A stretch of DNA of 64,000 bases. It comes from Armatimonadota bacterium. GTDB lineage: Bacteria > Armatimonadota > Zipacnadia > UBA1398 > JAKPQA01. The stretch is from assembly GCA_029547025.1 (NCBI GenBank), contig JAKPQA010000100.1, positions 1 to 64,000 on the forward strand. Direction: 5' to 3'. Each line of letters starts with the position of its first letter. The first letter of the stretch is position 1. Of this stretch, positions 1-64,000 are shown piece by piece. The notes under the pieces are model-generated. The model ran no database searches. It had not been told where the DNA came from and was given only the letters and a program-made list of their open reading frames with translations. The translations under genes were made by a program, and so were the position numbers.

Positions 1-50
1 AGGGCTCCCGTGGCCCATCCGCCTGGTTGCGGAGGGGCGCCATGGGGGGA

Positions 51-72
51 ACCACGCGTCTCCCAGCGTGGT
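51..72. terminator. Possible hairpin downstream of the purine cluster
   Basis: A perfect 7-bp inverted repeat (ACCACGC and GCGTGGT, 8-base loop) lies about 180 bases past the last purine gene. The flanks are C/G runs, not a T-tract, so it is a weak intrinsic terminator in either direction. Nothing else is recognised in bases 1-252, and no start of an AICAR transformylase is visible there. Confidence 0.25.
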
Positions 73-252
73 GGGCCCCCAACGCGCCCGATCCGCACGC
101 CTCAACCTCGGGCCGGTCAGGGGCCCCGCGCCCTCGGGGCGCACCCCTGTGCGGCCCCTCCGAAAGACCAGGCGGGCGTTCCGCGCGACCTTCGCGAGAC
201 CCAGCCGCCCGGCCCAGGGCCCTATGTTACCGCCCATGCCGCCCGAAGGCCC

Positions 253-849
253 CTACCCGCTCACATGGCACAGGTACTCGACGATGGCGCTGTCGTAGGC
301 CGAGGTATGGGCGAAGGCGGCCAGGGCCAACCTGCGGCGGGTTGTCAGAGTGGTCTCACAGCCGTTGGCACGCAGTTCGGCCAGCACGCCCTCGTACTGA
401 CTCGCGTCGGTAAGCACGGTGACGAAGGCATGGTTCTTGGCCGAGGCGCGGATCATGCAGGGGCCGCCAATATCGATCATCTCGATGGCTTCCTCGATGG
501 TGACGCCGGGTTTCGCGATGGTCTGCGCGAATGGATAGAGGTTGGATACTACCAGGCCAATGGGCGTGATGCCATTGGCCTCGAGTTCCGCCAGGTGTTC
601 GGGCTTGTCCTGGATGGCCAGGAGACCACCGTGGATCTTCGGATGCAGTGTCTTCACACGGCCGTCGAGGATCTCGGGGAAACCGGTCATCGACGAGACC
701 GGCGTGACCGGCAAGCCGGCCTCGGCAATGGTACGAGCAGTACCGCCGGTGGAGATCATCTCGATGCCCAGATCGTGGAGTGCCTGGCACAGAGGCACAA
801 GCCCAGTCTTGTCGAAGACGCTCACGAGCGCTCGGCGGATGACTGGCAT
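253..849 (-). CDS. purH: Stand-alone IMP cyclohydrolase (PurH N-terminal domain only)
   Basis: This gene closes the last step of purine synthesis, FAICAR to IMP. The 198-residue protein matches only the MGS-like IMP cyclohydrolase half of PurH: FDKTGL near residue 13, STGGTARTI near 33, GRVKTLHPKIHGG near 63-75 and AYDSAI near the C-terminus. Bifunctional PurH is about 500 residues; here the frame stops right after the cyclohydrolase domain. No LRYGENPHQ-type start of the transformylase domain is seen in the 252 bases downstream. The ATG is preceded by a GGGAGTGG ribosome binding site. It is the last gene of the minus-strand purine run, 34 bases after purN. Split PurH is known in some bacteria, so a separate transformylase elsewhere is likely (inference). 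Confidence 0.9.
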   Translation of the reverse strand: MPVIRRALVSVFDKTGLVPLCQALHDLGIEMISTGGTARTIAEAGLPVTPVSSMTGFPEILDGRVKTLHPKIHGGLLAIQDKPEHLAELEANGITPIGLVVSNLYPFAQTIAKPGVTIEEAIEMIDIGGPCMIRASAKNHAFVTVLTDASQYEGVLAELRANGCETTLTTRRRLALAAFAHTSAYDSAIVEYLCHVSG

Positions 850-883
850 GGTGAACCACTCCCGTTGGTAGGATGGGCGGCGG

Positions 884-1516
884 CTACTCCGGCTGAACGC
901 GTACCCGGCGGCCTTCGACCCTCAGGCGACCGTCGATGAACAGCTGGATGGCTCGCGGGTAGAGCTGGTGCTCGACTTCGAGGATTCGCGCGGCCAGCGT
1001 CTCGGCCGTGTCATCCTCTGCCACCTCGACGGCTCCCTGGCAGATGATGGGGCCGGCATCCACGCCTCCGTTGGCGAAGTGGACCGTGCACCCCGCAATC
1101 TTCACGCCGTAGTCGAGGGCCTGCTGCTGCACATGCAGGCCGGGGAATGCGGGCAAAAGAGACGGGTGTATGTTCATGATCCGGCCGGGAAAGGCGTTCA
1201 GCAGGGGTTCGTGGATCACGCGCATGAACCCGGCCATGCACACGAGCTGGACCTCCCGGTCGAGGAGAAGCTCCGCGAGAGCGGCCTCACGCTCGGGCTC
1301 GAGCTTGGTCCGGAACCGCCCCGGGTCGTGGTAGACGGCCTCGATCCCTCTCCGGCGGGCGCGTTCGAGCGCGTAGGCCTCAGCCACATCGCTGACGACC
1401 ACGACCACGCGGCCATCGATGCGCCCGTCGTCACACGCGTCGAGGATGGATTGAAGGTTGCTGCCTCGGCCGGAGGCCAGAACTCCGATACGGAACTCGC
1501 CGGGCAACCGGACCAC
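884..1516 (-). CDS. purN: Phosphoribosylglycinamide formyltransferase, folate-dependent
   Basis: Third step of de novo purine synthesis: 10-formyl-THF dependent formylation of GAR. The 210-residue protein has the N-terminal phosphate loop VLASGRGSNLQ, the formyltransferase signature MNIHPSLLPAFPGLH with catalytic Asn and His, and the catalytic Asp in GGVDAGPII. The length is normal. The GTG at 1516 directly abuts AAGGA; a TTG three codons later (1507) sits 8 bases behind AAGGAG and may be the true start. It lies 23 bases downstream of purM in the purine operon. Confidence 0.95.
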   Translation of the reverse strand: MVRLPGEFRIGVLASGRGSNLQSILDACDDGRIDGRVVVVVSDVAEAYALERARRRGIEAVYHDPGRFRTKLEPEREAALAELLLDREVQLVCMAGFMRVIHEPLLNAFPGRIMNIHPSLLPAFPGLHVQQQALDYGVKIAGCTVHFANGGVDAGPIICQGAVEVAEDDTAETLAARILEVEHQLYPRAIQLFIDGRLRVEGRRVRVQPE

Positions 1517-1539
1517 TCCTTCGCGGAATGCGGTGATGG

Positions 1540-2613
1540 CTAGTGGAGAACCACCCGTGGGCCCGCACCGCTGTCGGCGGCAACGCGTCCGATCAAGAAC
1601 GCGCGGGCTCCGGCCGACTCGGCCGCCGAGATGGCTCGGGGCGCCTCCTGCTCCCGAACCACCGCAACGAGGCCGATGCCCATGTTGAAAACGCGGTACA
1701 TCTCAGCATCATCGATGCCTCCGGCTTGCTGGATGAAGGTGAACACGGCATGAGTCGGCCACGAGCCCGTGTCGATGTCGGCGCGAAGCCCGGTGGGGAG
1801 GATTCGCGGAACGTTGTCGATCAACCCGCCGCCCGTGATGTGAGCCAACCCGCGCACATCGGCGGCATCTATCAGCGAGCGGACGGTTCGGGTGTAGATG
1901 AGCGTGGGTTCGAGCATTGCGTCGATGACTGACTGCCCCGTGCCCGGCATCGGGTCGTGCAGGCCAAGGCCCGCCTGCTCGAAGACGACCTTGCGCGCCA
2001 GGCTGTAGCCATTCGAGTGCAGCCCGCTGGAGGCGATGCCGATCAGGACGTCGCCCTGGCGCACGCGGGAGCCGTCGATGATGCGCTTCCGGTCCACGAC
2101 GGCCACGGCGAAGCCTACGAGGTCGTATTCGTCGGGGCCCAGGAGCCCAGCCACCTCGGCCAGCTCCCCGCCGATGAGGGCGCACTCGGCCTGCCGGCAC
2201 CCTTCAGCAACACCGGTGACCACTTGCGCGTCGCGCTCCGGCTGGACCTTCCCGACCGACAGGCAGTCGAGGAAGAACAACGGCCGCGCCCCGAGAGTCA
2301 GCACGTCGTTGACGCACATGGCCACGGCATCGATGCCCACGGTGTGGTGGATACCCGAGGCGAAGGCCAGTCGGATCTTGGTGCCCACGCTGTCGGTGCC
2401 GGAGACCAGCACCGGCTCCTCGAGGCCAGACAGATCGGGCGCGAAGAGGCCACCGAAATGCCCGATGCCCCCCAGCACTTCGGGACCGTGGGTGGCCTCG
2501 ACGGCAGCCCGAAAGCGACGGATCGTCTCCTCCGCAGCGTCAATATCGACCCCGGCTGCCGCGTAGGCCCGGCTCTGGGGCCGGTCATCCACGCCGGGTG
2601 GATCACTGGGCAT
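1540..2613 (-). CDS. purM: Phosphoribosylformylglycinamidine cyclo-ligase (AIR synthetase)
   Basis: Fifth step of purine synthesis: ATP-dependent closure of FGAM to AIR. The protein is 357 residues, with AIRS-family segments SGTDSVGTKIRLA, TLGARPLFFLDCL, GGELAEV, ASSGLHSNGYSLAR and HITGGGLIDNVPR. The open frame runs upstream to 2799, but the ATG at 2613 is chosen. It has GAAGGAGG a few bases upstream and starts the recognisable sequence just before SRAYAAAGVDIDAAEE. The start overlaps the 3' end of purF by 11 bases, implying translational coupling. Confidence 0.95.
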   Translation of the reverse strand: MPSDPPGVDDRPQSRAYAAAGVDIDAAEETIRRFRAAVEATHGPEVLGGIGHFGGLFAPDLSGLEEPVLVSGTDSVGTKIRLAFASGIHHTVGIDAVAMCVNDVLTLGARPLFFLDCLSVGKVQPERDAQVVTGVAEGCRQAECALIGGELAEVAGLLGPDEYDLVGFAVAVVDRKRIIDGSRVRQGDVLIGIASSGLHSNGYSLARKVVFEQAGLGLHDPMPGTGQSVIDAMLEPTLIYTRTVRSLIDAADVRGLAHITGGGLIDNVPRILPTGLRADIDTGSWPTHAVFTFIQQAGGIDDAEMYRVFNMGIGLVAVVREQEAPRAISAAESAGARAFLIGRVAADSGAGPRVVLH

Positions 2614-4060
2614 CGGGGGCCTCCTTCTCGAGCGAGAACTTGGTCGCCCGGACATCCTGAGGGATCTCCAGCGGGTAGCGGCCGTCGAAGCACGCCATGC
2701 AGAACTTGTCGCGCGGGATCCCCAGGGCACGGGCCAGGTTCGCGATCGACAGGTAGCCGAGCGAGTCCGCTCCGGTCTTCTGCCGAATCTGCTCCACACT
2801 CAGCGAGGCGGCAATCAGCTCGCTCTGGTTGGCCATGTCGATCCCATAGAAGCATGGGTATCGAATGGGCGGCGCGCAGATCCGCAGATGCACCTCGGCA
2901 GCGCCGGCCTGCCGGAGTAGGTCGACCTGCTGATCGGTGGTGGTGCCCCGGACGATCGAGTCATCCACCACCACCAGCCGTTTGCCATTGAGCACGTCGT
3001 GCAGGGGAGCGAGCTTCATCGAGACACCCAGCCGGCGCATTTTCGGGTCCGGCTGGATGAAGGTCCGCTGGATGTAGCGGTTCTTGAGTAGCCCCTCCGA
3101 ATAAGGGATCCGCGACGCTTCGGAGTAGCCGATGGCCGCCGGGACCCCGGTGTCGGGGATCCCGATGACCAGGTCGGCATCCACCGGATGCTGCTCCGCC
3201 AGCATGTGGCCCATCTTGCGGCGGAGGCCATAGATCTCGCGGCCGTACATCCGGCTGTCGGGGCGTGCGAAGTAGATGAACTCGAACACGCACAATGAGT
3301 CGCGTACATAGGGCTCGCACACCTCGGCGCGCAGACCGTCGTTCCCGGCGACGACCATTTCGCCGGGCTCGATCTCCCGGACGAGGCGCGCCTGGAGGAG
3401 GCGCAAGGCACAGGTCTCGGAGGCCATCACGTAGCCGTCGTTGGCGTCCCGGCCGAGGCACAGCGGCCGGATTCCCCACGGATCCCGCAGTCCGATGAGC
3501 CGATCGGGTGTGAGAATGACGAGCGAATAGGCCCCCCGGACCTGGGTGAGCGCGCCGCGGAGGGCCGCCTCGAACTCGGTTTCCGGCGACAGTTCGATAA
3601 GGCGGACGATCAGCTCGGTGTCCGAGGTCGAGACGAACCGGCAGCCAAGCGCCTCCATCTCGGCCCGCAGCGCGACGGCGTTCACCAGGTTGCCGTTGTG
3701 GGCCAGCGCGAAGGGCTGACCGCGGAAGCTCCCGAGGATCGGCTGGGCGTTCTGGATCGTCGTGGAGCCGGTGGTCGAGTACCGCGTGTGCCCGATACCC
3801 GCATGGCCGCGCAGCGACTTGATGCGGTCCTCGGTGAACACCTGGGTGACGAGGCCCATGCCTTTCTCGCAGGCCACTCCGTCGCCGTCCGTGACGGCGA
3901 TTCCCGCGCTCTCCTGCCCGCGGTGCTGCAGGGTGAACAAGCCGAAGAAGCACCGCCGGGCCAGATCGGCGCCGTCCTTCGTCCATACACCGATGAGCCC
4001 ACACTCTTCGTGTGGGCTGTCGGACCGGTGGCGCCAAGCACCCGGGTCTCTCACGTCCAT
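2603..4060 (-). CDS. purF: Amidophosphoribosyltransferase, [4Fe-4S] Bacillus type with propeptide
   Basis: Committed step of purine synthesis: PRPP plus glutamine to phosphoribosylamine. The 485-residue protein has the N-terminal Ntn glutaminase domain with Cys20 in EECGLIG, implying removal of a 19-residue propeptide. The PRPP loop VVVDDSIVRGTTT is near 361-375. Cysteines matching the Bacillus subtilis cluster ligands appear in SETCAL, YPCFYGID and KFCMACF near 453, so an oxygen-sensitive [4Fe-4S] cluster is expected, unlike E. coli PurF. It lies 30 bases downstream of purE, behind a GGAGGGAC ribosome binding site, and overlaps the purM start. Confidence 0.96.
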   Translation of the reverse strand: MDVRDPGAWRHRSDSPHEECGLIGVWTKDGADLARRCFFGLFTLQHRGQESAGIAVTDGDGVACEKGMGLVTQVFTEDRIKSLRGHAGIGHTRYSTTGSTTIQNAQPILGSFRGQPFALAHNGNLVNAVALRAEMEALGCRFVSTSDTELIVRLIELSPETEFEAALRGALTQVRGAYSLVILTPDRLIGLRDPWGIRPLCLGRDANDGYVMASETCALRLLQARLVREIEPGEMVVAGNDGLRAEVCEPYVRDSLCVFEFIYFARPDSRMYGREIYGLRRKMGHMLAEQHPVDADLVIGIPDTGVPAAIGYSEASRIPYSEGLLKNRYIQRTFIQPDPKMRRLGVSMKLAPLHDVLNGKRLVVVDDSIVRGTTTDQQVDLLRQAGAAEVHLRICAPPIRYPCFYGIDMANQSELIAASLSVEQIRQKTGADSLGYLSIANLARALGIPRDKFCMACFDGRYPLEIPQDVRATKFSLEKEAPDAQ

Positions 4061-4090
4061 GTCCCTCCGGAGCGGCTGGCGAGCCCGCTG

Positions 4091-4585
4091 CTAGCCCTGG
4101 TAGCGCGATTCTACTTCCTCGGCGCTCTTGACGACAGCCGCGGAACGCTCCGCCCGGTAACGGCGGACGGCGGCCATGGCCTCTGGGTCGGACGAAGCCA
4201 GGATCTGAGCGGCCAACACGGCTGCGTTGACGGCGCCGTCGATGCTGACCGCGGCCACGGGAACGCCCGGTGGCATCTGCACGGTTGACAGGAGCGCATC
4301 GAGCCCGTTGAGTGCGCCAGAGGCCACCGGTACGCCGATGACCGGAAGGGCGGTGCGGGCCGCGATGGCTCCGGCAAGATGGGCGGCGCCGCCGGCGGCT
4401 CCGATGATCACGCCCACGTCGCTGGACTCGTACTCCGCGATGAGTTCCTCAACGCGCTCAGGCGTGCGGTGTGCCGAAGCCACGGTCATGCTGTGCGGCA
4501 CACCGAGCGCGCGCAATGTTTCCGCCGCCGCCTCCATCACGGGCAGGTCGGACCGGCTTCCCATCACAATGGCCACTCGCTTCAC
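4091..4585 (-). CDS. purE: N5-carboxyaminoimidazole ribonucleotide mutase (class I PurE)
   Basis: Isomerises N5-CAIR to CAIR. The 164-residue protein has GSRSDLPVM, SAHRTPERV with the catalytic His, GAAGGAAHLAGAIAA and MPPGVPVAAVSI, all typical of PurE. Class I enzymes need PurK to supply N5-CAIR, and no purK is in this window. The GTG start overlaps the purD stop as GTGA, a 4-base coupling. Confidence 0.95.
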   Translation of the reverse strand: MKRVAIVMGSRSDLPVMEAAAETLRALGVPHSMTVASAHRTPERVEELIAEYESSDVGVIIGAAGGAAHLAGAIAARTALPVIGVPVASGALNGLDALLSTVQMPPGVPVAAVSIDGAVNAAVLAAQILASSDPEAMAAVRRYRAERSAAVVKSAEEVESRYQG

Positions 4586-5853
4586 TGGGTCACCCCCGCT
4601 GCGATGTCCTTCCGATACTGCATCCCGTCAAACTGCACGTGACTGGCAGCCTCGTAGGCCCGTTTGCGGGCGGCCCCCAGGCTGTCGCCCCACGCAGTCA
4701 CGCCCAATACACGGCCGCCGTCGGTGACGATGGCGCCATCGGTGCCTCGTGATGTTCCAGCGTGAAACACGGCCACATCGTCCATGGCTCCGGCCGCCTC
4801 GAGCCCGTGGACGGGGATGCCTGTCTCGGCCGAAGCAGGGTAGCCACGGGAGGCCAGAACCACGCACACGGCCGCCCGAGAGCTCCAGTCGACAACGACC
4901 TCGGCCAGGCGGTCCTCGCAGGTGGCCAGAAGCACGTCGACCAAGTCGCTTCCCAACCGAGGGATGATAACCTGTGTCTCCGGATCGCCGAAGCGGCAGT
5001 TGACCTCGAGGGCCTTCAAGCCCGAGTTGGTGAGCATGAGCCCCGCATAGAGGACCCCGCGGTAACGGATCCCCTCACTGCGGAGGGCATCGACGATGGG
5101 ACGAACCACGGTCCGGATCGCGGTATTGGCCACATCGCGGCTGACCAGGGGGACGGGTGAGTAGGCGCCCATGCCGCCGGTGTTCGGGCCTTCGTCCCGG
5201 TCATGGGCCCGCTTGTAGTCCCGCGCCGGCTCCATGGGGACGATGGATTCGCCGTCGGTGAAGACCTTGAGCGATAGCTCGTGGCCGACCAGGCACTCTT
5301 CCACGACCACGCGATCGCCGGCGGAGCCGAAGGTCTTCTTCACGAGCATGTCGTCGACGGCCTCCAGCGCGGTGTCCAGGTCGTGGGCGACCACCACGCC
5401 CTTGCCCTTGGCCAGGCCGTCGGCCTTGATGACGATGGGAACGCCCCGGGCTCGGACGTACTTGGCCGCTTCCTTGGGGCAGTCGAACACCTGGTAGTCC
5501 GCTGTCGGTATGCGGTGGCGACGGAACAGATTCTTGCAGAACACCTTGCTGCCCTCGAGCCGAGCCGCCTGCCGCGACGGCCCAAACACGCGGAGCCCAT
5601 TCGCCGCGAACTCGTCCGCGATGCCGGCAATGAGCGGCGCTTCGGGTCCCACCACGGTGAGGTCAACGGCCTCCCTCTGGGCGAAGGCCATCAAGTCCGG
5701 AATGGACTCGGCCGAGAGAGGAACAAGCTCGGCACACGCTGCGATGCCTGCGTTTCCTGGCGCGCAGTAGATGCGATCGACCTTCGGGCTCTGCGCGATC
5801 TTCCAGACGAGCGCGTGCTCCCGGCCGCCGCCGCCGACAACCAGGACCTTCAT
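4582..5853 (-). CDS. purD: Phosphoribosylamine-glycine ligase (GAR synthetase)
   Basis: Second purine step: ATP-dependent joining of phosphoribosylamine and glycine. The 423-residue protein has VVGGGGREHALVWK at the N-terminus, the ATP-grasp segments PIVIKADGLAKGKGV and EGPNTGGMGAYSP, and EVNCRFGDPETQ with metal-binding residues. The length is standard. It leads purD-purE-purF-purM-purN-purH, all close or overlapping on the minus strand. purB, purC, purK and purL are absent from the window. Confidence 0.96.
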   Translation of the reverse strand: MKVLVVGGGGREHALVWKIAQSPKVDRIYCAPGNAGIAACAELVPLSAESIPDLMAFAQREAVDLTVVGPEAPLIAGIADEFAANGLRVFGPSRQAARLEGSKVFCKNLFRRHRIPTADYQVFDCPKEAAKYVRARGVPIVIKADGLAKGKGVVVAHDLDTALEAVDDMLVKKTFGSAGDRVVVEECLVGHELSLKVFTDGESIVPMEPARDYKRAHDRDEGPNTGGMGAYSPVPLVSRDVANTAIRTVVRPIVDALRSEGIRYRGVLYAGLMLTNSGLKALEVNCRFGDPETQVIIPRLGSDLVDVLLATCEDRLAEVVVDWSSRAAVCVVLASRGYPASAETGIPVHGLEAAGAMDDVAVFHAGTSRGTDGAIVTDGGRVLGVTAWGDSLGAARKRAYEAASHVQFDGMQYRKDIAAGVTQ

Positions 5854-5874
5854 CCGGCGTTTCCCCCTTAGCGA

Positions 5875-6303
5875 TCATGGATCACTGTGATAGCTCGGAG
5901 CGGAATCCTGCGAGGCATCGGACTCGGTGCGGTGTGGTTCCTCAGTGCGGTCCGGCTTCCGCGCCCGGCGAGCGAGCTCCTGCACCTCGGCCATGAGCAC
6001 CGCGGCCCGGCGTTCTCGATCCTTCTCATACTCCGCCCACGCCCGGCGGTAGTTGGCGTACGAGTGCGCAGCCATGAGGATGGCGGTCCAGCACAACAGC
6101 ACCCAGGCCACACCCAGGAGAGCGGACTCGACGAGTGGGCGGAACTGGAAGGCCTGCCGGACACCGAAGGTGATGAGTGCTATGCCCAGAAACCCCACGT
6201 AGGGATGACGGAACCGGAACGCCTTGGCCCAGCCCACTACGAACACGATGCCGAACCCGAGCAGCAGGAACGAGACCACGTAGGTGCCGAGGAATGCGCT
6301 CAT
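5875..6303 (-). CDS. Small membrane protein, function unknown
   Basis: The 142-residue protein has about three hydrophobic segments: residues 4-24, about 34-50 and about 58-78. A basic/acidic helical tail (EYEKDRERRAAVLMAEVQEL) and a polar, Ser/Asp/His-rich C-terminus follow. No family is recognised. It sits between dnaB and purD on the same strand, 21 bases from purD and about 43 from dnaB, so it is probably co-transcribed. A GAGGG motif precedes the ATG. Confidence 0.7.
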   Translation of the reverse strand: MSAFLGTYVVSFLLLGFGIVFVVGWAKAFRFRHPYVGFLGIALITFGVRQAFQFRPLVESALLGVAWVLLCWTAILMAAHSYANYRRAWAEYEKDRERRAAVLMAEVQELARRARKPDRTEEPHRTESDASQDSAPSYHSDP

Positions 6304-6346
6304 GGGCCCTCAGCTCCGCACAAGCCCGGGCCCATTGGCGGCACGG

Positions 6347-7756
6347 TCATGCACCATCCCGGCCCCCGGCCTTGCTGTCGAACCGGCGGTATTGCCCCCG
6401 GAACACCAGCTCGCACACTCCAGTCGGTCCCGTGCGGTTCTTGGCCACGATGATCTCCGCGGTGTCGTCGCGAGGTTCCTCCGCAGCCCCTTGGGCTGCC
6501 GGCCCGCCCACGACTTGCCCCGTCTTGGCCTCCCGGTACTTGTAGTACTCGGGACGGTAAATGAACACGACCGCATCGGCCTCGGCCTCAATGTAGCCGC
6601 TCTCCATGAGGTCGGACAGGATCGGCCGCTTGTCCTCCCGGCGCTCGACGCTGCGTGAGAGCTGTGAGACCACGATCAGGGGCACCTCCAGCTCTCGAGC
6701 CATCGCTTTGAGCGAGCGAGCGATGGCACTCACTTCCTCGAACCGGCTGTCGGTGCGGAGAGGATACCGCACGAGCTGCAGGTAGTCGACGACCAGAAGT
6801 GACAACCCCCGCTCGGCCTGCAGACGACGGGCTTTGGCCCGCATCTCGAGCGGCGTCATGCCGGGCGTGTCATCAATGTAGATATTGCAGTCGTAGAGTC
6901 TGTCGAGGGCCTGGGCGAGCTTATCCCACTCCTCGTCGCGCATGTCTCCGAGGCGCAGTTTGTGCGAGTTGATCATGGCCTGGGAACTGAGTGCTGCCTC
7001 GACCAGCTGCTCTTTGGACATCTCGAGCGAGAACACGCCCACCACGCGCTTGTCATCGGGCCGCAAGCCCACATGGGTCGCGATATTGAGGGCGAGGGAG
7101 GTCTTGCCCATGGACGGCCGGGCGGCCACGATGGTGAGGGTAGACCGGCCCAGCCCACCGATGATGCGGTCCAGGTCGGGGAAGCCGGTGGGGAGGCCCG
7201 CCACGTCGCGCTGAACTTGCGTCTCCCGGTCCAGGCGGTCGAACACCTGGCGCACGATGGGTCCCATGGGCACAAAACCGCGGCTGAGGCGACGCTCAGT
7301 TACCGAGAACAGCCGCTGCTCCGACCGGTCAACGATCTCGTCGGTGCGGTCGTCTTGGGCGTAGGACCAGCGCTGGATGTCGCTGGCGGCGGCGATGAGC
7401 TCTCGGAGGATGGCCTTCTCGGCCACGATGGTCGCATAGCGGTGGATGTTGGCGGCCGTGGGAACGGAGCTGACCAGGGCAGTGAGGTATGCCGCGCCGC
7501 CGACCTCCTCGAGCTTGTTCCGTCGGCCCAGCTCATCGGTCATGGTGATCAGGTCGACGGGCTCGTTGCGGTCGAACAGGGCAGTGATCGCCTCGAAGAT
7601 CTCGCCATGGACCAGACGGTAGAAGTCTGACTTGCGCAACAGCTCCAGCCCCACCGCCGTGGCCTCGCGGTCGAGCATCATCGCCCCCAGAGCCGACTGC
7701 TCCGCCTCGAGGCTCTGGGGGGGGATTTGGTCGAGCTGGGCTGCATCCCCTGCCAT
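6347..7756 (-). CDS. dnaB: Replicative DNA helicase DnaB
   Basis: Hexameric 5'-3' replication-fork helicase. The 469-residue protein has the N-terminal primase-interacting helical domain starting PPQSLEAEQSALGAMM. The RecA-like domain has Walker A ARPSMGKTSLAL near 215-225, the Walker B region LLVVDYLQL and the EVSAIARSLKAMARELEVP segment. No intein is present. The start follows the stop of the TPR gene by 2 bases, without a clear ribosome binding site, suggesting coupled translation. DciA, the likely helicase loader, is encoded just upstream. Confidence 0.96.
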   Translation of the reverse strand: MAGDAAQLDQIPPQSLEAEQSALGAMMLDREATAVGLELLRKSDFYRLVHGEIFEAITALFDRNEPVDLITMTDELGRRNKLEEVGGAAYLTALVSSVPTAANIHRYATIVAEKAILRELIAAASDIQRWSYAQDDRTDEIVDRSEQRLFSVTERRLSRGFVPMGPIVRQVFDRLDRETQVQRDVAGLPTGFPDLDRIIGGLGRSTLTIVAARPSMGKTSLALNIATHVGLRPDDKRVVGVFSLEMSKEQLVEAALSSQAMINSHKLRLGDMRDEEWDKLAQALDRLYDCNIYIDDTPGMTPLEMRAKARRLQAERGLSLLVVDYLQLVRYPLRTDSRFEEVSAIARSLKAMARELEVPLIVVSQLSRSVERREDKRPILSDLMESGYIEAEADAVVFIYRPEYYKYREAKTGQVVGGPAAQGAAEEPRDDTAEIIVAKNRTGPTGVCELVFRGQYRRFDSKAGGRDGA

Positions 7757-7758
7757 CG

Positions 7759-9582
7759 CTAGCGTCGCCCGGCGCCCTGGGCCTTGGCTCGCTCCTCCTC
7801 GAGCTCGCGCTCCCTCTGTTTCTGCTGCAACTCGTCGTACCTGCCGCCGTACTGGCCTTTCTTCTCCTTATCCCGCATGCCGCGCGGGGCGTCGAGCTGA
7901 TCCCTGGCGCTCTGCTCCATCTTCTCGACTGTGGCCATCAGATTGGTCAGATAGGTGGGCACGACCGCGTAGGGCTGCATGATGGTCTGGAGAAGTTGCC
8001 TGGCGGGCCCGAACTGGTTCGTGTAGGCATAGGCCAGTACCAGCCGAACGGCAGCCTGGTGGTTGGCGGGTTCCTTCTGGATTGCCTGCTCGAGGATGGG
8101 ACAGGCCTTGTCGTACTCCTTACGCTTGAACATACAGCGGCCGATGCCCTCGAGAGCGGCCGACTGCAGGCCCGGCCGATCATCCGGGATGTTCTCGAGC
8201 GCGCGGCGGAACGCGTTCTCGGCCTGATCGTAGCTTTCCGCCGCCTCGTAGCTCAGACCGAGCTCGAGGTAGGGCTGCCAGTTCGTTGGGTCCAGGGTGC
8301 AGGCCTCGTTCAGGGCGTCGGTGGAGCGCTTCAGGCAGTCGGCCATGATCTGGCCGTCGGCGCTGTCGCCGGCGTTCCGGTCATGCAGGCTACGGTAGAA
8401 GTCGCCCATCTCCAGCAGCAGCTCAACGCGCAGAGCGCCTTCGGGATTCCGCTTGTAGGCGTCGTCGAAGTAGAAGGCAGCCTGGAGGGCCGCCTCTTTG
8501 TAGGATGCGCTGAGGCCGGTACCACCGGCATCGATGTCCTGCTGCCGAATCCGGCGGCTCGTCTGCCGGAGAACTTGGCCACGCAGGAAGCTCGTCTCGG
8601 CGGTGGCCTGGTCACCGGTGATGGTCTTCAGGAGTGCTTCGGCACGTCCCAGTTCGTTCGTGCCCGCGTTGCGGATGAGCGCACGGGCGGCGTTGTGCAG
8701 GCACTTGGCTCGCAGCTTCTGGTCACCCTTGGTGTCGTAAATCCCGGCCGCCTGCTCCTGCACATCGGCGTAGCTGACGCTCTGTCCGATGGTGTTGAAG
8801 TCGTAGGCGGCCTCGCCCAATGCGGCCAAGGCGCCATCGAGGTCGCCCTGGGCGGCCAGGAGTTCGGCCTTCTTGGCCTTGACCGAGCCAAGGCCCACGC
8901 GCGCATCGCGGAATCCCTCGTCGGCCGCCAGCGCCTCGCCGAACTTCTGCGCAGCCAAGTCGCAGTCCGCCATGGTCGTGCCGTTGAGCAGGGCCCGGCC
9001 CTCGTAGTAGGGCAGCATGGCCGCTTCGACCGCTGTGGGTGACGCACTGTTCATCACGGCACGGGTCGCGTCGTCCATCGGGATCTGCATCTCGGTGGCG
9101 ACTCGCTCGGCGACCGCGGACATGAAGCCGAGCATGCCCACCGTGCCGCCCTTGATCTCCAAGTTCGTGAGAACCGCCGTGGTTCGTTCGGCGGGCTTGA
9201 CCACCACGATCGAGATCTGGGCATTGACGAGAGTGCCCTCGGCCGTCACCGTTCCCAGGATCCCGTAGTGCTGGCCGAGCTCAACCAGTGCAGCACGAAT
9301 CTCGGCCGGGTCGTTGACCGGCAGGTTCTGAGCCCTGGCGGCCCGGAGGAACTGCTGGCGGTCGGTGACCTCGCAGCGGCCGGTGTGCCGCAGTTTCAGT
9401 GCCAGGGTGTCCTCCAGCGCGATGGCCGTTGCCTTGTAGGGCAGCCCATCGGTGAGCGACACGATCTGGGCAATCGTCACCCTCTGGCGGACCGTCGGGG
9501 GCGCCTGAGCCTCTGCGCTCCGCGCGAGACCGACCACCGCGGCCAGCACGGAGAACGCGAAGAGGGGCTTGAGGCGGTTCAT
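7759..9582 (-). CDS. Secreted TPR protein with CsgG/TolB-like N-terminal domain
   Basis: The ATG at 9582 is chosen because GGAGGAGG lies just upstream and the product begins with a signal peptide (NRLKPLFAFSVLAAVVGLARSAEAQA); the frame extends further to 9720. About residues 25-190 look like a CsgG/TolB-N type domain (CEVTDRQQFLRAARAQNLPV, LVELGQHYGILGTVT). Helical tetratricopeptide-like repeats then run to about 570, for example YLELGLSYEAAESYDQAENA and ACPILEQAIQKEPANHQAA. The charged C-terminus is Glu/Arg/Lys-rich. Total length is 607 residues. It probably acts as an envelope scaffold. Its position between dciA and dnaB is unusual; no replication role can be inferred. Confidence 0.8.
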   Translation of the reverse strand: MNRLKPLFAFSVLAAVVGLARSAEAQAPPTVRQRVTIAQIVSLTDGLPYKATAIALEDTLALKLRHTGRCEVTDRQQFLRAARAQNLPVNDPAEIRAALVELGQHYGILGTVTAEGTLVNAQISIVVVKPAERTTAVLTNLEIKGGTVGMLGFMSAVAERVATEMQIPMDDATRAVMNSASPTAVEAAMLPYYEGRALLNGTTMADCDLAAQKFGEALAADEGFRDARVGLGSVKAKKAELLAAQGDLDGALAALGEAAYDFNTIGQSVSYADVQEQAAGIYDTKGDQKLRAKCLHNAARALIRNAGTNELGRAEALLKTITGDQATAETSFLRGQVLRQTSRRIRQQDIDAGGTGLSASYKEAALQAAFYFDDAYKRNPEGALRVELLLEMGDFYRSLHDRNAGDSADGQIMADCLKRSTDALNEACTLDPTNWQPYLELGLSYEAAESYDQAENAFRRALENIPDDRPGLQSAALEGIGRCMFKRKEYDKACPILEQAIQKEPANHQAAVRLVLAYAYTNQFGPARQLLQTIMQPYAVVPTYLTNLMATVEKMEQSARDQLDAPRGMRDKEKKGQYGGRYDELQQKQRERELEEERAKAQGAGRR

Positions 9583-9819
9583 CAAACAGCCTCCTCCGGG
9601 GATGGTTCCGATGAGAGGCGCCCACGCTCCTTGGGGTGGGCCGCCCGAGACAGCGCCCGGCGCACCGGCGCCGGGCCGTGGCGGAACATGCGTTCGAAAC
9701 CGGTGTATGTTTCCGACCAAAGAGTCTACCCCTGTTCCCTCGATTCAGCAAGGCGGGCCGGGCTCCATCGCGCCACTGAGGCTTAGACGCTCTGGAGGCA
9801 CTGTGGGGTTCGCGCCCCA

Positions 9820-10410
9820 CTAGCGCGGGAGGATGCGGCAGTCACCACAGAGCTCGTGGGCATCGTTGTGGAGAGCGGCGCACCGTGGGCACTCGCGGTA
9901 CCCGTGCGCGCGCTTCCACGCGCTGATACGGCTCTCGCGAAGGAGGGCGGCATAGACCATGTCGCGCAGCTCGGGGTGGCGGAGGCCACGAACGGTGGAC
10001 TCGATTCGCGATCGGACTTCGGGGCTGATTGGCGTGGCTTCGAGCTCCTCATCCGTGACCTTCATGCCACCGGCGAACTCGAGGTCGCGCCGCCGGATGG
10101 GGGCGCTGCCCCGTGTGGCCACACCCAGGCCCTTGGACTGGAGGTGAATGTCGCGGATCGTCGGCTCGCCGAGCGCCTCATTCAGCTTGGTGGCGAGTTG
10201 GTGCCTCAAAGCGGAGATGGCGTGGGCCCAGCTTGGGTCCGACGCTGTGACCACCAGCTTGCCGTCGCGGCAGAAGATGGTCTCGGTGTGATCGGCGATC
10301 TGCTCTCCGACGACCTGCTCCCAGATGACGTGAACGGCCGCCTCGCGAGCCCGGCGCTCCCATCCCCGGCGGCGAAGGTACCCCTGCACCACATCGGGCA
10401 GGCCAGACAT
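9820..10410 (-). CDS. dciA: DciA-like (DUF721) helicase loader with zinc ribbon
   Basis: DUF721/DciA proteins load DnaB in bacteria lacking DnaC/DnaI. The 196-residue protein has a DUF721-like N-terminal half (VIWEQVVGEQIADHTETIF, GKLVVTASDPSWAHAIS, LRHQLATKLNEALGE). A C-terminal CPRCAALHNDAHELCGDC pair of CxxC motifs suggests a zinc ribbon, not part of the minimal family. The frame continues upstream to 10683; the ATG at 10410 begins the conserved part but lacks a strong ribosome binding site. A CTG a few codons earlier, behind GGGGGTGG, is an alternative. Proximity to dnaB supports the call. Confidence 0.75.
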   Translation of the reverse strand: MSGLPDVVQGYLRRRGWERRAREAAVHVIWEQVVGEQIADHTETIFCRDGKLVVTASDPSWAHAISALRHQLATKLNEALGEPTIRDIHLQSKGLGVATRGSAPIRRRDLEFAGGMKVTDEELEATPISPEVRSRIESTVRGLRHPELRDMVYAALLRESRISAWKRAHGYRECPRCAALHNDAHELCGDCRILPR

Positions 10411-10573
10411 GGACCAGTGCGGCTTCAGAAGTGATCCACCCCCGGGGTACGGCTGACGGCACGAGCCGCTTGCGGCCAGGATAGCATGCGCACGATGTAC
10501 CGCAGCTGCCCTGTACGCACACCGGGGCCTGGGGGACGGCCGAGACGGTCCGGCGGCCGGTCTGCGACCGCGT

Positions 10574-10765
10574 CTATGCCACAATCCGTCCCCGGATCGT
10601 CCCCGGACCACGGCAGTCGCCGGCGATGAGGGCTTCCAGTGAATCGTAGCCCGCCCGCCTGCCATACCAGTCGGTCCGGCCACCGCGGACCGTGTCGTCC
10701 CCCCTACGAGTCGTGGGCCCCTCCTTGGGCTTGAGGTTCGCGACGGTGTAGCGCTGCTTGGACAT
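10574..10765 (-). CDS. Small basic protein, unknown (63 aa)
   Basis: This short frame starts at an ATG six bases behind a near-perfect ribosome binding site, GGAGGTGA. It encodes a polar Arg/Gly/Thr-rich peptide beginning MSKQRYTVANLKPKEG with no recognised domain. It lies upstream of dciA on the same strand with a 163-base gap. The strong ribosome binding site is the main reason to accept it; coding evidence is otherwise thin. Confidence 0.45.
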   Translation of the reverse strand: MSKQRYTVANLKPKEGPTTRRGDDTVRGGRTDWYGRRAGYDSLEALIAGDCRGPGTIRGRIVA

Positions 10766-10783
10766 GTTCGTCACCTCCTGCAC

Positions 10784-11197
10784 CCGCCTCCAGCATGTCC
10801 TATCTTCGATAACGCATGGCGCGTCCCCAGGGTGTCATCCTTTAGGGTGCCCATTCGGACAAGATGGCACACAGGCCGCAGGCATCCTGAGGCACCGACG
10901 GTCTCGGGCCCGATGGGGCACCACCAGCCTACGGCTGGCCCCCCATGCGGGCCTCCATAGACCCTTCGAGCCACTGAAGAAGGCCCGAATGGGAAAGGTC
11001 CGCGAAGCGAGAAGGGTGTCATCTGACCGCCACTTGTGAACGCATTGGCCCTGGGTGCGGGGGCCCCAGCCGCCGGGCGGGCTCTACGGTCTCCGTCACA
11101 GCGAGCTGTCTGGGAGGCAACCCGGGCCACGGGGCGAACAGTGGTGGAGCGGCCTTTTCGCCGCCTGCGCCGTGACACAGAGCTTGGAGGAACCGAA
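10784..11197. other. Intergenic region between divergent genes
   Basis: About 410 bases separate the small minus-strand gene from the plus-strand PhoPQ-related gene. Open frames here lack a ribosome binding site and recognisable sequence. It should hold divergent promoters, but no convincing -35/-10 pair was found. Confidence 0.4.
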
Positions 11198-12478
11198 GTG
11201 CACCGATACGCCATCACGGTTCTCCTGATCGCTTCTTCGGCAGCCCACGCCGACTTGTTCGACTACATCGCGCTGCCCGACGACAGCTTCGCCTACGAGT
11301 TCACAGGCACGGAGACCGCTCTGCTCGGGAAGATCCACAGCATCCACATGACCTCACAGACCTGGCAGGGCATCAAGTGGGAGCACGAGATCCGCATCTA
11401 CGAGCCGCCCAGGGTCGAGTATCCCGACCTCGTGGGGATGCTGATCACCGGCGGGAACCCGAGCAAGGGTGAGGACATGCTCGGGCTCACCGTGGCCGGC
11501 ACGGCGGGCATGCGGTTCGCCATCCTCTATGGAATCCCGAACCAGCCGCTCTACGACGGCCTCGAGGAAGATGCCCTCATCGCCTATACGTGGCAGAGGT
11601 ACCTGGAGACGGGCGATGAGACCTGGCCCCTGCAGTTCCCGATGGTGAAGTCGGCCCTGCGCGCCATGGACGCCATCAGTGCCACGGCGAAGGAGCAGTG
11701 GAACCAGGACCTGCGGGGGTTCATGGTCACCGGGGCGTCGAAGCGGGGCTGGACCACCTACCTGACTGGGATTGCTGATCCTGAGCGCGTGGTGGCCATG
11801 GCGCCCATGGTGTTCGACATCCTCAACCTGCCGGTCTCGGCGCCGCACCAGAAGGACTTCTGGGGCGACTACAGCCCGCAGATCGAGGACTACACGAAGA
11901 CCGGCCTCGTGGGCGCCCTCGAGACACCACGCGGCTTTCGGCTCTCGTACATGGTGGATCCGTACTCCTACCGCGACCGGCTCCACATGCCGAAGCTGGT
12001 CATTCTGGGAAGCAACGATCCCTACTGGCCCACCGATGCGGTGAACTACTACTGGAACGGACTTCCCATGCCCCGCAGCCTGCTGATCCTGCCCAACTCC
12101 GGGCACGACCTGGGCGACCGCGAGCGCCTGCTGGCCTCGATCACGACGTTCTCGCGCATCATCGCCTCGGGCGCGCAGGTGCCAGCGATGACCTGGGATT
12201 ACACGGAGAAGCCGGAGGGTTCGACGCTCACGATGAGCACCGCCGGCACGGTGAAGGAGGCCCGCGTGTGGGTGGCTCACGCCCCGGTGTGTGACTTCCG
12301 GCCGGCCAAATGGGAGGAGGCGCCCGCGGCGGAGCAGGCCGGGAGCTACGTCGCCACCATCGACCGTGCGCGCGGGCAATGGACCGCCTGCTACGGGGAG
12401 CTCGAGCTTGAGGTCGCGGGGCGGACGCTGTACCTCTCGACCCAGCCGCGGGTGATGCACCCCCTGGCAGCGGAGTAG
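11198..12478 (+). CDS. PhoPQ-activated pathogenicity-related family alpha/beta hydrolase, secreted
   Basis: The GTG at 11198 is chosen: GGAGG lies 7 bases upstream and the product starts with a short signal peptide (HRYAITVLLIASSAAHA). The 426-residue protein follows the PhoPQ_related (PqaA-like) family: WEHEIRIYEPP, GMLITGGNP, the nucleophile-elbow-like GASKRGWTTYLTGIADP, VAMAPMVFDILN, LVILGSNDPYWPTDA and LPNSGHDL. The Ser of GASK, an Asp in SNDPYW and the His in GHD are candidate catalytic residues. The family's substrate is not established. The frame is open back to 11036, but that part has no signal peptide or ribosome binding site. Confidence 0.85.
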   Translation: MHRYAITVLLIASSAAHADLFDYIALPDDSFAYEFTGTETALLGKIHSIHMTSQTWQGIKWEHEIRIYEPPRVEYPDLVGMLITGGNPSKGEDMLGLTVAGTAGMRFAILYGIPNQPLYDGLEEDALIAYTWQRYLETGDETWPLQFPMVKSALRAMDAISATAKEQWNQDLRGFMVTGASKRGWTTYLTGIADPERVVAMAPMVFDILNLPVSAPHQKDFWGDYSPQIEDYTKTGLVGALETPRGFRLSYMVDPYSYRDRLHMPKLVILGSNDPYWPTDAVNYYWNGLPMPRSLLILPNSGHDLGDRERLLASITTFSRIIASGAQVPAMTWDYTEKPEGSTLTMSTAGTVKEARVWVAHAPVCDFRPAKWEEAPAAEQAGSYVATIDRARGQWTACYGELELEVAGRTLYLSTQPRVMHPLAAE

Positions 12479-12546
12479 GGGCTTGCGCACCGCGGGACAT
12501 TGGCGACTGGCCGCTGAGCGCTCCGCGCCAGGCACCGTCCCTTTTC

Positions 12547-13647
12547 CTACTTCCACCCGCCCGGGTTCGGATCCGGGTCGCGGAAATCGGCGAACTTGCC
12601 CTCGGCGATGCCGCCGGTCTCGTCGGTCTCCGGGGGCGAGAGCACCCAGTCCGGTCGCGGCCAGACGGGCGTGGCGAAGCCGTGCTGCTCGATGCACGCA
12701 CGCTTCTCCAGGCTGTCCATGCACGCTCGGATGCATCCCTTGGCCCCGCAGACGGCGAAATAGCCGGTGTGCGCCATGGCCTGGTGGTAGAACGGCAGCA
12801 CCGCCACGTTCGGGAACTCCGGGGAAGGCAACCAGCGCGCCTGGGCCAGCGGGTAAGTGAGCTTGTACGCGGCCTCCTCCGAGAGCGTGCTGTTGCGGAC
12901 GTCGAGCGCGAACCCAGGGAAGTCACGCTTCAGAAAGGGCGAGGCCTCCCAGTTCATCCCGTGGTGCGTGAGCGTGCATCGGCCCATGTGCACGTCGGCC
13001 CACTCGTAGGTCCGGTCCTCGATCTGGATCCGGACTGTCGGCCGCTCGCCCGGCAGCGGGATGGCGCCACCAGGGCACTGGTGCGCGCAGCGCATGCATC
13101 GGTTGCAGAGCGAGGGCTCGGGCAGGGGGTCGGGCTCGAGCTCCGCATCGGTGAGAATGGTTCCGAGGCGGACGCGCGGGCCGAACTTCCTGGTCAGCAG
13201 GACCTTCGACCAGCCGATCTCGCCCACGCCGCAGGCCACGGCCGCGATGCGGACCTGGATGTTGATGTCCGGCGCGGGGCGGCCTTCGGCGACGGGCGGA
13301 CGGGTCCCTGGACGCTCGGGGACGCCGGGGTAGAGTGGCACCGCCTCGTGCCCGTGGTCCTCGATGAAGCACGCGGTCTCGTAGGTCACCAGCGGCCGAT
13401 AGAGCGTGTTCAGCCGGTTGTAGGAGTAGATGGTGTAGTTGGTCCAGTGCGTCCCCTCGGTGATGCCGCGATAAGTCCCCCTGGGGATGGGCTGCACGAT
13501 GGTGATGACCGACCGGCAGTCGGGCGCAATGTTGAGCGGGTGCATCATCCGCGGCGCGTTGGCGAACCGCTCGATGTTGGCGATGCCCACATCACCTGCG
13601 CCAGCCGCGAACGCCGCTTCCTTGACCATGGCGGCAGTGAGAGCCAT
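12547..13647 (-). CDS. QueG-like / reductive-dehalogenase-like iron-sulfur protein, copy 1
   Basis: The 366-residue protein resembles the iron-sulfur family of epoxyqueuosine reductase and reductive dehalogenases: DVGIANIERFA, NIAPDCRSVITIVQP, QVRIAAVACGVGEIGWSK, FGPRVRLGTILTDAELEPDPLPEPSLC. One clear 4Fe-4S motif is CNRCMRCAHQCPGGAIP; a second cysteine group (CGAKGCIRAC) is near residue 308. No standard cobalamin-binding motif was identified. Its start overlaps the stop of its paralogue by one base (TAATG) behind AGGGAGG, so the two are translationally coupled. The role is unknown; electron transfer or activation of a redox enzyme is possible. Confidence 0.75.
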   Translation of the reverse strand: MALTAAMVKEAAFAAGAGDVGIANIERFANAPRMMHPLNIAPDCRSVITIVQPIPRGTYRGITEGTHWTNYTIYSYNRLNTLYRPLVTYETACFIEDHGHEAVPLYPGVPERPGTRPPVAEGRPAPDINIQVRIAAVACGVGEIGWSKVLLTRKFGPRVRLGTILTDAELEPDPLPEPSLCNRCMRCAHQCPGGAIPLPGERPTVRIQIEDRTYEWADVHMGRCTLTHHGMNWEASPFLKRDFPGFALDVRNSTLSEEAAYKLTYPLAQARWLPSPEFPNVAVLPFYHQAMAHTGYFAVCGAKGCIRACMDSLEKRACIEQHGFATPVWPRPDWVLSPPETDETGGIAEGKFADFRDPDPNPGGWK

Positions 13648-14567
13648 TAGCCTCCCTCCTTGCCAACCTCACTCGCTTTCGCACATCCCGCGCTGGCCGG
13701 GTTGTACCCACGCTCGCCCGGAGGCACTGGGCGGTGTAGGCTGTCCAGTACCCACGGCGTGCGCTTGCGGAAGGGCTGTTCGAACCGGTTCGCGCACTTG
13801 TCCGCGCGCTCGAGCTGGTTGAGGCACGCTCGGCCGCACGCGGCCGCGATGCGGTCCGGTCGTTCGCCGCGACCCGGGCCGACCATGGCGCCGTTCGGGC
13901 ATGCGCGGCAGAGGCGCCAGTCGATGGCCGCCACCCACATCGTGTGACCGGGCACGCCCACCGGCCGGGCGTCATCGGCGTTGATGGCACCCAGCGGGCA
14001 CGCATCGACGCAGGCCCGGCAATCGCCGCACAGCCGCCGGTCGGCCACCGGGTCCGGCTCGAGCTCGGCGTCGGTGAGAACCATGGCGAGGCGCTGCCGC
14101 GTGCCGAACTCGGGTGTGAGGAAGAAGCCGCCGAGGCCCACCTCGCCCAGCCCTGCGGCCTGCGCGGCGAACTCAAGGTCGACGATGACGTTCGGCGCGG
14201 GCTTGTCGGGCGCCACCGGCACACCCTTGGGCATCCCCTCTGGCGAGTAGCCGAACAGTGGCACGCCCTCGTAGCCGTGACTCTCGATGAACAGCGTGAG
14301 CTCGTACGTCGTGCGCGACAGGAAGTTGTCCTCGAGCCACTGGAAGCCAAAGAGGCCATAGGTGCTGCCGAAGTTGGTGCCCTCCTCGACGCCACGCAGC
14401 GACCCTCGGAGGATCCGCCGGCCGAGCACGATCACCGACCGGCACTCGGGCGCAATGGAGAGCGGGTTGGCCTCAGGCGGCAGACTGGCGAATCTGTCCG
14501 CCGAGGCGATGCCGACCAGATCGGCCCCACGCTGGCGGGCGTAGTCCTTGAGTTCAGCGGCGTCCAT
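13647..14567 (-). CDS. QueG-like / reductive-dehalogenase-like iron-sulfur protein, copy 2
   Basis: Paralogue of the next gene downstream, 306 residues from the ATG at 14567, which has GGAGGA just upstream; the frame runs to 14828 but that part reads as non-coding. Shared segments are LVGIASADRFA, SIAPECRSVIVLGRRI, LEFAAQAAGLGEVGLGG and RQRLAMVLTDAELEPDP. Cysteine motifs are CGDCRACVDACPLGAI and later CRAC, CGRAC. It is more compact than copy 1. Both are divergent from the GH29-like gene. Confidence 0.75.
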   Translation of the reverse strand: MDAAELKDYARQRGADLVGIASADRFASLPPEANPLSIAPECRSVIVLGRRILRGSLRGVEEGTNFGSTYGLFGFQWLEDNFLSRTTYELTLFIESHGYEGVPLFGYSPEGMPKGVPVAPDKPAPNVIVDLEFAAQAAGLGEVGLGGFFLTPEFGTRQRLAMVLTDAELEPDPVADRRLCGDCRACVDACPLGAINADDARPVGVPGHTMWVAAIDWRLCRACPNGAMVGPGRGERPDRIAAACGRACLNQLERADKCANRFEQPFRKRTPWVLDSLHRPVPPGERGYNPASAGCAKASEVGKEGG

Positions 14568-14713
14568 AGCGTCCTCCGTGAGAGCAGAGAGGGGCTCCCG
14601 ACCCCTTCTTCCGCGCAGTCGCCCCGTGGCCTTCCGGCAGGCCACGTCGGCGCCCCGGACGAACACGCCGCTGCCGCGGGCTCGCGGGTCGCGGCTGAGA
14701 GAGGACCACGAGG

Positions 14714-15865
14714 ATGACATCCTGCACACTCCTACCGGCACTGGCCGGGCTTGGCTCGCTCGCTCTGGCGTCGTTCGCGCCGGCTGAGGGCGCAACAGTC
14801 CCCTCGGCCACCCGGCCGGACGGCACACCCAATCGCGCCGTGTGGATGGCGCGGGGCACCTTCGGCGTCATGACCCACTATCTCATCAAGCCCGAGGGTG
14901 CCACGCCCGAGGAGCGCACCGCCGAGCTCAACCGCATCGTCGACAACTTCGACGTGCACCGCTACGTCAAGCGCATCCGGGAGACGGGCGCGGACTGGGT
15001 GATCTTCACGCTCGGGCAGACCACCGGCTATCTGTGCGCCCCCAACGAGTACCTCGACAGCCGCGCGCCCGGTATGACGCCGCGGCGCGACCTCGTGATG
15101 GAGCTCGCGAAGCACCTCGACGATGCCGGCAAGCGGCTCATCCTCTACATTCCGTCGGAGCAGAACTCCGAAGCCGCCATCCAGGCCGCGCTCGACTCGG
15201 CCTCACCCGGCTACGCGGATCGCTACTTCGAGTTCCTCAAGACCTACGCAGTGAAGTACGGCGACCTCGTCGACGGCTGGTGGTTCGATTCGTGCGGGCC
15301 GCATGAGGACGAGTACTGGCTGCGCTGGCTGACCGCCTTGCGGGCAGGCAACCCCGACACCGCCGTCGCCTTCAGCGGTGCCGAGTTCTGCTGTGGCGGC
15401 CCGGTGAACCCCGTGTGCAAGCTCGAGGACTACCACGCCGGCGAGATCCACCTGCTCGAGGACGGCGCCATCCGCCGCGACTTCCTCCCACCCGGCGGCG
15501 ACATCATCGTGACGCCCGAGCGGAAGCTCCGGCTCCGCGGGCAGGAAGCGCGCACCTACATGCCCGACGGGCAGTTCATCGACGGCGTCCAGTGGCACGG
15601 CCTGCTGCCGCTCGACCTGACCTTCAACCCCGCCGTGCCGAACCAGTTCTGCCACTATACGGACAGGGAGCTGCTGGCCTTCGCGCTCGCGGTGAAGTCC
15701 GTGGGTGGCGCCATCACGATCAACGTGCCCATCGAGTTCGAGACGGGGGAGATCCCCGAGGATAGCCACGCCTCGCTGGTGCGGCTGGGCCGCAACTTGC
15801 GGGAGGCAGCGAAGCACGGTGGAAAGGGCCAGGGGAACAGGGTACTGACGCCCTGGGGCACCTAG
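14714..15865 (+). CDS. Secreted GH29-like (alpha-L-fucosidase-fold) protein
   Basis: The 383-residue protein has an N-terminal signal sequence (SCTLLPALAGLGSLALASFAPAEG) and a TIM-barrel resembling the alpha-L-fucosidase superfamily: ARGTFGVMTHYL near the N-terminus, AKHLDDAGKRLILYIPSEQ, and DLVDGWWFDSCGPHEDEY, where the Asp of WFDS aligns with the GH29 nucleophile. The C-terminal ALAVKSVGGAITINVPIE is also typical. The family is inferred from overall pattern; fucose specificity is not shown. GAGAGG precedes the ATG. Confidence 0.7.
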   Translation: MTSCTLLPALAGLGSLALASFAPAEGATVPSATRPDGTPNRAVWMARGTFGVMTHYLIKPEGATPEERTAELNRIVDNFDVHRYVKRIRETGADWVIFTLGQTTGYLCAPNEYLDSRAPGMTPRRDLVMELAKHLDDAGKRLILYIPSEQNSEAAIQAALDSASPGYADRYFEFLKTYAVKYGDLVDGWWFDSCGPHEDEYWLRWLTALRAGNPDTAVAFSGAEFCCGGPVNPVCKLEDYHAGEIHLLEDGAIRRDFLPPGGDIIVTPERKLRLRGQEARTYMPDGQFIDGVQWHGLLPLDLTFNPAVPNQFCHYTDRELLAFALAVKSVGGAITINVPIEFETGEIPEDSHASLVRLGRNLREAAKHGGKGQGNRVLTPWGT

Positions 15866-15902
15866 GTGGGTGTCGCGCGCCCAGAGCAGCGCGGAGGGGG
15901 CA

Positions 15903-16253
15903 TCACAGACACAACAGGATGCGCAGCCGGTCCTCCACCTGCGCCATCGTCGCGCGACCGACGGCGCCCAAGGGCTTCACCAGGCGCTCCGCCGAGATCG
16001 ACCGCACATCCTCGCACTTGGCGAAGCTGGGCTGCGCAAGCCCGCCCTCGGGCGGCTCAAGGCGGACATGGAGGTTGATGCCCCTGTCGCGCGTGGTCAG
16101 CGGAACGACGATGGCCAAGCCTGCCGCACCGCGGTTCAGCAGATCGGCCGAGACGACGAGCGCGGGACGCGTGCCTCCCTGCTCATGGCCCCGAACTGGG
16201 TCCAGCCGCACGAGCCAGACGTCGCCGCGTGACACGGCGGGCTGAGGGGTCAC
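15903..16253 (-). CDS. mazF: MazF/PemK-type endoribonuclease toxin
   Basis: The 116-residue protein matches the MazF/PemK fold: SRGDVWLVRLDPVRGHEQGGTRPALVVSAD at the N-terminus, then AIVVPLTTR and the terminal LGAVGRATMAQVEDRL. The toxin would cleave mRNA at short motifs. The GTG start overlaps the antitoxin stop as GTGA, the usual antitoxin-first arrangement. It appears intact. Confidence 0.9.
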   Translation of the reverse strand: MTPQPAVSRGDVWLVRLDPVRGHEQGGTRPALVVSADLLNRGAAGLAIVVPLTTRDRGINLHVRLEPPEGGLAQPSFAKCEDVRSISAERLVKPLGAVGRATMAQVEDRLRILLCL

Positions 16254-16513
16254 TCGTCCGACCCGCCTTCGTCATCGAGGCCGTCCCCCAGCGTGGCTTC
16301 CCATGCCTGGCGTTCCTCGAGCTCGTCGCGCCACTCCTCCGGGTTGGCCCGGAGAGCCGTAAAGCCAGCGTTCGCGTCCTCGAGGAACCGTTGCCGCCGG
16401 TAGCACTCGATGGCCTTCTCAAGGACCGTGCTCATGGAGTCGCCGCTCTGGTCCGCGAGCTCGCGAAGCACTTGCCGGGCCGACTCCGCCAACCGAACAG
16501 TCGTGCTTGCCAT
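16250..16513 (-). CDS. Ribbon-helix-helix antitoxin of the MazF pair
   Basis: The 87-residue protein begins MASTTVRLAESARQVL, an RHH-type DNA-binding beta strand and helix, followed by LADQSGDSMSTVLEKAIE and an acidic C-terminal tail rich in Glu/Asp that would bind the toxin. The ATG at 16513 has AGGAGG upstream; the longer upstream frame is a shadow. It probably represses its own promoter through the palindrome just upstream. Confidence 0.85.
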   Translation of the reverse strand: MASTTVRLAESARQVLRELADQSGDSMSTVLEKAIECYRRQRFLEDANAGFTALRANPEEWRDELEERQAWEATLGDGLDDEGGSDE

Positions 16514-16527
16514 GGCCCAGGCCTCCT

Positions 16528-16557
16528 GTCTACAGAACAGTATACACCGCCGTAGAC
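16528..16557. promoter_or_regulatory. Three-part symmetric palindrome, likely antitoxin operator
   Basis: GTCTAC (16528-16533), GTATAC (16540-16545) and GTAGAC (16552-16557) share one symmetry centre with 6-base spacers. On the minus strand, TATACT at 16538-16543 is a good -10 box for the toxin-antitoxin operon, about 25 bases upstream of the antitoxin ATG. Binding here would block that promoter and could affect the divergent plus-strand operon. Confidence 0.55.
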
Positions 16558-16676
16558 GCGGCAGGTAGGGGGCGCGACTCCGCGCTCTGGCCCTCGGCCC
16601 CGGCCCTCGCCGGGAGGAGAACCCCGGGTCTCGCGGGAAGGTGCGCGAGGCTCGTAGATGGATCGGGGGGCAACGG

Positions 16677-17462
16677 ATGACGGACGGGCGAGATGGCGCC
16701 CTCGAGAGCGCTCTGGCGGCTCTCGAGCGTGACGCCGATGCGACGGTTCGGACGGCTGCGGCCGCCGTGAAGGCCGCGAAGGCACTGCAGAAGGCGGCCA
16801 AGCTCGGCGAGCTGCGCCGGCTCGACGCGCTCCTCGCCGCCGCGGGCGCAGCGGCAACGGCCGTGAGTCAGCAGGTCGACAACACGATGGCCGGGTGGCA
16901 GTTCGACGCGGCGGAGCATCTGGCGAGCGGCGAGTTCGCCCACGAACTCATCGCGGCCGCGCGAGCGCAGGGCGTCGCCGTGGTCGAGCAGGACGGCATG
17001 CTCTATTGCTGCCCCAGCCTGGTTCGGGTCCTGCCCGGCGAGCTCAGTGTGCGGATCGACAAGACCCGTGAGACCCGCCTGAGGCCTACCGTACTTGCCG
17101 CGCACCTCAAGGGTGTTCAGCAGCGTCCACCCCGGTTCGCCTCCGAGGCCTTTCTCGACTCGCTGCACAGGGCGTACCGCCGCGTGGTCGAGCCGGCCCA
17201 CTTCGGCAGGGTGGTCAAGCTGCTTGAACTCTATGAACTACTCACATTGCTGCCCGGGCAGGCGCGCGAGTACACCAAGGCCGAGTTTGCGCGCGATGTC
17301 TACCTGCTCGACCGAAGCGGCTCGCTCACGACCCGCAACGGGGCCGTGGCTACCCTTCATGCGAGCACCGGGACCAAGTCGCCGAGCGCGGTGCTCCGAA
17401 CCATCACCGAGACCGGGGAGAAGCGCGAGTACTACGGCATCGCGTTCCGACCCGCGGACTAG
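16677..17462 (+). CDS. Helical protein opening the BrxD-like operon, unknown
   Basis: The 261-residue protein starts at an ATG behind a GGGGGG stretch, 163 bases from the divergent antitoxin gene. Residues 1-75 are Ala/Leu/Glu-rich and predicted helical or coiled-coil. The middle (AHELIAAARAQGVAVVEQDG) and C-terminal half (VVKLLELYELLTLLPGQ, EFARDVYLLDRSGSLTTRNG) look globular, possibly a winged helix. No family is recognised. It is followed after 28 bases by the first ATPase-like gene, so it is probably a dedicated partner of that system. Confidence 0.75.
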   Translation: MTDGRDGALESALAALERDADATVRTAAAAVKAAKALQKAAKLGELRRLDALLAAAGAAATAVSQQVDNTMAGWQFDAAEHLASGEFAHELIAAARAQGVAVVEQDGMLYCCPSLVRVLPGELSVRIDKTRETRLRPTVLAAHLKGVQQRPPRFASEAFLDSLHRAYRRVVEPAHFGRVVKLLELYELLTLLPGQAREYTKAEFARDVYLLDRSGSLTTRNGAVATLHASTGTKSPSAVLRTITETGEKREYYGIAFRPAD

Positions 17463-17490
17463 CGCAGCCCGTCCGTCCTGGAGGCATGCC

Positions 17491-18504
17491 ATGCAAACCA
17501 CCGATCCGCGCGCCGTGCGCCCCGAGGACTGGTTGGACGTCATGAAACGTGAGTACGTGAGCAGCTTCGTGCGCCATGGGGGAGCCGCTGTTAAGGTGGT
17601 CGTGCCCCGAGACGACGAGGACCGGCACTCGCTCATTGCGGGGCTCAGGTCCTCGGCCGAGGAGCACGGCTTCGCCTTTGCGTCGGTGGATGCGGCGACC
17701 ACGAAGCTCCACCTCGTGGATCGGCTGTTCCACGCGGTGGCTCGGCAGATGCCCTGGCACGCCCTGGCCAGCTCCCTGGTGCGGCGCCTGTTGGCGGCCA
17801 GCGGCCTCGAGGTGACGCCACAGGCCGACGGCGTCGACCTGGCCGAGGTCGCTCGCGTGAACGGGCGAGATGTCCGGTGGCTGGCGCAGGACGTCAAGAG
17901 GCAGCTCGAGCGCGAGCTTGTCGGCCATCCGGGCATGTGCCAGGAGTTCCGGTTCGCCATGATCGAGCTCTGCCTCGAGGCCATCGGCGAGGGGCAACTC
18001 CAGCCCGGCGTCGCCGAGCAGTGGCTCTGCGGCGAGCTCCGGCTGATCAGCGCCATGAAGCGTGCGCTGATCTTCTCGAAGATCCACCGCCACAACGCGC
18101 GGCATATGCTGCTCTCGCTCACGCAGTGGCTGCGGCTGGCCGGCCGATCGGGGCTCGTGCTCAGCCTGGACATCACCCAGTACACGGCCCGCCGTGCCGG
18201 CGCGGCGCAGGGCACGACGTTGTTCTACACGCGTCCCGCCATCATGGATGGGTACGAGGTCGTCCGGCAGCTCATCGACAGCACGGACGACGCCCTGGGT
18301 TGCTTGACCGTCGTGGTGGCCCCACCGGACTTCCTGAGCAATGAGAGCTGGGGCCTCGACGCCTACCGGGCCCTGAAGCTGCGCGTTATCGACGAGGTTC
18401 ACGACCGCTACAAGCCTAACCCGGTGTCCGCCCTGGTGCGGATCTCGCGCGAGGCACCGGCGCTGGGTCTGGCCGGGCAAGGGGGCGATCGGTGTGACGG
18501 CTGA
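17491..18504 (+). CDS. Degenerate BrxC/BrxD-type (DUF2791) ATPase-like protein
   Basis: The 337-residue protein follows CTGGAGG and an ATG. Its layout parallels DUF2791 P-loop proteins: a strand where Walker A should be (AAVKVVVPRDDEDRHS, residues about 30-45) with no GKS/GKT, FASVDAATTKLHLVDRLFHAV, then RHNARHMLLSLTQWLRLAG leading into a Walker-B-like strand GLVLSLDITQY near 222 where the catalytic Glu is replaced. Both nucleotide motifs are therefore lost while the fold seems kept. It overlaps the intact paralogue downstream by 11 bases. A regulatory or structural half of a hetero-oligomeric ATPase is likely (inference). Confidence 0.75.
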   Translation: MQTTDPRAVRPEDWLDVMKREYVSSFVRHGGAAVKVVVPRDDEDRHSLIAGLRSSAEEHGFAFASVDAATTKLHLVDRLFHAVARQMPWHALASSLVRRLLAASGLEVTPQADGVDLAEVARVNGRDVRWLAQDVKRQLERELVGHPGMCQEFRFAMIELCLEAIGEGQLQPGVAEQWLCGELRLISAMKRALIFSKIHRHNARHMLLSLTQWLRLAGRSGLVLSLDITQYTARRAGAAQGTTLFYTRPAIMDGYEVVRQLIDSTDDALGCLTVVVAPPDFLSNESWGLDAYRALKLRVIDEVHDRYKPNPVSALVRISREAPALGLAGQGGDRCDG

Positions 18505-19759
18505 GCAGCTCGAGAGCCGACGGGCCATCGAGGCCCTGCGCGCGGGCGTGCCCAACCGCGACGCCGTTCGCGCGCTGGGTTGCTCGCAGCCCGAGATCGA
18601 GGCCCGGTTCATCCAGTGCCTGAACGAGTGCCCAGAAGCAGCTGATCGGCATGAGCAGGCCCAAGGGCTGATGGTGGCGGCGGACTTCGGTGCGGGCAAG
18701 TCCCATCTGCTCGAGTACCTGCAGCACGTGGCTCTGGAGAGGAACTTCGTCGCCAGCAAGGTGGTGATCAGCAAGGAAACGCCGCTGTTCGACCCGGCCA
18801 AGCTCTTCCTGTCGGCCGTGGACAGTGCCCTTGCTCCCGGCAAGCGGGGCAACGCCGTGCGCGAGATCGCACAGACGCTGGACCAGTCGCCCGGCTTCAC
18901 CGCTTTCTATGACCAGGTCGTGAGCGATGGGGCGGGCCTCGACCGGCGTTTCGGCGCCTCGCTGTGCGTGTACGCCAATGCCCGCTCGACGGATCTCGAG
19001 TGGACCGACCGCGTCGTCTCTTTCTGGTGTGGCCGCAAGCTCAACGTCACCGAGGTCAACCGGGCGCTGAAGCAACTGGGCCAGGGCGGCCCGTGGCGTT
19101 TCGCGAAGATCCCGAACCGCGAGCTGGCCCTCCAGCGGTTCCGCTTCGCCGCCATGCTCATGCGCGCCGCCGGCTACGCGGGCTGGGTGCTCCTGCTGGA
19201 CGAGGTCGAGTTGATCGGGCGCTACTCCCTGCGCCAGCGGGCCAAGTCCTACGCCGAACTCGCCCGCTGGATGGGCGCGCTCAAGGCCGGGAGCACCTTC
19301 CCGGGCATCGTGTCAGTCCTGGCGATCACGCCGGACTTCGAGACGGCCATCCTCGACGAGAAGGGCGACTCGGACAACGTGCGGGCACGGCTGACAATGA
19401 CGGGCTCACCCGAAGAGCTCCTGGCCGTGGGCGAGGCCGAGGCCGGCATGCGCCAGATCCGCGCCGCGATCCGTCTCAGACAGCCCGATGGCGACCAGAT
19501 CAGCCGGGTGGTCGAGAGCCTCCGGCAGACCTACGAGCAGGCATATGGCTGGCGCCCACCGGAAGCCGACTGCATCCCGAAGCGGCCCGGCTCGACGCCG
19601 ATGCGGTCCTATGTCCGGCGCTGGGTGACCGAGTGGGACCTCGAGCGGCTGTTCCCGGCCTACGCGCCCGAGGTCGAGACGGCCGCCCTCGATCAGACGC
19701 TCGAGGAGGATCGCGACCTGGAGCGAGCCAGCGAGGCCAACCACTCAGACGATCCATAG
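18494..19759 (+). CDS. BrxD-like (DUF2791) P-loop ATPase
   Basis: The 421-residue protein starts at a GTG inside the previous gene behind GGGGGCG. The N-terminal LESRRAIEALRAGVPNRDAV is typical of the BREX ATP-binding family. Walker A is ADFGAGKSHLLEYL near 60-72, Walker B GWVLLLDEVELI near 230-240, and a helical C-terminal region follows, ending in an acidic tail (LEEDRDLERASEANH). In BREX type 2, BrxD accompanies PglX/Y/Z/W and a helicase; none of those is seen here besides a helicase. It likely forms a complex with the degenerate paralogue upstream. Confidence 0.85.
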   Translation: MTAEQLESRRAIEALRAGVPNRDAVRALGCSQPEIEARFIQCLNECPEAADRHEQAQGLMVAADFGAGKSHLLEYLQHVALERNFVASKVVISKETPLFDPAKLFLSAVDSALAPGKRGNAVREIAQTLDQSPGFTAFYDQVVSDGAGLDRRFGASLCVYANARSTDLEWTDRVVSFWCGRKLNVTEVNRALKQLGQGGPWRFAKIPNRELALQRFRFAAMLMRAAGYAGWVLLLDEVELIGRYSLRQRAKSYAELARWMGALKAGSTFPGIVSVLAITPDFETAILDEKGDSDNVRARLTMTGSPEELLAVGEAEAGMRQIRAAIRLRQPDGDQISRVVESLRQTYEQAYGWRPPEADCIPKRPGSTPMRSYVRRWVTEWDLERLFPAYAPEVETAALDQTLEEDRDLERASEANHSDDP

Positions 19760-19771
19760 GCGGCCGGCGCC

Positions 19772-21163
19772 ATGCCCGTTCCCCTCCGCGAGCTACCCGC
19801 GCCCGGCCAGCCGGGACACGTGCCTGCCCCCAGTCTGTTCCCGTTCCAGTTTGCCGGTGTACGGGCCCTCTATCACCGCGACTCGCTACTGCTGGCCGAC
19901 GACATGGGACTCGGGAAGACGGTACAGGCGTGTGTGGCGCTCCGGAGGCTAGTGACCGCCGGTCTCGTCGAGACGGCCCTTATCATCACCAAAGTGAGCC
20001 TGCTTCGCCAGTGGCGACGGGAGCTCCGCCGCTTCGCGCCCGAGCTCTACGTCTCGGTCGTCCACGGTACGGCTGAAGACCGGGCATGGCAGTGGGACGC
20101 TCCGGCCCATGCCTTCATCACCACCTATGAGACACTCCGCTCCGACTTCACCGAGAGCCCCAGGCACCGCGTCGGCCGTACCTGGGATCTGGTCATCCTC
20201 GATGAGGCACAGGCCATCAAGAACCGCGAGAGCCTGACCAGCGAGGTGTGCAAGCGGCTCCGTCGGCGCCGCGCGTGGGCGCTCACGGGCACGCCGCTCG
20301 AGAACGACGTCGACGATCTGGCCTCGGTGCTCGAGTTCGTGCGCCCCCTCCTGCCGGGCGAGCCCCAGCCGGACCTCCGGCCCGGAGAGGAGACGATCCG
20401 CCGACAGCGCGAAGTGCAGCTCCGAAGGCGGAAGGCCGACGTGCTGCCTGACCTGCCGCCCAAGATCGTGACGACGGTGCCCCTCGTGCTGGGACCCGAG
20501 CAGCGGCGGGCCTACGAGCGGGCCGAGCGCGAGGGCATCTTTGAGCTGCGCCAGTTGGAGGGGGAGCTCCGCATCGGGCATGTTTTCGAGCTGATCATGC
20601 GGCTGAAGCAGACCTGCAACTTCTGCCCCGTGACTGGTGAATCGGCTAAGCTCGAGGACCTGGCCGAGCGCGTGGCGACTCTGGCCGCCGAGGGTCACAA
20701 GGCTGTGGTGTTCTCTCAGTTCACCGACCAACGCTTCGGCTGCGGTGCACTCCGCGACGGGCTGGCCGATCTCGACCCACTGGTCTATACGGGCGCCATG
20801 GACGGGCCCGAACGTGACCGTGTCATCCGTCAGTTCACGACCGATGCGGCTCGCCCGCTGTTGATCGTGTCCCTCCGCGCCGGCGGCCTCGGACTCAATC
20901 TACAGGAGGCCTCCTATGTGTTCCACTTCGACCGCTGGTGGAACCCGGCCGTCGAACACCAGGCCGAGGACCGCGTGCATCGCGTGGGGCAAGCACTTCC
21001 GGTCCACATCTATCAGTACACGTGCGAGCGGACCATCGAGGAACGCATCGAGCAGATCCTGCTCGGTAAGCAGACGCTGTTCCAGGAGTACGTCGACGAC
21101 GTGACCCTCGACCTCTCTCAAGCGCTCACGCGCGAGGAGCTATTCGGGCTGTTCGGGATCTGA
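19772..21163 (+). CDS. SNF2-family DEAD/DEAH helicase
   Basis: The 463-residue, two-domain SF2 translocase has motif I LLADDMGLGKT near 44, motif II ILDEAQ near 142, motif III LTGTPLEN, and in the second lobe VVFSQFTDQ, SLRAGGLGLNLQEASYV and motif VI QAEDRVHRVGQ. It is a compact core without accessory DNA-binding or nuclease domains. It starts 12 bases after the BrxD-like ATPase, closing the four-gene operon. Probable role: DNA translocation or remodelling coupled to the ATPase pair. After its stop, only 3 bases separate it from a convergent gene remnant. Confidence 0.9.
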   Translation: MPVPLRELPAPGQPGHVPAPSLFPFQFAGVRALYHRDSLLLADDMGLGKTVQACVALRRLVTAGLVETALIITKVSLLRQWRRELRRFAPELYVSVVHGTAEDRAWQWDAPAHAFITTYETLRSDFTESPRHRVGRTWDLVILDEAQAIKNRESLTSEVCKRLRRRRAWALTGTPLENDVDDLASVLEFVRPLLPGEPQPDLRPGEETIRRQREVQLRRRKADVLPDLPPKIVTTVPLVLGPEQRRAYERAEREGIFELRQLEGELRIGHVFELIMRLKQTCNFCPVTGESAKLEDLAERVATLAAEGHKAVVFSQFTDQRFGCGALRDGLADLDPLVYTGAMDGPERDRVIRQFTTDAARPLLIVSLRAGGLGLNLQEASYVFHFDRWWNPAVEHQAEDRVHRVGQALPVHIYQYTCERTIEERIEQILLGKQTLFQEYVDDVTLDLSQALTREELFGLFGI

Positions 21164-21166
21164 GAC

Positions 21167-21544
21167 TCATGCCGCCAACGCCGCGAGTTTCCCCTCGTCG
21201 ATCTCGACACCCAGCCCAGGGCCCTCGGGCACGGCGATGGTTTCGTCGCCGACTGGCACGAGTGGGTGCGTGGCGATCGAATCGCCGAGGAACTGCGGGC
21301 CGTTCAGGGCGCACGGGTGCGTGATGCCGTAGGCGCCGAACAGGATCAGGCTGGCCGCCAGCGACAGATCGGGATCGGTGAGGCCGCTGCCGAGGACCAT
21401 GAGCCCCGCATCGCGCAGGATCTCGATCTGCCGCCGGGCCGAGTGCAGGCCGCCGCAGCGCGCCGGCTTCATGGCCACGCCGTCGAGCATGTCCAGCCGG
21501 ATGAACTCGATCAGGTCCTGCGGGGAGACGATGCCCTCGTCCAT
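21167..21544 (-). pseudogene. 3' remnant of an enolase-superfamily (MR/MLE) gene
   Basis: About 125 codons read as the C-terminal part of a mandelate racemase/muconate lactonising enzyme: DEGIVSPQDLIEFIRLDMLD, AMKPARCGGLHSARRQIEI, VLGSGLTDPDLSLAASLILFG, ending GPGLGVEIDEGKLAALAA. Family members are about 350-400 residues. Only about 70 bases remain before the next gene, so the capping domain and most barrel strands are missing. It abuts the SNF2 gene, as expected if an insertion or deletion at the island edge removed the 5' two-thirds. Confidence 0.7.
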
Positions 21545-21613
21545 CGCGCGCCGAACGCCCGAGGCGCGCAGCAGAACGCCACGCGCCTCAGGGGTTGTCT
21601 CACATCCCGTCGC

Positions 21614-22489
21614 CTACAACTCAGGCGCGGCCGCCTGCTGCTGTGCCATGGCCGCGTCCAGCAGCTCCTTCTGGACGTCCTCGATCGTACGATCTGGCGT
21701 AAACTCGATAATCTTGGTCCCCTCGGGCGCCTCGAACTCGAACATCGCGTCGGGGATATCGGCGTTGAGCTCGTACTCGAGCACCGTAACGGTGAGCTTC
21801 AGATCCACGTTGACAGTCATCCCCGGTGGCATCAAGGACATCTCCATGTACAGCCGGCGCAGGTTGCCCGTCTCCTGCTCGAGGGCCATCTGCAGCACAC
21901 CGAACTGCACATTGGTGAGGCCACCAGTCATGTTCATGGCGCCCGCCATACCCAGTGACTCGGTGAACGCTTGGCAGTACTCGGGCTTCACCTGGAGCAC
22001 GTAGCAGGGGATGTCGTCATACTCCTTCTCTCCGACAATCGTCGCCATGTCCTTCTCGAGCAGAGTCACGAAGGCCTCATCCTGATCCTTCGGCAGGCCC
22101 AGCTTCTCCAGGACCGCGTCGCGCTGATCGGCGAACTGCTGCATGGTCTCCGGCGGCACGTGGAGCATTACGCCCGCCTGGCCCTGGTAGGAGAAGACCT
22201 CGTCCTTAGCCACGATGCTGACCTGGTTCATGGTCGGCATCTCGGCCCGGATCTTGTCGTTCTTCCTCCAGATCTCGATGTCGATGTCCGGAACCTGCGC
22301 GACCGGTACCTCGATCTTGAGGCTCATCTTCATGTGCATCGACTTGCCGGCTTCCAGGTTCTCTCGCGCTCGGGCGGCCAAGTCGACCATCCGTGGGTCG
22401 CGCTGATCTCCCTGGGCCACAGCCGAAAGTGCAGACGCGGCCAACCAGATGGCGGCGGTCAGTGCAACGAGCAGGCTGATCCGTTTCAT
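21614..22489 (-). CDS. Secreted LolA/LppX-like outer-membrane lipoprotein-handling protein
   Basis: The ATG at 22489 follows GGAGGGGAAAG. The 291-residue product has a signal peptide (MKRISLLVALTAAIWLAASALSAVAQ). The mature part reads as a LolA-like half-barrel: LAARARENLEAGKSMHMKMSL, IWRKNDKIRAEMP, DEVFSYQGQAGVMLHVP, YDDIPCYVLQVKPEY and LRRLYMEMSLMPPG, ending in a Gln/Ala tail. The assignment rests on overall pattern. The periplasm is the expected location. Confidence 0.6.
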   Translation of the reverse strand: MKRISLLVALTAAIWLAASALSAVAQGDQRDPRMVDLAARARENLEAGKSMHMKMSLKIEVPVAQVPDIDIEIWRKNDKIRAEMPTMNQVSIVAKDEVFSYQGQAGVMLHVPPETMQQFADQRDAVLEKLGLPKDQDEAFVTLLEKDMATIVGEKEYDDIPCYVLQVKPEYCQAFTESLGMAGAMNMTGGLTNVQFGVLQMALEQETGNLRRLYMEMSLMPPGMTVNVDLKLTVTVLEYELNADIPDAMFEFEAPEGTKIIEFTPDRTIEDVQKELLDAAMAQQQAAAPEL

Positions 22490-22783
22490 ATACTTTCCCC
22501 TCCGAGCGCCCGGCGAGGACTGCCGCCTCGAGCTCCAGGGCACATTCCTGGGCGCCGCAACGGCCCCCTGTCACCCGTTGACGAGCGGAGTCCCGGGAAG
22601 TTGCGGACTCGGCGACCCTGGTCCGGCGTGTCGCGGTCGTCTCCCCCGGGATCCCGATGAGGGCCGATGCCTGATCAGGGCCCCAGTGGGTATACGGACG
22701 AGGTGCCGGGAAGTTTCAGAGGTGCCGCGCTCCGCTGGCTGCGGGCGGCATGGAGTCTCCCGAACACCCGCGAAACCAAGAGC

Positions 22784-23860
22784 TCACTTGGGGTCGAACG
22801 AGGGTACCGTGAGCTGCTCACCGTCTTTGAAGCACGACTGGTGCGCGACCACGCCTGGCGCGGTCATAGCCACCGCCTCATAGACGTTGACTGAGGGCTC
22901 GCGATCCTCCAGCAAGGCCATCACAAACTCATGAGTCAGGTAGGTGTGAGATCCACCGTGGCCACTTTCGATCCGCATCGGCTCAGGCAGCAGCGCCTGG
23001 AAGTCGGGGATGGTCGGCACGTCGGCTTGGCCCTCGATCTTCAGCACGTGCGGCTGGCCGGACCAGGCGGACATGTAGAGGCTCATGTGCTGGCCGAACC
23101 ACTGGGCCCGCTCGCCGTGGTTCCACACATCCCACATGACATTGCAGCGGAACATGTGGCCGCCACTGGTCTGGAACAGGGCCGACGCGTTGGCGAAGGG
23201 GTTGTCGTAGGCGTTATCTTTGAACGCCGGGTCGTCTTTGGTCTCGCCCAGGCATGACACCCGCACGAGCCGCTCACCGGTCACGCCGACGAGGAAGGCG
23301 GTCGAGTGCGTTGGGTAGAGCATGGGAGGGTACCCCCAGCGCCAGGTGCGCTGCCCGTTCCAGGTCGAGAGCCCATCGTTGGCGGCGCCGATGCCCGGAT
23401 GGTAGTACTCGCCCTCGCAGTAGACGATCTCGCCAAACCTGCCGTCCTGGTAGAGCCGACGGGCCATCATGCACTCGGGTCGGTAGTAGCTGGTCTCGGC
23501 CATCATGTAGCGCACGCCGTTGCGCTCCTTGGCCTCGACCAGCTCCTCGAGCTCTTCGAGGTTGCAGCCGGCCGGGACGGCGGAGATGACGTGCTTCCCG
23601 GTGTTCATGACCGCCACGCAGTGCCGGACATGGTTGGGGGCCTCCGTGAAGACGGCGACGGCATCGATGGCATCGTCGAGGATGAGTTCCTCAAGCGAGT
23701 TGTACGCTTTGGCGCACTGGTACGTGTTCATCAGGTGGTTCCGGCGATCCTCACGGAGGTCGCTGACCGCCTCGACAACGCACCCGGGATCCAGGTGCCA
23801 CTGGAAGCTGGCACCAAAGCCCCCACCCACCACGCCAATGCGAATCCTCTCATCCGCCAA
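22784..23860 (-). CDS. Gfo/Idh/MocA-family oxidoreductase
   Basis: The 358-residue NAD(P)-dependent sugar dehydrogenase-type protein has the Rossmann motif IGVVGGGFGAS at the N-terminus, AVAVFTEAPNHVRHCVAVMNTGKHV where the family has its EKP-containing segment (here SAVPAG, without the usual catalytic Lys), and a C-terminal alpha/beta substrate domain. Loss of the EKP Lys makes a standard dehydrogenase role uncertain. The start is a TTG, about 10 bases behind AGGAG. The substrate is unknown. Confidence 0.8.
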   Translation of the reverse strand: MADERIRIGVVGGGFGASFQWHLDPGCVVEAVSDLREDRRNHLMNTYQCAKAYNSLEELILDDAIDAVAVFTEAPNHVRHCVAVMNTGKHVISAVPAGCNLEELEELVEAKERNGVRYMMAETSYYRPECMMARRLYQDGRFGEIVYCEGEYYHPGIGAANDGLSTWNGQRTWRWGYPPMLYPTHSTAFLVGVTGERLVRVSCLGETKDDPAFKDNAYDNPFANASALFQTSGGHMFRCNVMWDVWNHGERAQWFGQHMSLYMSAWSGQPHVLKIEGQADVPTIPDFQALLPEPMRIESGHGGSHTYLTHEFVMALLEDREPSVNVYEAVAMTAPGVVAHQSCFKDGEQLTVPSFDPK

Positions 23861-23907
23861 TGCGGATCGCTCCTCTCTGACCGGTATGGACTATGCCGTC
23901 CCTCCGG

Positions 23908-24564
23908 CTACTCAGTGGCGTCCGCCACTCCGTCGTTACCAGCCTCCGGCGCGCAGATCTCAAACGCCAACCATACCTCCCGCATGTAGGCTCGGTGCCG
24001 CTGCCAGAGCATGTACAGCACGAGTACGGCCAGCAACAGCATCATGGGCCCGTAGACGCCGGGACTGGCCAGTTCGGTCATGGAGCGCCGGATCTGGAAA
24101 CACGCTCCGATGGCGAGCGCGGCGAAAGCAGCCACGCACAGGCGCAGAATGTCCCACGAGTACACGAGATGAGTCCAGAGCTGCTTGGCACCATGCTGGG
24201 CCACATACAGAGTGCAGTAGTCGAACACCCACTGCTTCTCCAGCGGGAGAGCCGTCGGGTAGTCGGTCTCTTCCTCATCGGGCCATCCCAGGCCTTGGCC
24301 TCGGAGCTTCCTTGCCACACGCTGGTAGAGCTCGGCGTCCTGGTGGATGAAGAACCCACGAGCCCGGCGGCTCATCCAGTCCTGCAAGTAGTAGAACGTG
24401 AGTCCGTAGGTACCAATCCCACACAGGTACGCCAGTGCCAGCATGAGCAGGCCCTGGACCGAGCCCAGCCTCTCGGCGGGGGGGCTCGGTTCGACCGACC
24501 AGACCACGGCTCCGCCCGCCACCAGAAACCCCAGGTGAGTCAAGAGAGTGGACCCGCCGTTCAT
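23908..24564 (-). CDS. Multi-pass membrane protein, unknown
   Basis: From the ATG at 24564 (GGGAGGAC just upstream) the protein is 218 residues with four likely membrane spans: about residues 8-23, 38-60, 139-157 and 171-187. A soluble loop between spans 2 and 3 contains RRARGFFIHQDAELYQRVA. No family is recognised. The frame is open far upstream, but that part is antisense to the DegT aminotransferase gene and is not coding. Confidence 0.65.
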   Translation of the reverse strand: MNGGSTLLTHLGFLVAGGAVVWSVEPSPPAERLGSVQGLLMLALAYLCGIGTYGLTFYYLQDWMSRRARGFFIHQDAELYQRVARKLRGQGLGWPDEEETDYPTALPLEKQWVFDYCTLYVAQHGAKQLWTHLVYSWDILRLCVAAFAALAIGACFQIRRSMTELASPGVYGPMMLLLAVLVLYMLWQRHRAYMREVWLAFEICAPEAGNDGVADATE

Positions 24565-24711
24565 CGATGTCCTCCCATCGTGCCAGCCGCCGCGCAACAT
24601 TGTTCCCTGACCATGGGCCTCTGGCCTCCGCAACCGATCTGCCACGGCAGCCAGGCCTGCGACCCGCCACCGGCGAACGGGTAACCCCACACACCTGCCG
24701 AGGTGATCACC

Positions 24712-25986
24712 ATGGCTCACAGCGCACTGGCAGTACACGGCGGCACTCCGGTCACCGCCGACCCGTTTCCCGCCTGGCCTCAGTTCAGCGCCGAGATCAT
24801 CGAAGCCGCCATGGAGCCCCTGCGCTCGGGCAGATGCAACTACTGGACCGGCCCCCTCGGCATGCGTTTCGAGCAGGCCTTCGCTCAGTGGTGCGGGGCC
24901 CGCTTCGGTATCTCGACCAGCAATGGTACCTCTGCCTTGCATGTGGCTCTTGCGGGCATGGGCGTTGGGCCCGGCGACGAGGTGATCGTGCCCTCGTACA
25001 CCTTCATCGCCTCGTCCATGTGCGTCTGCCAGGCCGGCGCCGTGCCGGTGTTCGCCGATGTCGAGCCCGAGTCGCACACGCTGAGCGCCGACTCGGTCCG
25101 GGAGAAGATTAGCGCAAAGACACGCGCCATCATCCCCGTGCACCTCTACGGCGAGGTCTGCGACATGGACGGGCTCCGCGCAGTGGCCGAGGAGCATGAC
25201 TTGGTCATCGTGGAGGACTGCGCCCAGGCCCACGGCGCCACCTACCGGGGCAAGAAGGTGGGCACACTGGGCGACGCCGGTGCCTTCAGCTTCTGCCAGA
25301 GCAAAACGTTCACCACCGGGGGCGAGGGGGGATGCGTGGTCACGGATGATGAGGATCTGGCCTGGGTCTGCCGGTCCTTTCGCGATCACGGCTACGACGT
25401 GAGCACCCGCATGGCGCTGCTCGAGCTTGAGGCCAAGCTGCCTTACATCCACAACAGCATCGGCTTCAACTTCCGCATGACCGAGATGCAGTCCGCCATT
25501 GGCCTCAAGCAGCTTGAGGTGCTCGACTCGTGGAATCTGGCTCGCCGGCGCGCCAATGGCGAGTACCTGCTCTCGGCCCTGTCCGGGATCCCACAGATCC
25601 GGAAGCTGCCCGTGCACAACGATGTCGTGCGGAACGGCTTCTGGCTGTTCCCCATCATCCTCGACATCGACGCATTGAGCTGCGACATCAAGCAGTTCGC
25701 CGATGCACTGACCGCCGAGGGCATCCCCAACGGCCCCGTCATGTGGCCTCAGTGCTACCAGGAGAAGTGCTACTCGGAGCATCGGGGCTTCGGCCGTCTG
25801 AGGTATCCGTTCCGGGATCCGGCCACCCGGCCCGAGGCTGTGGACTACGCCCACACCTACTGCCCGAACGCGGCGTGGGTGGAGAAGCGTTGCTTCTTCG
25901 TCCCGACTCACCCGACGTATGAGCTCTCGCACATGGAACTCATCGCTGAGGGGATCAAGAAGGTCATCGCGGCGTTTGCGAAGTAG
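24712..25986 (+). CDS. DegT/DnrJ/EryC1/StrS-family PLP aminotransferase
   Basis: The 424-residue PLP enzyme usually makes amino-sugars or cyclitol amines. Signatures are NYWTGPLGMRFEQAFAQW, STSNGTSALHVALAGMGVGPGDEVI, VEDCAQAHGATYRGKKVGTLGD, and the Schiff-base Lys in FSFCQSKTFTTGGEGG. FNFRMTEMQSAIGLKQL is typical of the C-terminal domain. The ATG at 24712 is preferred over the in-frame GTG at 24703, because GAGGTGAT then serves as ribosome binding site. With the dehydrogenases nearby it may act in sugar or inositol metabolism (inference). Confidence 0.92.
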   Translation: MAHSALAVHGGTPVTADPFPAWPQFSAEIIEAAMEPLRSGRCNYWTGPLGMRFEQAFAQWCGARFGISTSNGTSALHVALAGMGVGPGDEVIVPSYTFIASSMCVCQAGAVPVFADVEPESHTLSADSVREKISAKTRAIIPVHLYGEVCDMDGLRAVAEEHDLVIVEDCAQAHGATYRGKKVGTLGDAGAFSFCQSKTFTTGGEGGCVVTDDEDLAWVCRSFRDHGYDVSTRMALLELEAKLPYIHNSIGFNFRMTEMQSAIGLKQLEVLDSWNLARRRANGEYLLSALSGIPQIRKLPVHNDVVRNGFWLFPIILDIDALSCDIKQFADALTAEGIPNGPVMWPQCYQEKCYSEHRGFGRLRYPFRDPATRPEAVDYAHTYCPNAAWVEKRCFFVPTHPTYELSHMELIAEGIKKVIAAFAK

Positions 25987-26019
25987 GGGCGTTGGCGACG
26001 CAGACCCCCAACGGCGCGG

Positions 26020-26035
26020 GTACAATCAGGTGTAC
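26020..26035. promoter_or_regulatory. Inverted repeat over a -10 box before the VapB-like gene
   Basis: GTACA and TGTAC flank a 6-base spacer, and the left arm overlaps TACAAT (26021-26026), a good -10 hexamer. It lies about 20 bases upstream of the antitoxin GTG. No clear -35 was found. Autoregulation by the antitoxin is plausible. Confidence 0.4.
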
Positions 26036-26055
26036 GAGACCCAGGGGGTGATCCC

Positions 26056-26283
26056 GTGACTCTGGTAGAGGCGCTGCTCGAGAGGCTGCGGACGTTGCCG
26101 CCCGAGAAGCAGCGGGAAGTGCTGGATTCCGCCGAGTTCCTGGCCCAACAGTCTACCCCGAGGCGACCCAAACGGAGCCTCGAAGGGCTATGTGCGGACC
26201 TCGACATCCACATCACCGAGGAGGACATCGCCGAGGCACGCCGCGAGATGTGGGGCGGCTTCCCAAGGGGCGACGTTGCATGA
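26056..26283 (+). CDS. VapB/DUF2281-type antitoxin
   Basis: The 75-residue protein begins with a helix-rich DUF2281-like segment (TLVEALLERLRTLPPEKQREVLDSAEF) and ends in an acidic toxin-binding region (ADLDIHITEEDIAEARREMWGGF). The GTG start follows GGGGGTG. Its stop overlaps the PIN toxin start as ATGA. The gene is intact although its toxin is broken. Confidence 0.75.
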   Translation: MTLVEALLERLRTLPPEKQREVLDSAEFLAQQSTPRRPKRSLEGLCADLDIHITEEDIAEARREMWGGFPRGDVA

Positions 26284-26682
26284 CGCCGGTAGTCGCCGAC
26301 ACTCACGCCCTTGTCTGGTGTCTGGCTACCCCTCAGCGCTTGTCAGATCCCGCTCGGGCAGCCTTCCGGGAGGCCGCCAACGCTGGCCTCGGCATCCTGG
26401 TGTCCGCCGTCTCACTGGTCGAGATCACGTGCCTGGCCGAGAAGAGCCGACTCCCGTCCAAAGTCGTGGCGCGGATCGACGCAGCCACCGCTGGACCGCG
26501 GCCACCGGTCCGCGTTGTCCCTCTGGACGCAGACGCTTGCGCGCACTCTACGGCGTATCCCCAGAGGCGAAGTTCCCGATATGCCGGACCGCATCATCGC
26601 TGCGACGGCAGCGTGCCTTGCTCTGCCGCTGGTGACGAGGGACGGTCGCATCCGAGCGTCGGGTGTGCAGACCATCTGGTGA
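26280..26682 (+). pseudogene. PIN-domain (VapC-type) toxin, frameshifted
   Basis: The first frame encodes a PIN N-terminus (TPVVADTHALVWCLATPQRL, then VSAVSLVEITCLAEKSRL) to about 26,540. The frame one base over continues the same domain: LRRIPRGEVPDMPDRIIAATAACLALPLVTRDGRI, stopping at 26682. The four expected acidic residues are split between the frames, so a one-base insertion or two-base deletion near 26,540 inactivates the nuclease unless corrected. A sequencing or assembly error would look the same. Confidence 0.75.
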
Positions 26683-26752
26683 GAGCCCCCGAGACCGTGC
26701 AGCGTGCGACTGTCGCGCCCTCCAGGCTGAGATAGATGAGAGGACTACCCAC

Positions 26753-27745
26753 ATGACCACCATCCGATGGGGCGCCGTGGGCGCCAGCGGCTTCGCCCAG
26801 CGCCGGACCATACCTGAGGGCATCGTCGGCTCGGAGAACAGCGAGCTGGTGGCCGTCATGAGCCGATCGGAGGCCAAGATCCGGCCCGTGGGCGAGGCGT
26901 TCGGCGTGCCGTGGTTCACCGACATTGACGCCATGCTCGAGACGGCCAAGCCCGATGCCGTCTACATCGCCTCTCCGCCGGCTGCTCACCTGGCTGCCGC
27001 GGCCGCGTGCGCCGCGCGTGGCGTGCACGTGTTCGTCGAGAAGCCCATGGCGCACACGGTGGCCGACGCCCGGGCCATCGTTGATACCTGCAGGCAGGCC
27101 GGAGTGCTCTGTGGGACTGCTTTCATGCTGCCCTTCCACTCGCTGGCCGTGGCCTGCCGCGAGATGGTGCAGCGGGGTGACCTGGGGACCATTGTCTCTG
27201 CGCGCATCCAGTTCGGCTTCGACTACCCGCCCAGTCCGGGCGCGTTCCGACAGGTGGCTGCCGAGAGTCACGGCGGGGCCTTTATGGATGTCGGCAACCA
27301 CGCCGCCGATCTGATGGAGCGACTCATCGGCAGTCGCGCCAAGGCCGCCCTGGCGTTGGCGGGCAACCTCGTCCACGCCTACGATGGCGTCGAGGATGCC
27401 TGCGCGACGCTGCTGCAGTTCGAGAGTGGTGCCATCGGCATGGTCGATGCCTATTTCTGCACGCCGGCCGTCACCAACCGCGTCGAGATCAACGGCAGCA
27501 AGGACACGGTGGTCATCGACGGCATGATGGGCCAGGGCACGGGTGGGACGCTCAGGGTCATCGGCACCGGCCAGACCATCGAGTCCTCGCATGCGAACAT
27601 GTACCAAGGCGAGATCACGGCCTTCGCCGACGCCATCCTGACGGGCGGCACGCCGCCGGTCTCCGGCGAGGACGGCCTCCACAGCCAGCAGCTCGTCGAG
27701 GCCGTCTACGAGTCCGCGGCGACCGGGAAGCTGGTGGAGTTCTAG
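26753..27745 (+). CDS. Gfo/Idh/MocA-family oxidoreductase with EKP motif
   Basis: The 330-residue protein from the ATG at 26753 (AGAGGA upstream) has the NAD-binding WGAVGASGFAQRRT, VYIASPPAAHLAAAAACAARG and the catalytic VFVEKPMAHT typical of active family members, followed by GGAFMDVGNHAADLMERLIG in the substrate domain. It probably oxidises or epimerises a sugar or cyclitol; the substrate is unknown. The frame upstream to 26663 overlaps the VapC remnant and is not supported. Confidence 0.9.
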   Translation: MTTIRWGAVGASGFAQRRTIPEGIVGSENSELVAVMSRSEAKIRPVGEAFGVPWFTDIDAMLETAKPDAVYIASPPAAHLAAAAACAARGVHVFVEKPMAHTVADARAIVDTCRQAGVLCGTAFMLPFHSLAVACREMVQRGDLGTIVSARIQFGFDYPPSPGAFRQVAAESHGGAFMDVGNHAADLMERLIGSRAKAALALAGNLVHAYDGVEDACATLLQFESGAIGMVDAYFCTPAVTNRVEINGSKDTVVIDGMMGQGTGGTLRVIGTGQTIESSHANMYQGEITAFADAILTGGTPPVSGEDGLHSQQLVEAVYESAATGKLVEF

Positions 27746-27856
27746 GGCGTCGGACGGATGGCCGAAGGACCGCGGGCTCCGCGAGACTCGTTCTGCGCTG
27801 CCCAGCACTGGAACACTGTCATCTGGCTGCATTTGCTCCGCAACGGTGGGCTCGCA

Positions 27857-28510
27857 ATGCCGACGAGTACTCCTGCTAACCCACGGGTCTACCGCATCAC
27901 GCACATCGACAACCTGGACACGCTCCTGCGCCGAGGTGGGCTACACGCCCCCAACTACGTGCCTCCGGATGGTCTGCCTTACCGCCCGATCCACCGGCAG
28001 GACATACAGGAGGCCCGGATGGCCCGGCCGGTCAAGGTCGGACCGGGGGGCGTACTGCTCGACTACATTCCATTCTTCTTCGGACGACGCCCTCCGATGT
28101 TGCTGCAGCTCCACACTGGCCAGGTGAAGGGGTACAAGGAAGGGCAGGGGCCTCTGGTCTACCTGGTATCCAGGATCCACCGCATCGTATCGAATGGTTG
28201 TCGCTTTATCTTCACTGATGGGCATGCCCTGGCCAGATTCACGCACTGGTTCGATGAGCTTGCAGATCTGGCTGCCGTCGACTGGGATGCCGTTCAGGCC
28301 AGCCATTGGGCCGACACCCCCGACGACAATGACCGTCAGCGGCGCAAGCAAGCAGAGTTTCTTGTTCACGAGTTTCTGCCGTGGGACTTGGTCGACGGGA
28401 TCGCTGTCTGCGGCGAGGGGGTCCGGGAGCGGGTGCGGAACATACTTGCCGTGCACCAGGACAGGCACCGTCCTCAGGTTAAGGTGGTTCGTAGCTGGTA
28501 CTATGACTGA
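27857..28510 (+). CDS. darT: DarT-like DNA ADP-ribosyltransferase toxin (DUF4433)
   Basis: The 217-residue protein matches DarT: YRITHIDNLDTLLRRGG at the N-terminus (NAD-binding His and Asn region), PYRPIHRQDIQEARMARPV with the conserved Arg, LDYIPFFFGRRPPML, and QAEFLVHEFLPWDLV near 165 carrying the catalytic Glu. The family transfers ADP-ribose to single-stranded DNA thymidines. It is followed after 12 bases by its antitoxin gene. The ATG at 27857 begins the conserved part, behind a weak GGTGGG. Confidence 0.9.
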   Translation: MPTSTPANPRVYRITHIDNLDTLLRRGGLHAPNYVPPDGLPYRPIHRQDIQEARMARPVKVGPGGVLLDYIPFFFGRRPPMLLQLHTGQVKGYKEGQGPLVYLVSRIHRIVSNGCRFIFTDGHALARFTHWFDELADLAAVDWDAVQASHWADTPDDNDRQRRKQAEFLVHEFLPWDLVDGIAVCGEGVRERVRNILAVHQDRHRPQVKVVRSWYYD

Positions 28511-28522
28511 GGGGGCTCTGCC

Positions 28523-29560
28523 ATGATCGAGGAGGCGCGGGGCAATCTGCTGCAGGCAGACGTCGAAGCCCTGGTCAATACTGTCAACTGTGTCGGGTAC
28601 ATGGGCAGGGGTATCGCCCTGCAGTTCCGCCAAGCGTTTCCCGCGAACTACGAGGCCTACGTCAAGGCATGCCGCGCCGGTGAAGTCCAACCAGGACGGG
28701 TGTTGGTGTATGAGACAGACGCACTCATGGGGCCCCGCTACATCATTAACGTGCCAACTAAGCGCCACTGGCGCGGGAGGTCTCGCTACGACGATGTCGA
28801 GGCTGGACTAAGCGCGCTGGCGCAGGTGGTCCGTGAGCGCGGCATCCGCTCGGTTGCCGTGCCGCCCCTGGGGTGCGGCCTAGGTGGCCTCGACTGGAGA
28901 CGCGTCCGGTCGATGATACAGCGCGCATTCGCCGAGCTCCCGGAGGTACGCGTTCTGCTCTACACACCATCGGGCACCCCCGAACCACAGGCCAGACCGA
29001 TTCATACGCCTCGGCCCACGATGACACGGAGCAATGCCGTCGTGATCCGTCTCATGGAGATCTACGGCCGCATGGACTACCGCCTGACGCTACTCGAGGT
29101 CCAGAAGCTCGCTTACTTCGCACAGGAGGCCGGGGAACCGCTCCGCCTGCGCTATGAGCAGGGCCCCTATGGCCCATACGCTGATAATCTGAACCAAGTC
29201 CTTCTGGCCATGGAAAGCCATTACACCCAGGGCTACACCGGAGGGCGGAAGCCCGACGAGGAGATCGCTTTGGTCGAGGGAGCAGCCGATGGGGCCGCCG
29301 CGTGCCTGGCGAAGAAGCGCCAGACGCTTCAGCGCCTGGATCGCGTCGCTGCGCTGGTCGACGGTTTCGAGACTCCCTATGGGATGGAGCTACTATCCTC
29401 GGTCCACTGGGTCGCCAAGACCCCGCTGAAGGAGCAGCTCACGGCCGATGACGTCGTGGGCCGCGTTCACGCGTGGAACACGCGCAAGCGCAGGCTCCTG
29501 CGGCAGGATCATATCCACATCGCGTGGGAGCACTTGAGGGCCAACGGCTGGATTACCTAG
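28523..29560 (+). CDS. darG: DarG macrodomain antitoxin
   Basis: The 345-residue protein has an N-terminal macrodomain (residues 1-155: EARGNLLQADVEALVNTVNCVG, MGRGIALQF, VAVPPLGCGLGGLDW) that would remove ADP-ribose from DNA. A C-terminal DarT-binding region (about 170-345: VQKLAYFAQEAGEPLRLRYE, SSVHWVAK) follows. Full-length and intact. Its last 168 bases overlap the 3' end of the large convergent minus-strand gene. Confidence 0.92.
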   Translation: MIEEARGNLLQADVEALVNTVNCVGYMGRGIALQFRQAFPANYEAYVKACRAGEVQPGRVLVYETDALMGPRYIINVPTKRHWRGRSRYDDVEAGLSALAQVVRERGIRSVAVPPLGCGLGGLDWRRVRSMIQRAFAELPEVRVLLYTPSGTPEPQARPIHTPRPTMTRSNAVVIRLMEIYGRMDYRLTLLEVQKLAYFAQEAGEPLRLRYEQGPYGPYADNLNQVLLAMESHYTQGYTGGRKPDEEIALVEGAADGAAACLAKKRQTLQRLDRVAALVDGFETPYGMELLSSVHWVAKTPLKEQLTADDVVGRVHAWNTRKRRLLRQDHIHIAWEHLRANGWIT

Positions 29561-32248
29561 CCGAACCCAGCTCGGTTGGCGCGATGGCACGCGCGCCGAT
29601 CTGTCTCTGTACTTCCCCTCCCTCACCAGCCTCACGTTCTCGACCTCGACGGCCCCATCGCCGTTGAGGCTGAGGTAGACGTAGTAGTCGTCGAAGTCCT
29701 TTGGCACGAACTGGGTGCGGATCTCGCCGCTCGTTCCAGCAGAGCCATAGAAGTAACGGGCCCCAACGTCCCGACGCCATGTGCCCTCCGTGGTGCGCGC
29801 GCCCATCGATAGCCCCAGCGGCGCGGCGGCCCCGGAGCGGGCAATCCTATAGCGGAGGATCAGCTCGTACCGCACCCCCTGCTCCAGCGGGCATGAGGCG
29901 GGGTCGGAGACGAACGGGAAGTAGAAGTCGGACCGTGTGCCGTGTTGCTCGGCGGTGAGCTTGCCGCCCTCCATTCGTGCCGTCGCCTTGGGCGGGAAGT
30001 GGTTGAGTCTCAGGCCCCCGAAGGGCCCGTCGGCACTCATGCCGGCGATGACCTTGCCCTGGACGGGCGGTAGCAGGTCGAGCTCGAACGGCAGTTCGTG
30101 TCGCCCCTCAGCCATGAGACCGGCGATGAGCTCCCGCTCGCGTCGAAGTCGCGCGCCGTAGTCGCTGAACCGGAACTTCGGCTCGTACTGGTAGTGGTTC
30201 CACAGGTCGAGGCGCGTCCATTCGCGCCAGGGCTTCGTGAGCACGTTGCGCTTCGCACCGATCTCCTTCTGGTTGGGGTACAGTCGCTCCGCCACTGCCG
30301 CGTAGTCGGCCCAGTGCCCCACCGAGTCATCCAGCGGCGCGAGCACCTCCTCGGCGGCCCCGATGCCCTGGTTCCACCGCTCCCAGGCGATGGCCGCCCG
30401 GATCTTGGCCGCCACATGGCGCGCGAGCAGCTCGTTCATCTGGAGCACTCCAAGCAGCGTGTCGAACCGCCCCGGCCCCCACTGGCACCGATCGCGCAGC
30501 GGCGCCATGGCGGCTCGGGCTTCGGCGATGGCCGCCGCGTGGCCGTCCAGTTCGTCGGCCATGTCGACCGGCGTGGTGCCCTCGACGGCCTGCCCGTGGC
30601 GGATCTGGTCCACGTAGTCGAGCACGCCGACGACCTTCTCGCCCCAGTCGGGGTTCGGCCACGTGAGGCCCATCCGCGGGACCAGCCGGCCCTGGTCGTC
30701 GAGCTGCTCGTGGTTCTCGAACACATACGTCGAGAGCGTTGGCATGCCCAGGTAGAACGGCAGTGCGAGGCCGTATTGGGGCCGGAACACATCGCTCTGG
30801 CTGTGCAGCATGCACAGGATGCGCATGGGCACGGCGCTGGCGTGCGCGTAGGCCGACAGCAAGGGCTTCCCGAACGCCTCATCGCCCAGCACGTCGGCGA
30901 TGCGTCGTTCCCAGTAGCCGTCCGTGTCATCCCGGCTCGGGTCCCACCAGTAGCGCGCCAGGGCCTCCCAGCCGATCCACTTGTCCGACACCCCGCTCCA
31001 CGAGTCCAGCCCGCAGAAGATGACCCCGTCGACGTTATGCCGGGGCGTATCGCGGATGATGTCTCGAATGACGAACGGGTCGCCCCAGTAGAGCTGTCCC
31101 GTGGCCGTCCCCAGTCCACCAAGAACCGTCACAGGCCTCCCGCCGCACGCACGGCTCATGCGTCCCACGCGGGGGTCGACCATGGGCTTGAAGAGCTGCT
31201 CGTATTGCAGGTAGTGCATGATCGCGGTCTCGCCCGGATAGCCGTCGAGGACCACATTCACATCCTCGGGGAACGAGCACCAGGTCCAGTACACGATCTT
31301 GGGCCGGTCCGGCAGTTCGGCGAGCGGCTTCACGACGTGGTCGCGAACGAAGCCGACACACCCGGGCGGGCTCTCGGCGGCCATGGTCACGAGCCCGGCC
31401 AGCCCGGGGAACCTGCGGAACAGCTCCTGGTAGGAGTAGCGGTTCAGCGCCGCTGACTCCGGCGTCGCCGGCGCTTCCTGGGGCAGGTTGTGAGCTTCGG
31501 CGTATCCGCGGGGGATCCACTCATTCCATGTCTGGATGTAGAGACCGATGCCGTACCGCGCGGCCTCGTCGATGAGCCACTGCAGCGTCTCGGCGTTCCG
31601 CGCCACCGTGGCGTCGTCGAAGTAGGCTGCCTCCGGTGTGTCCGGGTAGGTGATGAACGCCGGGAAGGGGTGTGGATGCTGGAGCTCGATGCTGTTCACG
31701 CGCCGGAGCGCGTAGGTCCGCAGTCGCCGCGTCCATGCGGCGCGATCGTGGAACCACGAGGTGGGCGAGGCCTCGATGTCTTTGTGCCAGCGCCAACGGC
31801 CGTCGTAGAGATCGCAGCCCAGGTAGAAGGGCAGGTCAATGTAATCACCTCGGAGCTTGAGGAACGGCTCCGATGTACCCTCGGTGGCTATGGGCTCGCC
31901 GTTGTGCAGCCGATCGCGGAGCTCCAGCAGGCCATACATGAGCCCCACGGGGTCTCGCGCCACCAGGCCGATACCGACATCGCCGGACGCCCAGCCGAAG
32001 CCCTGGTCCGACAGACCGTCCACTCCGGCAGGCCTCACATCGTCTACGAGGGCGTCACCAAAGAGGCCCCCGCGAATGGCCCGCGGCCCGGCCTCGGCGG
32101 CGGAGAGCCTCAGCGGCACGCGGCACTGATCGGCCAGGAGCTGAGCGGCCCATGCCACGCCCACCTGCTCCGGCCCGGCGGACACGGCCACTTCCTCATA
32201 CGCCGTCACCCACGGTGCCACGGCCAGCACAAGCCACAGCGAATGCAT
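29393..32248 (-). CDS. Large secreted glycosidase-like protein
   Basis: The 951-residue protein from the ATG at 32248 (GGGGTGAT upstream) has a signal peptide (HSLWLVLAVAPWVTAYEE). An N-terminal GH20b-like domain is followed by a TIM-barrel-like region (WRWHKDIEASPTSWFHDRA, GIGLYIQTWNEWIPRGYAEA, KIVYWTWCSFPEDVNVVLD), as in alpha-glucuronidases of the GH67/GH115 type, and a C-terminal beta-rich region. The family assignment is uncertain and no catalytic residue is claimed. The final 56 codons are antisense to darG, so the natural stop may have been lost. Confidence 0.65.
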   Translation of the reverse strand: MHSLWLVLAVAPWVTAYEEVAVSAGPEQVGVAWAAQLLADQCRVPLRLSAAEAGPRAIRGGLFGDALVDDVRPAGVDGLSDQGFGWASGDVGIGLVARDPVGLMYGLLELRDRLHNGEPIATEGTSEPFLKLRGDYIDLPFYLGCDLYDGRWRWHKDIEASPTSWFHDRAAWTRRLRTYALRRVNSIELQHPHPFPAFITYPDTPEAAYFDDATVARNAETLQWLIDEAARYGIGLYIQTWNEWIPRGYAEAHNLPQEAPATPESAALNRYSYQELFRRFPGLAGLVTMAAESPPGCVGFVRDHVVKPLAELPDRPKIVYWTWCSFPEDVNVVLDGYPGETAIMHYLQYEQLFKPMVDPRVGRMSRACGGRPVTVLGGLGTATGQLYWGDPFVIRDIIRDTPRHNVDGVIFCGLDSWSGVSDKWIGWEALARYWWDPSRDDTDGYWERRIADVLGDEAFGKPLLSAYAHASAVPMRILCMLHSQSDVFRPQYGLALPFYLGMPTLSTYVFENHEQLDDQGRLVPRMGLTWPNPDWGEKVVGVLDYVDQIRHGQAVEGTTPVDMADELDGHAAAIAEARAAMAPLRDRCQWGPGRFDTLLGVLQMNELLARHVAAKIRAAIAWERWNQGIGAAEEVLAPLDDSVGHWADYAAVAERLYPNQKEIGAKRNVLTKPWREWTRLDLWNHYQYEPKFRFSDYGARLRRERELIAGLMAEGRHELPFELDLLPPVQGKVIAGMSADGPFGGLRLNHFPPKATARMEGGKLTAEQHGTRSDFYFPFVSDPASCPLEQGVRYELILRYRIARSGAAAPLGLSMGARTTEGTWRRDVGARYFYGSAGTSGEIRTQFVPKDFDDYYVYLSLNGDGAVEVENVRLVREGKYRDRSARVPSRQPSWVRLGNPAVGPQVLPRDVDMILPQEPALARVPRVNAAHDVIGRELLLQRGLGDPVDRG

Positions 32249-32303
32249 GTCGATCACCCCGCGGCAGGTTCGGCGAGGGCCGGCGGGCAGCCTGCGGCCG
32301 TCC

Positions 32304-33323
32304 TCACCCCACCAGGTTCCGCGGCTCGCCGCTGAGAAACCCTCGGATGTTGCCGATGGTCGTCTCCATGATCCGGCCCAGTGCTTCCTCCGAGTAGAAC
32401 CCGATGTGCGGTGTCAGCACCACGTTCTCACGGCGGAGCAGGGCCCGCGTCTCCAGGACGGACTGAAGCTGCTCGGGCGGCGCCTGACGCCGGAGAAGGA
32501 GATTCTCCTCGGCCACCAGCGCCTCGCCCTCGAACACGTCTAGCGCCACTCCGCGCAGCTTGCCGCTGTCCAGGGCTTCGATCAGCGCCACGGTCTCAAC
32601 GAGCTCACCTCGGGCCGTGTTGATGAGCAGCGCCCCATCCTTCATCTGCGCGACCGTCTCGCGGCGGATGAGGTGCCGCGTCGCCGGCACAAGCGGGGCG
32701 TGCAGTGAGACGACATCGGACTCGGCCAGTAGCGTGTCCAGCGAGGCATACTCGAAGCCCAGCACCTCGGCGATGAGTGGAACCGGCCTCACGTCATAGG
32801 CCAGGCACCGCATGCCCAGCGCGCGACCGATGCGGATCACGTGCAGCCCGATGGCGCCCGCCCCGATGACGCCCAAGGTCTTGCCGTACAGGTCGAAGCC
32901 CTTGAGGCCCTCGACTCCGAAGTGACCCCGCTGCACCCGCTCGTGGGCCTCAGTGATGCGCCGCGACAACGCGAGGATCAGCCCGAAGGTGTGCTCCGCC
33001 ACCGTGTTCTCGCCGTACGCGGGCACGTTGGCGACTGCCACGCCACGCTCCCGGCACGCCGCCAGATCGATGTGGTCGTACCCGGTCGACCGGGTTGCGA
33101 TCAGCTTCAGGTCGGGGAAGCGCGCCAACTCGTCCGCTGCGACACGGGACCCGACGAACACCGACGCGCACACCACGCCGGGGTGACTGCCCGATGCAGA
33201 CTGGAGCGTCCCGATCGAGCACTCCGTGGGCCAAGGCTTCAGGGCCTCGCAGGCCGCACAGTCGCCGCTGCCCGCGTCCCAGGGGCCGATCTCAAACAAC
33301 ACAATGCGTCCGTCCATCCGCAT
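32304..33323 (-). CDS. D-2-hydroxyacid dehydrogenase (NAD-dependent)
   Basis: The 339-residue protein has the Rossmann motif TLGVIGAGAIGLHV near 150. Catalytic residues appear in order: Arg in LINTARGELVE, Glu in LDVFEGEA and His in LTPHIGFYSEEA. GYDHIDLAACRERGVAVANVPAYGENTVAEH is the typical N-terminal family region, close to D-lactate dehydrogenase/phosphoglycerate dehydrogenase relatives. The ATG at 33323 has AAGGAG 8 bases upstream. The substrate is unknown. Confidence 0.93.
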   Translation of the reverse strand: MRMDGRIVLFEIGPWDAGSGDCAACEALKPWPTECSIGTLQSASGSHPGVVCASVFVGSRVAADELARFPDLKLIATRSTGYDHIDLAACRERGVAVANVPAYGENTVAEHTFGLILALSRRITEAHERVQRGHFGVEGLKGFDLYGKTLGVIGAGAIGLHVIRIGRALGMRCLAYDVRPVPLIAEVLGFEYASLDTLLAESDVVSLHAPLVPATRHLIRRETVAQMKDGALLINTARGELVETVALIEALDSGKLRGVALDVFEGEALVAEENLLLRRQAPPEQLQSVLETRALLRRENVVLTPHIGFYSEEALGRIMETTIGNIRGFLSGEPRNLVG

Positions 33324-33372
33324 GGGGCACTCCTTGTCAGAACATCGCCGAGCAGCCCCAACGGTAGAGGAG

Positions 33373-35418
33373 CTACTCGAAGTGGAGCCCGTCCACCCAG
33401 ACCGTGAAGGGCTCGCCGCCCCAGGAGTCGAGAGTCAACGACACTGCGCCGACTCGCGACAGCGATTGCGGCCCACCCTCACTCCGCACCCATCCCTCGC
33501 CACCGTCGAGCGGGATCGAGAGGCGCTGCCACATCCACCGGGCCTCGCTGTCCGGCGGCGACGAGAGCAGGTTCCGCCCATGGTCCGGGCTGTACACTAC
33601 AACGCCCTCAGGCCCCTCGAGTGCCACCACGGGACCGGCGTCCTGGAAGCCGGGGATGTTGGGGTTCTCCGCGCGAACCCACAGGACCAAGCGCGACCGG
33701 CCCGCGATATCGAGTCCGAGGTCGCGGGTCGCGGGGAAGAAGGCCGTGGCATCCCCACCCGGGTACGGATCGGCGCGCAGGCGCAGCGAGCGGCGCCCAC
33801 AGACGGCATCAGCGTCGTCGCCGAACTCCATCCGTCCGCGTCCCTCGCCGTCGATCTCGAAGGCGAACCCCCAACGCTCTGCTTGTCCCTCGGTCCCGAT
33901 CTCGGTCACCCCAGTCTCTCCGACAACCAAGTCGGCGTACGCGAGATCGGCGAGTGTCCCGTTGCTGACGGTCACGCCCACCCGGTAGAAGCCCGGTCTA
34001 TCGAACACGTGGGTCACTTTCGGGCCCTGGGCGCGCACATCGCCGATGTCCCAGTCGAACTCCAGCTTCCGGCCATCTGGATCCCGGCTCGCCGAAGCGT
34101 CGAAGGTAACCGGACGCCCCACTCGCGCCACCGGTCCGGGCCCGCGGAGCACGGCCCGAGGCGGGCGGAGTGCCTTGGGCCCTGCCGGAAGCTCGACCAG
34201 GCGCGTGGTGTCCTGGATGACGACGTCGGTGCCGTTGTCCTCGAACACGTTGGCTGCCAGCGTGATCCAGTCACCCCACTGCCCCCAGATGCCGAACCGG
34301 TTGTCGTGAAGGCGGTTGCGCCTGATCACCCAGTGGTACGTCCGCCACGCGCGCCCCTCGCTGCCCACGTCGCCCCGGAAGACGATCCCCGCGCCGTTGT
34401 TGTGATGGCAGTGGTTGCCGTCCAGGACTGTGTGGCTCGATGAGCCACTGACGATCACGATCCCACCGTGCTCGAACCCCGGCTCGGGCGCGTTGTGGTT
34501 CCCGTCGGGCAGGCCGTTGTAGGCTGCGACGTTGTCGATGAGCACCGTGCGGTCGCTGCCGCCCAGCCAGAAGCCGTACGATCCGTGGTTGGCGATGTTG
34601 CGGATGTAGGTGTTCCCCGGGCTCCACGACTCAACGCAGTTGTTGTTGGCGTACGACATGTCGTTCTCGGTGAACACATTGCCGCTGCTCACCCAACCAT
34701 TGAGCACCCGGACGAACACCCCATCGCCGCCGTAGCGGATGTCGTTCCGGGTGAACGTATTGTCGTTCGAGCCGCTCTCGATGAGCACGCACGTGGAATC
34801 CCGGGCGTGGACCTCACCCGCCTCGCGGTCAATGCGGATCCCGTACGAGAGGTTGTTGTCCGTGAACGCGTTCCGGCTCGACTCCCAGAGCTTGGCGCAG
34901 ACGTTCGAGCAGTGCGAGAAGTCGTTCGCGTCCACGACGCAGTCCGAGCACCTTGTCAGCGATAGCCCGTTCCAGACGCGGTTGGCTCTGTTGCCCCTCA
35001 GCACGAAGTTGCGGCACTGGACGAGCGCGATCCCGCCGCGGTCAGGCATCTCGCCCCAGCCGAACTGGGGATTGTGGTAGTTGTCGGAGAAGTCGCAACC
35101 TTCGATGGCCCAGTTCGCGCAATCATGCGCCTGCAGTCCTGTGGCGAAACCATGCACGTTCAGGTTCCTCAGCACCACATTCGAGACGCCATTGGCCTCG
35201 ATGCCGATGCCTGCTTCCGCCAGCGAGTCGGGGCTCCCGTCTTCGCCAGGCCCAATCAGCGTGGCCCCACGGCCATCAATAACTACGTTGCCTTCACGGA
35301 TCACCAGCCGCCCCTGGACCTGCGCGCCCGGTTCGATCTCGGCGAGACGCTCGACGGGGATCTCATCAACGGCGGCAAAGACACACATCGGCGCGAGCGC
35401 CACGGTAAGGGCCAGCAT
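33373..35418 (-). CDS. Secreted right-handed beta-helix protein with PKD-like domain
   Basis: The ATG at 35418 is chosen: GGAGG lies 7 bases upstream and a signal peptide follows (MLALTVALAPMCVFAA). Residues about 25-380 form a NosD-like parallel beta-helix (repeats such as IEGCDFSDN, FVLRGNRANRVWNGLSL, VVDANDFSHC, NTFTRNDIRYGGDGVFV). Residues about 400-485 look like a PKD domain (PVTFDASASRDPDGRKLEFDW). A C-terminal beta-sandwich resembling carbohydrate-binding modules follows (WVRAENPNIPGFQ, WMWQRLSIPLDGG). Probably a cell-surface polysaccharide-binding or -cleaving protein; total length 681 residues. Confidence 0.75.
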   Translation of the reverse strand: MLALTVALAPMCVFAAVDEIPVERLAEIEPGAQVQGRLVIREGNVVIDGRGATLIGPGEDGSPDSLAEAGIGIEANGVSNVVLRNLNVHGFATGLQAHDCANWAIEGCDFSDNYHNPQFGWGEMPDRGGIALVQCRNFVLRGNRANRVWNGLSLTRCSDCVVDANDFSHCSNVCAKLWESSRNAFTDNNLSYGIRIDREAGEVHARDSTCVLIESGSNDNTFTRNDIRYGGDGVFVRVLNGWVSSGNVFTENDMSYANNNCVESWSPGNTYIRNIANHGSYGFWLGGSDRTVLIDNVAAYNGLPDGNHNAPEPGFEHGGIVIVSGSSSHTVLDGNHCHHNNGAGIVFRGDVGSEGRAWRTYHWVIRRNRLHDNRFGIWGQWGDWITLAANVFEDNGTDVVIQDTTRLVELPAGPKALRPPRAVLRGPGPVARVGRPVTFDASASRDPDGRKLEFDWDIGDVRAQGPKVTHVFDRPGFYRVGVTVSNGTLADLAYADLVVGETGVTEIGTEGQAERWGFAFEIDGEGRGRMEFGDDADAVCGRRSLRLRADPYPGGDATAFFPATRDLGLDIAGRSRLVLWVRAENPNIPGFQDAGPVVALEGPEGVVVYSPDHGRNLLSSPPDSEARWMWQRLSIPLDGGEGWVRSEGGPQSLSRVGAVSLTLDSWGGEPFTVWVDGLHFE

Positions 35419-35485
35419 GGGCTGCCTCCACAGAACGGATTGGTTCACGATACTCCGGAGACCGGGCCGAGGCCTTCGGCCAAGG

Positions 35486-35558
35486 CCTCCATACGCAACC
35501 AGACCTGAGCATGGAACAGTCGGGGCGTCTATGCTAAACTGCCAGTTTAGTATGGAGG
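35486..35558. repeat. 73-bp palindromic element, copy A (upstream of fic)
   Basis: The ends are perfect inverted repeats, CCTCCATAC (35486-35494) and GTATGGAGG (35550-35558). Inside, CTAAACTG-C-CAGTTTAG (35534-35550) is a second perfect palindrome with a 1-base centre. It is locally AT-richer than its surroundings and sits 55 bases before the fic start. A second, diverged copy lies after fic. Confidence 0.75.
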
Positions 35559-35612
35559 TGGCGGCGCGCCATTCGTGGCAGGGCGGGGGCAGCGCTAGAA
35601 GGAGGCAAGTAT

Positions 35613-36782
35613 ATGCCCACTCCTCAGAGAATGACCGAATCGGTACGAGCTGGGCGCTACGTGCCCCAGCCTGGTGGTTACCGTGCCTTCGTACCCAACC
35701 CTCTGCCACCAGTGCCGCCTCTGCGCTTCGGTCGCGATCTGCAAGCACTTCTCTCACAAGCCGACGTGGCACTCGGGCGGCTCGATGGCTCGATCCAGAC
35801 GCTGCCGAACCCGGACCTCTTTGTCCTCATGTACGTCCGCAAGGAGGCGGTGCTTTCGAGCCAGATCGAGGGCACACAGAGCTCTCTCCAGGACGTGCTT
35901 GCTGCCGAGGCACAGGTGCTGGCGCCGGATCGACCCAAGGACGTAGCAGAGGTGATCAACTATGTATCAGCCATGAACTACGGGCTCGAGCGGCTCAGGA
36001 CTCTGCCGATCTCCGTTCGGCTGTTCCGCGAGATCCATGAGCGCCTCGTCCGGAATGTGCGGGGCGCCCGATCGTCACCGGGCCACATCCGGTCAACGCA
36101 GAACTGGATCGGCCCCCCCGGGTGCTCCCTGTCCGAAGCGGCGTTTGTGCCCCCGCCACCCCACGAGGTCGCCCAGGCTCTTGGCGACCTCGAGAAGTTC
36201 CTCCACGCCAGCGCCCCGCCGCCTCTGCTAGTCAGCATAGGCCTGGCTCACGCCCAGTTCGAGACGATCCACCCTTTTCTAGACGGCAATGGCCGGATCG
36301 GGCGGCTCCTCATCACTCTTCTGCTGTGTGAGCGCGGCGTGCTTGCCAGACCAGTGCTCTACCTATCGCACTTCTTCCGGCGCCACCGCCAGGAGTACTA
36401 CGATCGGCTGCAGGCAATCCGCGATGCGGGGGATTGGGAAGCATGGCTCGAGTTCTTCCTCCGCGGAGTCGCGGAGGTGAGTCAGCAGTCTGCCGGCACG
36501 GCACGGCGCGTTTTGGGCCTCCGCGAGGAGCACAGAAGCGCCATCACCCGAAGCCTTGGGCGCGGTGCGGCCGGCGGGCACCGCGTGCTGGAGTACCTCT
36601 TCGACCACCCAATCGTGTCCGTTGGCGAACTCCGTGAGGTACTCAACATCTCTTACCAGGGCGCCAACCAGCTTGTCGCGCGGCTGCAGCAACTCGGGAT
36701 CCTGCAGGAGTGCACCGGCCGCAGCCGGAACCGCCGGTTCCGCTATGCTAGCTATATTGAGCTCTTCACCGAGGGCGACTAG
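35613..36782 (+). CDS. Fic-family protein, class II with inhibitory motif and C-terminal HTH
   Basis: The 389-residue protein has the autoinhibitory motif VLSSQIEGTQSSL near 80-90 (S/TxxxEG) ahead of the Fic core HPFLDGNGRIGR near 219-230, intact for AMP transfer. The C-terminal 70 residues look like a winged helix (SVGELREVLNISYQGANQLV). Class II Fic proteins can AMPylate targets and self-regulate. The ATG follows AAGGAGG. The gene lies between two copies of a palindromic element and may be mobile or autoregulated. Confidence 0.93.
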   Translation: MPTPQRMTESVRAGRYVPQPGGYRAFVPNPLPPVPPLRFGRDLQALLSQADVALGRLDGSIQTLPNPDLFVLMYVRKEAVLSSQIEGTQSSLQDVLAAEAQVLAPDRPKDVAEVINYVSAMNYGLERLRTLPISVRLFREIHERLVRNVRGARSSPGHIRSTQNWIGPPGCSLSEAAFVPPPPHEVAQALGDLEKFLHASAPPPLLVSIGLAHAQFETIHPFLDGNGRIGRLLITLLLCERGVLARPVLYLSHFFRRHRQEYYDRLQAIRDAGDWEAWLEFFLRGVAEVSQQSAGTARRVLGLREEHRSAITRSLGRGAAGGHRVLEYLFDHPIVSVGELREVLNISYQGANQLVARLQQLGILQECTGRSRNRRFRYASYIELFTEGD

Positions 36783-36844
36783 CCACTTGCGCAGACGGGA
36801 GAGGGCCTTGCTGCCGCGCTCAGCCTGGTGGTGCCACCCGGAAG

Positions 36845-36917
36845 CCCTCATACACAACCAGACCTGAACGTAGAGCTTCCGGGTCCTCCATGTGTAACTG
36901 TCAGTTTGATATGGGGG
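36845..36917. repeat. 73-bp palindromic element, copy B (downstream of fic)
   Basis: Aligns with copy A over its full length without gaps at about 70% identity by eye (shared stretch CAACCAGACCTGA). The internal palindrome is decayed (AACTGTCAGTTT core kept) and the ends no longer pair perfectly. It lies 63 bases after the fic stop. The surrounding 36,783-37,033 holds no supported gene. Confidence 0.65.
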
Positions 36918-37033
36918 GAGACCGGGGCGGCACTCACGCCGCGTCGCACAGACGGAGCCCCCGCGAGCTTGGGGCTCGCGAGGGCTCTGCGTCGCCGTGA
37001 TCGCTGCTAACGTTGACGGGTCATCCGATGCGG

Positions 37034-37783
37034 CTAGTTCGCCGCGCCCCAGGGGCAGTAGGGGCCATACCCGGCACCCGGACCGTAGCCCAGGCCCGCT
37101 CCGAACCCCATGCCATACCCGCCGCCGCGCCCGAAGCCACCGCGTCCTCCGGCGCGGCCAGCACCGCGACCCCAGCCGCGGCCCGGGCCGCCCGCACCAT
37201 CCATGCCGTAGGCCCGCGGCCCGACGCCGATGCACAGACCGGCCTTGTCGTTGGCCGCCTGGAGCTTCTCACGCAGCGCCTTGAGCTCGGCGGCCACCGC
37301 GGCCGTGTCCTTGCCCTGGGCCGTCAGCAGGCGCAGCTCCTGCTGCTTCGCGCGGATCTGGTTGTGAAGGTCGGTGATCTGCTGCTTGAGCTCGGGGTCC
37401 TGAACCGACTCGACCCGAGCCTGCCAGCCGCCTCGGCCACGCCCGAAGCCCGCTCCTCGGCCGAAGCCCGCACCGATCCCTGGGCCACCGTAGGGACACG
37501 CCCCGATGGCTGCGGGTCGCTGGGCGGCGTGCTCACGAACCTCGTCCACGGCCTTCGTGAGCGCCTCTTGCTTGCTCTGCACCTTCTCCGCGTCGGCCCC
37601 GGCCGCTTGAAGGCCCCACAGCTCCGCACGAAGCTCCTGGACCTTCTGCTGGAGCTTCGACTGCTCCACCCAGAACTTGACGGCCTCGTCGGCCTTCTCC
37701 TTGTCAACCTGTGCGTAGGCACCCGTGGCGCCGAGTGCGAACACGATCGCGATGAACCCGAACGTCCATCCTCGGAGTGTCAT
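37034..37783 (-). CDS. Secreted Gly-rich helical protein (Spy/CpxP-like pattern)
   Basis: From the ATG at 37783 (GGGAGGG upstream) the 249-residue product has a signal peptide (RGWTFGFIAIVFALGATGAYAQ). A helical stretch (VEQSKLQQKVQELRAELWGL) and two Gly/Arg-rich blocks follow (GFGRGAGFGRGRGG near 105; GGRGGFGRGGGYGMGFGAGL near the C-terminus), separated by another helix (LKQQITDLHNQIRAKQQELR). This pattern occurs in periplasmic metal-stress proteins; no metal ligands are certain. Function unknown. Confidence 0.65.
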   Translation of the reverse strand: MTLRGWTFGFIAIVFALGATGAYAQVDKEKADEAVKFWVEQSKLQQKVQELRAELWGLQAAGADAEKVQSKQEALTKAVDEVREHAAQRPAAIGACPYGGPGIGAGFGRGAGFGRGRGGWQARVESVQDPELKQQITDLHNQIRAKQQELRLLTAQGKDTAAVAAELKALREKLQAANDKAGLCIGVGPRAYGMDGAGGPGRGWGRGAGRAGGRGGFGRGGGYGMGFGAGLGYGPGAGYGPYCPWGAAN

Positions 37784-38137
37784 GGTCGATCCCTCCCACA
37801 TTCTCGATATGCCGCTTCGCGCGGCGCACCTACAAGACGGCGGCGATGCCCGCGGATTCCGTCCCATTTTGCAGTGCCGGGTCGGAGCCGAGTGCCGCCG
37901 CCCCCCAGGGTCATCTCGCTCTCGAGCGTGGGCCGGGTGGTCACCGCGAATGGACGGCGCCGCCCGCCACTCCGGGGGAACCTGCGCATCGGTAGGCGGC
38001 CCTGTCGCTTCCCGGGCGCTTTTCCGGGAGGCGATAGGGGATGGGGTATACTTCCGGCGAACTTCGAGGGGATCCGCACCCGCTTGGGCGGGGTGGATTC
38101 GCGGAGAGGACCAGGGCCGCTGGGCGGCGGATGTGCC
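37784..38137. other. Divergent intergenic region before the ychF-mreD run
   Basis: About 350 bases between divergent genes. TATACT at 38047-38052 is a good -10 hexamer about 85 bases before the YchF-like start, but no -35 at proper spacing is clear. No gene is supported. Confidence 0.35.
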
Positions 38138-39193
38138 GTGCGCATAGGGCTGGTGGGTCTACCGGGTAGTGGGAAGACAACTATCTTCAACCTTCTGACG
38201 GGTCTGAAGAAGGACCTGGACGGCTCGACCCACGGGAGGACCGAGCCCAACGTGGGTGTGCTGAAGGTACCGGATCCCCGTCTGGAGCGTCTCGCCGAGA
38301 TCACCGAGAGCAAACGCAAGGTTCAGGCCGAGGTGGCCCTGGTGGATGTGTTGGGCGCGCGGCCGTCCCGGGGCGCCAGCGGCCTGGGGGCGGAGGACGT
38401 CGCCCGTCATGTCGAGGACGCCGATGCGTTCTGCGTGGTGATCGGTGCCTTCGCGGTAGATGGTCCTGGCGCGGTGGCTCAGCTGGAGGACGTGTTGCTG
38501 AGCCTGGCCCTGGCAGACCTGGCCAAGGTCGAGCGCCGGCTGGAACGTGTCCTGCGGGACATCCAGCGAGGCAAGAAGGAAGGGGAACGGGAGCGGGCAC
38601 TCCTCGAGCACGTCCGGGCACCCCTGGAGGCAGGCGTCGGGCTGGCGAAGGCGCTCCCCGCGGAGCGTGACCGGGTAGAGCTCCGAGGGTTCCAGTTCCT
38701 GTCGGCCAAGCCGGTCGCCGTGCTGGAGAACGTCCGTGATGACGACGCGGGCACCGACGGAGCGCTGGCCGACGTCTGCCGGCTACAGAGGTATCCGCAC
38801 ACGGTGGTTGCAGGACGGCTCGAGCTGGAGATCGCCGAGCTGCCGCCCGAGGAGCAGCTCGGCTTTCTGTCCGAGTACGGCATACGGTCCTCGGCCCGGG
38901 AGCGCTGCATCTCCTCGGTGTACGAGGCGCTCGACGCGGTCACGTTCTACACCATAGCGCACGGTGAGGCGAGAGCGTGGCCTGTGCGGTCGGGCACGGT
39001 AGCGCTCGATGCGGCGGGAGCTGTTCACTCGGACATGAAGGCGGGTTTCATCCGGGCGGAGGTGATCCCTTTCGACGTGCTCGCCGAGGTGGGTTCGCTC
39101 GCCGAATGCCGGGCCCGGGGCGTGGTTCGCCTCGAGGGCCGTGACCACGTCGTTCACGATGGGGACATCATCACGTTCCGGTTCAGCTCATAG
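38138..39193 (+). CDS. YchF/Obg-type NTPase paralogue with TGS domain
   Basis: The 351-residue protein starts at a GTG. P-loop IGLVGLPGSGKTTIFNLLTG, then TEPNVGVLKVPDPRLERLAEI. The G3 region is altered (VDVLGARPSRGAS for the usual VDIAGLVKGAS) and the base-recognition region reads LSAKPVAVLENV. The C-terminal TGS half matches YchF well (FYTIAHGEARAWPVRSGT, AGAVHSDMKAGFIRAEVIPFD, GRDHVVHDGDII). It is divergent from canonical YchF and may be a second paralogue. It leads the plus-strand run to mreD. Confidence 0.85.
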   Translation: MRIGLVGLPGSGKTTIFNLLTGLKKDLDGSTHGRTEPNVGVLKVPDPRLERLAEITESKRKVQAEVALVDVLGARPSRGASGLGAEDVARHVEDADAFCVVIGAFAVDGPGAVAQLEDVLLSLALADLAKVERRLERVLRDIQRGKKEGERERALLEHVRAPLEAGVGLAKALPAERDRVELRGFQFLSAKPVAVLENVRDDDAGTDGALADVCRLQRYPHTVVAGRLELEIAELPPEEQLGFLSEYGIRSSARERCISSVYEALDAVTFYTIAHGEARAWPVRSGTVALDAAGAVHSDMKAGFIRAEVIPFDVLAEVGSLAECRARGVVRLEGRDHVVHDGDIITFRFSS

Positions 39194-39251
39194 GCGGCCC
39201 TGGGACCCCCCGAATCCCTTGGCTGCCGACTCATCGCGGAGTGGTGCGAGC

Positions 39252-40496
39252 ATGGGAGTGACTTCATGGACGTGGCGACCATTGCCCAGCGTCGGGTCGG
39301 GTCCACCGCGGGGTCGCCGGGCGCTCATCGCGTTCTCTCTTCTGCTGGGCACGAGCTGGTGGGTCGGATGTGCGCGGTCGGGGTCGGGCGGGGCCACTCA
39401 CGAGCAGGAGCATGGCGCACCGGCGTCGGCGCACACAGGAGAGGGCACCGCGGCGCTGCCCCCGGGAACCGTCACCGAGCCGTTTGACGGCCAGGAGCTT
39501 GCGGCGGATCAACTCCTGCTCCTGAGGACGTCGCGAGGCGACTTGTACATCGAGGTGGACGCGCGCGAGTGTCCGGTGGGCGCTTCGCATTTCGTTCGCT
39601 TGGCGCGCGAGGGCTATCTGGCGGGCCGCATGTTCGACCGGGCGGTGCGCGGCCGGTCGGTACACGCCGGCGCGAAGCCCGAGGGGGCGAAGCTGAAGGA
39701 CCCTGACTGGAGGATCGTTGCTGAGCGATCCCCACAGCGGGCGCTCCGGGGCTACGTGTTCCTGGATCGCGATGCGTCATCCCCGGAGCTCGCAGAGGCG
39801 GTGGGCTTCCGGATTCTCCGGGCGCGGGACGTGCTCTTGGAGGACGGGGAGCAGTCCCAGGGCGGGATCCCCATGTCCTATGTGGGGAGAGTGGTGAAGG
39901 GGCTGGCGGTGGTGGACGCAATCGAGGAGGGCGACACCATCCAAGCCGTGAGCGTGGTCACTCGTCAGGCCATGGGTAAGCCGGACGCCGGCAGGATGCT
40001 CTTGGATCCGGGTGCATCGCGCACCACGCTGGCGACGCCGAAAGCCGTGTCGCCTGAGTGGCGGCTGCGCACGATGGACGGGCAGGAGTACTCGGCGGAC
40101 TCCACCTTGGGGCGCGCCCTGGTGCTCACGTTCGTCGAGTCGGGCAACAAGGCGTCCGAGGCGCTGATGGACGCCCTGCAGGAGATCCGAGACCGTGTGG
40201 CCGAGACCGATCTGCTGATCCTGGTGGTGGCGCCCGTCGATCAGGACGAGAACGCTCTGAGAGCTTGGGCGAAGCGGGGCGGATGGACCCTACCACTGGT
40301 CTCGGGCCGATCGCCGCGAGTTCTGGACGTCACCGCCTCGTTCATGGCGGACCAGGTACCGCTGACGTGGATCGTGGACTCGACAGGGGTGGCGGTCGAG
40401 AAGATCGCCGGCGGCCATCCGGCGCCGGTGTTGCTGGCAAGATTGGAGCTCGTGGGCGTCCGAGCCCGGGACGCCACACGAGCGCCGGGCCGGTGA
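39252..40496 (+). CDS. Lipoprotein: cyclophilin-like plus thioredoxin-like domains
   Basis: The 414-residue protein from the ATG at 39252 has a hydrophobic N-terminus ending in WWVGCARSG, a plausible lipobox. Residues about 85-240 resemble a cyclophilin (LLRTSRGDLYIEVDARECPVGASHFVRLAREGYLAG), but the catalytic Arg/Phe/Gln pattern is not evident. Residues about 290-400 resemble an AhpC/TlpA thioredoxin fold (LVLTFVESGNKASEALMDAL) lacking the CxxC. Both enzymatic centres look lost; a structural or chaperone role in the envelope is inferred. Confidence 0.6.
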   Translation: MGVTSWTWRPLPSVGSGPPRGRRALIAFSLLLGTSWWVGCARSGSGGATHEQEHGAPASAHTGEGTAALPPGTVTEPFDGQELAADQLLLLRTSRGDLYIEVDARECPVGASHFVRLAREGYLAGRMFDRAVRGRSVHAGAKPEGAKLKDPDWRIVAERSPQRALRGYVFLDRDASSPELAEAVGFRILRARDVLLEDGEQSQGGIPMSYVGRVVKGLAVVDAIEEGDTIQAVSVVTRQAMGKPDAGRMLLDPGASRTTLATPKAVSPEWRLRTMDGQEYSADSTLGRALVLTFVESGNKASEALMDALQEIRDRVAETDLLILVVAPVDQDENALRAWAKRGGWTLPLVSGRSPRVLDVTASFMADQVPLTWIVDSTGVAVEKIAGGHPAPVLLARLELVGVRARDATRAPGR

Positions 40497-40581
40497 GGCG
40501 CGGGACCCGCTCGCTGCCGGAGTCGAGCATGAGGGGGATTGGCCGCACGGGCCGGGCAAGATCCGGCTGGGGCGGCACGGG

Positions 40582-43500
40582 ATGATGCAGGAGCTCTCAG
40601 AGCTACTCAAGCGCAACCGTGGTGCGATGAACCGCGTGGTCTTGTTCGTGGGAAGCGGCATGGCGCTCAAGCCGCATCGGAAGACGAACGAGGACATCGC
40701 GGTAGAGGCGTGCATACGGTATGCCGAAAGCCAGGGAATCAGGCTTCCGGAGGCAATGCCCGAGAGGCAGGAGGCGGCCTACGACGCCGTGGACGCGGCC
40801 CACCTCTCGCCGGCGGCTCTGTCGGAGCTTGTGTTGCCCCTGGTGGAGGATCTGCAGGTCGGCGAGGGGCACCTCCGTCTGGCTCGCCTGACCAAGGAGC
40901 GTTACTTCAGCACCATCTTCACCATGTGCTTCGATGACCTGCTCGAGCGCGCGCTGGCACAGGAGCACCTTCTTCCGGTGGAGCAGTACAACCTGGTGGT
41001 GGTCGGGAAGGCGACGCGCCGGGAGATCACGGGCGCGCTGATGGAGTCACAGCGGCTAACCGTGGTCAAACTCCCCGGGAGCGCCAAAGATGGGCCGGCA
41101 CTGACGCCCCGGCAGGTGAGCTCGTACCTGCGCCGGGCCAGCCACATCGTGCATGAGCTTTCGAAGCAATGCACATTGGTCGTGTCGTACTGTGCGCGGG
41201 ATCGTGCCCTGATGCCGATCATTGCGCGCGAGGGCGACGCGCTGTGGTGGATCAACCCGCAGTACCCCATGAGCGACCGTGATGCCTACGACAACCTGCG
41301 GATCGAGCAGCCCGACCAGCTTCAGCACCATGCGTTCCAGCCCGAAGTCGTGGAGCTGCTGCGAAGCCGCCGGAGCGAGCGGCATGTCATCAGCCGGGAG
41401 CAGGGCACATTCGACGGGTTCTTCGCCGAGCTGTACGACCGGCGGGTGCGGCGGGGTTCGGACCGCCACCTGGATGTGCGCCGGACCGATTTGAAGATGG
41501 AGCCCGAGGGACCCTTCAAGTTCCTCGATCACTATGAGGCCAAGGACGCGAGCATCTTCTTCGGCCGCGATGACGACACCCGCCGGATGCGCGACCTGAT
41601 CGATGCTCATCGTGTGAGTGTTCTGTTCGGCCGCTCAGGGACGGGCAAGACCTCGCTGATCCACGCGGGTCTGGTGCCTCCACTCGAGGAAGAGGGCGCC
41701 CTCGCCATCACCACCCGGGTGCTCGACGAACCGGCGACCCGCATCACCGACGAGCTGCAGAAACATCCCGCGGTGCCTGAGGGACTCCTGGGAGAGCCGA
41801 AGATACCGCTGGCCGAGGCGATCCGCGCGGTTCGCGAGGCAACCGGACGTCAGATCGTGATCTTCCTCGACCAGTTCGAGGAGTTCTTTGCCCGACTGGG
41901 CGAGCGGGTGCGAGAGAGTTTCGTCCAGGAGCTGGCCGGGTGTCTCGCGTGCGAGGATCTGGACACGCGCTGGGTGATCAGCATCCGCGAGGACTTCTTC
42001 GGCGAGCTGTACGAGCTGACTGAGAGCATTCCGCATATCCTGCATGCCGTGTACCGCTTGCGCCGCTTCGCCCCGTCTCAGGCGCGGCAAGCGATTGTGA
42101 AGCCGGCGGCGAAGTTCGAGCTGAAGTTCGAGGAAGCGCTGATCGAGCGGATCCTCGAGGACCTTCACACCGACGAGGGCATCGGCCCGGCCCAGCTCCA
42201 GATCGTGTGCTACCGGTTGGTCGAGCAGCTGGGCCCGCGGCGGCGCGGAGTCAAGCTCAAGGACTACGAGACACTGGGTCAGGCTGAGGGCATCCTCAAG
42301 GATCATCTCAACTATGTCATCCAGCAGTTCGCTTGGCGCGAGCGGGACGCGGCCCGCACTGTGCTCAAGGAGCTCGTGCGGTCGATGCAGATGAAGGCCC
42401 CGCTGCCCATCAAGAAGATCTGCTCGGACCTCAACATCGACCGCGACCGCGTGGAACGGATTCTGTGGCAGCTCACGGACTACCGGCTCGTGCGCCGCCT
42501 CGGCGACGAGCACGAGCGGCAGTATGAGCTGGTGCATGAGTATCTGGCCGACGAGATCCATGGGTGGATGACCGACGAAGAGCTGGAGGCCAAGGACGCC
42601 CAGGACCTGATGGCGCGAGAGCTCAACGACTGGCGCGAGTTCGAGGTGCTCATGCGCCGCGAGTCCCTGAAGGCACTGCACGAGCATCGGATGACGTTGC
42701 GCACCACACCCGAGGAGCTCGAGCTGATCCTGCTCAGCGCGGCGGAACAGGACTTTGAGACCGACTACTGGCTCCCAAGGTCCAAGGAGCTGCGTCACCG
42801 AGAGGTCCGATTCCTACGTCGCATCCTGTCGTCGGGACGAGCCAAGGTCCGTCGGTACGCGGTCGAGCGGCTGGAGGCGCTGAACACACCCGAAGCACTC
42901 GACGCGCTCCTGGATGCGTTGCCCCAGGCTTCGGCCGACGAGGCCGCGGTGATCGCGGGTGCCCTGGAGAAGCGCGCGGGCGAGCTCGTGGAGGCCATGT
43001 CATCGAGCGACACCCACATCCGCACGCGCGCCGCGTACGCCCTCGGCCAGATCGGCAACGAGGTCGCCATCCGCGGCCTGGTCGACGTGCTGGCACGGGG
43101 GGAGCCGTTGGCGGCTCTGCGATCGGCGGCCGTGGAGGGGCTCCGCACCACGGGGTTCCGCGCCATGGCCCGAGGCCAACAGGCGGTGACCGATGCCTTG
43201 GTCGCGTCACACCGGCGGCGGGCCGATGATGAGGCCAACTGGCTCCGAGCGGAGGCCCTCGCGGGGCTGGTTGCGGGAGAAGCGTCGCTCAAGCAGCTCG
43301 CCGATGCCGCCGAGACGCGGGGGCGCGTGCCGCATCTGCGCTATGCCCTGGGTCGCGTGTACTACGACCAGAAGCGCCTGGCCGAAGCCCGGGAGCAGCT
43401 GGATCGCCTTCGCGCGGACTTCCCCGACGTCAGTGATCATGAGGCCGTCTCCCGCCTGTTGCGAGCGGTCGGCACGCTGGAGAATGAGCTGCGGGAGGGC

Positions 43501-44595
43501 CGGTACCGCTGGGCCATGTTCCGCAAGGGCCCCGACCATGCGGCGTGGACGCCGGAGACGCTCAGCACCCACCTGACTTTGCGATGGTCGGTGCGCACTG
43601 ACGGTCAGGTGGTGAGCTCGGCCGCGGTCGACGCGGGACTGGTGTATTCAGGGTCCAGGGATGGACGGTTCCGTGCGCTGCATCTGCGCAATGGTTCCGT
43701 GGAGTGGCAGGTGGATGTTGGGGCCCGGATCGAGTCCACACCGGCGGTCGCTGATGGCAAGGTGGTCTTCGGCGCCAACGATGGCGGGCTGTACTGCCAC
43801 GAGGCGCGCACCGGCATGCCGGTGTGGACGTACCGGGCCGGTGGCGAGATCCGGGCGTCGCCGACCATCTGCGACGGCCGGGTGTACGTCGGATCGTGGG
43901 ACCGCCAGCTGCACTCCGTGGACCTGGAGACGGGCGAGCGTCTCTGGGCGACTCCAACGGGTGGTGAGATTCTGGCGAGTGCCGCCGTGGCCGATTATGT
44001 CTATGCGCCCTCGTGGGACGGCCGGCTTTACGCGCTCGATCCCAAGACCGGTGAGGTGGTCTTCGCGGTCTCGACAGAGGGTGAGCTGCACTCCTCGCCG
44101 GCATACGCCGATGGCTGTGTGGTCTTCGGGTCGGACGCGGCCACCGTGCACTGCGTGGATGCCCGGACGGGTGAGCCGCGATGGGTGTGCGACGCCGGAG
44201 GACCGGTCCGGTCCTCTCCCGCCATCGCCGACGGTGTCGCGTATGTGGGGGGCGGCGATGGCGTGCTGCGCGGTCTCGATCTTGCCGGGGGCAGCGTGGT
44301 ATTCGAGTTCCGAACAGGCGACGGGATCCAGTCGTCGCCGGCCATCGCCGACACGATTCTCGTGGTGGGCTCTCGCGACGGCGGGCTCTACCTGGTGGAT
44401 CGGCGGACCGGTGAGTGCCTCTGGTCGGCGATGACGAGCTACGCGGTGACCGCATCCCCGGCCATCGCGGACGGGTACGTGGTGTCCGCCATTGACTACT
44501 ACTATATCGCGGCCTTCGGGCCCGGAAACCCGGAGGAGACTTCGGGCGGCAGCTCGCTCAACCTCCGGCAGGGGGCCCAGCGCGCCGATGGATAG
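40582..44595 (+). CDS. SIR2-like / STAND NTPase / HEAT / PQQ-propeller protein
   Basis: The 1337-residue protein has four parts. Residues 15-290 resemble SIR2 (LFVGSGMAL near 22; FTMCFDDLLERAL near 113; VVKLPGS near 162; LVVSYCARDRALMPII near 199), but the catalytic Asn and His are replaced. Residues 320-700 are a STAND NTPase (FFGRDDDTRRM; Walker A FGRSGTGKTSLIHAGL near 349; Walker B IVIFLDQFEEFF near 427) with a helical/winged-helix region. Residues about 745-930 are HEAT-like (VRRYAVERLEALNTPEALD). Residues about 990-1325 form eight PQQ-type blades (SSPAIADG, GGLY, RTGE motifs). It lies 15 bases before mreC. Confidence 0.85.
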   Translation: MMQELSELLKRNRGAMNRVVLFVGSGMALKPHRKTNEDIAVEACIRYAESQGIRLPEAMPERQEAAYDAVDAAHLSPAALSELVLPLVEDLQVGEGHLRLARLTKERYFSTIFTMCFDDLLERALAQEHLLPVEQYNLVVVGKATRREITGALMESQRLTVVKLPGSAKDGPALTPRQVSSYLRRASHIVHELSKQCTLVVSYCARDRALMPIIAREGDALWWINPQYPMSDRDAYDNLRIEQPDQLQHHAFQPEVVELLRSRRSERHVISREQGTFDGFFAELYDRRVRRGSDRHLDVRRTDLKMEPEGPFKFLDHYEAKDASIFFGRDDDTRRMRDLIDAHRVSVLFGRSGTGKTSLIHAGLVPPLEEEGALAITTRVLDEPATRITDELQKHPAVPEGLLGEPKIPLAEAIRAVREATGRQIVIFLDQFEEFFARLGERVRESFVQELAGCLACEDLDTRWVISIREDFFGELYELTESIPHILHAVYRLRRFAPSQARQAIVKPAAKFELKFEEALIERILEDLHTDEGIGPAQLQIVCYRLVEQLGPRRRGVKLKDYETLGQAEGILKDHLNYVIQQFAWRERDAARTVLKELVRSMQMKAPLPIKKICSDLNIDRDRVERILWQLTDYRLVRRLGDEHERQYELVHEYLADEIHGWMTDEELEAKDAQDLMARELNDWREFEVLMRRESLKALHEHRMTLRTTPEELELILLSAAEQDFETDYWLPRSKELRHREVRFLRRILSSGRAKVRRYAVERLEALNTPEALDALLDALPQASADEAAVIAGALEKRAGELVEAMSSSDTHIRTRAAYALGQIGNEVAIRGLVDVLARGEPLAALRSAAVEGLRTTGFRAMARGQQAVTDALVASHRRRADDEANWLRAEALAGLVAGEASLKQLADAAETRGRVPHLRYALGRVYYDQKRLAEAREQLDRLRADFPDVSDHEAVSRLLRAVGTLENELREGRYRWAMFRKGPDHAAWTPETLSTHLTLRWSVRTDGQVVSSAAVDAGLVYSGSRDGRFRALHLRNGSVEWQVDVGARIESTPAVADGKVVFGANDGGLYCHEARTGMPVWTYRAGGEIRASPTICDGRVYVGSWDRQLHSVDLETGERLWATPTGGEILASAAVADYVYAPSWDGRLYALDPKTGEVVFAVSTEGELHSSPAYADGCVVFGSDAATVHCVDARTGEPRWVCDAGGPVRSSPAIADGVAYVGGGDGVLRGLDLAGGSVVFEFRTGDGIQSSPAIADTILVVGSRDGGLYLVDRRTGECLWSAMTSYAVTASPAIADGYVVSAIDYYYIAAFGPGNPEETSGGSSLNLRQGAQRADG

Positions 44596-44610
44596 ACTGC
44601 GGCCAGATCC

Positions 44611-45489
44611 ATGAGTAGCCGGATACCTCTGGGGATCGGAGCCCCGTCCCGTCCGTCGCGCCTGCGGCGGGGCGCCACCGCTCTGCTGCTGGCTCTGGCG
44701 GTCACGGCAGTGGGACTGCTGGTGAGTCGGCCTTCGTCACCCATGGGTGCCCCTGCGGCTAACCTGGTCACGCGGCAGCGCTCGCTGATTGCCCAGGTGG
44801 CAGGCCTTCGAGCCGAGCAGTTCCTCGAGCAGGAACTCCTCCGCGAGGGAGTGCGCTTTCGGCGGCTCCAGGAGCTGGGGGCGGGCTTGAGGCGTCGCGG
44901 GCTGTCCTTCGTGGCGGCACAGGTTGTCGTGAACGATCCGGCGACTTCTCGTGTGACACTGGGTCGCGGATCCCAGAGCGGCGTGGGGCATCGTGACGTG
45001 GTGGTGGCTCCCGAGGGCCTGGTGGGCCGTGTGGTGACTGTGAATGAGACCACGTGCACCGCGGCCCTGCTGACGGATCCGAGTGTGGGCGTACCCGTGG
45101 TGGTTGCCGCCCACGAGCCCGTCGGCGCCGCGAATGCCTCTCCCGACACGGGCGGTAACGGAGAAGGGGGCTTACCCCGCTCCCAGGAGCTCCATGCCAT
45201 TGTAACCGGCAGTCGGCCCAACGGCCCGCTGGTGCTCGGGTACCTGAGCAGTGGCGCGTCGTTACGTGCCGGCGATCCCGTGCTGACGTCGGGGATCGGC
45301 GAGATCTACCCGCCGGGCCTTCGGGTCGGCGTGGTGCTCGCGGAGCAGGCCCGGCGGCCAGGGGTGCCCGAGCAGGCCCTGGTTCGACCTCTGGTCGAGT
45401 GGCAGAAGCTGCGCGAAGTGCTGATCGTTCGCCGTCCAGTGCGTGGCGCGTGCGGAAGGGGAACGGTCGCGCATGATCTTCCGGCGTGA
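44611..45489 (+). CDS. mreC: MreC-like cell-shape protein, copy 1
   Basis: The 292-residue protein has one N-terminal membrane span (ATALLLALAVTAVGLLVSR), a coiled-coil region (RQRSLIAQVAGLRAEQFLEQELL) and MreC-type beta domains (GRGSQSGVGHRDVVVAPEGLVGRVV, LRAGDPVLTSGIGEIYPPGL). In the periplasm MreC helps position the cell-wall elongation complex. It is followed by a second MreC-like gene overlapping by 17 bases, then mreD. The ribosome binding site is weak. Confidence 0.8.
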   Translation: MSSRIPLGIGAPSRPSRLRRGATALLLALAVTAVGLLVSRPSSPMGAPAANLVTRQRSLIAQVAGLRAEQFLEQELLREGVRFRRLQELGAGLRRRGLSFVAAQVVVNDPATSRVTLGRGSQSGVGHRDVVVAPEGLVGRVVTVNETTCTAALLTDPSVGVPVVVAAHEPVGAANASPDTGGNGEGGLPRSQELHAIVTGSRPNGPLVLGYLSSGASLRAGDPVLTSGIGEIYPPGLRVGVVLAEQARRPGVPEQALVRPLVEWQKLREVLIVRRPVRGACGRGTVAHDLPA

Positions 45490-46348
45490 TCCTGAGCGAC
45501 GGCGCCGGACGATACTCGCGCTGTTGCTGGTTGGGTCGGCAGGAGCAGGTTGGAACCATCGGACTGGCGACGTCTCACCGGCGCTGACCGTGTGGGAGCG
45601 GGCCGGTGCCGTGGCCCAGGACTGGGTCGGACAAGAGGCGGCAGCGCGGTCTGCGCGCCGCGTCTCCGACGCGGTCACGAGCGTAGTCAGTGCCCGTAGG
45701 CTATCGCTCCAGAACGATCGTCTCGCGGCACAGACGGACCTGCTGCGTCGCCAGAACGCCCTCTTGCGGCAGTCAGACATCGCACCGGTGCCGCTTCTCG
45801 GCCTCGAGATCCAGGCGACTCGCCTTCGGGAACTCACGTCCACCGCCACGCGAGCCCTGGTGATCGGGCGCGGCCCTGACCAGTGGGCAGATGCGCTGAT
45901 CCTCAACGTGGGCTCGGGCAGCGGGGTGCGCGCTGGCGATGTGGTGGTCTCGGGTCCGGATCTGGTCGGTGTCATCGCCCGCGTGTACTGGGGAACCTGC
46001 GTCGTTCGGCTGGTCACCGATCGCTACGCGCGGCTGCCCGCCCGCTGTGCCCGGTCCCAGGAGAGTCTGGGGATGGCCACGGGGACCTCGCGAGGACTGC
46101 TCCAACTGCGCGATCTGCCACTCTCCTCGGACCTGCGCGAGGGCGACCTTGTCTGCACCGCGGGCCTGGGCGCCTCGATCCCCGGAGGCCTGCTACTCGG
46201 CCGGGTCGACACCTATCACCAGATCGCGGTGCTGGACCCGGCGACGGGCACGCGGCGGCCTCGAGCTCGAGCCACGGTGCGGCCCCTCACGGACGCCCTC
46301 TCGCTCAGTTCGGTCTGGGTGATCCGGCTCGGCGCGGGAGGCGATTGA
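45473..46348 (+). CDS. mreC: MreC-like cell-shape protein, copy 2
   Basis: The 291-residue protein from the ATG at 45473 overlaps copy 1 by 17 bases. It has a short hydrophobic N-terminus (RRTILALLLVGSAGAGW), a coiled coil (RRLSLQNDRLAAQTDLLRRQNALLRQ), then MreC beta barrels (LNVGSGSGVRAGDVVVSGPDLVGVIARV, LREGDLVCTAGLGASIPGGLLLGRV). The coiled coil is longer and closer to canonical MreC than copy 1. It may form a heteromer with copy 1 (inference). Confidence 0.85.
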   Translation: MIFRRDPERRRRTILALLLVGSAGAGWNHRTGDVSPALTVWERAGAVAQDWVGQEAAARSARRVSDAVTSVVSARRLSLQNDRLAAQTDLLRRQNALLRQSDIAPVPLLGLEIQATRLRELTSTATRALVIGRGPDQWADALILNVGSGSGVRAGDVVVSGPDLVGVIARVYWGTCVVRLVTDRYARLPARCARSQESLGMATGTSRGLLQLRDLPLSSDLREGDLVCTAGLGASIPGGLLLGRVDTYHQIAVLDPATGTRRPRARATVRPLTDALSLSSVWVIRLGAGGD

Positions 46349-46349
46349 G

Positions 46350-46871
46350 GTGCTCCTGCGGATCGCGCTGGGGCTGTACGCCATCGCCTTGTGTGCGTGG
46401 GAACCGGGCCTGGGGGCGGCCTTCCCGGTTCTGGGCGCCCGCCCCCATCTTGACCTCGTCATCATCACATCCATTGGGCTTCTGCTGGGTCAGGAAGACG
46501 GCGCGGTCGCGGGCTTCCTGTGTGGGATGCTCGAGGTGGCGCATACCGCGGGGCCGGGGGGAGGCGCCTTCGTGGCCTCGCGAGTACTCGTCGGTTACGC
46601 CGCCGGCAGTGCGAGCCACAGCCTCTTCGCCCGCAGCCTCCTGGTCCCCGTTTCGTGCACGGCGGTGGCCACCGTCGGGGCCGAGGTCGTACGCTTCATC
46701 CTGGCGCCTTACCCGGACCTCTCGACTTGGGCACGGCTTGTGCTGGTGCAGTCGATCTACAACGGCGCACTGGCAGTGGCCATCCATCCGGTGGCCGCGT
46801 GGCTGTCGCGGCGCCTGCCCTCGCGGCCGCGCGCCCCCCGCCAGGCCATCAACCGGCCCCGAGCCATCTGA
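46350..46871 (+). CDS. mreD: MreD-like cell-shape membrane protein
   Basis: The 173-residue protein has four to five hydrophobic segments and MreD-like features: GARPHLDLVIITSIGLLLGQEDGAVAGFLCGML, and the YNGALAVAIHPVAAWLSRRL ending. The GTG start is one base after the mreC stop, behind GGGAGG. Its last 23 bases overlap the convergent gene on the minus strand. No mreB, pbp2 or rodA lies in the window. Confidence 0.85.
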   Translation: MLLRIALGLYAIALCAWEPGLGAAFPVLGARPHLDLVIITSIGLLLGQEDGAVAGFLCGMLEVAHTAGPGGGAFVASRVLVGYAAGSASHSLFARSLLVPVSCTAVATVGAEVVRFILAPYPDLSTWARLVLVQSIYNGALAVAIHPVAAWLSRRLPSRPRAPRQAINRPRAI

Positions 46872-48435
46872 CGGCGGACTCCACCAGGCCCGCCTCCCAG
46901 CACTCACGGGCGCGAGAAAGCCGGACCGCACGCGCGGCGTCTCGGGCGGCAACCGCCTCGTCGATCGCGCGGGCCAGCGCGCCGCGGATCTGTCCCTCGG
47001 CCCCATAGCGGCCGCGCTCGCTCGGCCCGGCGGCCAGGGAGTCCCCGAGGCCGAGCGCATGGGCCACGCGCCGGGCCCGCATGGTCCCTTGCGCCAGGAG
47101 CGGACCGTAGGCCTGACGCAGCTCCCCCCAGCGAGGCGCTATGGGCGAAGCTGTCCGGGCCGGATGACCGCCGGCATCGAGCATGTAGGGCGGCGGTGCG
47201 GCGATGGTGCACTCCGCCTCCCCACCACCGGCGCGGGTCAGGGTCCACTGGTCGAAGAAGCCGTCGCGATCGGTGTCGCGGTACCCCGCACTCCAGTCCG
47301 GCGAGCCGTCGTCGTCCGCGTCCATCAGCAACTCGCCATACTCCGCGCCGAGGAGATGGAGCCGACAGTCGACCCACGAGGGGTAGAGGCGCAGGCCGCC
47401 CGAGTTGTCGGCATCGAGTTCATACCGCTTGTTGATGCGGCCACACGATGGCCCACCAACCTGCGGGAAACCTGTATAGGGCGCGTTGATAACACCCTCC
47501 CAGCGCTCATGCGCACCGGGGTCACCGGGATCGATGTTCCGGTCGTTCTCATCCCAAACCAGAAGCGCCGATGACCAAGGTAGCGTGGGGGCGCGCAACT
47601 CGGCGCCGCTATACTGGAGAAAGGGGCTCGTGAATCCCCAACGCAGCGGCTCCGGCGCCAGCCAGGAGTCCGGCAGGTCCACAGGGCCGACAGCCATCAG
47701 ACCCACATCGTAGTCGTACGGCGCCTCGCGCCCCGCGTCGTCGTCGGCGTCGAAGCTCAGCCGCAGGAACTGCATGCGGGCACCGGCCCCCTCGAGCCGC
47801 AGTGCGGCCTCGGGATGGTGGTCATGGTCCGGGTCGAAGAAGTAGAAGGGACATTCGAAGCGGGGGACCCACTCCCCGGCAGCTGCATCGCGCCCAAACA
47901 AGCAGAAGCCCTCGGCTCCACCCGCGCCGAAGTCGCTGTCCCACTGGCAGCTCCCCTGGTCGTAGCTGTAGCCATGGAGGGCCCACAGCCGGTTGTTGTC
48001 GTTCAGGTCCCACGCGGCCACCAGACCTGCGGGCTCCCCGAGCCAGCTGCGTCCGATGTAGTAGTGGTGCTCGCGGTCGGCGTCACCGTCACCATCATCG
48101 TCGAAGCGGTCGAGGATCCGGTCGATGCGGCCGTCGTCCTGGAGATCGATGGCGAGCACGTCGCCGTCCGCGTCGGGGACGTCAGCGGCTGTTCGGGCGT
48201 CATCGTCGGCATCCACGGCCACGACCAGGGCGTGGCCATCCCGGTACGCGACGCGGTCGGGGTCGCCGTCGCCATCGGTGTCCAGCCCAATGCGCTCCGT
48301 GGGGCCGACGGCGCACTCGCCAATCAGCGAGGCCACGGTGAGCCAGTCGTCGGGAATGCCCGTCGGGCCCGGAACCGCCCGGGCCACTCCCCAGCAGAAT
48401 GTGAGCAGGTACAAGGCAAGATGCCCTGGGGCCAC
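46849..48435 (-). CDS. Secreted protein with calcium-loop (DxDxDG) repeats
   Basis: The GTG at 48435, 7 bases behind AGGAGG, gives a 528-residue product with a signal-like N-terminus (APGHLALYLLTFCWGVARA); the TTG 18 bases upstream is disfavoured. It carries several Asp-rich calcium loops of thrombospondin-3/dockerin style: DTDGDGDPDR, DADGDVLAIDLQDDGRIDR, DDDGDGDADR, DADDDGSPDW, DTDRDGFFDQW. They alternate with beta-rich sequence (SYDQGSCQWDSDF). Surface location and calcium dependence are inferred. The C-terminal 80 residues are Ala/Arg-rich helices. Confidence 0.7.
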   Translation of the reverse strand: MAPGHLALYLLTFCWGVARAVPGPTGIPDDWLTVASLIGECAVGPTERIGLDTDGDGDPDRVAYRDGHALVVAVDADDDARTAADVPDADGDVLAIDLQDDGRIDRILDRFDDDGDGDADREHHYYIGRSWLGEPAGLVAAWDLNDNNRLWALHGYSYDQGSCQWDSDFGAGGAEGFCLFGRDAAAGEWVPRFECPFYFFDPDHDHHPEAALRLEGAGARMQFLRLSFDADDDAGREAPYDYDVGLMAVGPVDLPDSWLAPEPLRWGFTSPFLQYSGAELRAPTLPWSSALLVWDENDRNIDPGDPGAHERWEGVINAPYTGFPQVGGPSCGRINKRYELDADNSGGLRLYPSWVDCRLHLLGAEYGELLMDADDDGSPDWSAGYRDTDRDGFFDQWTLTRAGGGEAECTIAAPPPYMLDAGGHPARTASPIAPRWGELRQAYGPLLAQGTMRARRVAHALGLGDSLAAGPSERGRYGAEGQIRGALARAIDEAVAARDAARAVRLSRARECWEAGLVESAVRWLGAG

Positions 48436-49007
48436 GGCCGTGCCTCCTGTCAAGCGCTGTCAAGCGCGTCGGCGAGCAGTCCCCCCGGTTCGCCGGCCCC
48501 TCTCCAGGGCCTGCTCGACGCATGACCGGAGGTCCCTGGCACCGGTCCCGCTTGGGCGCAGACCAACCGGGGGTGTCCCGCCGAAAACGCGGCCCGTGAC
48601 GAGATGCGTCGGCTGGCCGACGAGGTGTGAGAGTCAGCCGAGAGTGCTGAAGACGGCCGCCGGAGCCCTGAAGTGCCACCACGATCTGGTCGAGCTCTGC
48701 CACGGCGCTCTGCCGGTCGCATCCATCGCCGGTGATCGTCGGTGCCTCGACCCGCCCGGGCGGCTCCGGGGCTCTCAGGACCTGATGGTGGACTCGCTCG
48801 AACGGCCGCCATGGGTCCACGACCTGCCGCGACGGCACGTGGAGGAGCGGTGCCGATGGTATGGCGCCTGGCCCGCGAACGTCCCCGCGTGCAAACGTCC
48901 CGAGATCTCATTTCGCCCGAGCCACGTTCCCGTGGGCTCACGGGTGTCCATCGAGGCGAAGCCCAGCAGCTCGGCCGAGTCCAGTCGGGTCTCGGGGCTC
49001 GAAAGGG
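48436..49007. other. Long gene-free stretch
   Basis: About 570 bases with only shadow frames and no recognisable protein, RNA or strong hairpin. It should hold the promoter of the calcium-loop gene. A reading such as LVELCHGALPVAS on the plus strand is not convincing. Confidence 0.4.
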
Positions 49008-50159
49008 TCAGTACACCCCCGCCTCGGCCAGTGCCTCGTACATGGCCATGACATTCACCGGCGGCACGTCGGCCTGGATGTTGTGGACCGTGCTGAAAAC
49101 GTAACCGCCGCCGGGAGCCAGGGCGTCGATGTTGCGGCGGACATCATCCCGCACCTCGCCCGGCGTGCCGAAGGGGAGCACGTGCTGGGTGTCGACCCCG
49201 CCGCCCCAGAAGCAGAGCGCATCGCCGAAGTCGCGCTTCAGCCCGATGGGTTCCATCCCCGCGGCCCGGGTGTGGATGGGGTTGAGGATGTCGACGCCGA
49301 TCTCGATGAGGTCCGGGATGATCGGGCGGATGCTGCCGCACGAGTGGAACAGCAGCTTGGCTCCGGGCGCCAGGGCCTTGATGACCCGACACAGCTCCGC
49401 CAGCCGGGGCTTGAAGAGCTCGCGGAACACGTGGGGCGAGACGAGCTGCGAGTCCTGCGTGCCGTAGTCGTCGGCTTCGAGCACGACATCGACGTGAGGC
49501 GCCAGAACGGGCAGCGCCATCTCCCAGAACGCGGCCTTGAGCTCCAGGAGCCGATCCAGAAGGCCGCCGGCCGCGGCGGGATCACTAACCAGGTCGCACA
49601 GGAAGCTCTCCATCCCTCGGAGCCGACAGGCAACCTCACACAGCCCGGCGCAGAAGCCCTTCAGGACAACGCAGTAGCCAGCCTGCCGGCAAGTACGGGC
49701 CCGTTCGGCGAGGCCGGCGATCCGCGACGGCTCGGCGGCCGATGGCCAGGTATAGCGCGAGAGCGCACGAGCGTCGGGCGCGGGGCCTCGAAGAGGGCTC
49801 TCGACGAGCGTGAAGTAGAGGCCTCGATCCCTGGGCATACGGTGCACGAGGCCCCACTCGTCCCGGTACTCCCAGTCCGAACCCACTTCCACCAAGGGCA
49901 CGCGGATGTTGTTGCCGGTCACCGGGAAGAGCCCACGGGTGTCTACTCCAAGCTGTTCGAGGAGCCTGTCGTGCGGTAGAGCGATCTGCTGAATATCGTC
50001 AACAACAAGAGGAGGCGACTCGTCCACGCCGAGAAGACTGGCCAGCCGCCTGTAGGCGGCGAGGGCGATGCCGGTGACATGGGTGGAGCCCAGGTCCAAA
50101 GGCACGCGGTCGGGCTCGTGGTGATCCAGAGCCGTGAGCAGGCGGTCGCGCGGCCTCAC
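49008..50159 (-). CDS. Uroporphyrinogen-decarboxylase-like (MtaA/UroD family) protein
   Basis: The 383-residue protein starts at a GTG overlapping the sulfatase stop as GTGA. It reads as the UroD/methyltransferase fold: RDRLLTALDHHEPDRVPLDLG at the N-terminus, DSQLVSPHVFRELFKPRLAELC, KLLFHSCGSIRPIIPDLIEIGVDILNPIH and the C-terminal GGGYVFSTVHNIQADVPPVNVMAMYE. The HSCGSI segment is where corrinoid methyltransferases place zinc ligands. No partner corrinoid protein is nearby; the substrate is unknown. Confidence 0.85.
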   Translation of the reverse strand: MRPRDRLLTALDHHEPDRVPLDLGSTHVTGIALAAYRRLASLLGVDESPPLVVDDIQQIALPHDRLLEQLGVDTRGLFPVTGNNIRVPLVEVGSDWEYRDEWGLVHRMPRDRGLYFTLVESPLRGPAPDARALSRYTWPSAAEPSRIAGLAERARTCRQAGYCVVLKGFCAGLCEVACRLRGMESFLCDLVSDPAAAGGLLDRLLELKAAFWEMALPVLAPHVDVVLEADDYGTQDSQLVSPHVFRELFKPRLAELCRVIKALAPGAKLLFHSCGSIRPIIPDLIEIGVDILNPIHTRAAGMEPIGLKRDFGDALCFWGGGVDTQHVLPFGTPGEVRDDVRRNIDALAPGGGYVFSTVHNIQADVPPVNVMAMYEALAEAGVY

Positions 50160-51475
50160 GAGTTCCGGAGCCACTGCTCCCACTTCTTGCCGAGGGTGAT
50201 GTCGCTGGCGGCCAGAGGATCCCCGGTCAGGCCGTTCTTGGCCACCATGGCGTCGATCCATCCCTCCAGCCGCTCCTCGAGCGCGTGGGCACGCTCGGGC
50301 TCCGCTTCGGCGATATCGCACAGCTCGTCGGGGTCGGCGCGAAGATCGAACAGCTCGCGCATGGGTCGACCATGGAAGTCGGGAGCGCGTGACACAATGA
50401 GCTTCTCGGTCTCAGTCCGGATCGCCCACTTCTTCTGCCACGTGCACTCCTCGGCCACCACGAAATCCCGTGGCGGCATCTCACCACCCGAGAGCGCCGG
50501 CACCAGGCTCGCGCCGTCCATCGCCTCCGCGGCGCCGATGCCCAGGGCGTCGAGCACCGTCGGAGCCAGGTCCTGATGCTGAGCGAAGCCATGCAACCGC
50601 CTGCCCCCGGCTGTGACCCCCGGCCACCGGATGAGCAGAGGGCAGTGGATGTTGCCGTCGTACAGGCCGTGATGGTCGAAGAAAATGTCATGCCGGTAGA
50701 ACATCTCACCGTGGTCGGAGGTGAGCACGACCAGTGTGTCGTCGGCCCGTCCGGACTCGTCGAGCGCCTGAAGGAGTCTCCCGACCCCGTCATCGGCGTG
50801 TCGCACCTCGCCATCGTACAGTGACTCGATGTACGAAGCGTCTCGCAGCGGCTGGGGCAGCTTCGAGAACCAGTTGGCCCACATGACCGAGAAGTACTGG
50901 CGCTGGAGCGGGGCGAGGGTGTCAGGCTTCGCTGGGTCGGTGGGGTCCCCGTCGTAGAAGATCCGGTAGCGCTCGGGCGGCATGTAGGGCGTATGCGGAT
51001 CCCAGTAGTGTATGGTCATAAAGAAGCGTTCGTCGGAGTGGGCTTTCAGCCACGGGATGGCGCGGGAGTTCATTAGCTCGGCTGTATAGCCATCACTGAG
51101 ATAGCGGGTGGTCGAATCCACGGCGAACTCAAAACCGCGAATGAACCAGTGCTTGTAGCGGGGAAGGCAGCAGAATGCGGCGGTCGTCATCCCGTGAGCC
51201 CGGAGGATCGAAGGCAGCCATGGGGCGTTCTCGTCGAGTTCCACGTCACCCTTGTGGCTAACGATGCCGTGAGTAATCGAATACTGCCCAGTGTACATCG
51301 TCGTGAACGAGGGCTGTGTGGGAACGGCCGACGCGAAGAACTGATCGAACTGCGTTGCCGTCTGCGCGAATGCGTCGATGTTCGGGCTCGTCGGCTTGGC
51401 GTAACCATAGCAGCCGAGATGATCCGCCCGGAGGCAGTCGACGACGATGAGGATCACGTTACGGGGCCGGCACAT
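50156..51475 (-). CDS. Sulfatase-fold (alkaline phosphatase superfamily) enzyme with Thr nucleophile
   Basis: The 439-residue protein from the ATG at 51475 has metal-binding ILIVVDCLRADHLGCYGY and VVLTSDHGEMF. At the position of the CxPSR formylglycine signature it reads VPTQPSFTTMYTGQ (Thr53 for Cys/Ser, Phe for Arg), so formylglycine cannot form. Thr nucleophiles occur in related phosphodiesterases/phosphotransferases. No signal peptide is seen, so it may be cytoplasmic. It is translationally coupled to the UroD-like gene. Confidence 0.85.
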   Translation of the reverse strand: MCRPRNVILIVVDCLRADHLGCYGYAKPTSPNIDAFAQTATQFDQFFASAVPTQPSFTTMYTGQYSITHGIVSHKGDVELDENAPWLPSILRAHGMTTAAFCCLPRYKHWFIRGFEFAVDSTTRYLSDGYTAELMNSRAIPWLKAHSDERFFMTIHYWDPHTPYMPPERYRIFYDGDPTDPAKPDTLAPLQRQYFSVMWANWFSKLPQPLRDASYIESLYDGEVRHADDGVGRLLQALDESGRADDTLVVLTSDHGEMFYRHDIFFDHHGLYDGNIHCPLLIRWPGVTAGGRRLHGFAQHQDLAPTVLDALGIGAAEAMDGASLVPALSGGEMPPRDFVVAEECTWQKKWAIRTETEKLIVSRAPDFHGRPMRELFDLRADPDELCDIAEAEPERAHALEERLEGWIDAMVAKNGLTGDPLAASDITLGKKWEQWLRNS

Positions 51476-51830
51476 GGGGGCGAGTGTACCAATGCGACAG
51501 GGGTGCGACAAGAGGGATGTGGTCGCCCCAGTCACCGCCAGGGACATCGGTTCCAGGGCTGGCAAGGTGGCCTCGACTTCACGTGCGCGGCAACTTCGGC
51601 TTGGGCATGGACCGCCAGAACCCGACACGGTCCTGTGCAGAGGCCGCACCAGGGTGCGCCACAGGGCATCGGGCCTCTCTCCTGAGCCTGTCGAAGGACG
51701 CGAAGCCCCGTCACGAGGATCGGGCGCATCGCGAGCTCACCCCGTTGGGATCGGCGCAGTTCGCCCTACGGCGCCCCGTCCGCAACGAGGCCGAGCGACG
51801 GCTGGCGGCCCCACGCCGCCGCCCATGCCC
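51476..51830. other. Gene-free stretch with a dispersed-repeat-like motif
   Basis: No supported gene. It contains CCTGAGCCTGTCGAAGG (51681-51697), a motif I recall as a common intergenic repeat in environmental bacteria; identity as a repeat here needs a genome-wide search. Confidence 0.35.
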
Positions 51831-54173
51831 CTACTCCGCCACCCTCCCCCATGACATCGCCTGGGTGACCCACGACAAGTCCGTCGTCCGAAACGTTGCC
51901 GGCGGGCTGCCGTCGCCCGGAAGCACCTGACCGAAGGGCCATCGGTCCGCCGCAGGCATGCCGGTGGCGGTCGTGGGCGGCTTCCAGAGCGCCCAACTCG
52001 CCACCGGCCATCCGGGCTGGGTGGCGTCGCCCTCTCCCACCGAGCCCATCACGGCCTGCACCAGCAGTGGCCAGTCGGGCCGACACACCCGCTGGATGCC
52101 AACGACAAATGGCGTCGGGTCCCCACCCGCCGGAATCAGCCGGTCATATCGCGGCTCGCGACTCGTCCGTAGGAACGACATGTAGTAGGCAATGGTATCC
52201 GCGTCGTTGCCCGGATCGCGTTCGCCCTGCACCAGCTTGGCGAGCTGCTCCGGCGGTTCGTTGAGCAGTAGCGACCGCAGCCGCTCCATCGAGGGCGCGA
52301 TGTGTGCCGTGTCGCGCCCGACCCGGTAGGGCGACTCGACCTGCAGGAGCCCGTCGAGCTCCGCACGGCACTCGGAGCCGCAAGTGTCGCGATGGAACCG
52401 CGCCACATCTTCGCTCGAGAACCGCACCCAGCGGTTGCCATACTGCCGCTCGCCCGTCTCCTTGGGGTACTGGGGTCCGTCGATCCGCCAGCCCACCGTA
52501 TCTCCCCACAGGTTCGTCAGGTAGATGGGGCCCGTCATCGGTTCCATCGAATCGACGGGCCCGTGCTGGCGGAAATACTCCGCGCCTTTGTGCTTCACGT
52601 AGTGGTGCACGAGCTCGCGAGCGAAGCAGTAGCAGGCGTACCCATAGGTGTCCGCGTCGCCCATGCGGTAGGCCATCCGCGCCAGATAGAGTGGCGGGGC
52701 CGCCTCGTCACCCATCTCGGCGATAGACTGCCGGCCGAAGGTCTTCCAGCGCATTTCCATGGGTGTGACGAACAGCTTCAGGATCAGCGGCCACCGCTCG
52801 CGGATCAGTGCCCAGTCGCCCGTGTAGTGCGCATAGCACCATAGCGTCTCCAGGACGTTGCTGCTGAACTTGCCTGCATCGTCATAGCCGCCCCACGTGC
52901 CGATGCCGGGTCCGACCAGCAGTAGGTGATCGCCCAAGGGCTTGTACTGATCTTCCTTCAGCACGTAGTTGGCGAAGTAGTAGTGGAGCTGGGCCTTGGC
53001 CCGCTCGCGCGTCGCCGGGTCCATGTAAGCCAGCGCCTTGGGGAACCACCGGTCGGCCATGATCTGCCAGCAATAGTTCTCGGGGCCGCCATGGTCCCAG
53101 ATGATCCGATCCGTGTCGCCCTGGTACCGCTTGGAGGTTCGCTGGCGGATGGTCTCGAGGGCCTGCGCGACGATGGGATCTCGATCGAGGTCCGGTTCCT
53201 GCTGGGCCTCGACCTCGTGCACGTACTTGAGCACATCGAGCCGTACCTCGACCGTGTCCGCTCCCTCGACGCCCACATAGGGGCCGTAGGGCGTGAATAG
53301 CTTGGCGTCGGTGATCGGCCCCGAACAGCGCATGGGGAAGCCGCCCACGAGCCAAGCCAGACCCAGGCTCGGCGACAGCGGCGCGAACTTGCGTGGTCTC
53401 GTGCCGAAGTCATCGGCAACTGCCAGCCAGGTCATCTCCTGGCGGAGGGTCACCGAATCGTTCCGCCGGTCGACCGAGAACGTCTCGCGGCAGTCCACCG
53501 GGAAGGCTCGGAGCACCTGAGCCCACCACCGGCACCGGTCGAGCACCTCGGGAGGGAGTCCGGGGTACCATGCCGCTGTGTTCACGCCGAACGTGGCCGG
53601 GCTTTGCTCCGCCATCAGGCCCTGGCCCCGAGCCGGCCCGGGTGGCTTGGCATAGCCGTACAGCGGCATCGACGCCACATAGCCGCACGGTCCGTCGAAG
53701 CGCAGGACGAGACCGTTGCCGTCGAGCGCGATGGTTGCAGGGCGATGCTGCAGAACCAGAAGCCAGGGGATGTCGAACGGATCCCACCCCCGGGCACCGC
53801 CGAACCATGCCAGAAGCCAGGCTTCTGTCTGAACGCTCCCGTCGAGCCGATCGCCTCGGGCCATCAGGCGAACCGTGTCGATGCCCGGAACGGCTACCCG
53901 ATTCGGCCCCCCCAGTCCCCACGCGTCGAGGTTCGCAAAAAACCGCACGGAGCTGTCGCGGCACAGCATCAGTGTCGCCGGCGAGAGCTCGGTCGTGATC
54001 AGCGACAGGTCGTCCTGTTCCCAGCTCTTGTCGGCCACCGCTCGATCGACGGCCACCGGCAAATCGGTCGGCGGCACGATGTCGATGGGGCCGTAGCCCG
54101 AAGTCTGTGCCGCAGCGGGCAGGAGGTACACGCACAAGGCAAGAGCAACGCGCGGAGTAACGTTCCGGCTCAC
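51831..54173 (-). CDS. Large secreted protein, likely alpha/alpha-toroid glycosidase
   Basis: The GTG at 54173 starts a signal peptide (TPRVALALCVYLLPAAAQ) behind GGGGAG; total length is 780 residues. An N-terminal beta-rich domain precedes an (alpha/alpha)-barrel-like part (NYCWQIMADRWFPKALAYMDPATRERAKAQLHYYFANYVL, VLETLWCYAHYTGDWALIRERW, GDEAAPPLYLARMAYRMGDAD) seen in several glycosidase families. No family or catalytic residue is recognised. It lies 107 bases from the GH127 gene, same strand. Confidence 0.65.
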   Translation of the reverse strand: MSRNVTPRVALALCVYLLPAAAQTSGYGPIDIVPPTDLPVAVDRAVADKSWEQDDLSLITTELSPATLMLCRDSSVRFFANLDAWGLGGPNRVAVPGIDTVRLMARGDRLDGSVQTEAWLLAWFGGARGWDPFDIPWLLVLQHRPATIALDGNGLVLRFDGPCGYVASMPLYGYAKPPGPARGQGLMAEQSPATFGVNTAAWYPGLPPEVLDRCRWWAQVLRAFPVDCRETFSVDRRNDSVTLRQEMTWLAVADDFGTRPRKFAPLSPSLGLAWLVGGFPMRCSGPITDAKLFTPYGPYVGVEGADTVEVRLDVLKYVHEVEAQQEPDLDRDPIVAQALETIRQRTSKRYQGDTDRIIWDHGGPENYCWQIMADRWFPKALAYMDPATRERAKAQLHYYFANYVLKEDQYKPLGDHLLLVGPGIGTWGGYDDAGKFSSNVLETLWCYAHYTGDWALIRERWPLILKLFVTPMEMRWKTFGRQSIAEMGDEAAPPLYLARMAYRMGDADTYGYACYCFARELVHHYVKHKGAEYFRQHGPVDSMEPMTGPIYLTNLWGDTVGWRIDGPQYPKETGERQYGNRWVRFSSEDVARFHRDTCGSECRAELDGLLQVESPYRVGRDTAHIAPSMERLRSLLLNEPPEQLAKLVQGERDPGNDADTIAYYMSFLRTSREPRYDRLIPAGGDPTPFVVGIQRVCRPDWPLLVQAVMGSVGEGDATQPGWPVASWALWKPPTTATGMPAADRWPFGQVLPGDGSPPATFRTTDLSWVTQAMSWGRVAE

Positions 54174-54280
54174 GGCGAAGGCTCCCCATCCGGCCAAGAT
54201 GCCAGCCGGTGAGGCTGGTCCCACCGGCCAAAGGACTGCATGGTCTATAGGATACGCGCCGCCGCGGTTGGTGGCACCGA

Positions 54281-56224
54281 TCATCGTCCTGGGCCGCCCG
54301 GCTCCGCGCTTCGGCCCTGGCGCCCCAACACCGGGAACTCAGTCACGCGGAGGTTCGTGCAGCCGTACGGGATGAGCGTGAGCTCCTCCTCCGGCTCCTC
54401 CGTCATCACTGGACCCTCGGGCACATCGGCCGCCGAGCCCCGGACCATCACCCAGCCTGGAACCTGCCGGCCCCGCACCGTGGCCGACACCGGCGCGCCC
54501 TCGGGGGAGAACGGACACTCGCCCACCGGGTGCTCGGCGAACGACACGTCTTCGTGCAGTGTTGCCTCCGACACGCGCAACGCGTAGTTCCACGGTGTGG
54601 TCGGGTAGATCTCCCAATCGGCATGGGGCAGCTCGCGACAGGGCTGGTCCTCGTGCACGCGCACCCAGCGCTCGCCGATGCGGAGCGAGTAGACCAGTGG
54701 GCCCCGCTCGACGGCCACCGCGCCCCGATAGCCCTGCACGAGACCCGGGCTCATGGGGAACACGAGTCGCACGCCCGTCCGCCCGCGCCATTGCCGGCTC
54801 AAGCGGTAGAACGAACCCGGTTTCGCCGGCTCGGGCACCGCATCGCCGACCTGCACCGTCGCCCCGCGCGTCCAGGCGGGGATACGCAGCAACAGGTCGA
54901 ACGCCGTCGGCCGAACCGCCTCGACGGTCACGTCCACCGTCTCGCGGAAGGGGTACTCGGTCTCGACAGTGACCGAGACCGGAGTCCCCGCGACCTCAGC
55001 CCGCGCCTCGCACGGCGCCCAGGCCGCGGCCACCAACGCGCCGTCCTCGCCCTGCATCCACAAGTGCGAGGCGAACTTGGGCCAGCCCTGGCTCAGGTTC
55101 GCGGTGCAGCACCCGAAGTTGGGCTCCAGGCCGAACAGGTTCGCGTCGGGCCCATTGGTGTTCCACTCGCGGCCCTCCAGCGAACTGCACTCCACTTGGT
55201 TCACCTGCTGGTCATACTGGTGCGACCACATGTCGGGCGAGAAGGTAGCCGGCAGCGCGTTGAACACGATGCGCTCCAGCCGATCACCGAAAGCCGCATC
55301 GCCCAGCGTCGAGAGCAGCAGCTCGAGCGAGTGGGCGTACTCGACCACGGCGCACAGCTCGGTGCCCTGAGTCGGCCGCCGTCCGGCCAGGCACTCGTCA
55401 CCGGTGAACACCCCCGTCACCTGGCCGTGGTGCCGATCCAGCAGGCCGATCATCCGCGAGGCGGCCTCGCGGTAGCGTGCATCGCCGGTCAGGCGCCAGC
55501 ACAAGCCTGGCGCACGGATGGCCTGGGCGTTGTTGACCACATGGCCCATGAAGTTCCACTTGCCCCTGGGTGTGGGCTCCGTCAGCGGCCAGCGCTCGAA
55601 GAAACGGATCCAGTCAAAGCCCTGGGCTTGTAGCTTCACCGCCAGATCGAGCAGCCATCTCTCGTGAGTGCGCTCATACAGCCAGAAGAGGGCAAGGAGC
55701 GCATCGAACCAGCGGAACTTCGCCCAGTCAATGAGTGGTTGCGTGTCGATCCGCGTCTCGATGGCCCGCAGGCAGCGCTCGACCACGCCCGCAATGCGTT
55801 CGTCGCCGGTGGCCTCGCCGAACTGCACCAGGGCCTTCATCACGAGGAAGAGCGACCAGATGTCGTGCCGAGGCGCGCGGCCGGCGCCGCCGGGCCCACT
55901 CATCTCCCTCGGCCCCAGCCAACCATCCTCGTGCTGTCGCGCAATGATGGTGCTCACGTGCCCGGTGACCTTGGTGATGAGCAGGTCGTCGCCGAGTGTG
56001 AATGCCAGCGGGATCACGCCATCGAGCCAGTAGGGGGCGCGCTCCCAGCCCTCGGCCTCCCCACCGAGCCACTTGCTGTCGCGGATGTCCGGCCAAAACT
56101 CATCCAGATGCCCGCTGAGCCCGTCAGCCTGGATGCGCAACTGGCGCCCAAGCCATCCCCGCGCGCGGATGCGGCCGAGTGGCAGTGGGCGGAAGGCAAG
56201 CGGTTGGAGTTCGAACGGAGCCAT
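54281..56224 (-). CDS. GH127-like (DUF1680) beta-L-arabinofuranosidase-type enzyme
   Basis: The 647-residue protein from the ATG at 56224 (AAGGAGAG upstream) has the GH127/DUF1680 pattern: GDDLLITKVTGHVSTIIARQHEDGWLGP, GTELCAVVEYAHSLELLLST near 285 with the catalytic Glu, and FGCCTANLSQGWPKFASHLW near 371 with the Cys pair that includes the zinc-bound nucleophile. C-terminal beta-sandwiches follow. There is no signal peptide, so cytoplasmic action on imported oligosaccharides is likely. Confidence 0.9.
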   Translation of the reverse strand: MAPFELQPLAFRPLPLGRIRARGWLGRQLRIQADGLSGHLDEFWPDIRDSKWLGGEAEGWERAPYWLDGVIPLAFTLGDDLLITKVTGHVSTIIARQHEDGWLGPREMSGPGGAGRAPRHDIWSLFLVMKALVQFGEATGDERIAGVVERCLRAIETRIDTQPLIDWAKFRWFDALLALFWLYERTHERWLLDLAVKLQAQGFDWIRFFERWPLTEPTPRGKWNFMGHVVNNAQAIRAPGLCWRLTGDARYREAASRMIGLLDRHHGQVTGVFTGDECLAGRRPTQGTELCAVVEYAHSLELLLSTLGDAAFGDRLERIVFNALPATFSPDMWSHQYDQQVNQVECSSLEGREWNTNGPDANLFGLEPNFGCCTANLSQGWPKFASHLWMQGEDGALVAAAWAPCEARAEVAGTPVSVTVETEYPFRETVDVTVEAVRPTAFDLLLRIPAWTRGATVQVGDAVPEPAKPGSFYRLSRQWRGRTGVRLVFPMSPGLVQGYRGAVAVERGPLVYSLRIGERWVRVHEDQPCRELPHADWEIYPTTPWNYALRVSEATLHEDVSFAEHPVGECPFSPEGAPVSATVRGRQVPGWVMVRGSAADVPEGPVMTEEPEEELTLIPYGCTNLRVTEFPVLGRQGRSAEPGGPGR

Positions 56225-56264
56225 GGGCAACTCTCCTTCGGGCTGACGGTGGGCGCACCATCGG

Positions 56265-57539
56265 CTACCCCTCCGTGCCGCACAGCCGTAGCGTGGGCTC
56301 CACGATGTGCAGATTGTTCAGGAACGGCTCCGTGTACTGGATCGCGCCGAACTCGGCGCCGTCGATATGGTGCTGCTGCCCGACGTGGTTGTTCCAGTCG
56401 ACACCCTCCGTCAGGAACCCGTACGGTCCATAGTGGTGCTTGGCGATGGCCCGCAGAATCGTCAGCGCCGTCCGTCGGCAGCGCTCCGCCTGACGCGGCG
56501 CCACCGTCTCGAGCGCCTCGGCCGCCTCGACGAATGCCAGCGCCGCTTCGGCGTTCTCCCAGAGATAGGCCGTGTCCCACGAGGCCTCCATGTAGAGCAG
56601 GCCCTTCGTCGCCACACCGTTCAGGTCGCGGGCCATCTGAAAGCCGCGGAGTCCGGTGAGCGCATTGTCGAAAGCAAACGCCTTCAGGTCCTCTCGCCCC
56701 AGCAGGCGCGCACACTGCAGCAGCGTGCGGAAACCCACCGCATAGGCCACACACTCGTGCGAATCGTAGGTGTCGTGATTGATGCTGCCGTACATGCCGC
56801 CGGCGCGGACGAACGCCTCGGCCCGGCGCGCCAGCTCCGCCCGGTGATCAGCAAGCCCCCGCTGCGTGAGGTCAGCCATGAGCGCGACGACGAACAGCCC
56901 GTCGCCGCTGTGGTCGAAGATGGGGTCATCCTCGCGATAGGGCCGCCCGTCGGGCCGCACGCGGCGCGGGTACCAGCCGTTGTCCAGCGGTGCCACACGC
57001 TCACCGATCCAGCCCATCATCCCCTGCGCGGCGCGCACCAGCCGCGCGGCACGCGGGTCCTCGCCGAGCAGATCGGCCGCCCAGAGCATCTGGCAGCCCA
57101 CGCGAGCCATCGACCCGGCGCACAGCCACTCGTTCGTCTTCTCGTAGTTGAGCAGCCGCTGGTCAGTGTCGACCTTACGGTAGCCGTGCATCAGGCCGGT
57201 TTCCCAGTCGATGAACCCGTCGTCGAGTACGTGGTCGATCAGCGACAGCGCCTTGGCCCGGAGCCGCTCGTCAGCGCTGTGCCGGGCCCAGAGCAGGAGC
57301 TCGTAGGCGCCCCCCATGGCGTTGGCCGCCCACCCGGGGCCCTCGATGAGGCCAAAGTCGTGCCACGCCATCACCTCGCCCTCGGGGTTAACGAAGGACG
57401 AAGTTGCGCACGCATGCCCGCGGTACTCTGTCAGGCACCGGCTCACCGCGAACCGCACCGAGTCGGCGGCGCTGTCGAGCAGCGAGTACTCCGGATCCGG
57501 TTCGAGGTAGACCAGCGGCGACCCGGTGTCCCGATCCAT
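56265..57539 (-). CDS. Alpha/alpha-toroid protein, possible glycosidase or lyase
   Basis: The 424-residue protein is rich in helical repeats (MGGAYELLLWARHSADERLRAKA, EWLCAGSMARVGCQMLWAADLLG, CVAYAVGFRTLLQCARLLG) with aromatic/His clefts (NGWYPRRVRPDGRPYREDDPIF, GVDWNNHVGQQHHIDG). It resembles cytoplasmic six-hairpin glycosidases and epimerases; no specific family is recognised. It lies 41 bases before the GH127 gene and likely shares its transcript. Confidence 0.7.
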   Translation of the reverse strand: MDRDTGSPLVYLEPDPEYSLLDSAADSVRFAVSRCLTEYRGHACATSSFVNPEGEVMAWHDFGLIEGPGWAANAMGGAYELLLWARHSADERLRAKALSLIDHVLDDGFIDWETGLMHGYRKVDTDQRLLNYEKTNEWLCAGSMARVGCQMLWAADLLGEDPRAARLVRAAQGMMGWIGERVAPLDNGWYPRRVRPDGRPYREDDPIFDHSGDGLFVVALMADLTQRGLADHRAELARRAEAFVRAGGMYGSINHDTYDSHECVAYAVGFRTLLQCARLLGREDLKAFAFDNALTGLRGFQMARDLNGVATKGLLYMEASWDTAYLWENAEAALAFVEAAEALETVAPRQAERCRRTALTILRAIAKHHYGPYGFLTEGVDWNNHVGQQHHIDGAEFGAIQYTEPFLNNLHIVEPTLRLCGTEG

Positions 57540-57638
57540 GGCAGCGTGCTCCCTCGCGGTGCATCTCTCGTCCCAGGGGCACCGGCCTCCTCGCCGGTGA
57601 GTCGGCCGCCAGGCCGACGGCTGGCTCGCGTCCCTGCC

Positions 57639-58925
57639 CTACCCGTACCACGCCTCAAGCCACGGCTTCTCCGCCTCGACCATGGCGTCGAACATCGACC
57701 GGATCTCACGAAGCGAGCACACGGCCGCCGTGAGCGGATCCAGCGCCACGGCCATGTAGGCCTTCTCCAGATCCCGCTCGAGCACGGCTTCGACCGTAAG
57801 CTGCTGTACGGCGATGTTCGACGAGTTCAGCGCGGCGAGCTGCGGCGGGAGGTCGCCGACGCCGCACGGCCGGACGCCCGTGCCGTCCGTCAGGCACGGC
57901 ACCTCGACGCAGCACCCCTCCATCAGGTTCGTGATCAGCCCGCTGTTCGGCACGTTGCCGTTGAACCGATAGGGCGTGTTCGTCTCGATGGCGTGGATGA
58001 TGCATGAGGCGTATTCGCCCGAACGATGCAGCTCGGTAGACTCCTTGGGGTCATCCTTCTGCCAGAAGCGCTCACGCTTTTCGGCCTCTTTGTTCGGCCG
58101 GCGGCGGTGGAGCCCGAACTCCTCGATCAGCTCCGGGCGCTTGCGGAAGTAGGGCACGTACTCCGACATGTGCGGCGTCGATTCGGTCACAAATGCGCCG
58201 AAGTGGCGCATGATCTCAAACCGCACCGGGTCCTGCTTGAACACCTCGGGCTTCTCCATGGCCTCGAACAGCAGCGGGTACGCATCGCGTCCCTGATGCG
58301 CGAACTCGAGGAACCACGACATGTGGTTGATCCCCGCGACCCAGTAGGTCACCTCATCGGCGGGCACCCCGATGTAGCCCGCGAGCTGATGCGCCGTTCC
58401 CTGGACGCTATGGCACAGGCCGACGATATCGAGCTCGGTGGCCGCGCCCATGGCCCAGCACAGCATGGCCATGGGGTTCGTGTAGTTGATCAGCAGCGCC
58501 TCAGGGCACAGCTCTTCCATGTCGTCGCAGATGGCCAGCATCTCCGGCGCGCACCTCAGCGCGCGGAACACGCCGCCCGGCCCCAACGTATCGGCAATCT
58601 GCTGCTCGACACCATACTCGGCCGGGATCGCGACCTCGTGGTAGTAGGGCACGCCGTCGTAGGCCGGGCCGCCGACGGCGATGGACACGATGACGTAGTC
58701 GGCCCCCGCCAGCACCTCGCGGCGATCCGTCGCCACCTCAACGCGCGCGGGTAGCTCGTTGTCGTCGATCACCCGCTGGACGAACCGCCCCACGCCCTCC
58801 GCCGCCTCCGGGTTGATGTCCACCAGGCAGAGCGTGCTGTCCTGTAATGCGGGGAACGACAGGATGTCCACCGAGAGCCGGCTTCCGAACCCGCTCCCGG
58901 CTCCGATGAGCGCGATGCGTGCCAT
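57639..58925 (-). CDS. GH4 alpha-galactosidase/6-phospho-glycosidase-type enzyme
   Basis: The 428-residue protein has the NAD-binding ARIALIGAGSGFGSRLSVDIL, the family-4 loop INYTNPMAMLCWAM, the Mn-binding Cys in VGLCHSVQGTAHQL near 168 and His in VAGINHMSWFLEF near 198. GH4 enzymes use an NAD-dependent redox mechanism. Specificity is not shown; the CHSV motif suggests alpha-galactosidase/alpha-glucuronidase branches. It is the first gene of the run to GH127. Confidence 0.92.
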   Translation of the reverse strand: MARIALIGAGSGFGSRLSVDILSFPALQDSTLCLVDINPEAAEGVGRFVQRVIDDNELPARVEVATDRREVLAGADYVIVSIAVGGPAYDGVPYYHEVAIPAEYGVEQQIADTLGPGGVFRALRCAPEMLAICDDMEELCPEALLINYTNPMAMLCWAMGAATELDIVGLCHSVQGTAHQLAGYIGVPADEVTYWVAGINHMSWFLEFAHQGRDAYPLLFEAMEKPEVFKQDPVRFEIMRHFGAFVTESTPHMSEYVPYFRKRPELIEEFGLHRRRPNKEAEKRERFWQKDDPKESTELHRSGEYASCIIHAIETNTPYRFNGNVPNSGLITNLMEGCCVEVPCLTDGTGVRPCGVGDLPPQLAALNSSNIAVQQLTVEAVLERDLEKAYMAVALDPLTAAVCSLREIRSMFDAMVEAEKPWLEAWYG

Positions 58926-59329
58926 GTGTAAGCCCTCCGATCGATGCGCAGCCTACCTGAGCGGCAACCCTCGCGCCCGGGCCAAGACGGTGTTTGCCCG
59001 ACCGCACCGGCGGACCTTCCGGACCCGGGCCGATTCCTCCCTCCGCCGGCAGAGCCCCTACTCACCCTCGCCGGTGCAGCCATCCAGCGCCCGCGCGGCG
59101 TGACGAAGGGCGGCGGGAGCAGAACTCCCGTCTTGTCCCTTCGCGACGCGGCCAACCCCGTCGCCGTGGAGCCGTGCGCGCTCTCGCGAGATGACCGGCA
59201 ACCACAAGATAGCGGATACCGCGGAGATTGATCATCGAAAGGAGGTGAGGTGGCCATATGAGCATATCAGCATATGAGCCTACCACCCGGCCCGCGCCTC
59301 TTGTGATTGTTAACTTGTGACGCCTGCCC
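58926..59329. other. Intergenic stretch with AT-rich repeats and a possible 20-codon leader
   Basis: About 400 bases. On the plus strand AAAGGAGGTGA (59238-59248) lies 9 bases before an ATG at 59258 that opens a 20-codon frame ending in TGA at 59320 (MSISAYEPTTRPAPLVIVNL). CATATGAGCATATCAGCATATG repeats short units and is far AT-richer than its surroundings. It may be a dispersed repeat rather than a leader peptide; nothing downstream on the plus strand is a gene. Confidence 0.35.
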
Positions 59330-60274
59330 TTACGCCTCCCATGGCGCCCGAAGCGCTGGAGGCTCCAGCAAGAAGTCCAACCCCCCGCGGAGGGAGCCAT
59401 CCTTGTTGAACCACGCATGGAAGCCCTGGTCGTCGATCCCATTGGCGTCGTAGCGGTCTCGCCGGGTCGAGATGGCCTTGCCCTCCTTGATGCTCCAGCC
59501 CATCCAGCCGAAGCCGGCCTCGGAGAGCAGCTCCGAGGAGTACCGCGCGGCCTCGGCCCGGCGAAAATCATCGAGGCAGCCGGGGACGCACTCATTCACC
59601 AGCAGCGGCTTGCCGTGGGCCTCCTGGATGGCCTTCAGCTCGGTTACGGCCTGAACCATGGCGTCCCGCGTCCGGGCATAGGGGTGCCCGCAGAGCACAT
59701 CCATCAGCTCGGCCAGGTTCGTGATGTTGCTGCCCACCATGGTACCGATGGTGATGGGCTGCTGCGCCCCGGCGGCGCGGACCGCCGCGGCGATAGTGCT
59801 GAGCCACTCGAACTCCTTGATGTCCTCCGGCTTCTCGCGCCCGAAGGCCTGCGGCTCGTTGCACAGGTCCCACGCCAGCACGCGGTCGTCGGCAGCCAGC
59901 GGGGTCACCAGCGCCTGCACGTACTCGACCTGCGGCACCCAGTCGCGGAACAGATGCTCGATGCAGGTGCCGCCGTAGTCGTACCGCCAGTCATGCCAGC
60001 GGTTGAACAGGCACGGCATGGCCTTCATGCCGGCCTCATCGATGCCTCGGATGGCATCCATGAAGCTGGCCGTCACGGCCTCAGGCTCGGCCATCCACGC
60101 GCTGAACTCGATCCAGAGCCGGATGCAGTTCGAGTGGATGGTCCGCGCCAGGGCCATCTCGGCACGGAACTGGTCCGGGCTGTAGGCCCACCAGGCCTGC
60201 TCGATCCGCGCGCCCCATGAGGGGATGCAGTTGAGGCCCCTGAGCCATCCGTAGCTGTCGTAGCGGTGCAGCAT
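59330..60274 (-). CDS. GH5-like glycosidase (cellulase/mannanase fold)
   Basis: The 314-residue protein has the clan-A TIM barrel with candidate acid/base Glu in AWDLCNEPQAF near 145 and nucleophile Glu in LLVNECVPGC near 230, plus RLWIEFSAWM. There is no signal peptide. The ATG at 60274 is 9 bases behind GGGGAG; an earlier in-frame ATG at 60280 is only 3 bases behind it. It is divergent from the propeller glycosidase gene. Confidence 0.8.
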   Translation of the reverse strand: MLHRYDSYGWLRGLNCIPSWGARIEQAWWAYSPDQFRAEMALARTIHSNCIRLWIEFSAWMAEPEAVTASFMDAIRGIDEAGMKAMPCLFNRWHDWRYDYGGTCIEHLFRDWVPQVEYVQALVTPLAADDRVLAWDLCNEPQAFGREKPEDIKEFEWLSTIAAAVRAAGAQQPITIGTMVGSNITNLAELMDVLCGHPYARTRDAMVQAVTELKAIQEAHGKPLLVNECVPGCLDDFRRAEAARYSSELLSEAGFGWMGWSIKEGKAISTRRDRYDANGIDDQGFHAWFNKDGSLRGGLDFLLEPPALRAPWEA

Positions 60275-60451
60275 GACCATCAGCTCCCCGGTTCGGGCGA
60301 TGCGTGGGGAGTTCGCCGGCGGGCGCCCTCGAGCCCTCTTGCCGGGCCGCGCAGCGCGCTGGACGCAGGCCGAAAGGGGCTTCGCGAGGGGCCGCGCTGG
60401 CTTGGGCCGAACTCCGGCGCCCAGGCCCTACCCAAGAGAGGTGATCTCCCC

Positions 60452-61948
60452 ATGCTCCTCACGATGAGCCATGCGGTGATCGTATCGAGCGTGCTCGTGC
60501 CGGCAGACGGCACCTATGTGTGCGACATCGGGTCGCGGCTCGAGCTGTTCGTCGACGACTGGCTGATCGAACGGCTCGAGGGCGGTGCCGACAGACGACT
60601 GCACCACCCCGAACCGCGCGAGGTGGCCCTGGTGCTTGACCGGTCGTGGGAGGGCAACGCGGTAGGCTACGTGACCGTCTTCCGGGATGGGGAAGGGTTC
60701 CGTATGTACTACCGGGGGGCCCACGTCGTCTACACGCCGGAGGCGTCGACGGAGACACACCCGGAGTACACATGCCTGGCCGAGAGTCCAGATGGCGTCC
60801 ACTGGGAGCGCCCGGTTCTGGGACTGCACGAGATTGAGGGCTCGCGCGACAACAATGTGGTCGTGGCCCCGGCGGAAGGCTGGGGCTTGGCCACTCACAA
60901 CTTCACGCCATTCATCGACCCGCGGCCTGGGGTGCCGGCCGCAGAGCGCTACAAGGCCCTGGGCGGCGTTGGTCAAGGCGCGGGGGGTGTCTATGCGTTC
61001 GCGTCTGCCGACGGCGTCCGGTGGCGCAAGCTGCATGATGGGCCCGTGATCACGGAGGGCGATTTCGATTCCCAGAATCTGGCCTTCTGGGATGCCAGCC
61101 GTGGTGAGTACCGCTTCTACGGACGCAAGTTCCGCGACGGGCGCGACATCATCACATGCACGTCGCCTGACTTCGTGAGCTGGACCACGCCGCAGTTCGT
61201 CGACTACTCCCCCGGCCGAGTGTCCGAGCTCTACACGAACCAAGTCTGGCCCTACCCCCGGGCTCCCCATATCTGGATCGGTTTCCCCACGCGGTACATC
61301 GACCGCGGGTGGACGGAGGCGGCGCGGCATCTGCCGCAGATCGAATACCGTGAGCTTCGAGCGAAGGCTTCGGTTCGCGAGGGGACCGCACTGACCGACG
61401 GCATGCTCATGTCGACCCGGGACGGCCAGCACTTCGATGTGTGGCCCGAGTCTTTCATCCGACCGGGCCTGCGCACGGCGGGCAACTGGTTCTACGGCGA
61501 TAACTACCAGTGCCTGGGGCTCATCGAGACCCCGTCAGCCATCGAGGGTGCACCGCCCGAGCTGTCGTTCTTCGCCACCGAGAACAACCTACAGACGGCG
61601 CCCGCGCGGTTGCGGCGGTTCGCGATCCGCGTCGATGGTTTCGTGTCGATCCAGGCACCGCTTTCGGGCGGTGAGCTTCTCACCCGGCCACTCCTCTTCG
61701 CGGGCAGCCGGCTGTTACTGAACTACTCGACGTCGGCCGCCGGAAGCGTCCAGGAGGAGATCCAGGACACCAAGGGCCAGCCCATGCCCGGGTTCTCGCT
61801 CGCGGAGTCTGAGGCGCTTTACGGCGATTCGCTCGAACAGGCTGTCGTGTGGAAGGGGAGCCCGGACCTGGCAGCGCTGTCCGGCCAAGCGGTGCGATTG
61901 CGGTTCGTGCTTCGGGATGCGGATCTGTACTCGCTCCGGTTTGGGTAG
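60452..61948 (+). CDS. GH32/GH43-like five-bladed propeller glycosidase
   Basis: The 498-residue protein from the ATG at 60452 (GAGAGGTGAT upstream) reads as a beta-propeller glycoside hydrolase: DIGSRLELFVDDWLIERLEGG, VTVFRDGEGFRMYYRGAHV, CLAESPDGVHWERPVLGLHEIEGSRDNNVV, LAFWDASRGEYRFYGRKF, RYIDRGWTEAARHLP. The clan resemblance (GH32/43/62/68) is by pattern; catalytic residues are not assigned. It is not obviously secreted. Confidence 0.7.
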   Translation: MLLTMSHAVIVSSVLVPADGTYVCDIGSRLELFVDDWLIERLEGGADRRLHHPEPREVALVLDRSWEGNAVGYVTVFRDGEGFRMYYRGAHVVYTPEASTETHPEYTCLAESPDGVHWERPVLGLHEIEGSRDNNVVVAPAEGWGLATHNFTPFIDPRPGVPAAERYKALGGVGQGAGGVYAFASADGVRWRKLHDGPVITEGDFDSQNLAFWDASRGEYRFYGRKFRDGRDIITCTSPDFVSWTTPQFVDYSPGRVSELYTNQVWPYPRAPHIWIGFPTRYIDRGWTEAARHLPQIEYRELRAKASVREGTALTDGMLMSTRDGQHFDVWPESFIRPGLRTAGNWFYGDNYQCLGLIETPSAIEGAPPELSFFATENNLQTAPARLRRFAIRVDGFVSIQAPLSGGELLTRPLLFAGSRLLLNYSTSAAGSVQEEIQDTKGQPMPGFSLAESEALYGDSLEQAVVWKGSPDLAALSGQAVRLRFVLRDADLYSLRFG

Positions 61949-62229
61949 TCCCGGAGCCAGTCGCATGCCCATCGCCTGGTTCATGCCCCTGACGGCCGTT
62001 GTGCCGCTGAGGGGGCAGCCACTCCATGCCACAGGGCTCATCGGGATCCAGCGGGTGGACGAGGTGTGGCGGCCGGTCGACGCGGCGGGTGAGCGCCTCA
62101 TCCCGATTGGTGCCAACCACATCGGCTGCGTGGCCGGCCACTGCCGGGCGGTGGTCGGCGTGCGCTCGACGTCCTGGCTGAACCGGAGAAGGCGCGCCAA
62201 GCAGAGGTGACACCGGCTTGCCTGCACCC

Positions 62230-63867
62230 CTACGGGTCCGCCGGTCCGCCGGTGGTCATGGGCACATGGATGACCGTGGGCACCGCGGTCTCGGTGAGGC
62301 CTCGCCGGATCGCGTCGGCGATGCCTGAGGGCTCGTCGACGCGCAGGCCCCGGCACCCGAGGCCCTCGGCAACCTTGACGAAGTCGATCGGTCCGAGCTC
62401 TGCCCCAACGGAGGGCCCGCCAGCCTGGCGGATGCCGCTCAGCACGATCCCCCAGGCGGAGTCATCTGCGACGACCGCCACAAAGGGGAGCTGCTGGCGC
62501 GCCGCACACTCGAGCTCGGCGATGGTGAACGTCGCCGAGCCGTCGCCCGACAGCAGGACGATCGGCGCCTCGGGGTCGTACGCGCGCACGGCCGCGGCCG
62601 TGGGGATGCCCCATCCGATGACCGCGCTACGGCCGCAGGTCATCCACCGGCCCGGGTAGCGGTCGGCCATGGCCATGTGGACCCATTGGCCGATATTGCC
62701 GCCGTCGATGAGGAAGTAGGTCTGGTCCGTGAGCACCTCCCGGATGGCTTCGATGATGTCCGGACCTGTGGTCATGCCCGATGGCGCCGTCAGGGAGGCG
62801 CGCCACGGCTGTCCGGCAAGGAACTCGCGGTGCCGCCGACGTGCTTCCGCCAACCAGGCTCCGTCAGCCACATGACCCCGGGCGGCCAGTCGCTGGCGGA
62901 TTCCCTCCATTGCGCGTCTCGGGTCACCCAGGACGGCCACGTGCGGTTCAACGCCCTGTGTCAGCTCGTCGGCGTCCGCGCTGATCCGGACTACCTGGGC
63001 GTCAGGGCGCACCGCGAACGGCTCCAGATACCCGACCCGATAGTCAACCCGGGCGCCCACAAGCAGAACGGCGTCGGCGTCGGGGAGGATCCGCGCCTGC
63101 CCACTCGCCGCCCCAAGCACGCCCACGAACTCGGGAAGCGGCTGCTCGACAGCACCGCGGTCCCAGATGGGCACCACCACCGGTGCGCCGAGCGCTCGAG
63201 CCAGGGACGCGAGTTCGCTGGCGGCATCCGCGTAGAAGACTCCCGATCCTGCCACGACGAAAGGTCGGGCAGAGGAGGCCAGCACATGGGCCGCCTCTGC
63301 CACGGCCGCCGCGTCCGGCGGGCCGCCCGAGACGACCGCGGCTGTCGTCTTCCCCGACAGCTGAGCCGTGGTCTCCGACACCAGCACGTCGACGGGCACG
63401 GTCAGGTGCACGGGGCCAGGTCGGCCCGTGGTGGCCGCCTCGATGGCCATGTCCATGTGGCTGATGAGCTGGTCTACCCTCGAGACATACGTGCAGTACT
63501 TGCACAGTGGCGCGGCAAGTCCGGCCGTGTCCATGTCCTGGAAGTGGCCCTTGCCACGGGTATCCGATTCGCTCCCGCCGGTGATCAGCAGCATGGGCGA
63601 GCCGTCGTACCATGCGTTGGCGACCCCGGACAGCGCGTTGACGTGGGCGACGCCACTGGAGACGGCACAGACGCCGAGCCGGCGTGTCATCCGTCCGATG
63701 CCGTCGGCCTGGTAGGCCGCAGCCTGCTCGTTTCGGGTGTCGATGACCCTCATGCCCAGCCGGCCGCACGCCGCCATCAGCGGCGCCAGGCCGTTGCCGG
63801 TCAGGGTGAACACACAGTCAATGCCTCGGGCCTGCAGCTCGCGGACCAACAGCTCGGCGCCGTTCAC
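62230..63867 (-). CDS. Thiamine-diphosphate-dependent enzyme, acetolactate-synthase-like
   Basis: The 545-residue protein starts at a GTG behind GGAGGAC; longer frames are excluded. The PYR domain has the TPP-activating Glu47 in DTRNEQAAAYQADGIGRM. The central domain has ASSARPFVVAGSGVFY, and the PP domain has GDGSATFTIAELECAARQQLPFVAVVADDSAWG. The overall order matches AHAS/benzoylformate decarboxylase relatives. The substrate is unknown. Bases 61,949-62,229 hold no supported gene. Confidence 0.88.
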   Translation of the reverse strand: MNGAELLVRELQARGIDCVFTLTGNGLAPLMAACGRLGMRVIDTRNEQAAAYQADGIGRMTRRLGVCAVSSGVAHVNALSGVANAWYDGSPMLLITGGSESDTRGKGHFQDMDTAGLAAPLCKYCTYVSRVDQLISHMDMAIEAATTGRPGPVHLTVPVDVLVSETTAQLSGKTTAAVVSGGPPDAAAVAEAAHVLASSARPFVVAGSGVFYADAASELASLARALGAPVVVPIWDRGAVEQPLPEFVGVLGAASGQARILPDADAVLLVGARVDYRVGYLEPFAVRPDAQVVRISADADELTQGVEPHVAVLGDPRRAMEGIRQRLAARGHVADGAWLAEARRRHREFLAGQPWRASLTAPSGMTTGPDIIEAIREVLTDQTYFLIDGGNIGQWVHMAMADRYPGRWMTCGRSAVIGWGIPTAAAVRAYDPEAPIVLLSGDGSATFTIAELECAARQQLPFVAVVADDSAWGIVLSGIRQAGGPSVGAELGPIDFVKVAEGLGCRGLRVDEPSGIADAIRRGLTETAVPTVIHVPMTTGGPADP

Positions 63868-64000
63868 AGCTCGTCCTCCATGCGGGGTTAGGGGGCACCC
63901 CCACGTGCCCGGGGCACCCACCGCGGGAGCGGCGGGCGCTGCGCCATCCGGCCCGCTCGTCGGGTCCGCATGACGTAGGGCCGTCGTGCATCGCTATCCG
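63868..64000. other. Upstream region of the TPP enzyme at window edge
   Basis: No gene is supported in the last 130 bases; it presumably carries the promoter of the TPP enzyme, not resolved here. Confidence 0.3.

Follow-up and report, generated by a model that had tools for sequence, protein, structure and literature searches.

BrxD, an ORC-Cdc6 AAA+ ATPase of BREX systems, has been proposed to be the loader of BrxHI (PMC12839542). The type-1 BR systems, which are related to BREX and centered on DUF499, contain a Swi2/Snf2 helicase with a C-terminal REase (PMC12839542), and Shango is a tested antiphage system (PMC10250203). We analyzed a 64-kb stretch of DNA, referred to here as the window, that contains a four-gene operon with features of these systems and of Zorya. 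Judged by the sequence criteria tested, this operon is none of BREX, Shango, and Zorya, and its first three genes, P1 to P3 (the triad), recur together in many other genomes.

Operon layout and relation to described systems

The four genes occupy positions 16677-21163 on one strand and are separated by 28 (P1-P2), -11 (P2-P3, an overlap), and 12 (P3-P4) bases; the coordinates and strand of this layout, proposed in an initial annotation, were reconfirmed. The adjoining toxin-antitoxin pair and broken gene that it had also reported are both real, namely, MazF with its partner and a truncated enolase-like gene. The features of the locus are as follows:

15903-16555, minus strand: MazF/PemK-type toxin (PF02452, E 3.6e-29) with a small upstream partner
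16677-17462, plus strand: P1, 261 amino acids, first gene of the triad
17491-18504, plus strand: P2, predicted BrxD-superfamily (ORC/Cdc6-like AAA+) pseudo-ATPase lacking Walker A
18494-19759, plus strand: P3, predicted BrxD-superfamily AAA+ ATPase with intact Walker A and B
19772-21163, plus strand: P4, bare 463-amino-acid SNF2 motor without a nuclease domain
19772-19792, plus strand: putative remnant of the 5' end of gene X (MPVPLRE; MPIPFRD in the nearest X, that of locus L052)
21167-21544, minus strand: truncated enolase-superfamily gene, C-terminal part only, downstream of SNF2
27758-29560, plus strand: complete DarT-DarG toxin-antitoxin pair (NCBIfam, 228.6 bits for DarT and 444 bits for DarG, both above the cutoff)

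The MazF pair is located upstream of and divergent from the operon, and its small partner has weak ribbon-helix-helix similarity. At the other end, the stop codons of the truncated enolase-like gene and of SNF2 are 3 bases apart, and this truncated gene may mark an integration or deletion edge. DarT-DarG, a DNA ADP-ribosyltransferase and its hydrolase, lies 6.6 kb downstream of the operon. A consensus search retrieved no promoter or terminator for the operon.

Both P2 (37.4 bits, E 1.9e-9) and P3 (72.3 bits, E 4.9e-20) exceed the Pfam gathering cutoff of 22.2 bits for BrxC_BrxD (PF10923), in agreement with their annotation as two DUF2791-type ATPases. The one called intact is P3, which has retained the Walker A motif ADFGAGKSH and the Walker B motif LLLDEVE, whereas P2 lacks Walker A. 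The statement that the intact ATPase matches BrxD holds for the superfamily but not for the equivalog, since P3 scored only 61.8 bits (P2, 38.4 bits) with the BrxD equivalog model, far below its cutoff of 350. P4 had been called an SNF2 helicase, and it can indeed be assigned to the SNF2 family by its domains (SNF2-rel_dom PF00176, E 1.6e-44; Helicase_C PF00271, E 1.2e-17) and by its motifs LLADDMGLGKT, DEAQ, LTGTPLEN, SLRAGGLGLNLQ, and AEDRVHRVGQ, all of which are intact. For P1, Pfam and PADLOC gave no family and NCBIfam no meaningful match. Its AlphaFold2 model (pLDDT 95, pTM 0.85) contains a long N-terminal helical hairpin (residues 9 to 73), so that its description as a helical protein applies to this part, but the C-terminal half is confidently modeled as alpha/beta. 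Assignment of P1 to a known DNA-binding fold was rejected, as no match at E <= 0.001 was found in the PDB or in a viral structure library.

Four comparisons define the position of the operon. (i) Like the BrxD-BrxHI dyad of BREX type 2, the operon links an ORC/Cdc6-like ATPase to an SF2 helicase, but its motor is SNF2 and that of BREX is Ski2-like. PglZ (PF08665) was not found in the whole genome of the window, with control genomes being positive; PF10923 matched this genome only at the P2/P3 locus, and the best match to the BrxX/PglX methylase (type 1 model) reached 28.8 bits on another contig, relative to a cutoff of 500. BREX was rejected for want of PglZ, of any other BrxC/D, and of a BrxD score above the cutoff, in agreement with the initial view that this is no known BREX type. 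(ii) Shango, composed of the TerB protein SngA, the ATPase SngB, and the DEAD/DEAH helicase SngC, likewise combines a BrxD-superfamily ATPase and an SF2 helicase in a short operon. Unlike Shango, the triad has two ATPases, one of which is predicted to be dead; an SNF2 protein takes the place of the DEAD/DEAH motor, and P1, for which Pfam gave no match at all, has no TerB domain. No TerB_C was detected in the genome of the window, with a control that was positive in one genome only and below the cutoff, and SngC is not among the best 25 of the 43 PADLOC matches of P4. Shango was rejected because TerB is missing and because true SngABC genes stand beside the triad as separate genes elsewhere. 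(iii) Among the PADLOC models, P4 scored highest with ZorD of Zorya (238.8 bits), and, as in ZorD and other SNF2-nuclease proteins, the SNF2 motor of full relatives carries a C-terminal Mrr-like nuclease. However, P4 scored 153 bits with the ZorD equivalog model (cutoff of 1500), the partner genes of the triad are unrelated, and the window copy has no nuclease; in PADLOC, no operon gene matched ZorA, ZorB, or ZorC, and P1 to P3 had no Zor match. (iv) The DUF499-centered BR systems resemble full triad relatives in their SNF2-type helicase with a C-terminal nuclease but differ from the triad operon, which has no DUF499 match or methylase (Pfam) and possesses P1-P2-P3 and X.

The conserved triad and its exchangeable partners

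We compiled 98 P3-bearing loci, duplicates removed and window included, in which P1 was counted when present on the same strand within 4.5 kb. P1, P2, and P3 occurred together on the same strand in 91 of them, and four of the seven exceptions are at contig ends. The labels in the tree of these loci span about 12 phyla; nearly all relatives are metagenome assemblies. Their genes were predicted with a simple ORF caller, so that the starts of some are approximate. When one genome per species was scanned, 165 P3 relatives were obtained, of which 80, biased to those nearest the window, were fetched. In a search of 291 genomes of the window's phylum, 23 contained P3, 22 contained P2, and 20 contained P1, these being largely the same genomes, and the triad is absent from the 40 nearest relatives of the window genome. 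Viral contigs and plasmids gave no match, and phage or plasmid carriage of the triad was accordingly rejected.

The triad is a real conserved unit, its gene order recurring far beyond chance, and the window copy has the same composition: P1, P2 without Walker A, and P3 with Walker A, adjacent on one strand. Homologues are neither always part of a BREX or TerB cluster nor scattered. The proposal that the four genes form a unit needs revision: a conserved stand-alone unit exists, but its core is the triad, and the fourth partner is interchangeable. We found no description of a P1-P2-P3 operon in the open-access literature, and the triad is absent as a unit from Pfam, NCBIfam (2026), and PADLOC (2023); if it is a defense system, it is one that these three collections do not hold as such.

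The different states of the two ATPases are conserved. The columns F-G-x-GK-x-H and D-E-x-E of P3 are invariant in 16 aligned sequences, and Walker A is present in 90 of the 98 P3 domains as well as in the second half of the fused P2-P3 proteins inspected. Of 96 P2 relatives, only 2 contain the pattern GxGK[ST], and the match in L048, one of the two, is spurious. The median gap between P2 and P3 in the 98-locus set is -4 bases, and in Nitrospirota, Nitrospinota, and CSSED10-310 both are fused in frame into a single protein, which argues that P2 and P3 act together. In two loci, P3 is split into two reading-frame pieces (L048:9316-10573 and L049:3149-4499), which may correspond to a frameshift, programmed or not, or to an assembly error. 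Two Nitrospira relatives (L082:2498-11111 and L087:8024-16582) contain P1 and two tandem fused P2-P3 genes, followed by a histidine kinase and a response regulator.

The genes next to the triad vary. A PbeA-like SF2 helicase follows it in some Actinomycetota and in one proteobacterial assembly (L090, L098 to L101, and L120, with L098 being the member scanned), a DUF3670-SNF2 protein follows it in Micromonospora sicca, and the alternative partners include XPB-like or PbeA-like helicases. In Nitrospirota and Nitrospinota, triads adjoin histidine kinases and response regulators. In two actinomycetes, Phytohabitans suffuscus and one actinobacterial MAG, Shango SngA-SngB-SngC and the triad stand back to back in divergent orientation (L124:2226-11206 and L128:2449-11215). 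The SngB of L124 is genuine, as it scored 564.8 bits with the SngB model, compared to 28.5 bits for P3. In about 42 loci, neither SNF2 nor X is linked to the triad, and an evident adjacent motor is missing from some of them, including many in Acidobacteriota. Since the triad is found next to swapped partners, it is the conserved object, and SNF2 is one of several effectors.

Gene X, SNF2-Mrr proteins, and the reduced copy

Downstream of the triad, 44 of the 98 loci contain a gene termed X (about 185 amino acids) and then an SNF2 gene, and in 22 of these 44 the SNF2 protein carries a C-terminal Mrr_cat nuclease domain (E about 1e-24 to 1e-26). The gene content initially noted thus lacked a fifth gene and a longer SNF2 that most SNF2-bearing relatives have. 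Of the 22 SNF2-Mrr proteins, 17 contain the strict motif DGG[IV]D...[QE]xK, some of the rest being one residue off, and the Mrr domain looks degenerate in at least two, L036 and L105. In one triad operon (L040:10211-14904), the gene immediately after SNF2-Mrr encodes a Cas3-like helicase.

X could not be assigned to a family in Pfam or NCBIfam. The structure predicted for it (pLDDT 88) is similar to EndoV and Argonaute PIWI domains (best E 8.8e-6, probability 1.00), and X may accordingly be described as an EndoV/PIWI-like protein of predicted RNase H fold. X lacks a nearly invariant aspartate, from which we infer that it binds nucleic acid rather than cuts it. The possibility that X is a true endonuclease V was rejected at the sequence level, given that there was no Pfam match and that weak genome matches were X-like paralogues and not EndoV. 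All 14 strong X matches in the window's phylum are in triad genomes. Stand-alone X-like proteins of about 213 to 242 amino acids, also without a Pfam match (L153:324-968, L154:220-948, L155:239-883, and L156:250-891), are encoded separately from the triad, at the level of the genome or of the contig, and point to a larger RNase H-fold family.

The window copy has no X, SNF2 N terminus, or Mrr, whereas sister loci L032 and L052, the P3 proteins of which are 56 to 59% identical to that of the window, have all three. In the SNF2 tree, P4 is the sister of the full-length SNF2-Mrr proteins of these two loci (98/98 support). Nothing above noise resembling X remnants, Mrr, or the SNF2 N terminus was detected elsewhere in the window. 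X was not found anywhere in the genome, and one Mrr_cat gene is located on another contig (C145). The start of P4, MPVPLRE, matches the X start codon by codon in L052 (MPIPFRD) and also in L032, and the SNF2 core follows directly, which points to an in-frame X-SNF2 fusion. The X-start pattern fits 1 of the 674 ORF starts in the window. On the basis of some seven codons, the simplest reading is that a deletion likely joined the 5' end of X in frame to the SNF2 core.

According to the SNF2 tree, the minimal form arose independently in L093, in L097, and in the L085/L114 pair, which argues that a nuclease-free minimal form is viable. At least three lineages besides that of the window, these included, have thus lost X independently, and L093 and L097 retain X-like residues near the SNF2 start.

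Possible mode of action and alternatives

We propose, with even rather than firm confidence, that an ORC/Cdc6-like ATPase pair and an adaptor load an interchangeable SF2 motor onto foreign DNA. P2 and P3 would assemble into an ORC/Cdc6-like AAA+ heteromer, with P3 binding and hydrolyzing ATP and P2 as the catalytically dead partner. P1, the adaptor, would read a signal or DNA and dock this pair. Upon recognition of foreign or aberrant DNA, the presumed substrate, the pair would load or license the motor in the manner of replicative helicase loaders. In full systems, the motor would be SNF2 together with X, the nucleic-acid-binding RNase H-fold protein, often with a C-terminal Mrr that cuts; in the window, the bare SNF2 might translocate and strip or stall DNA or might use a nuclease supplied elsewhere. 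The combination of an active with a dead AAA+ subunit, together with an adaptor and a motor, would fit a loader. The window operon probably represents a reduced form of a hitherto undescribed DNA-interference module, the patchy distribution of which probably reflects horizontal spread. Somewhat more tentatively, the triad may be a phylum-spanning interference platform, in which the ATPase/pseudo-ATPase pair and a protein of unmatched fold serve as a universal loader for swapped motors and effectors, and nuclease-free minimal forms evolved repeatedly. The swapped components would be SNF2, SNF2-Mrr with the PIWI/EndoV-like protein, DUF3670-SNF2, and the PbeA-like helicase.

To our knowledge, BrxD and SngB are ATPases of known defense systems whose role is uncharacterized. 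An ATPase of this kind that occurs outside BREX and Shango, as two subunits of which one is active and the other dead, and that is combined with interchangeable motors makes the loader idea directly testable in a small operon. The association of a BrxD-superfamily ATPase with an SF2 motor is known; new are the two uncharacterized families P1 and X and the split into active and dead ATPases, and X may represent an RNase H-fold (EndoV/PIWI-like) partner for SNF2-Mrr nucleases.

A role of the module against invaders is indirectly suggested by its patchy presence, the Mrr nuclease, and the neighboring Shango and Cas3 genes. The 104 flank genes compared gave matches to Sng, Cas3, mad2/mad3, PDC-S01, and MTase, and the 74 control genes, from one phylum, gave matches to CARF/Csx1 and PDC-S05; these tallies are not per gene and at most hint at an enrichment of defense genes in the flanks. 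The histidine kinases that adjoin the Nitrospirota and Nitrospinota copies, the lack of viral or plasmid carriage, and the nuclease-free window copy with its long SNF2 branch count against the loader and defense reading, and a strict loader model does not explain the loci without an evident motor.

It appears unlikely that the AAA+ pair loads SF2 helicases for chromosomal maintenance, i.e., replication restart, repair, or transcription-coupled processing, rather than for immunity. The best PDB matches of the P3 profile, helicase loaders and DnaA, would be in line with such a function, although they are weak (E 0.03 and above), as would the XPB-like or PbeA-like partners and the missing linked nuclease in some lineages; however, a patchy presence in 20 to 23 of 291 genomes of the phylum and absence from the closest relatives, together with the Mrr restriction domain, effector exchange, and the Shango genes adjoining in two genomes, argue against it. 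More doubtful still is that the window copy is a decaying, nonworking remnant left after loss of X, the SNF2 N terminus, and the nuclease, all present in both sister loci. With a length of 0.77, the branch leading to the window's SNF2 is about threefold longer than the sister branches (0.23 and 0.21), which could mean relaxed constraint, and the adjoining enolase-like gene is truncated, but the four reading frames are open with intact catalytic motifs, and the same reduction occurred independently in the lineages named above. As all motor motifs checked are intact, a working minimal form seems likelier than decay, the long branch notwithstanding. A BREX or Shango derivative stripped of its other genes, as the common BrxD/SngB superfamily and helicase partner could suggest, is very improbable in view of the genuine SngB encoded separately beside the triad, the lack of TerB in P1 and of PglZ in the genome, and the conservation of the triad's own P1 and P2 over about 12 phyla.

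What the first reader, a model, noticed from the sequence alone, without database searches (positions are those of the whole stretch)
40582..44595. SIR2-like/STAND/HEAT/propeller protein of 1337 residues
STAND NTPases joined to an N-terminal effector and C-terminal repeat sensor are typical of antiviral or cell-death systems (Avs-like). Here a SIR2-like N-terminus is combined with HEAT-like repeats and an eight-bladed PQQ-type propeller, an architecture I do not know as a described defence protein. It may recognise a phage or envelope ligand through the propeller.
Basis: partly seen in the sequence, partly recalled or inferred. Interest (0 to 1): 0.82.

Follow-up and report, generated by a model that had tools for sequence, protein, structure and literature searches.

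The report
Core NLR-like ATPase with dead sirtuin
A large protein built like a bacterial immune receptor (sirtuin-like head, ATP-driven switch, repeat-and-propeller tail) turns out to be a permanent, inherited core gene of a whole bacterial class whose sirtuin head has lost its catalytic residues, so it is more likely a resident signalling switch than a suicide defence enzyme.

Summary
The 1337-residue ORF at 40582-44595 (+) is real. The defence/NADase reading is not supported. The catalytic Asn and His are absent in 44 of 44 covered copies, while the Walker A lysine and Walker B aspartate are kept. The gene occurs in 46 of 46 genomes of the class, almost always single-copy; its tree keeps every family intact; neighbours are housekeeping genes. 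The dead SIR2 domain is the best conserved domain and under purifying selection. A sister class (5 of 5 genomes) carries the same STAND-HEAT/TPR protein with an HD-CE-like N-terminus instead; a propeller is seen in 4 of those 5. Best explanation: an NLR-like protein fixed as a core cytosolic signalling switch, working through binding or assembly of the N-terminal domain, not NAD hydrolysis. Ligand and output are unknown. New variant of a known kind (SIR2-STAND/nSTAND1).

The parts
40582..44595 (+). whole gene, 1337 aa: SIR2-like / nSTAND1 / HEAT-TPR / eight-bladed propeller protein
40582..41472 (+). SIR2-fold N-terminal domain (residues 1-297)
   Evidence: AlphaFold pLDDT 93.9; Foldseek/VIA top rows SIR2 NADases
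40921..40935 (+). degenerate TTNxD motif, here TMCFD (residues 114-118): catalytic Asn replaced by Cys116
   Evidence: alignment to intact SIR2s L081, L082 by the same profile; motif and essential Asn from PMC12931631 section 11
41068..41079 (+). degenerate HG motif, here KLPG (residues 163-166): catalytic His replaced by Pro165
41512..42624 (+). nSTAND1 NTPase with winged-helix region (residues 311-681)
   Evidence: Pfam PF20703 E=1.1e-54
41629..41655 (+). Walker A (GRSGTGKTS, residues 350-358)
   Evidence: K356 in 45 of 45 covered class copies and 4 of 4 covered sister copies
41854..41883 (+). Walker B (IVIFLDQFEE, residues 425-434)
   Evidence: D430 in 46 of 46 class copies
42658..43494 (+). 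helical solenoid, HEAT then TPR-like (residues about 693-971)
   Evidence: 16 helices in the model; Pfam HEAT_2 and TPR_19
43573..44523 (+). eight-bladed PQQ/BamB-type propeller (residues about 998-1314)
38099..39193 (+). neighbour: YchF-like GTPase with C-terminal domain (true start not determined)
   Evidence: Pfam YchF-GTPase_C 1.1e-27
39306..40496 (+). neighbour: cyclophilin-type PPIase plus weak AhpC/TSA match (start approximate)
44611..45489 (+). neighbour, 15 bp downstream: first MreC
   Evidence: Pfam MreC 3.5e-28
45443..46348 (+). neighbour: second MreC in tandem
   Evidence: Pfam MreC 4.5e-29
46350..46871 (+). neighbour: possible MreD
   Evidence: Pfam MreD E=0.0091, below cut-off

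Best explanation
It is a vertically inherited, cytosolic signalling ATPase of the STAND type, an NLR-like protein fixed as a core gene in its class. Shown here: the domain anatomy; retained ATPase residues; loss of both SIR2 catalytic residues in every covered copy; near-universal single-copy presence; congruent inheritance; purifying selection on the dead SIR2 domain. Inferred: the HEAT/TPR solenoid and propeller bind an internal partner or ligand; binding lets the STAND core exchange ADP for ATP and oligomerise; the N-terminal SIR2-fold domain then works by binding or assembly (ligand pocket or filament-type contacts, as in other SIR2-fold defence proteins) rather than by cleaving NAD. The output is probably regulatory and housekeeping (metabolism or envelope), since the neighbours are a membrane-anchored TPR protein, aspartate aminotransferase and isocitrate dehydrogenase in most of the class, and mreC-mreC in the window's order.
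For: Presence: 46 of 46 class genomes, 22 of 22 high-quality ones; the N-terminal domain profile matches this gene in 45 of 46 class genomes, the 46th being cut by a contig end. This gene is the only nSTAND1 in 44 of 46 genomes; G027 and G032 have a second (the two G045 rows are pieces of this gene). Catalysis: site 116 is E23 D10 S4 G3 C2 A1 T1, never Asn; site 165 is G23 A12 C4 L4 P1, never His or Asn; n=44, 2 of 46 not covered; the same profile puts TTN and LHG at these sites in two intact SIR2s. ATPase kept. The SIR2-like domain has the highest mean pairwise identity, 0.471 (STAND 0.460, propeller 0.419), and dN/dS 0.06-0.21 in 12 same-genus pairs. Tree: 10 families need 9 changes, the minimum. 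Synteny: the TPR gene follows in 39 of 39 covered genomes outside the window's order and has an N-terminal hydrophobic or lipobox segment in 37 of 38 (the 38th is a mis-hit). No SIR2-STAND relative on plasmids, phages or viral contigs, only STAND matches.
Against: No experiment and no known ligand or output. Loss of residues is not proof of lost activity: Avs5 shows that the HG motif can be NG (PMC12931631, section 11), though Asn at the first site is essential there and is absent here. Three copies look interrupted (in-frame TAG in G016 and G035, frame break in G045), which could be assembly error or decay. The gene is not found throughout the phylum, so it is not a phylum-wide core gene.
Confidence: 0.6

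Rival explanations
1. Active SIR2-STAND antiphage protein of the Avs5 kind: the propeller/repeats sense a phage product and the SIR2 domain depletes NAD.
For: Same order of modules as Avs5 (SIR2, STAND, C-terminal repeats); SIR2 fold match to Avs5 9jap Z 14.7 and 9nc9 Z 13.6; nSTAND1 was named from conflict systems (PMC8195603 passages).
Against: Catalytic Asn and His absent in 44 of 44; universal and vertical; housekeeping neighbours; PADLOC gives only weak partial matches for it (best 6.9e-5) against 2.7e-187 for a genuine SIR2 protein, L081.
Confidence: 0.08
2. A fixed immune sensor: still senses invaders, but uses the SIR2-fold domain as a non-enzymatic assembly scaffold that recruits or activates separate effectors.
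For: STAND plus repeat sensor architecture; SIR2-fold defence proteins form filaments (titles of 8bto, 8zsf, 9jap); the N-terminal domain is exchanged between classes, as effector domains are in conflict systems.
Against: No effector genes recognised next to it (no PADLOC hit at E<=0.001 for 5 window neighbours); sensor domains under purifying selection and almost no copy-number variation.
Confidence: 0.2
3. The SIR2-fold domain has a new catalytic activity based on the acidic residue that replaces Asn (E or D in 33 of 44).
For: E23 + D10 of 44 at site 116; strong constraint on the domain.
Against: The site is C, G, S, A or T in 11 of 44, including the window, and the His site varies freely; no fixed new catalytic pair.
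Confidence: 0.08

Closest known systems
Avs5 (AVAST type 5, SIR2-STAND; PMC12931631, abstract and section 11 read)
   Same: N-terminal SIR2 fold, central STAND ATPase, C-terminal repeat sensor
   Different: Avs5 needs TTNXD and HG/NG for NAD hydrolysis; here both sites are lost, a propeller is added, and the gene is core and vertical
nSTAND1 clade (Pfam PF20703; named in PMC8195603, passages read)
   Same: ATPase domain belongs to it, E=1.1e-54
   Different: Described members sit in diverse conflict systems; this one is fixed through a class with one architecture
SAMD9 family (PMC5445408, passages read)
   Same: Variant SIR2-like domain, then STAND-like NTPase, then TPR repeats
   Different: SAMD9 has AlbA_2 and OB-fold domains, not found here, and no propeller is named for it in the passages read
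DSR2 and ThsA SIR2 NADases
   Same: SIR2 fold (VIA Z about 15 and 17)
   Different: No STAND domain (recalled); catalytic residues present in those enzymes
Ser/Thr kinase with PQQ-type propeller (AfsK-like; found in the same class, L110, L111)
   Same: Same kind of TPR/propeller tail attached to a signalling head
   Different: Kinase head in place of SIR2-STAND
LypABC CARD-NLR-like system of Caulobacter (PMC13236601, abstract and outline read)
   Same: Precedent for an immune-type system with an ATPase used for host physiology
   Different: Three-gene system with peptidase domains; different head domains

Membership tests
Avs5 / SIR2-STAND NADase defence | N-terminal SIR2 fold | tested here: met
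Avs5 / SIR2-STAND NADase defence | TTNXD motif with catalytic Asn | tested here: not met
   0 of 44 covered copies have Asn
Avs5 / SIR2-STAND NADase defence | HG or NG motif | tested here: not met
   0 of 44 have His or Asn
Avs5 / SIR2-STAND NADase defence | GAGXS motif | tested here: not met
   window has GSGMA; G24 kept in 43 of 43 covered copies, the next position is not Ala (S38 H3 Q1 G1)
Avs5 / SIR2-STAND NADase defence | STAND ATPase with intact Walker A and B | tested here: met
Avs5 / SIR2-STAND NADase defence | patchy distribution of a defence gene (general expectation, recalled) | tested here: not met
   46 of 46 class genomes, tree congruent with families
Avs5 / SIR2-STAND NADase defence | protects against phage | not testable with these tools
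   needs experiment
nSTAND1 (PF20703) | match to the family model over its cut-off | tested here: met
   186.9 bits against cut-off 27.1
SAMD9 family | AlbA_2 and OB-fold domains flanking SIR2-STAND-TPR | tested here: not met
   no such Pfam match among the 25 listed at E<=1; the N-terminus is the SIR2 fold and the C-terminus a propeller
BamB | lipoprotein propeller reaching the BamB model cut-off | tested here: not met
   155.7 bits against 285.2; no N-terminal hydrophobic segment
DSR2 | SIR2 plus helical repeats, catalytic His | tested here: not met
   STAND domain present, His absent

The most novel reading that the evidence does not exclude
A STAND switch whose exchangeable N-terminal reader has been turned from an NAD-destroying effector into a sensor: the dead sirtuin binds NAD(H), ADP-ribose or a related nucleotide without cutting it and gates the ATPase, reporting the redox or energy state to metabolism or envelope growth. 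It would be an immune receptor domesticated into a core metabolic sensor of a whole class, with the sister class using an HD-CE-like reader on the same chassis.
Probability: 0.2. Interest if true: 0.82.

Novelty: new variant of a known kind. Interest (0 to 1): 0.62.

Why it matters
SIR2-STAND and nSTAND proteins are read almost by reflex as phage-triggered suicide systems. Here one such architecture is a fixed, vertically inherited core gene with a conserved but catalytically dead sirtuin. That warns against calling defence from domain content alone, gives a natural test of what NLR-like machines do outside immunity, and offers a pseudo-sirtuin under strong selection whose ligand can be looked for directly.

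Tried and rejected
Rejected: 'N-terminal fold is not SIR2' (sequence profiles were weak, but the models settle it). Rejected: a propeller of another blade number (eight blades). Rejected: mobile or phage-borne gene (plasmids 150 records, none covering 80% of residues 1-720, and all 15 rows shown start at residue 275 or later, 135 rows not listed; phages 2 weak STAND matches; viral contigs none). A profile search of PDB sequences with the N-terminal alignment gave only ThsA at E=0.23, too weak alone.

Led nowhere: naming the organism. The phylum search covered all 291 held genomes and the wider set 397; other phyla were reached only through the 106 genomes beyond those 291, one genome-contig scan (9 loci, STAND matches only) and plasmids, so absence elsewhere is not shown.

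Mistakes corrected: the rows L136 and L137 were the wrong open frames, so that alignment and tree are void; one search repeats them with the right frames. In one search the G039 row is a mis-hit to the STAND frame. One search's simple ORF caller missed or mis-called genes in this high-GC DNA; (tblastn) replaces it for neighbour counts.

Not in print, as far as searched: (open-licence PubMed Central only) showed no paper on this SIR2-like/nSTAND1/HEAT/propeller protein; I read only listings, abstracts, passages and one section.
Full report
Observation. The frame 40582-44595 (+) encodes 1337 residues without a stop. Pfam finds nSTAND1 (311-681, 1.1e-54), HEAT_2, TPR_19 and PQQ/BamB-type propeller repeats; SIR2_2 is sub-threshold (0.024). 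PADLOC gives only weak partial SIR2 matches (best 6.9e-5, residues 95-202).

Structure. With 21 class sequences (A2), residues 1-306 fold with pLDDT 93.9 and pTM 0.90. Foldseek and VIA top rows are SIR2 NADases of defence systems: SPARSA 8y80 Z 20.4, ThsA Z 17, KomC Z 16.5, DSR2 Z 15.7, Avs5 9jap Z 14.7, then classical sirtuins Z about 13.5. Residues 690-1337 fold with pLDDT 90.0 and pTM 0.74: 16 helices followed by eight blades; Foldseek matches Cake8 (TMt 0.95), Tako8 and BamB.

The SIR2 domain is degenerate. The Avs5 paper names GAGXS, TTNXD and HG (or NG) as the motifs and shows that the Asn is essential there (PMC12931631 section 11). I aligned all 46 class genomes with the A2 profile. 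In 44 of 46 the sites are covered: Asn site E23 D10 S4 G3 C2 A1 T1; His site G23 A12 C4 L4 P1. No copy has Asn at the first site or His at the second. The window reads TMCFD and KLPG. Two proteins found by the same profile, L081 and L082, carry TTNFD and LHG, and L081 matches a PADLOC candidate-defence model at 2.7e-187, so the alignment register is sound. The ATPase by contrast is intact: K356 in 45 of 45 covered, D430 in 46 of 46.

It is a core gene. 46 of 46 held class genomes have it, 22 of 22 of the high-quality ones. The N-terminal domain profile hits this gene in 45 of 46 class genomes (G020 is cut by a contig end; G031 and G033 are partial) and, among the 245 other genomes of the phylum, gives one weak match, an intact SIR2; it also gives a second weak match within the class, the intact SIR2 of G017, and one more weak match in the 397-genome set. 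In 44 of 46 genomes it is the only nSTAND1; two have a second. SIR2_2 matches outside this gene occur in only 12 of 46 (13 genomes match, G002 through this gene). The gene tree of 46 needs 9 changes for 10 families, the minimum (quick tree, no bootstrap). Three copies look interrupted: in-frame TAG in G016 and G035 and a frame break in G045.

Selection. Mean pairwise identity is highest in the dead SIR2 domain, 0.471, then STAND 0.460, residues 682-750 0.424, propeller 0.419, HEAT 0.349, TPR/linker 0.319; dN/dS in the SIR2-like domain is 0.06-0.21 over 12 chosen same-genus pairs, with dS near saturation in several. The domain is used, though not, it seems, as an enzyme.

Neighbours. In families f3, f4, f6, f7 and f10 dnaG and rpoD lie upstream in nearly all copies where the contig reaches (not in G013); in f8 they do not. 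Downstream a TPR gene follows in 39 of 39 covered genomes outside the window's order, 4 being cut off, and usually aspartate aminotransferase and isocitrate dehydrogenase after it. The TPR protein has a hydrophobic or lipobox N-terminus in 37 of 38 (the 38th is a mis-hit). In the window's order (3 genomes) the context is ychF upstream and mreC downstream, with a PPIase between ychF and the gene in the window and a weak PPIase match in one of the other two. Five window neighbours have no PADLOC hit at E<=0.001.

Sister class. The STAND-HEAT part (A3) is found at E<1e-100 in all 5 genomes of a second class. Four of these five sequences continue into the propeller (L135-L138); the fifth, L139, ends at the propeller's start. 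The four with an N-terminus have an HD-CE-like domain in place of SIR2 (Pfam 4e-9 for L135; 0.0029 and 0.036, below cut-off, for L137 and L136; L139 by alignment only). In L135 the HD residues are degenerate, in the other three an HD pair is present. On the STAND-to-propeller tree the two classes separate with support 100 (quick tree). So the chassis is shared and the head differs between the two classes; the simplest account is one exchange.

How it most likely works. Shown: parts, residues, distribution, selection. Inferred from what is known of STAND proteins (recalled): the solenoid and propeller bind a partner, the STAND core switches with ATP, the SIR2-fold head acts by binding or assembly. 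The same kind of propeller tail on a Ser/Thr kinase in the same class (L110, L111) supports a signalling role. What it senses is unknown; the nucleotide-sensor version is the novel case.

Known kinds. By function it resembles STAND switches in general. It is a member of nSTAND1 by the family cut-off. It is not filed as Avs5, DSR2, SAMD9 or BamB because defining features were tested and not met. Six paper searches showed nothing on this architecture; only open-licence papers were searched.

Noticed in passing
L050:5533-7671, L052:14783-16963(-), L054:11007-13085(-), L056:11474-13552(-), L060:11251-13359(-), L064:5322-7385: RpoD (sigma-70 with regions 1.1, 1.2, 2, 3, 4) carries two or three Big_5 Ig-like stretches between regions 1.2 and 2, in 6 of 6 tested class members.
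   Followed up: partly
L110:63-2345, L111:131-2455 and similar rows: A Ser/Thr kinase of about 760-780 aa ending in a PQQ-type propeller like that of the STAND protein.
   Followed up: partly
L135-L139: Sister-class orthologues with an HD-CE-like N-terminus instead of SIR2; HD residues degenerate in L135.
   Followed up: partly
window 44611-46348: Two mreC genes in tandem, overlapping by 47 bases, followed by a weak mreD match.
   Followed up: no
L081:1738-3480: Intact SIR2 protein matching PADLOC candidate system PDC-S65 at 2.7e-187, in another class of the same phylum.
   Followed up: no
L082:590-2443: Intact SIR2 plus repeat-rich protein in class member G017, on another contig than the core gene.
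   Followed up: no
G016, G035, G045 copies: Three of 46 copies appear interrupted by a TAG or a frame break; assembly error or decay not resolved.
   Followed up: no
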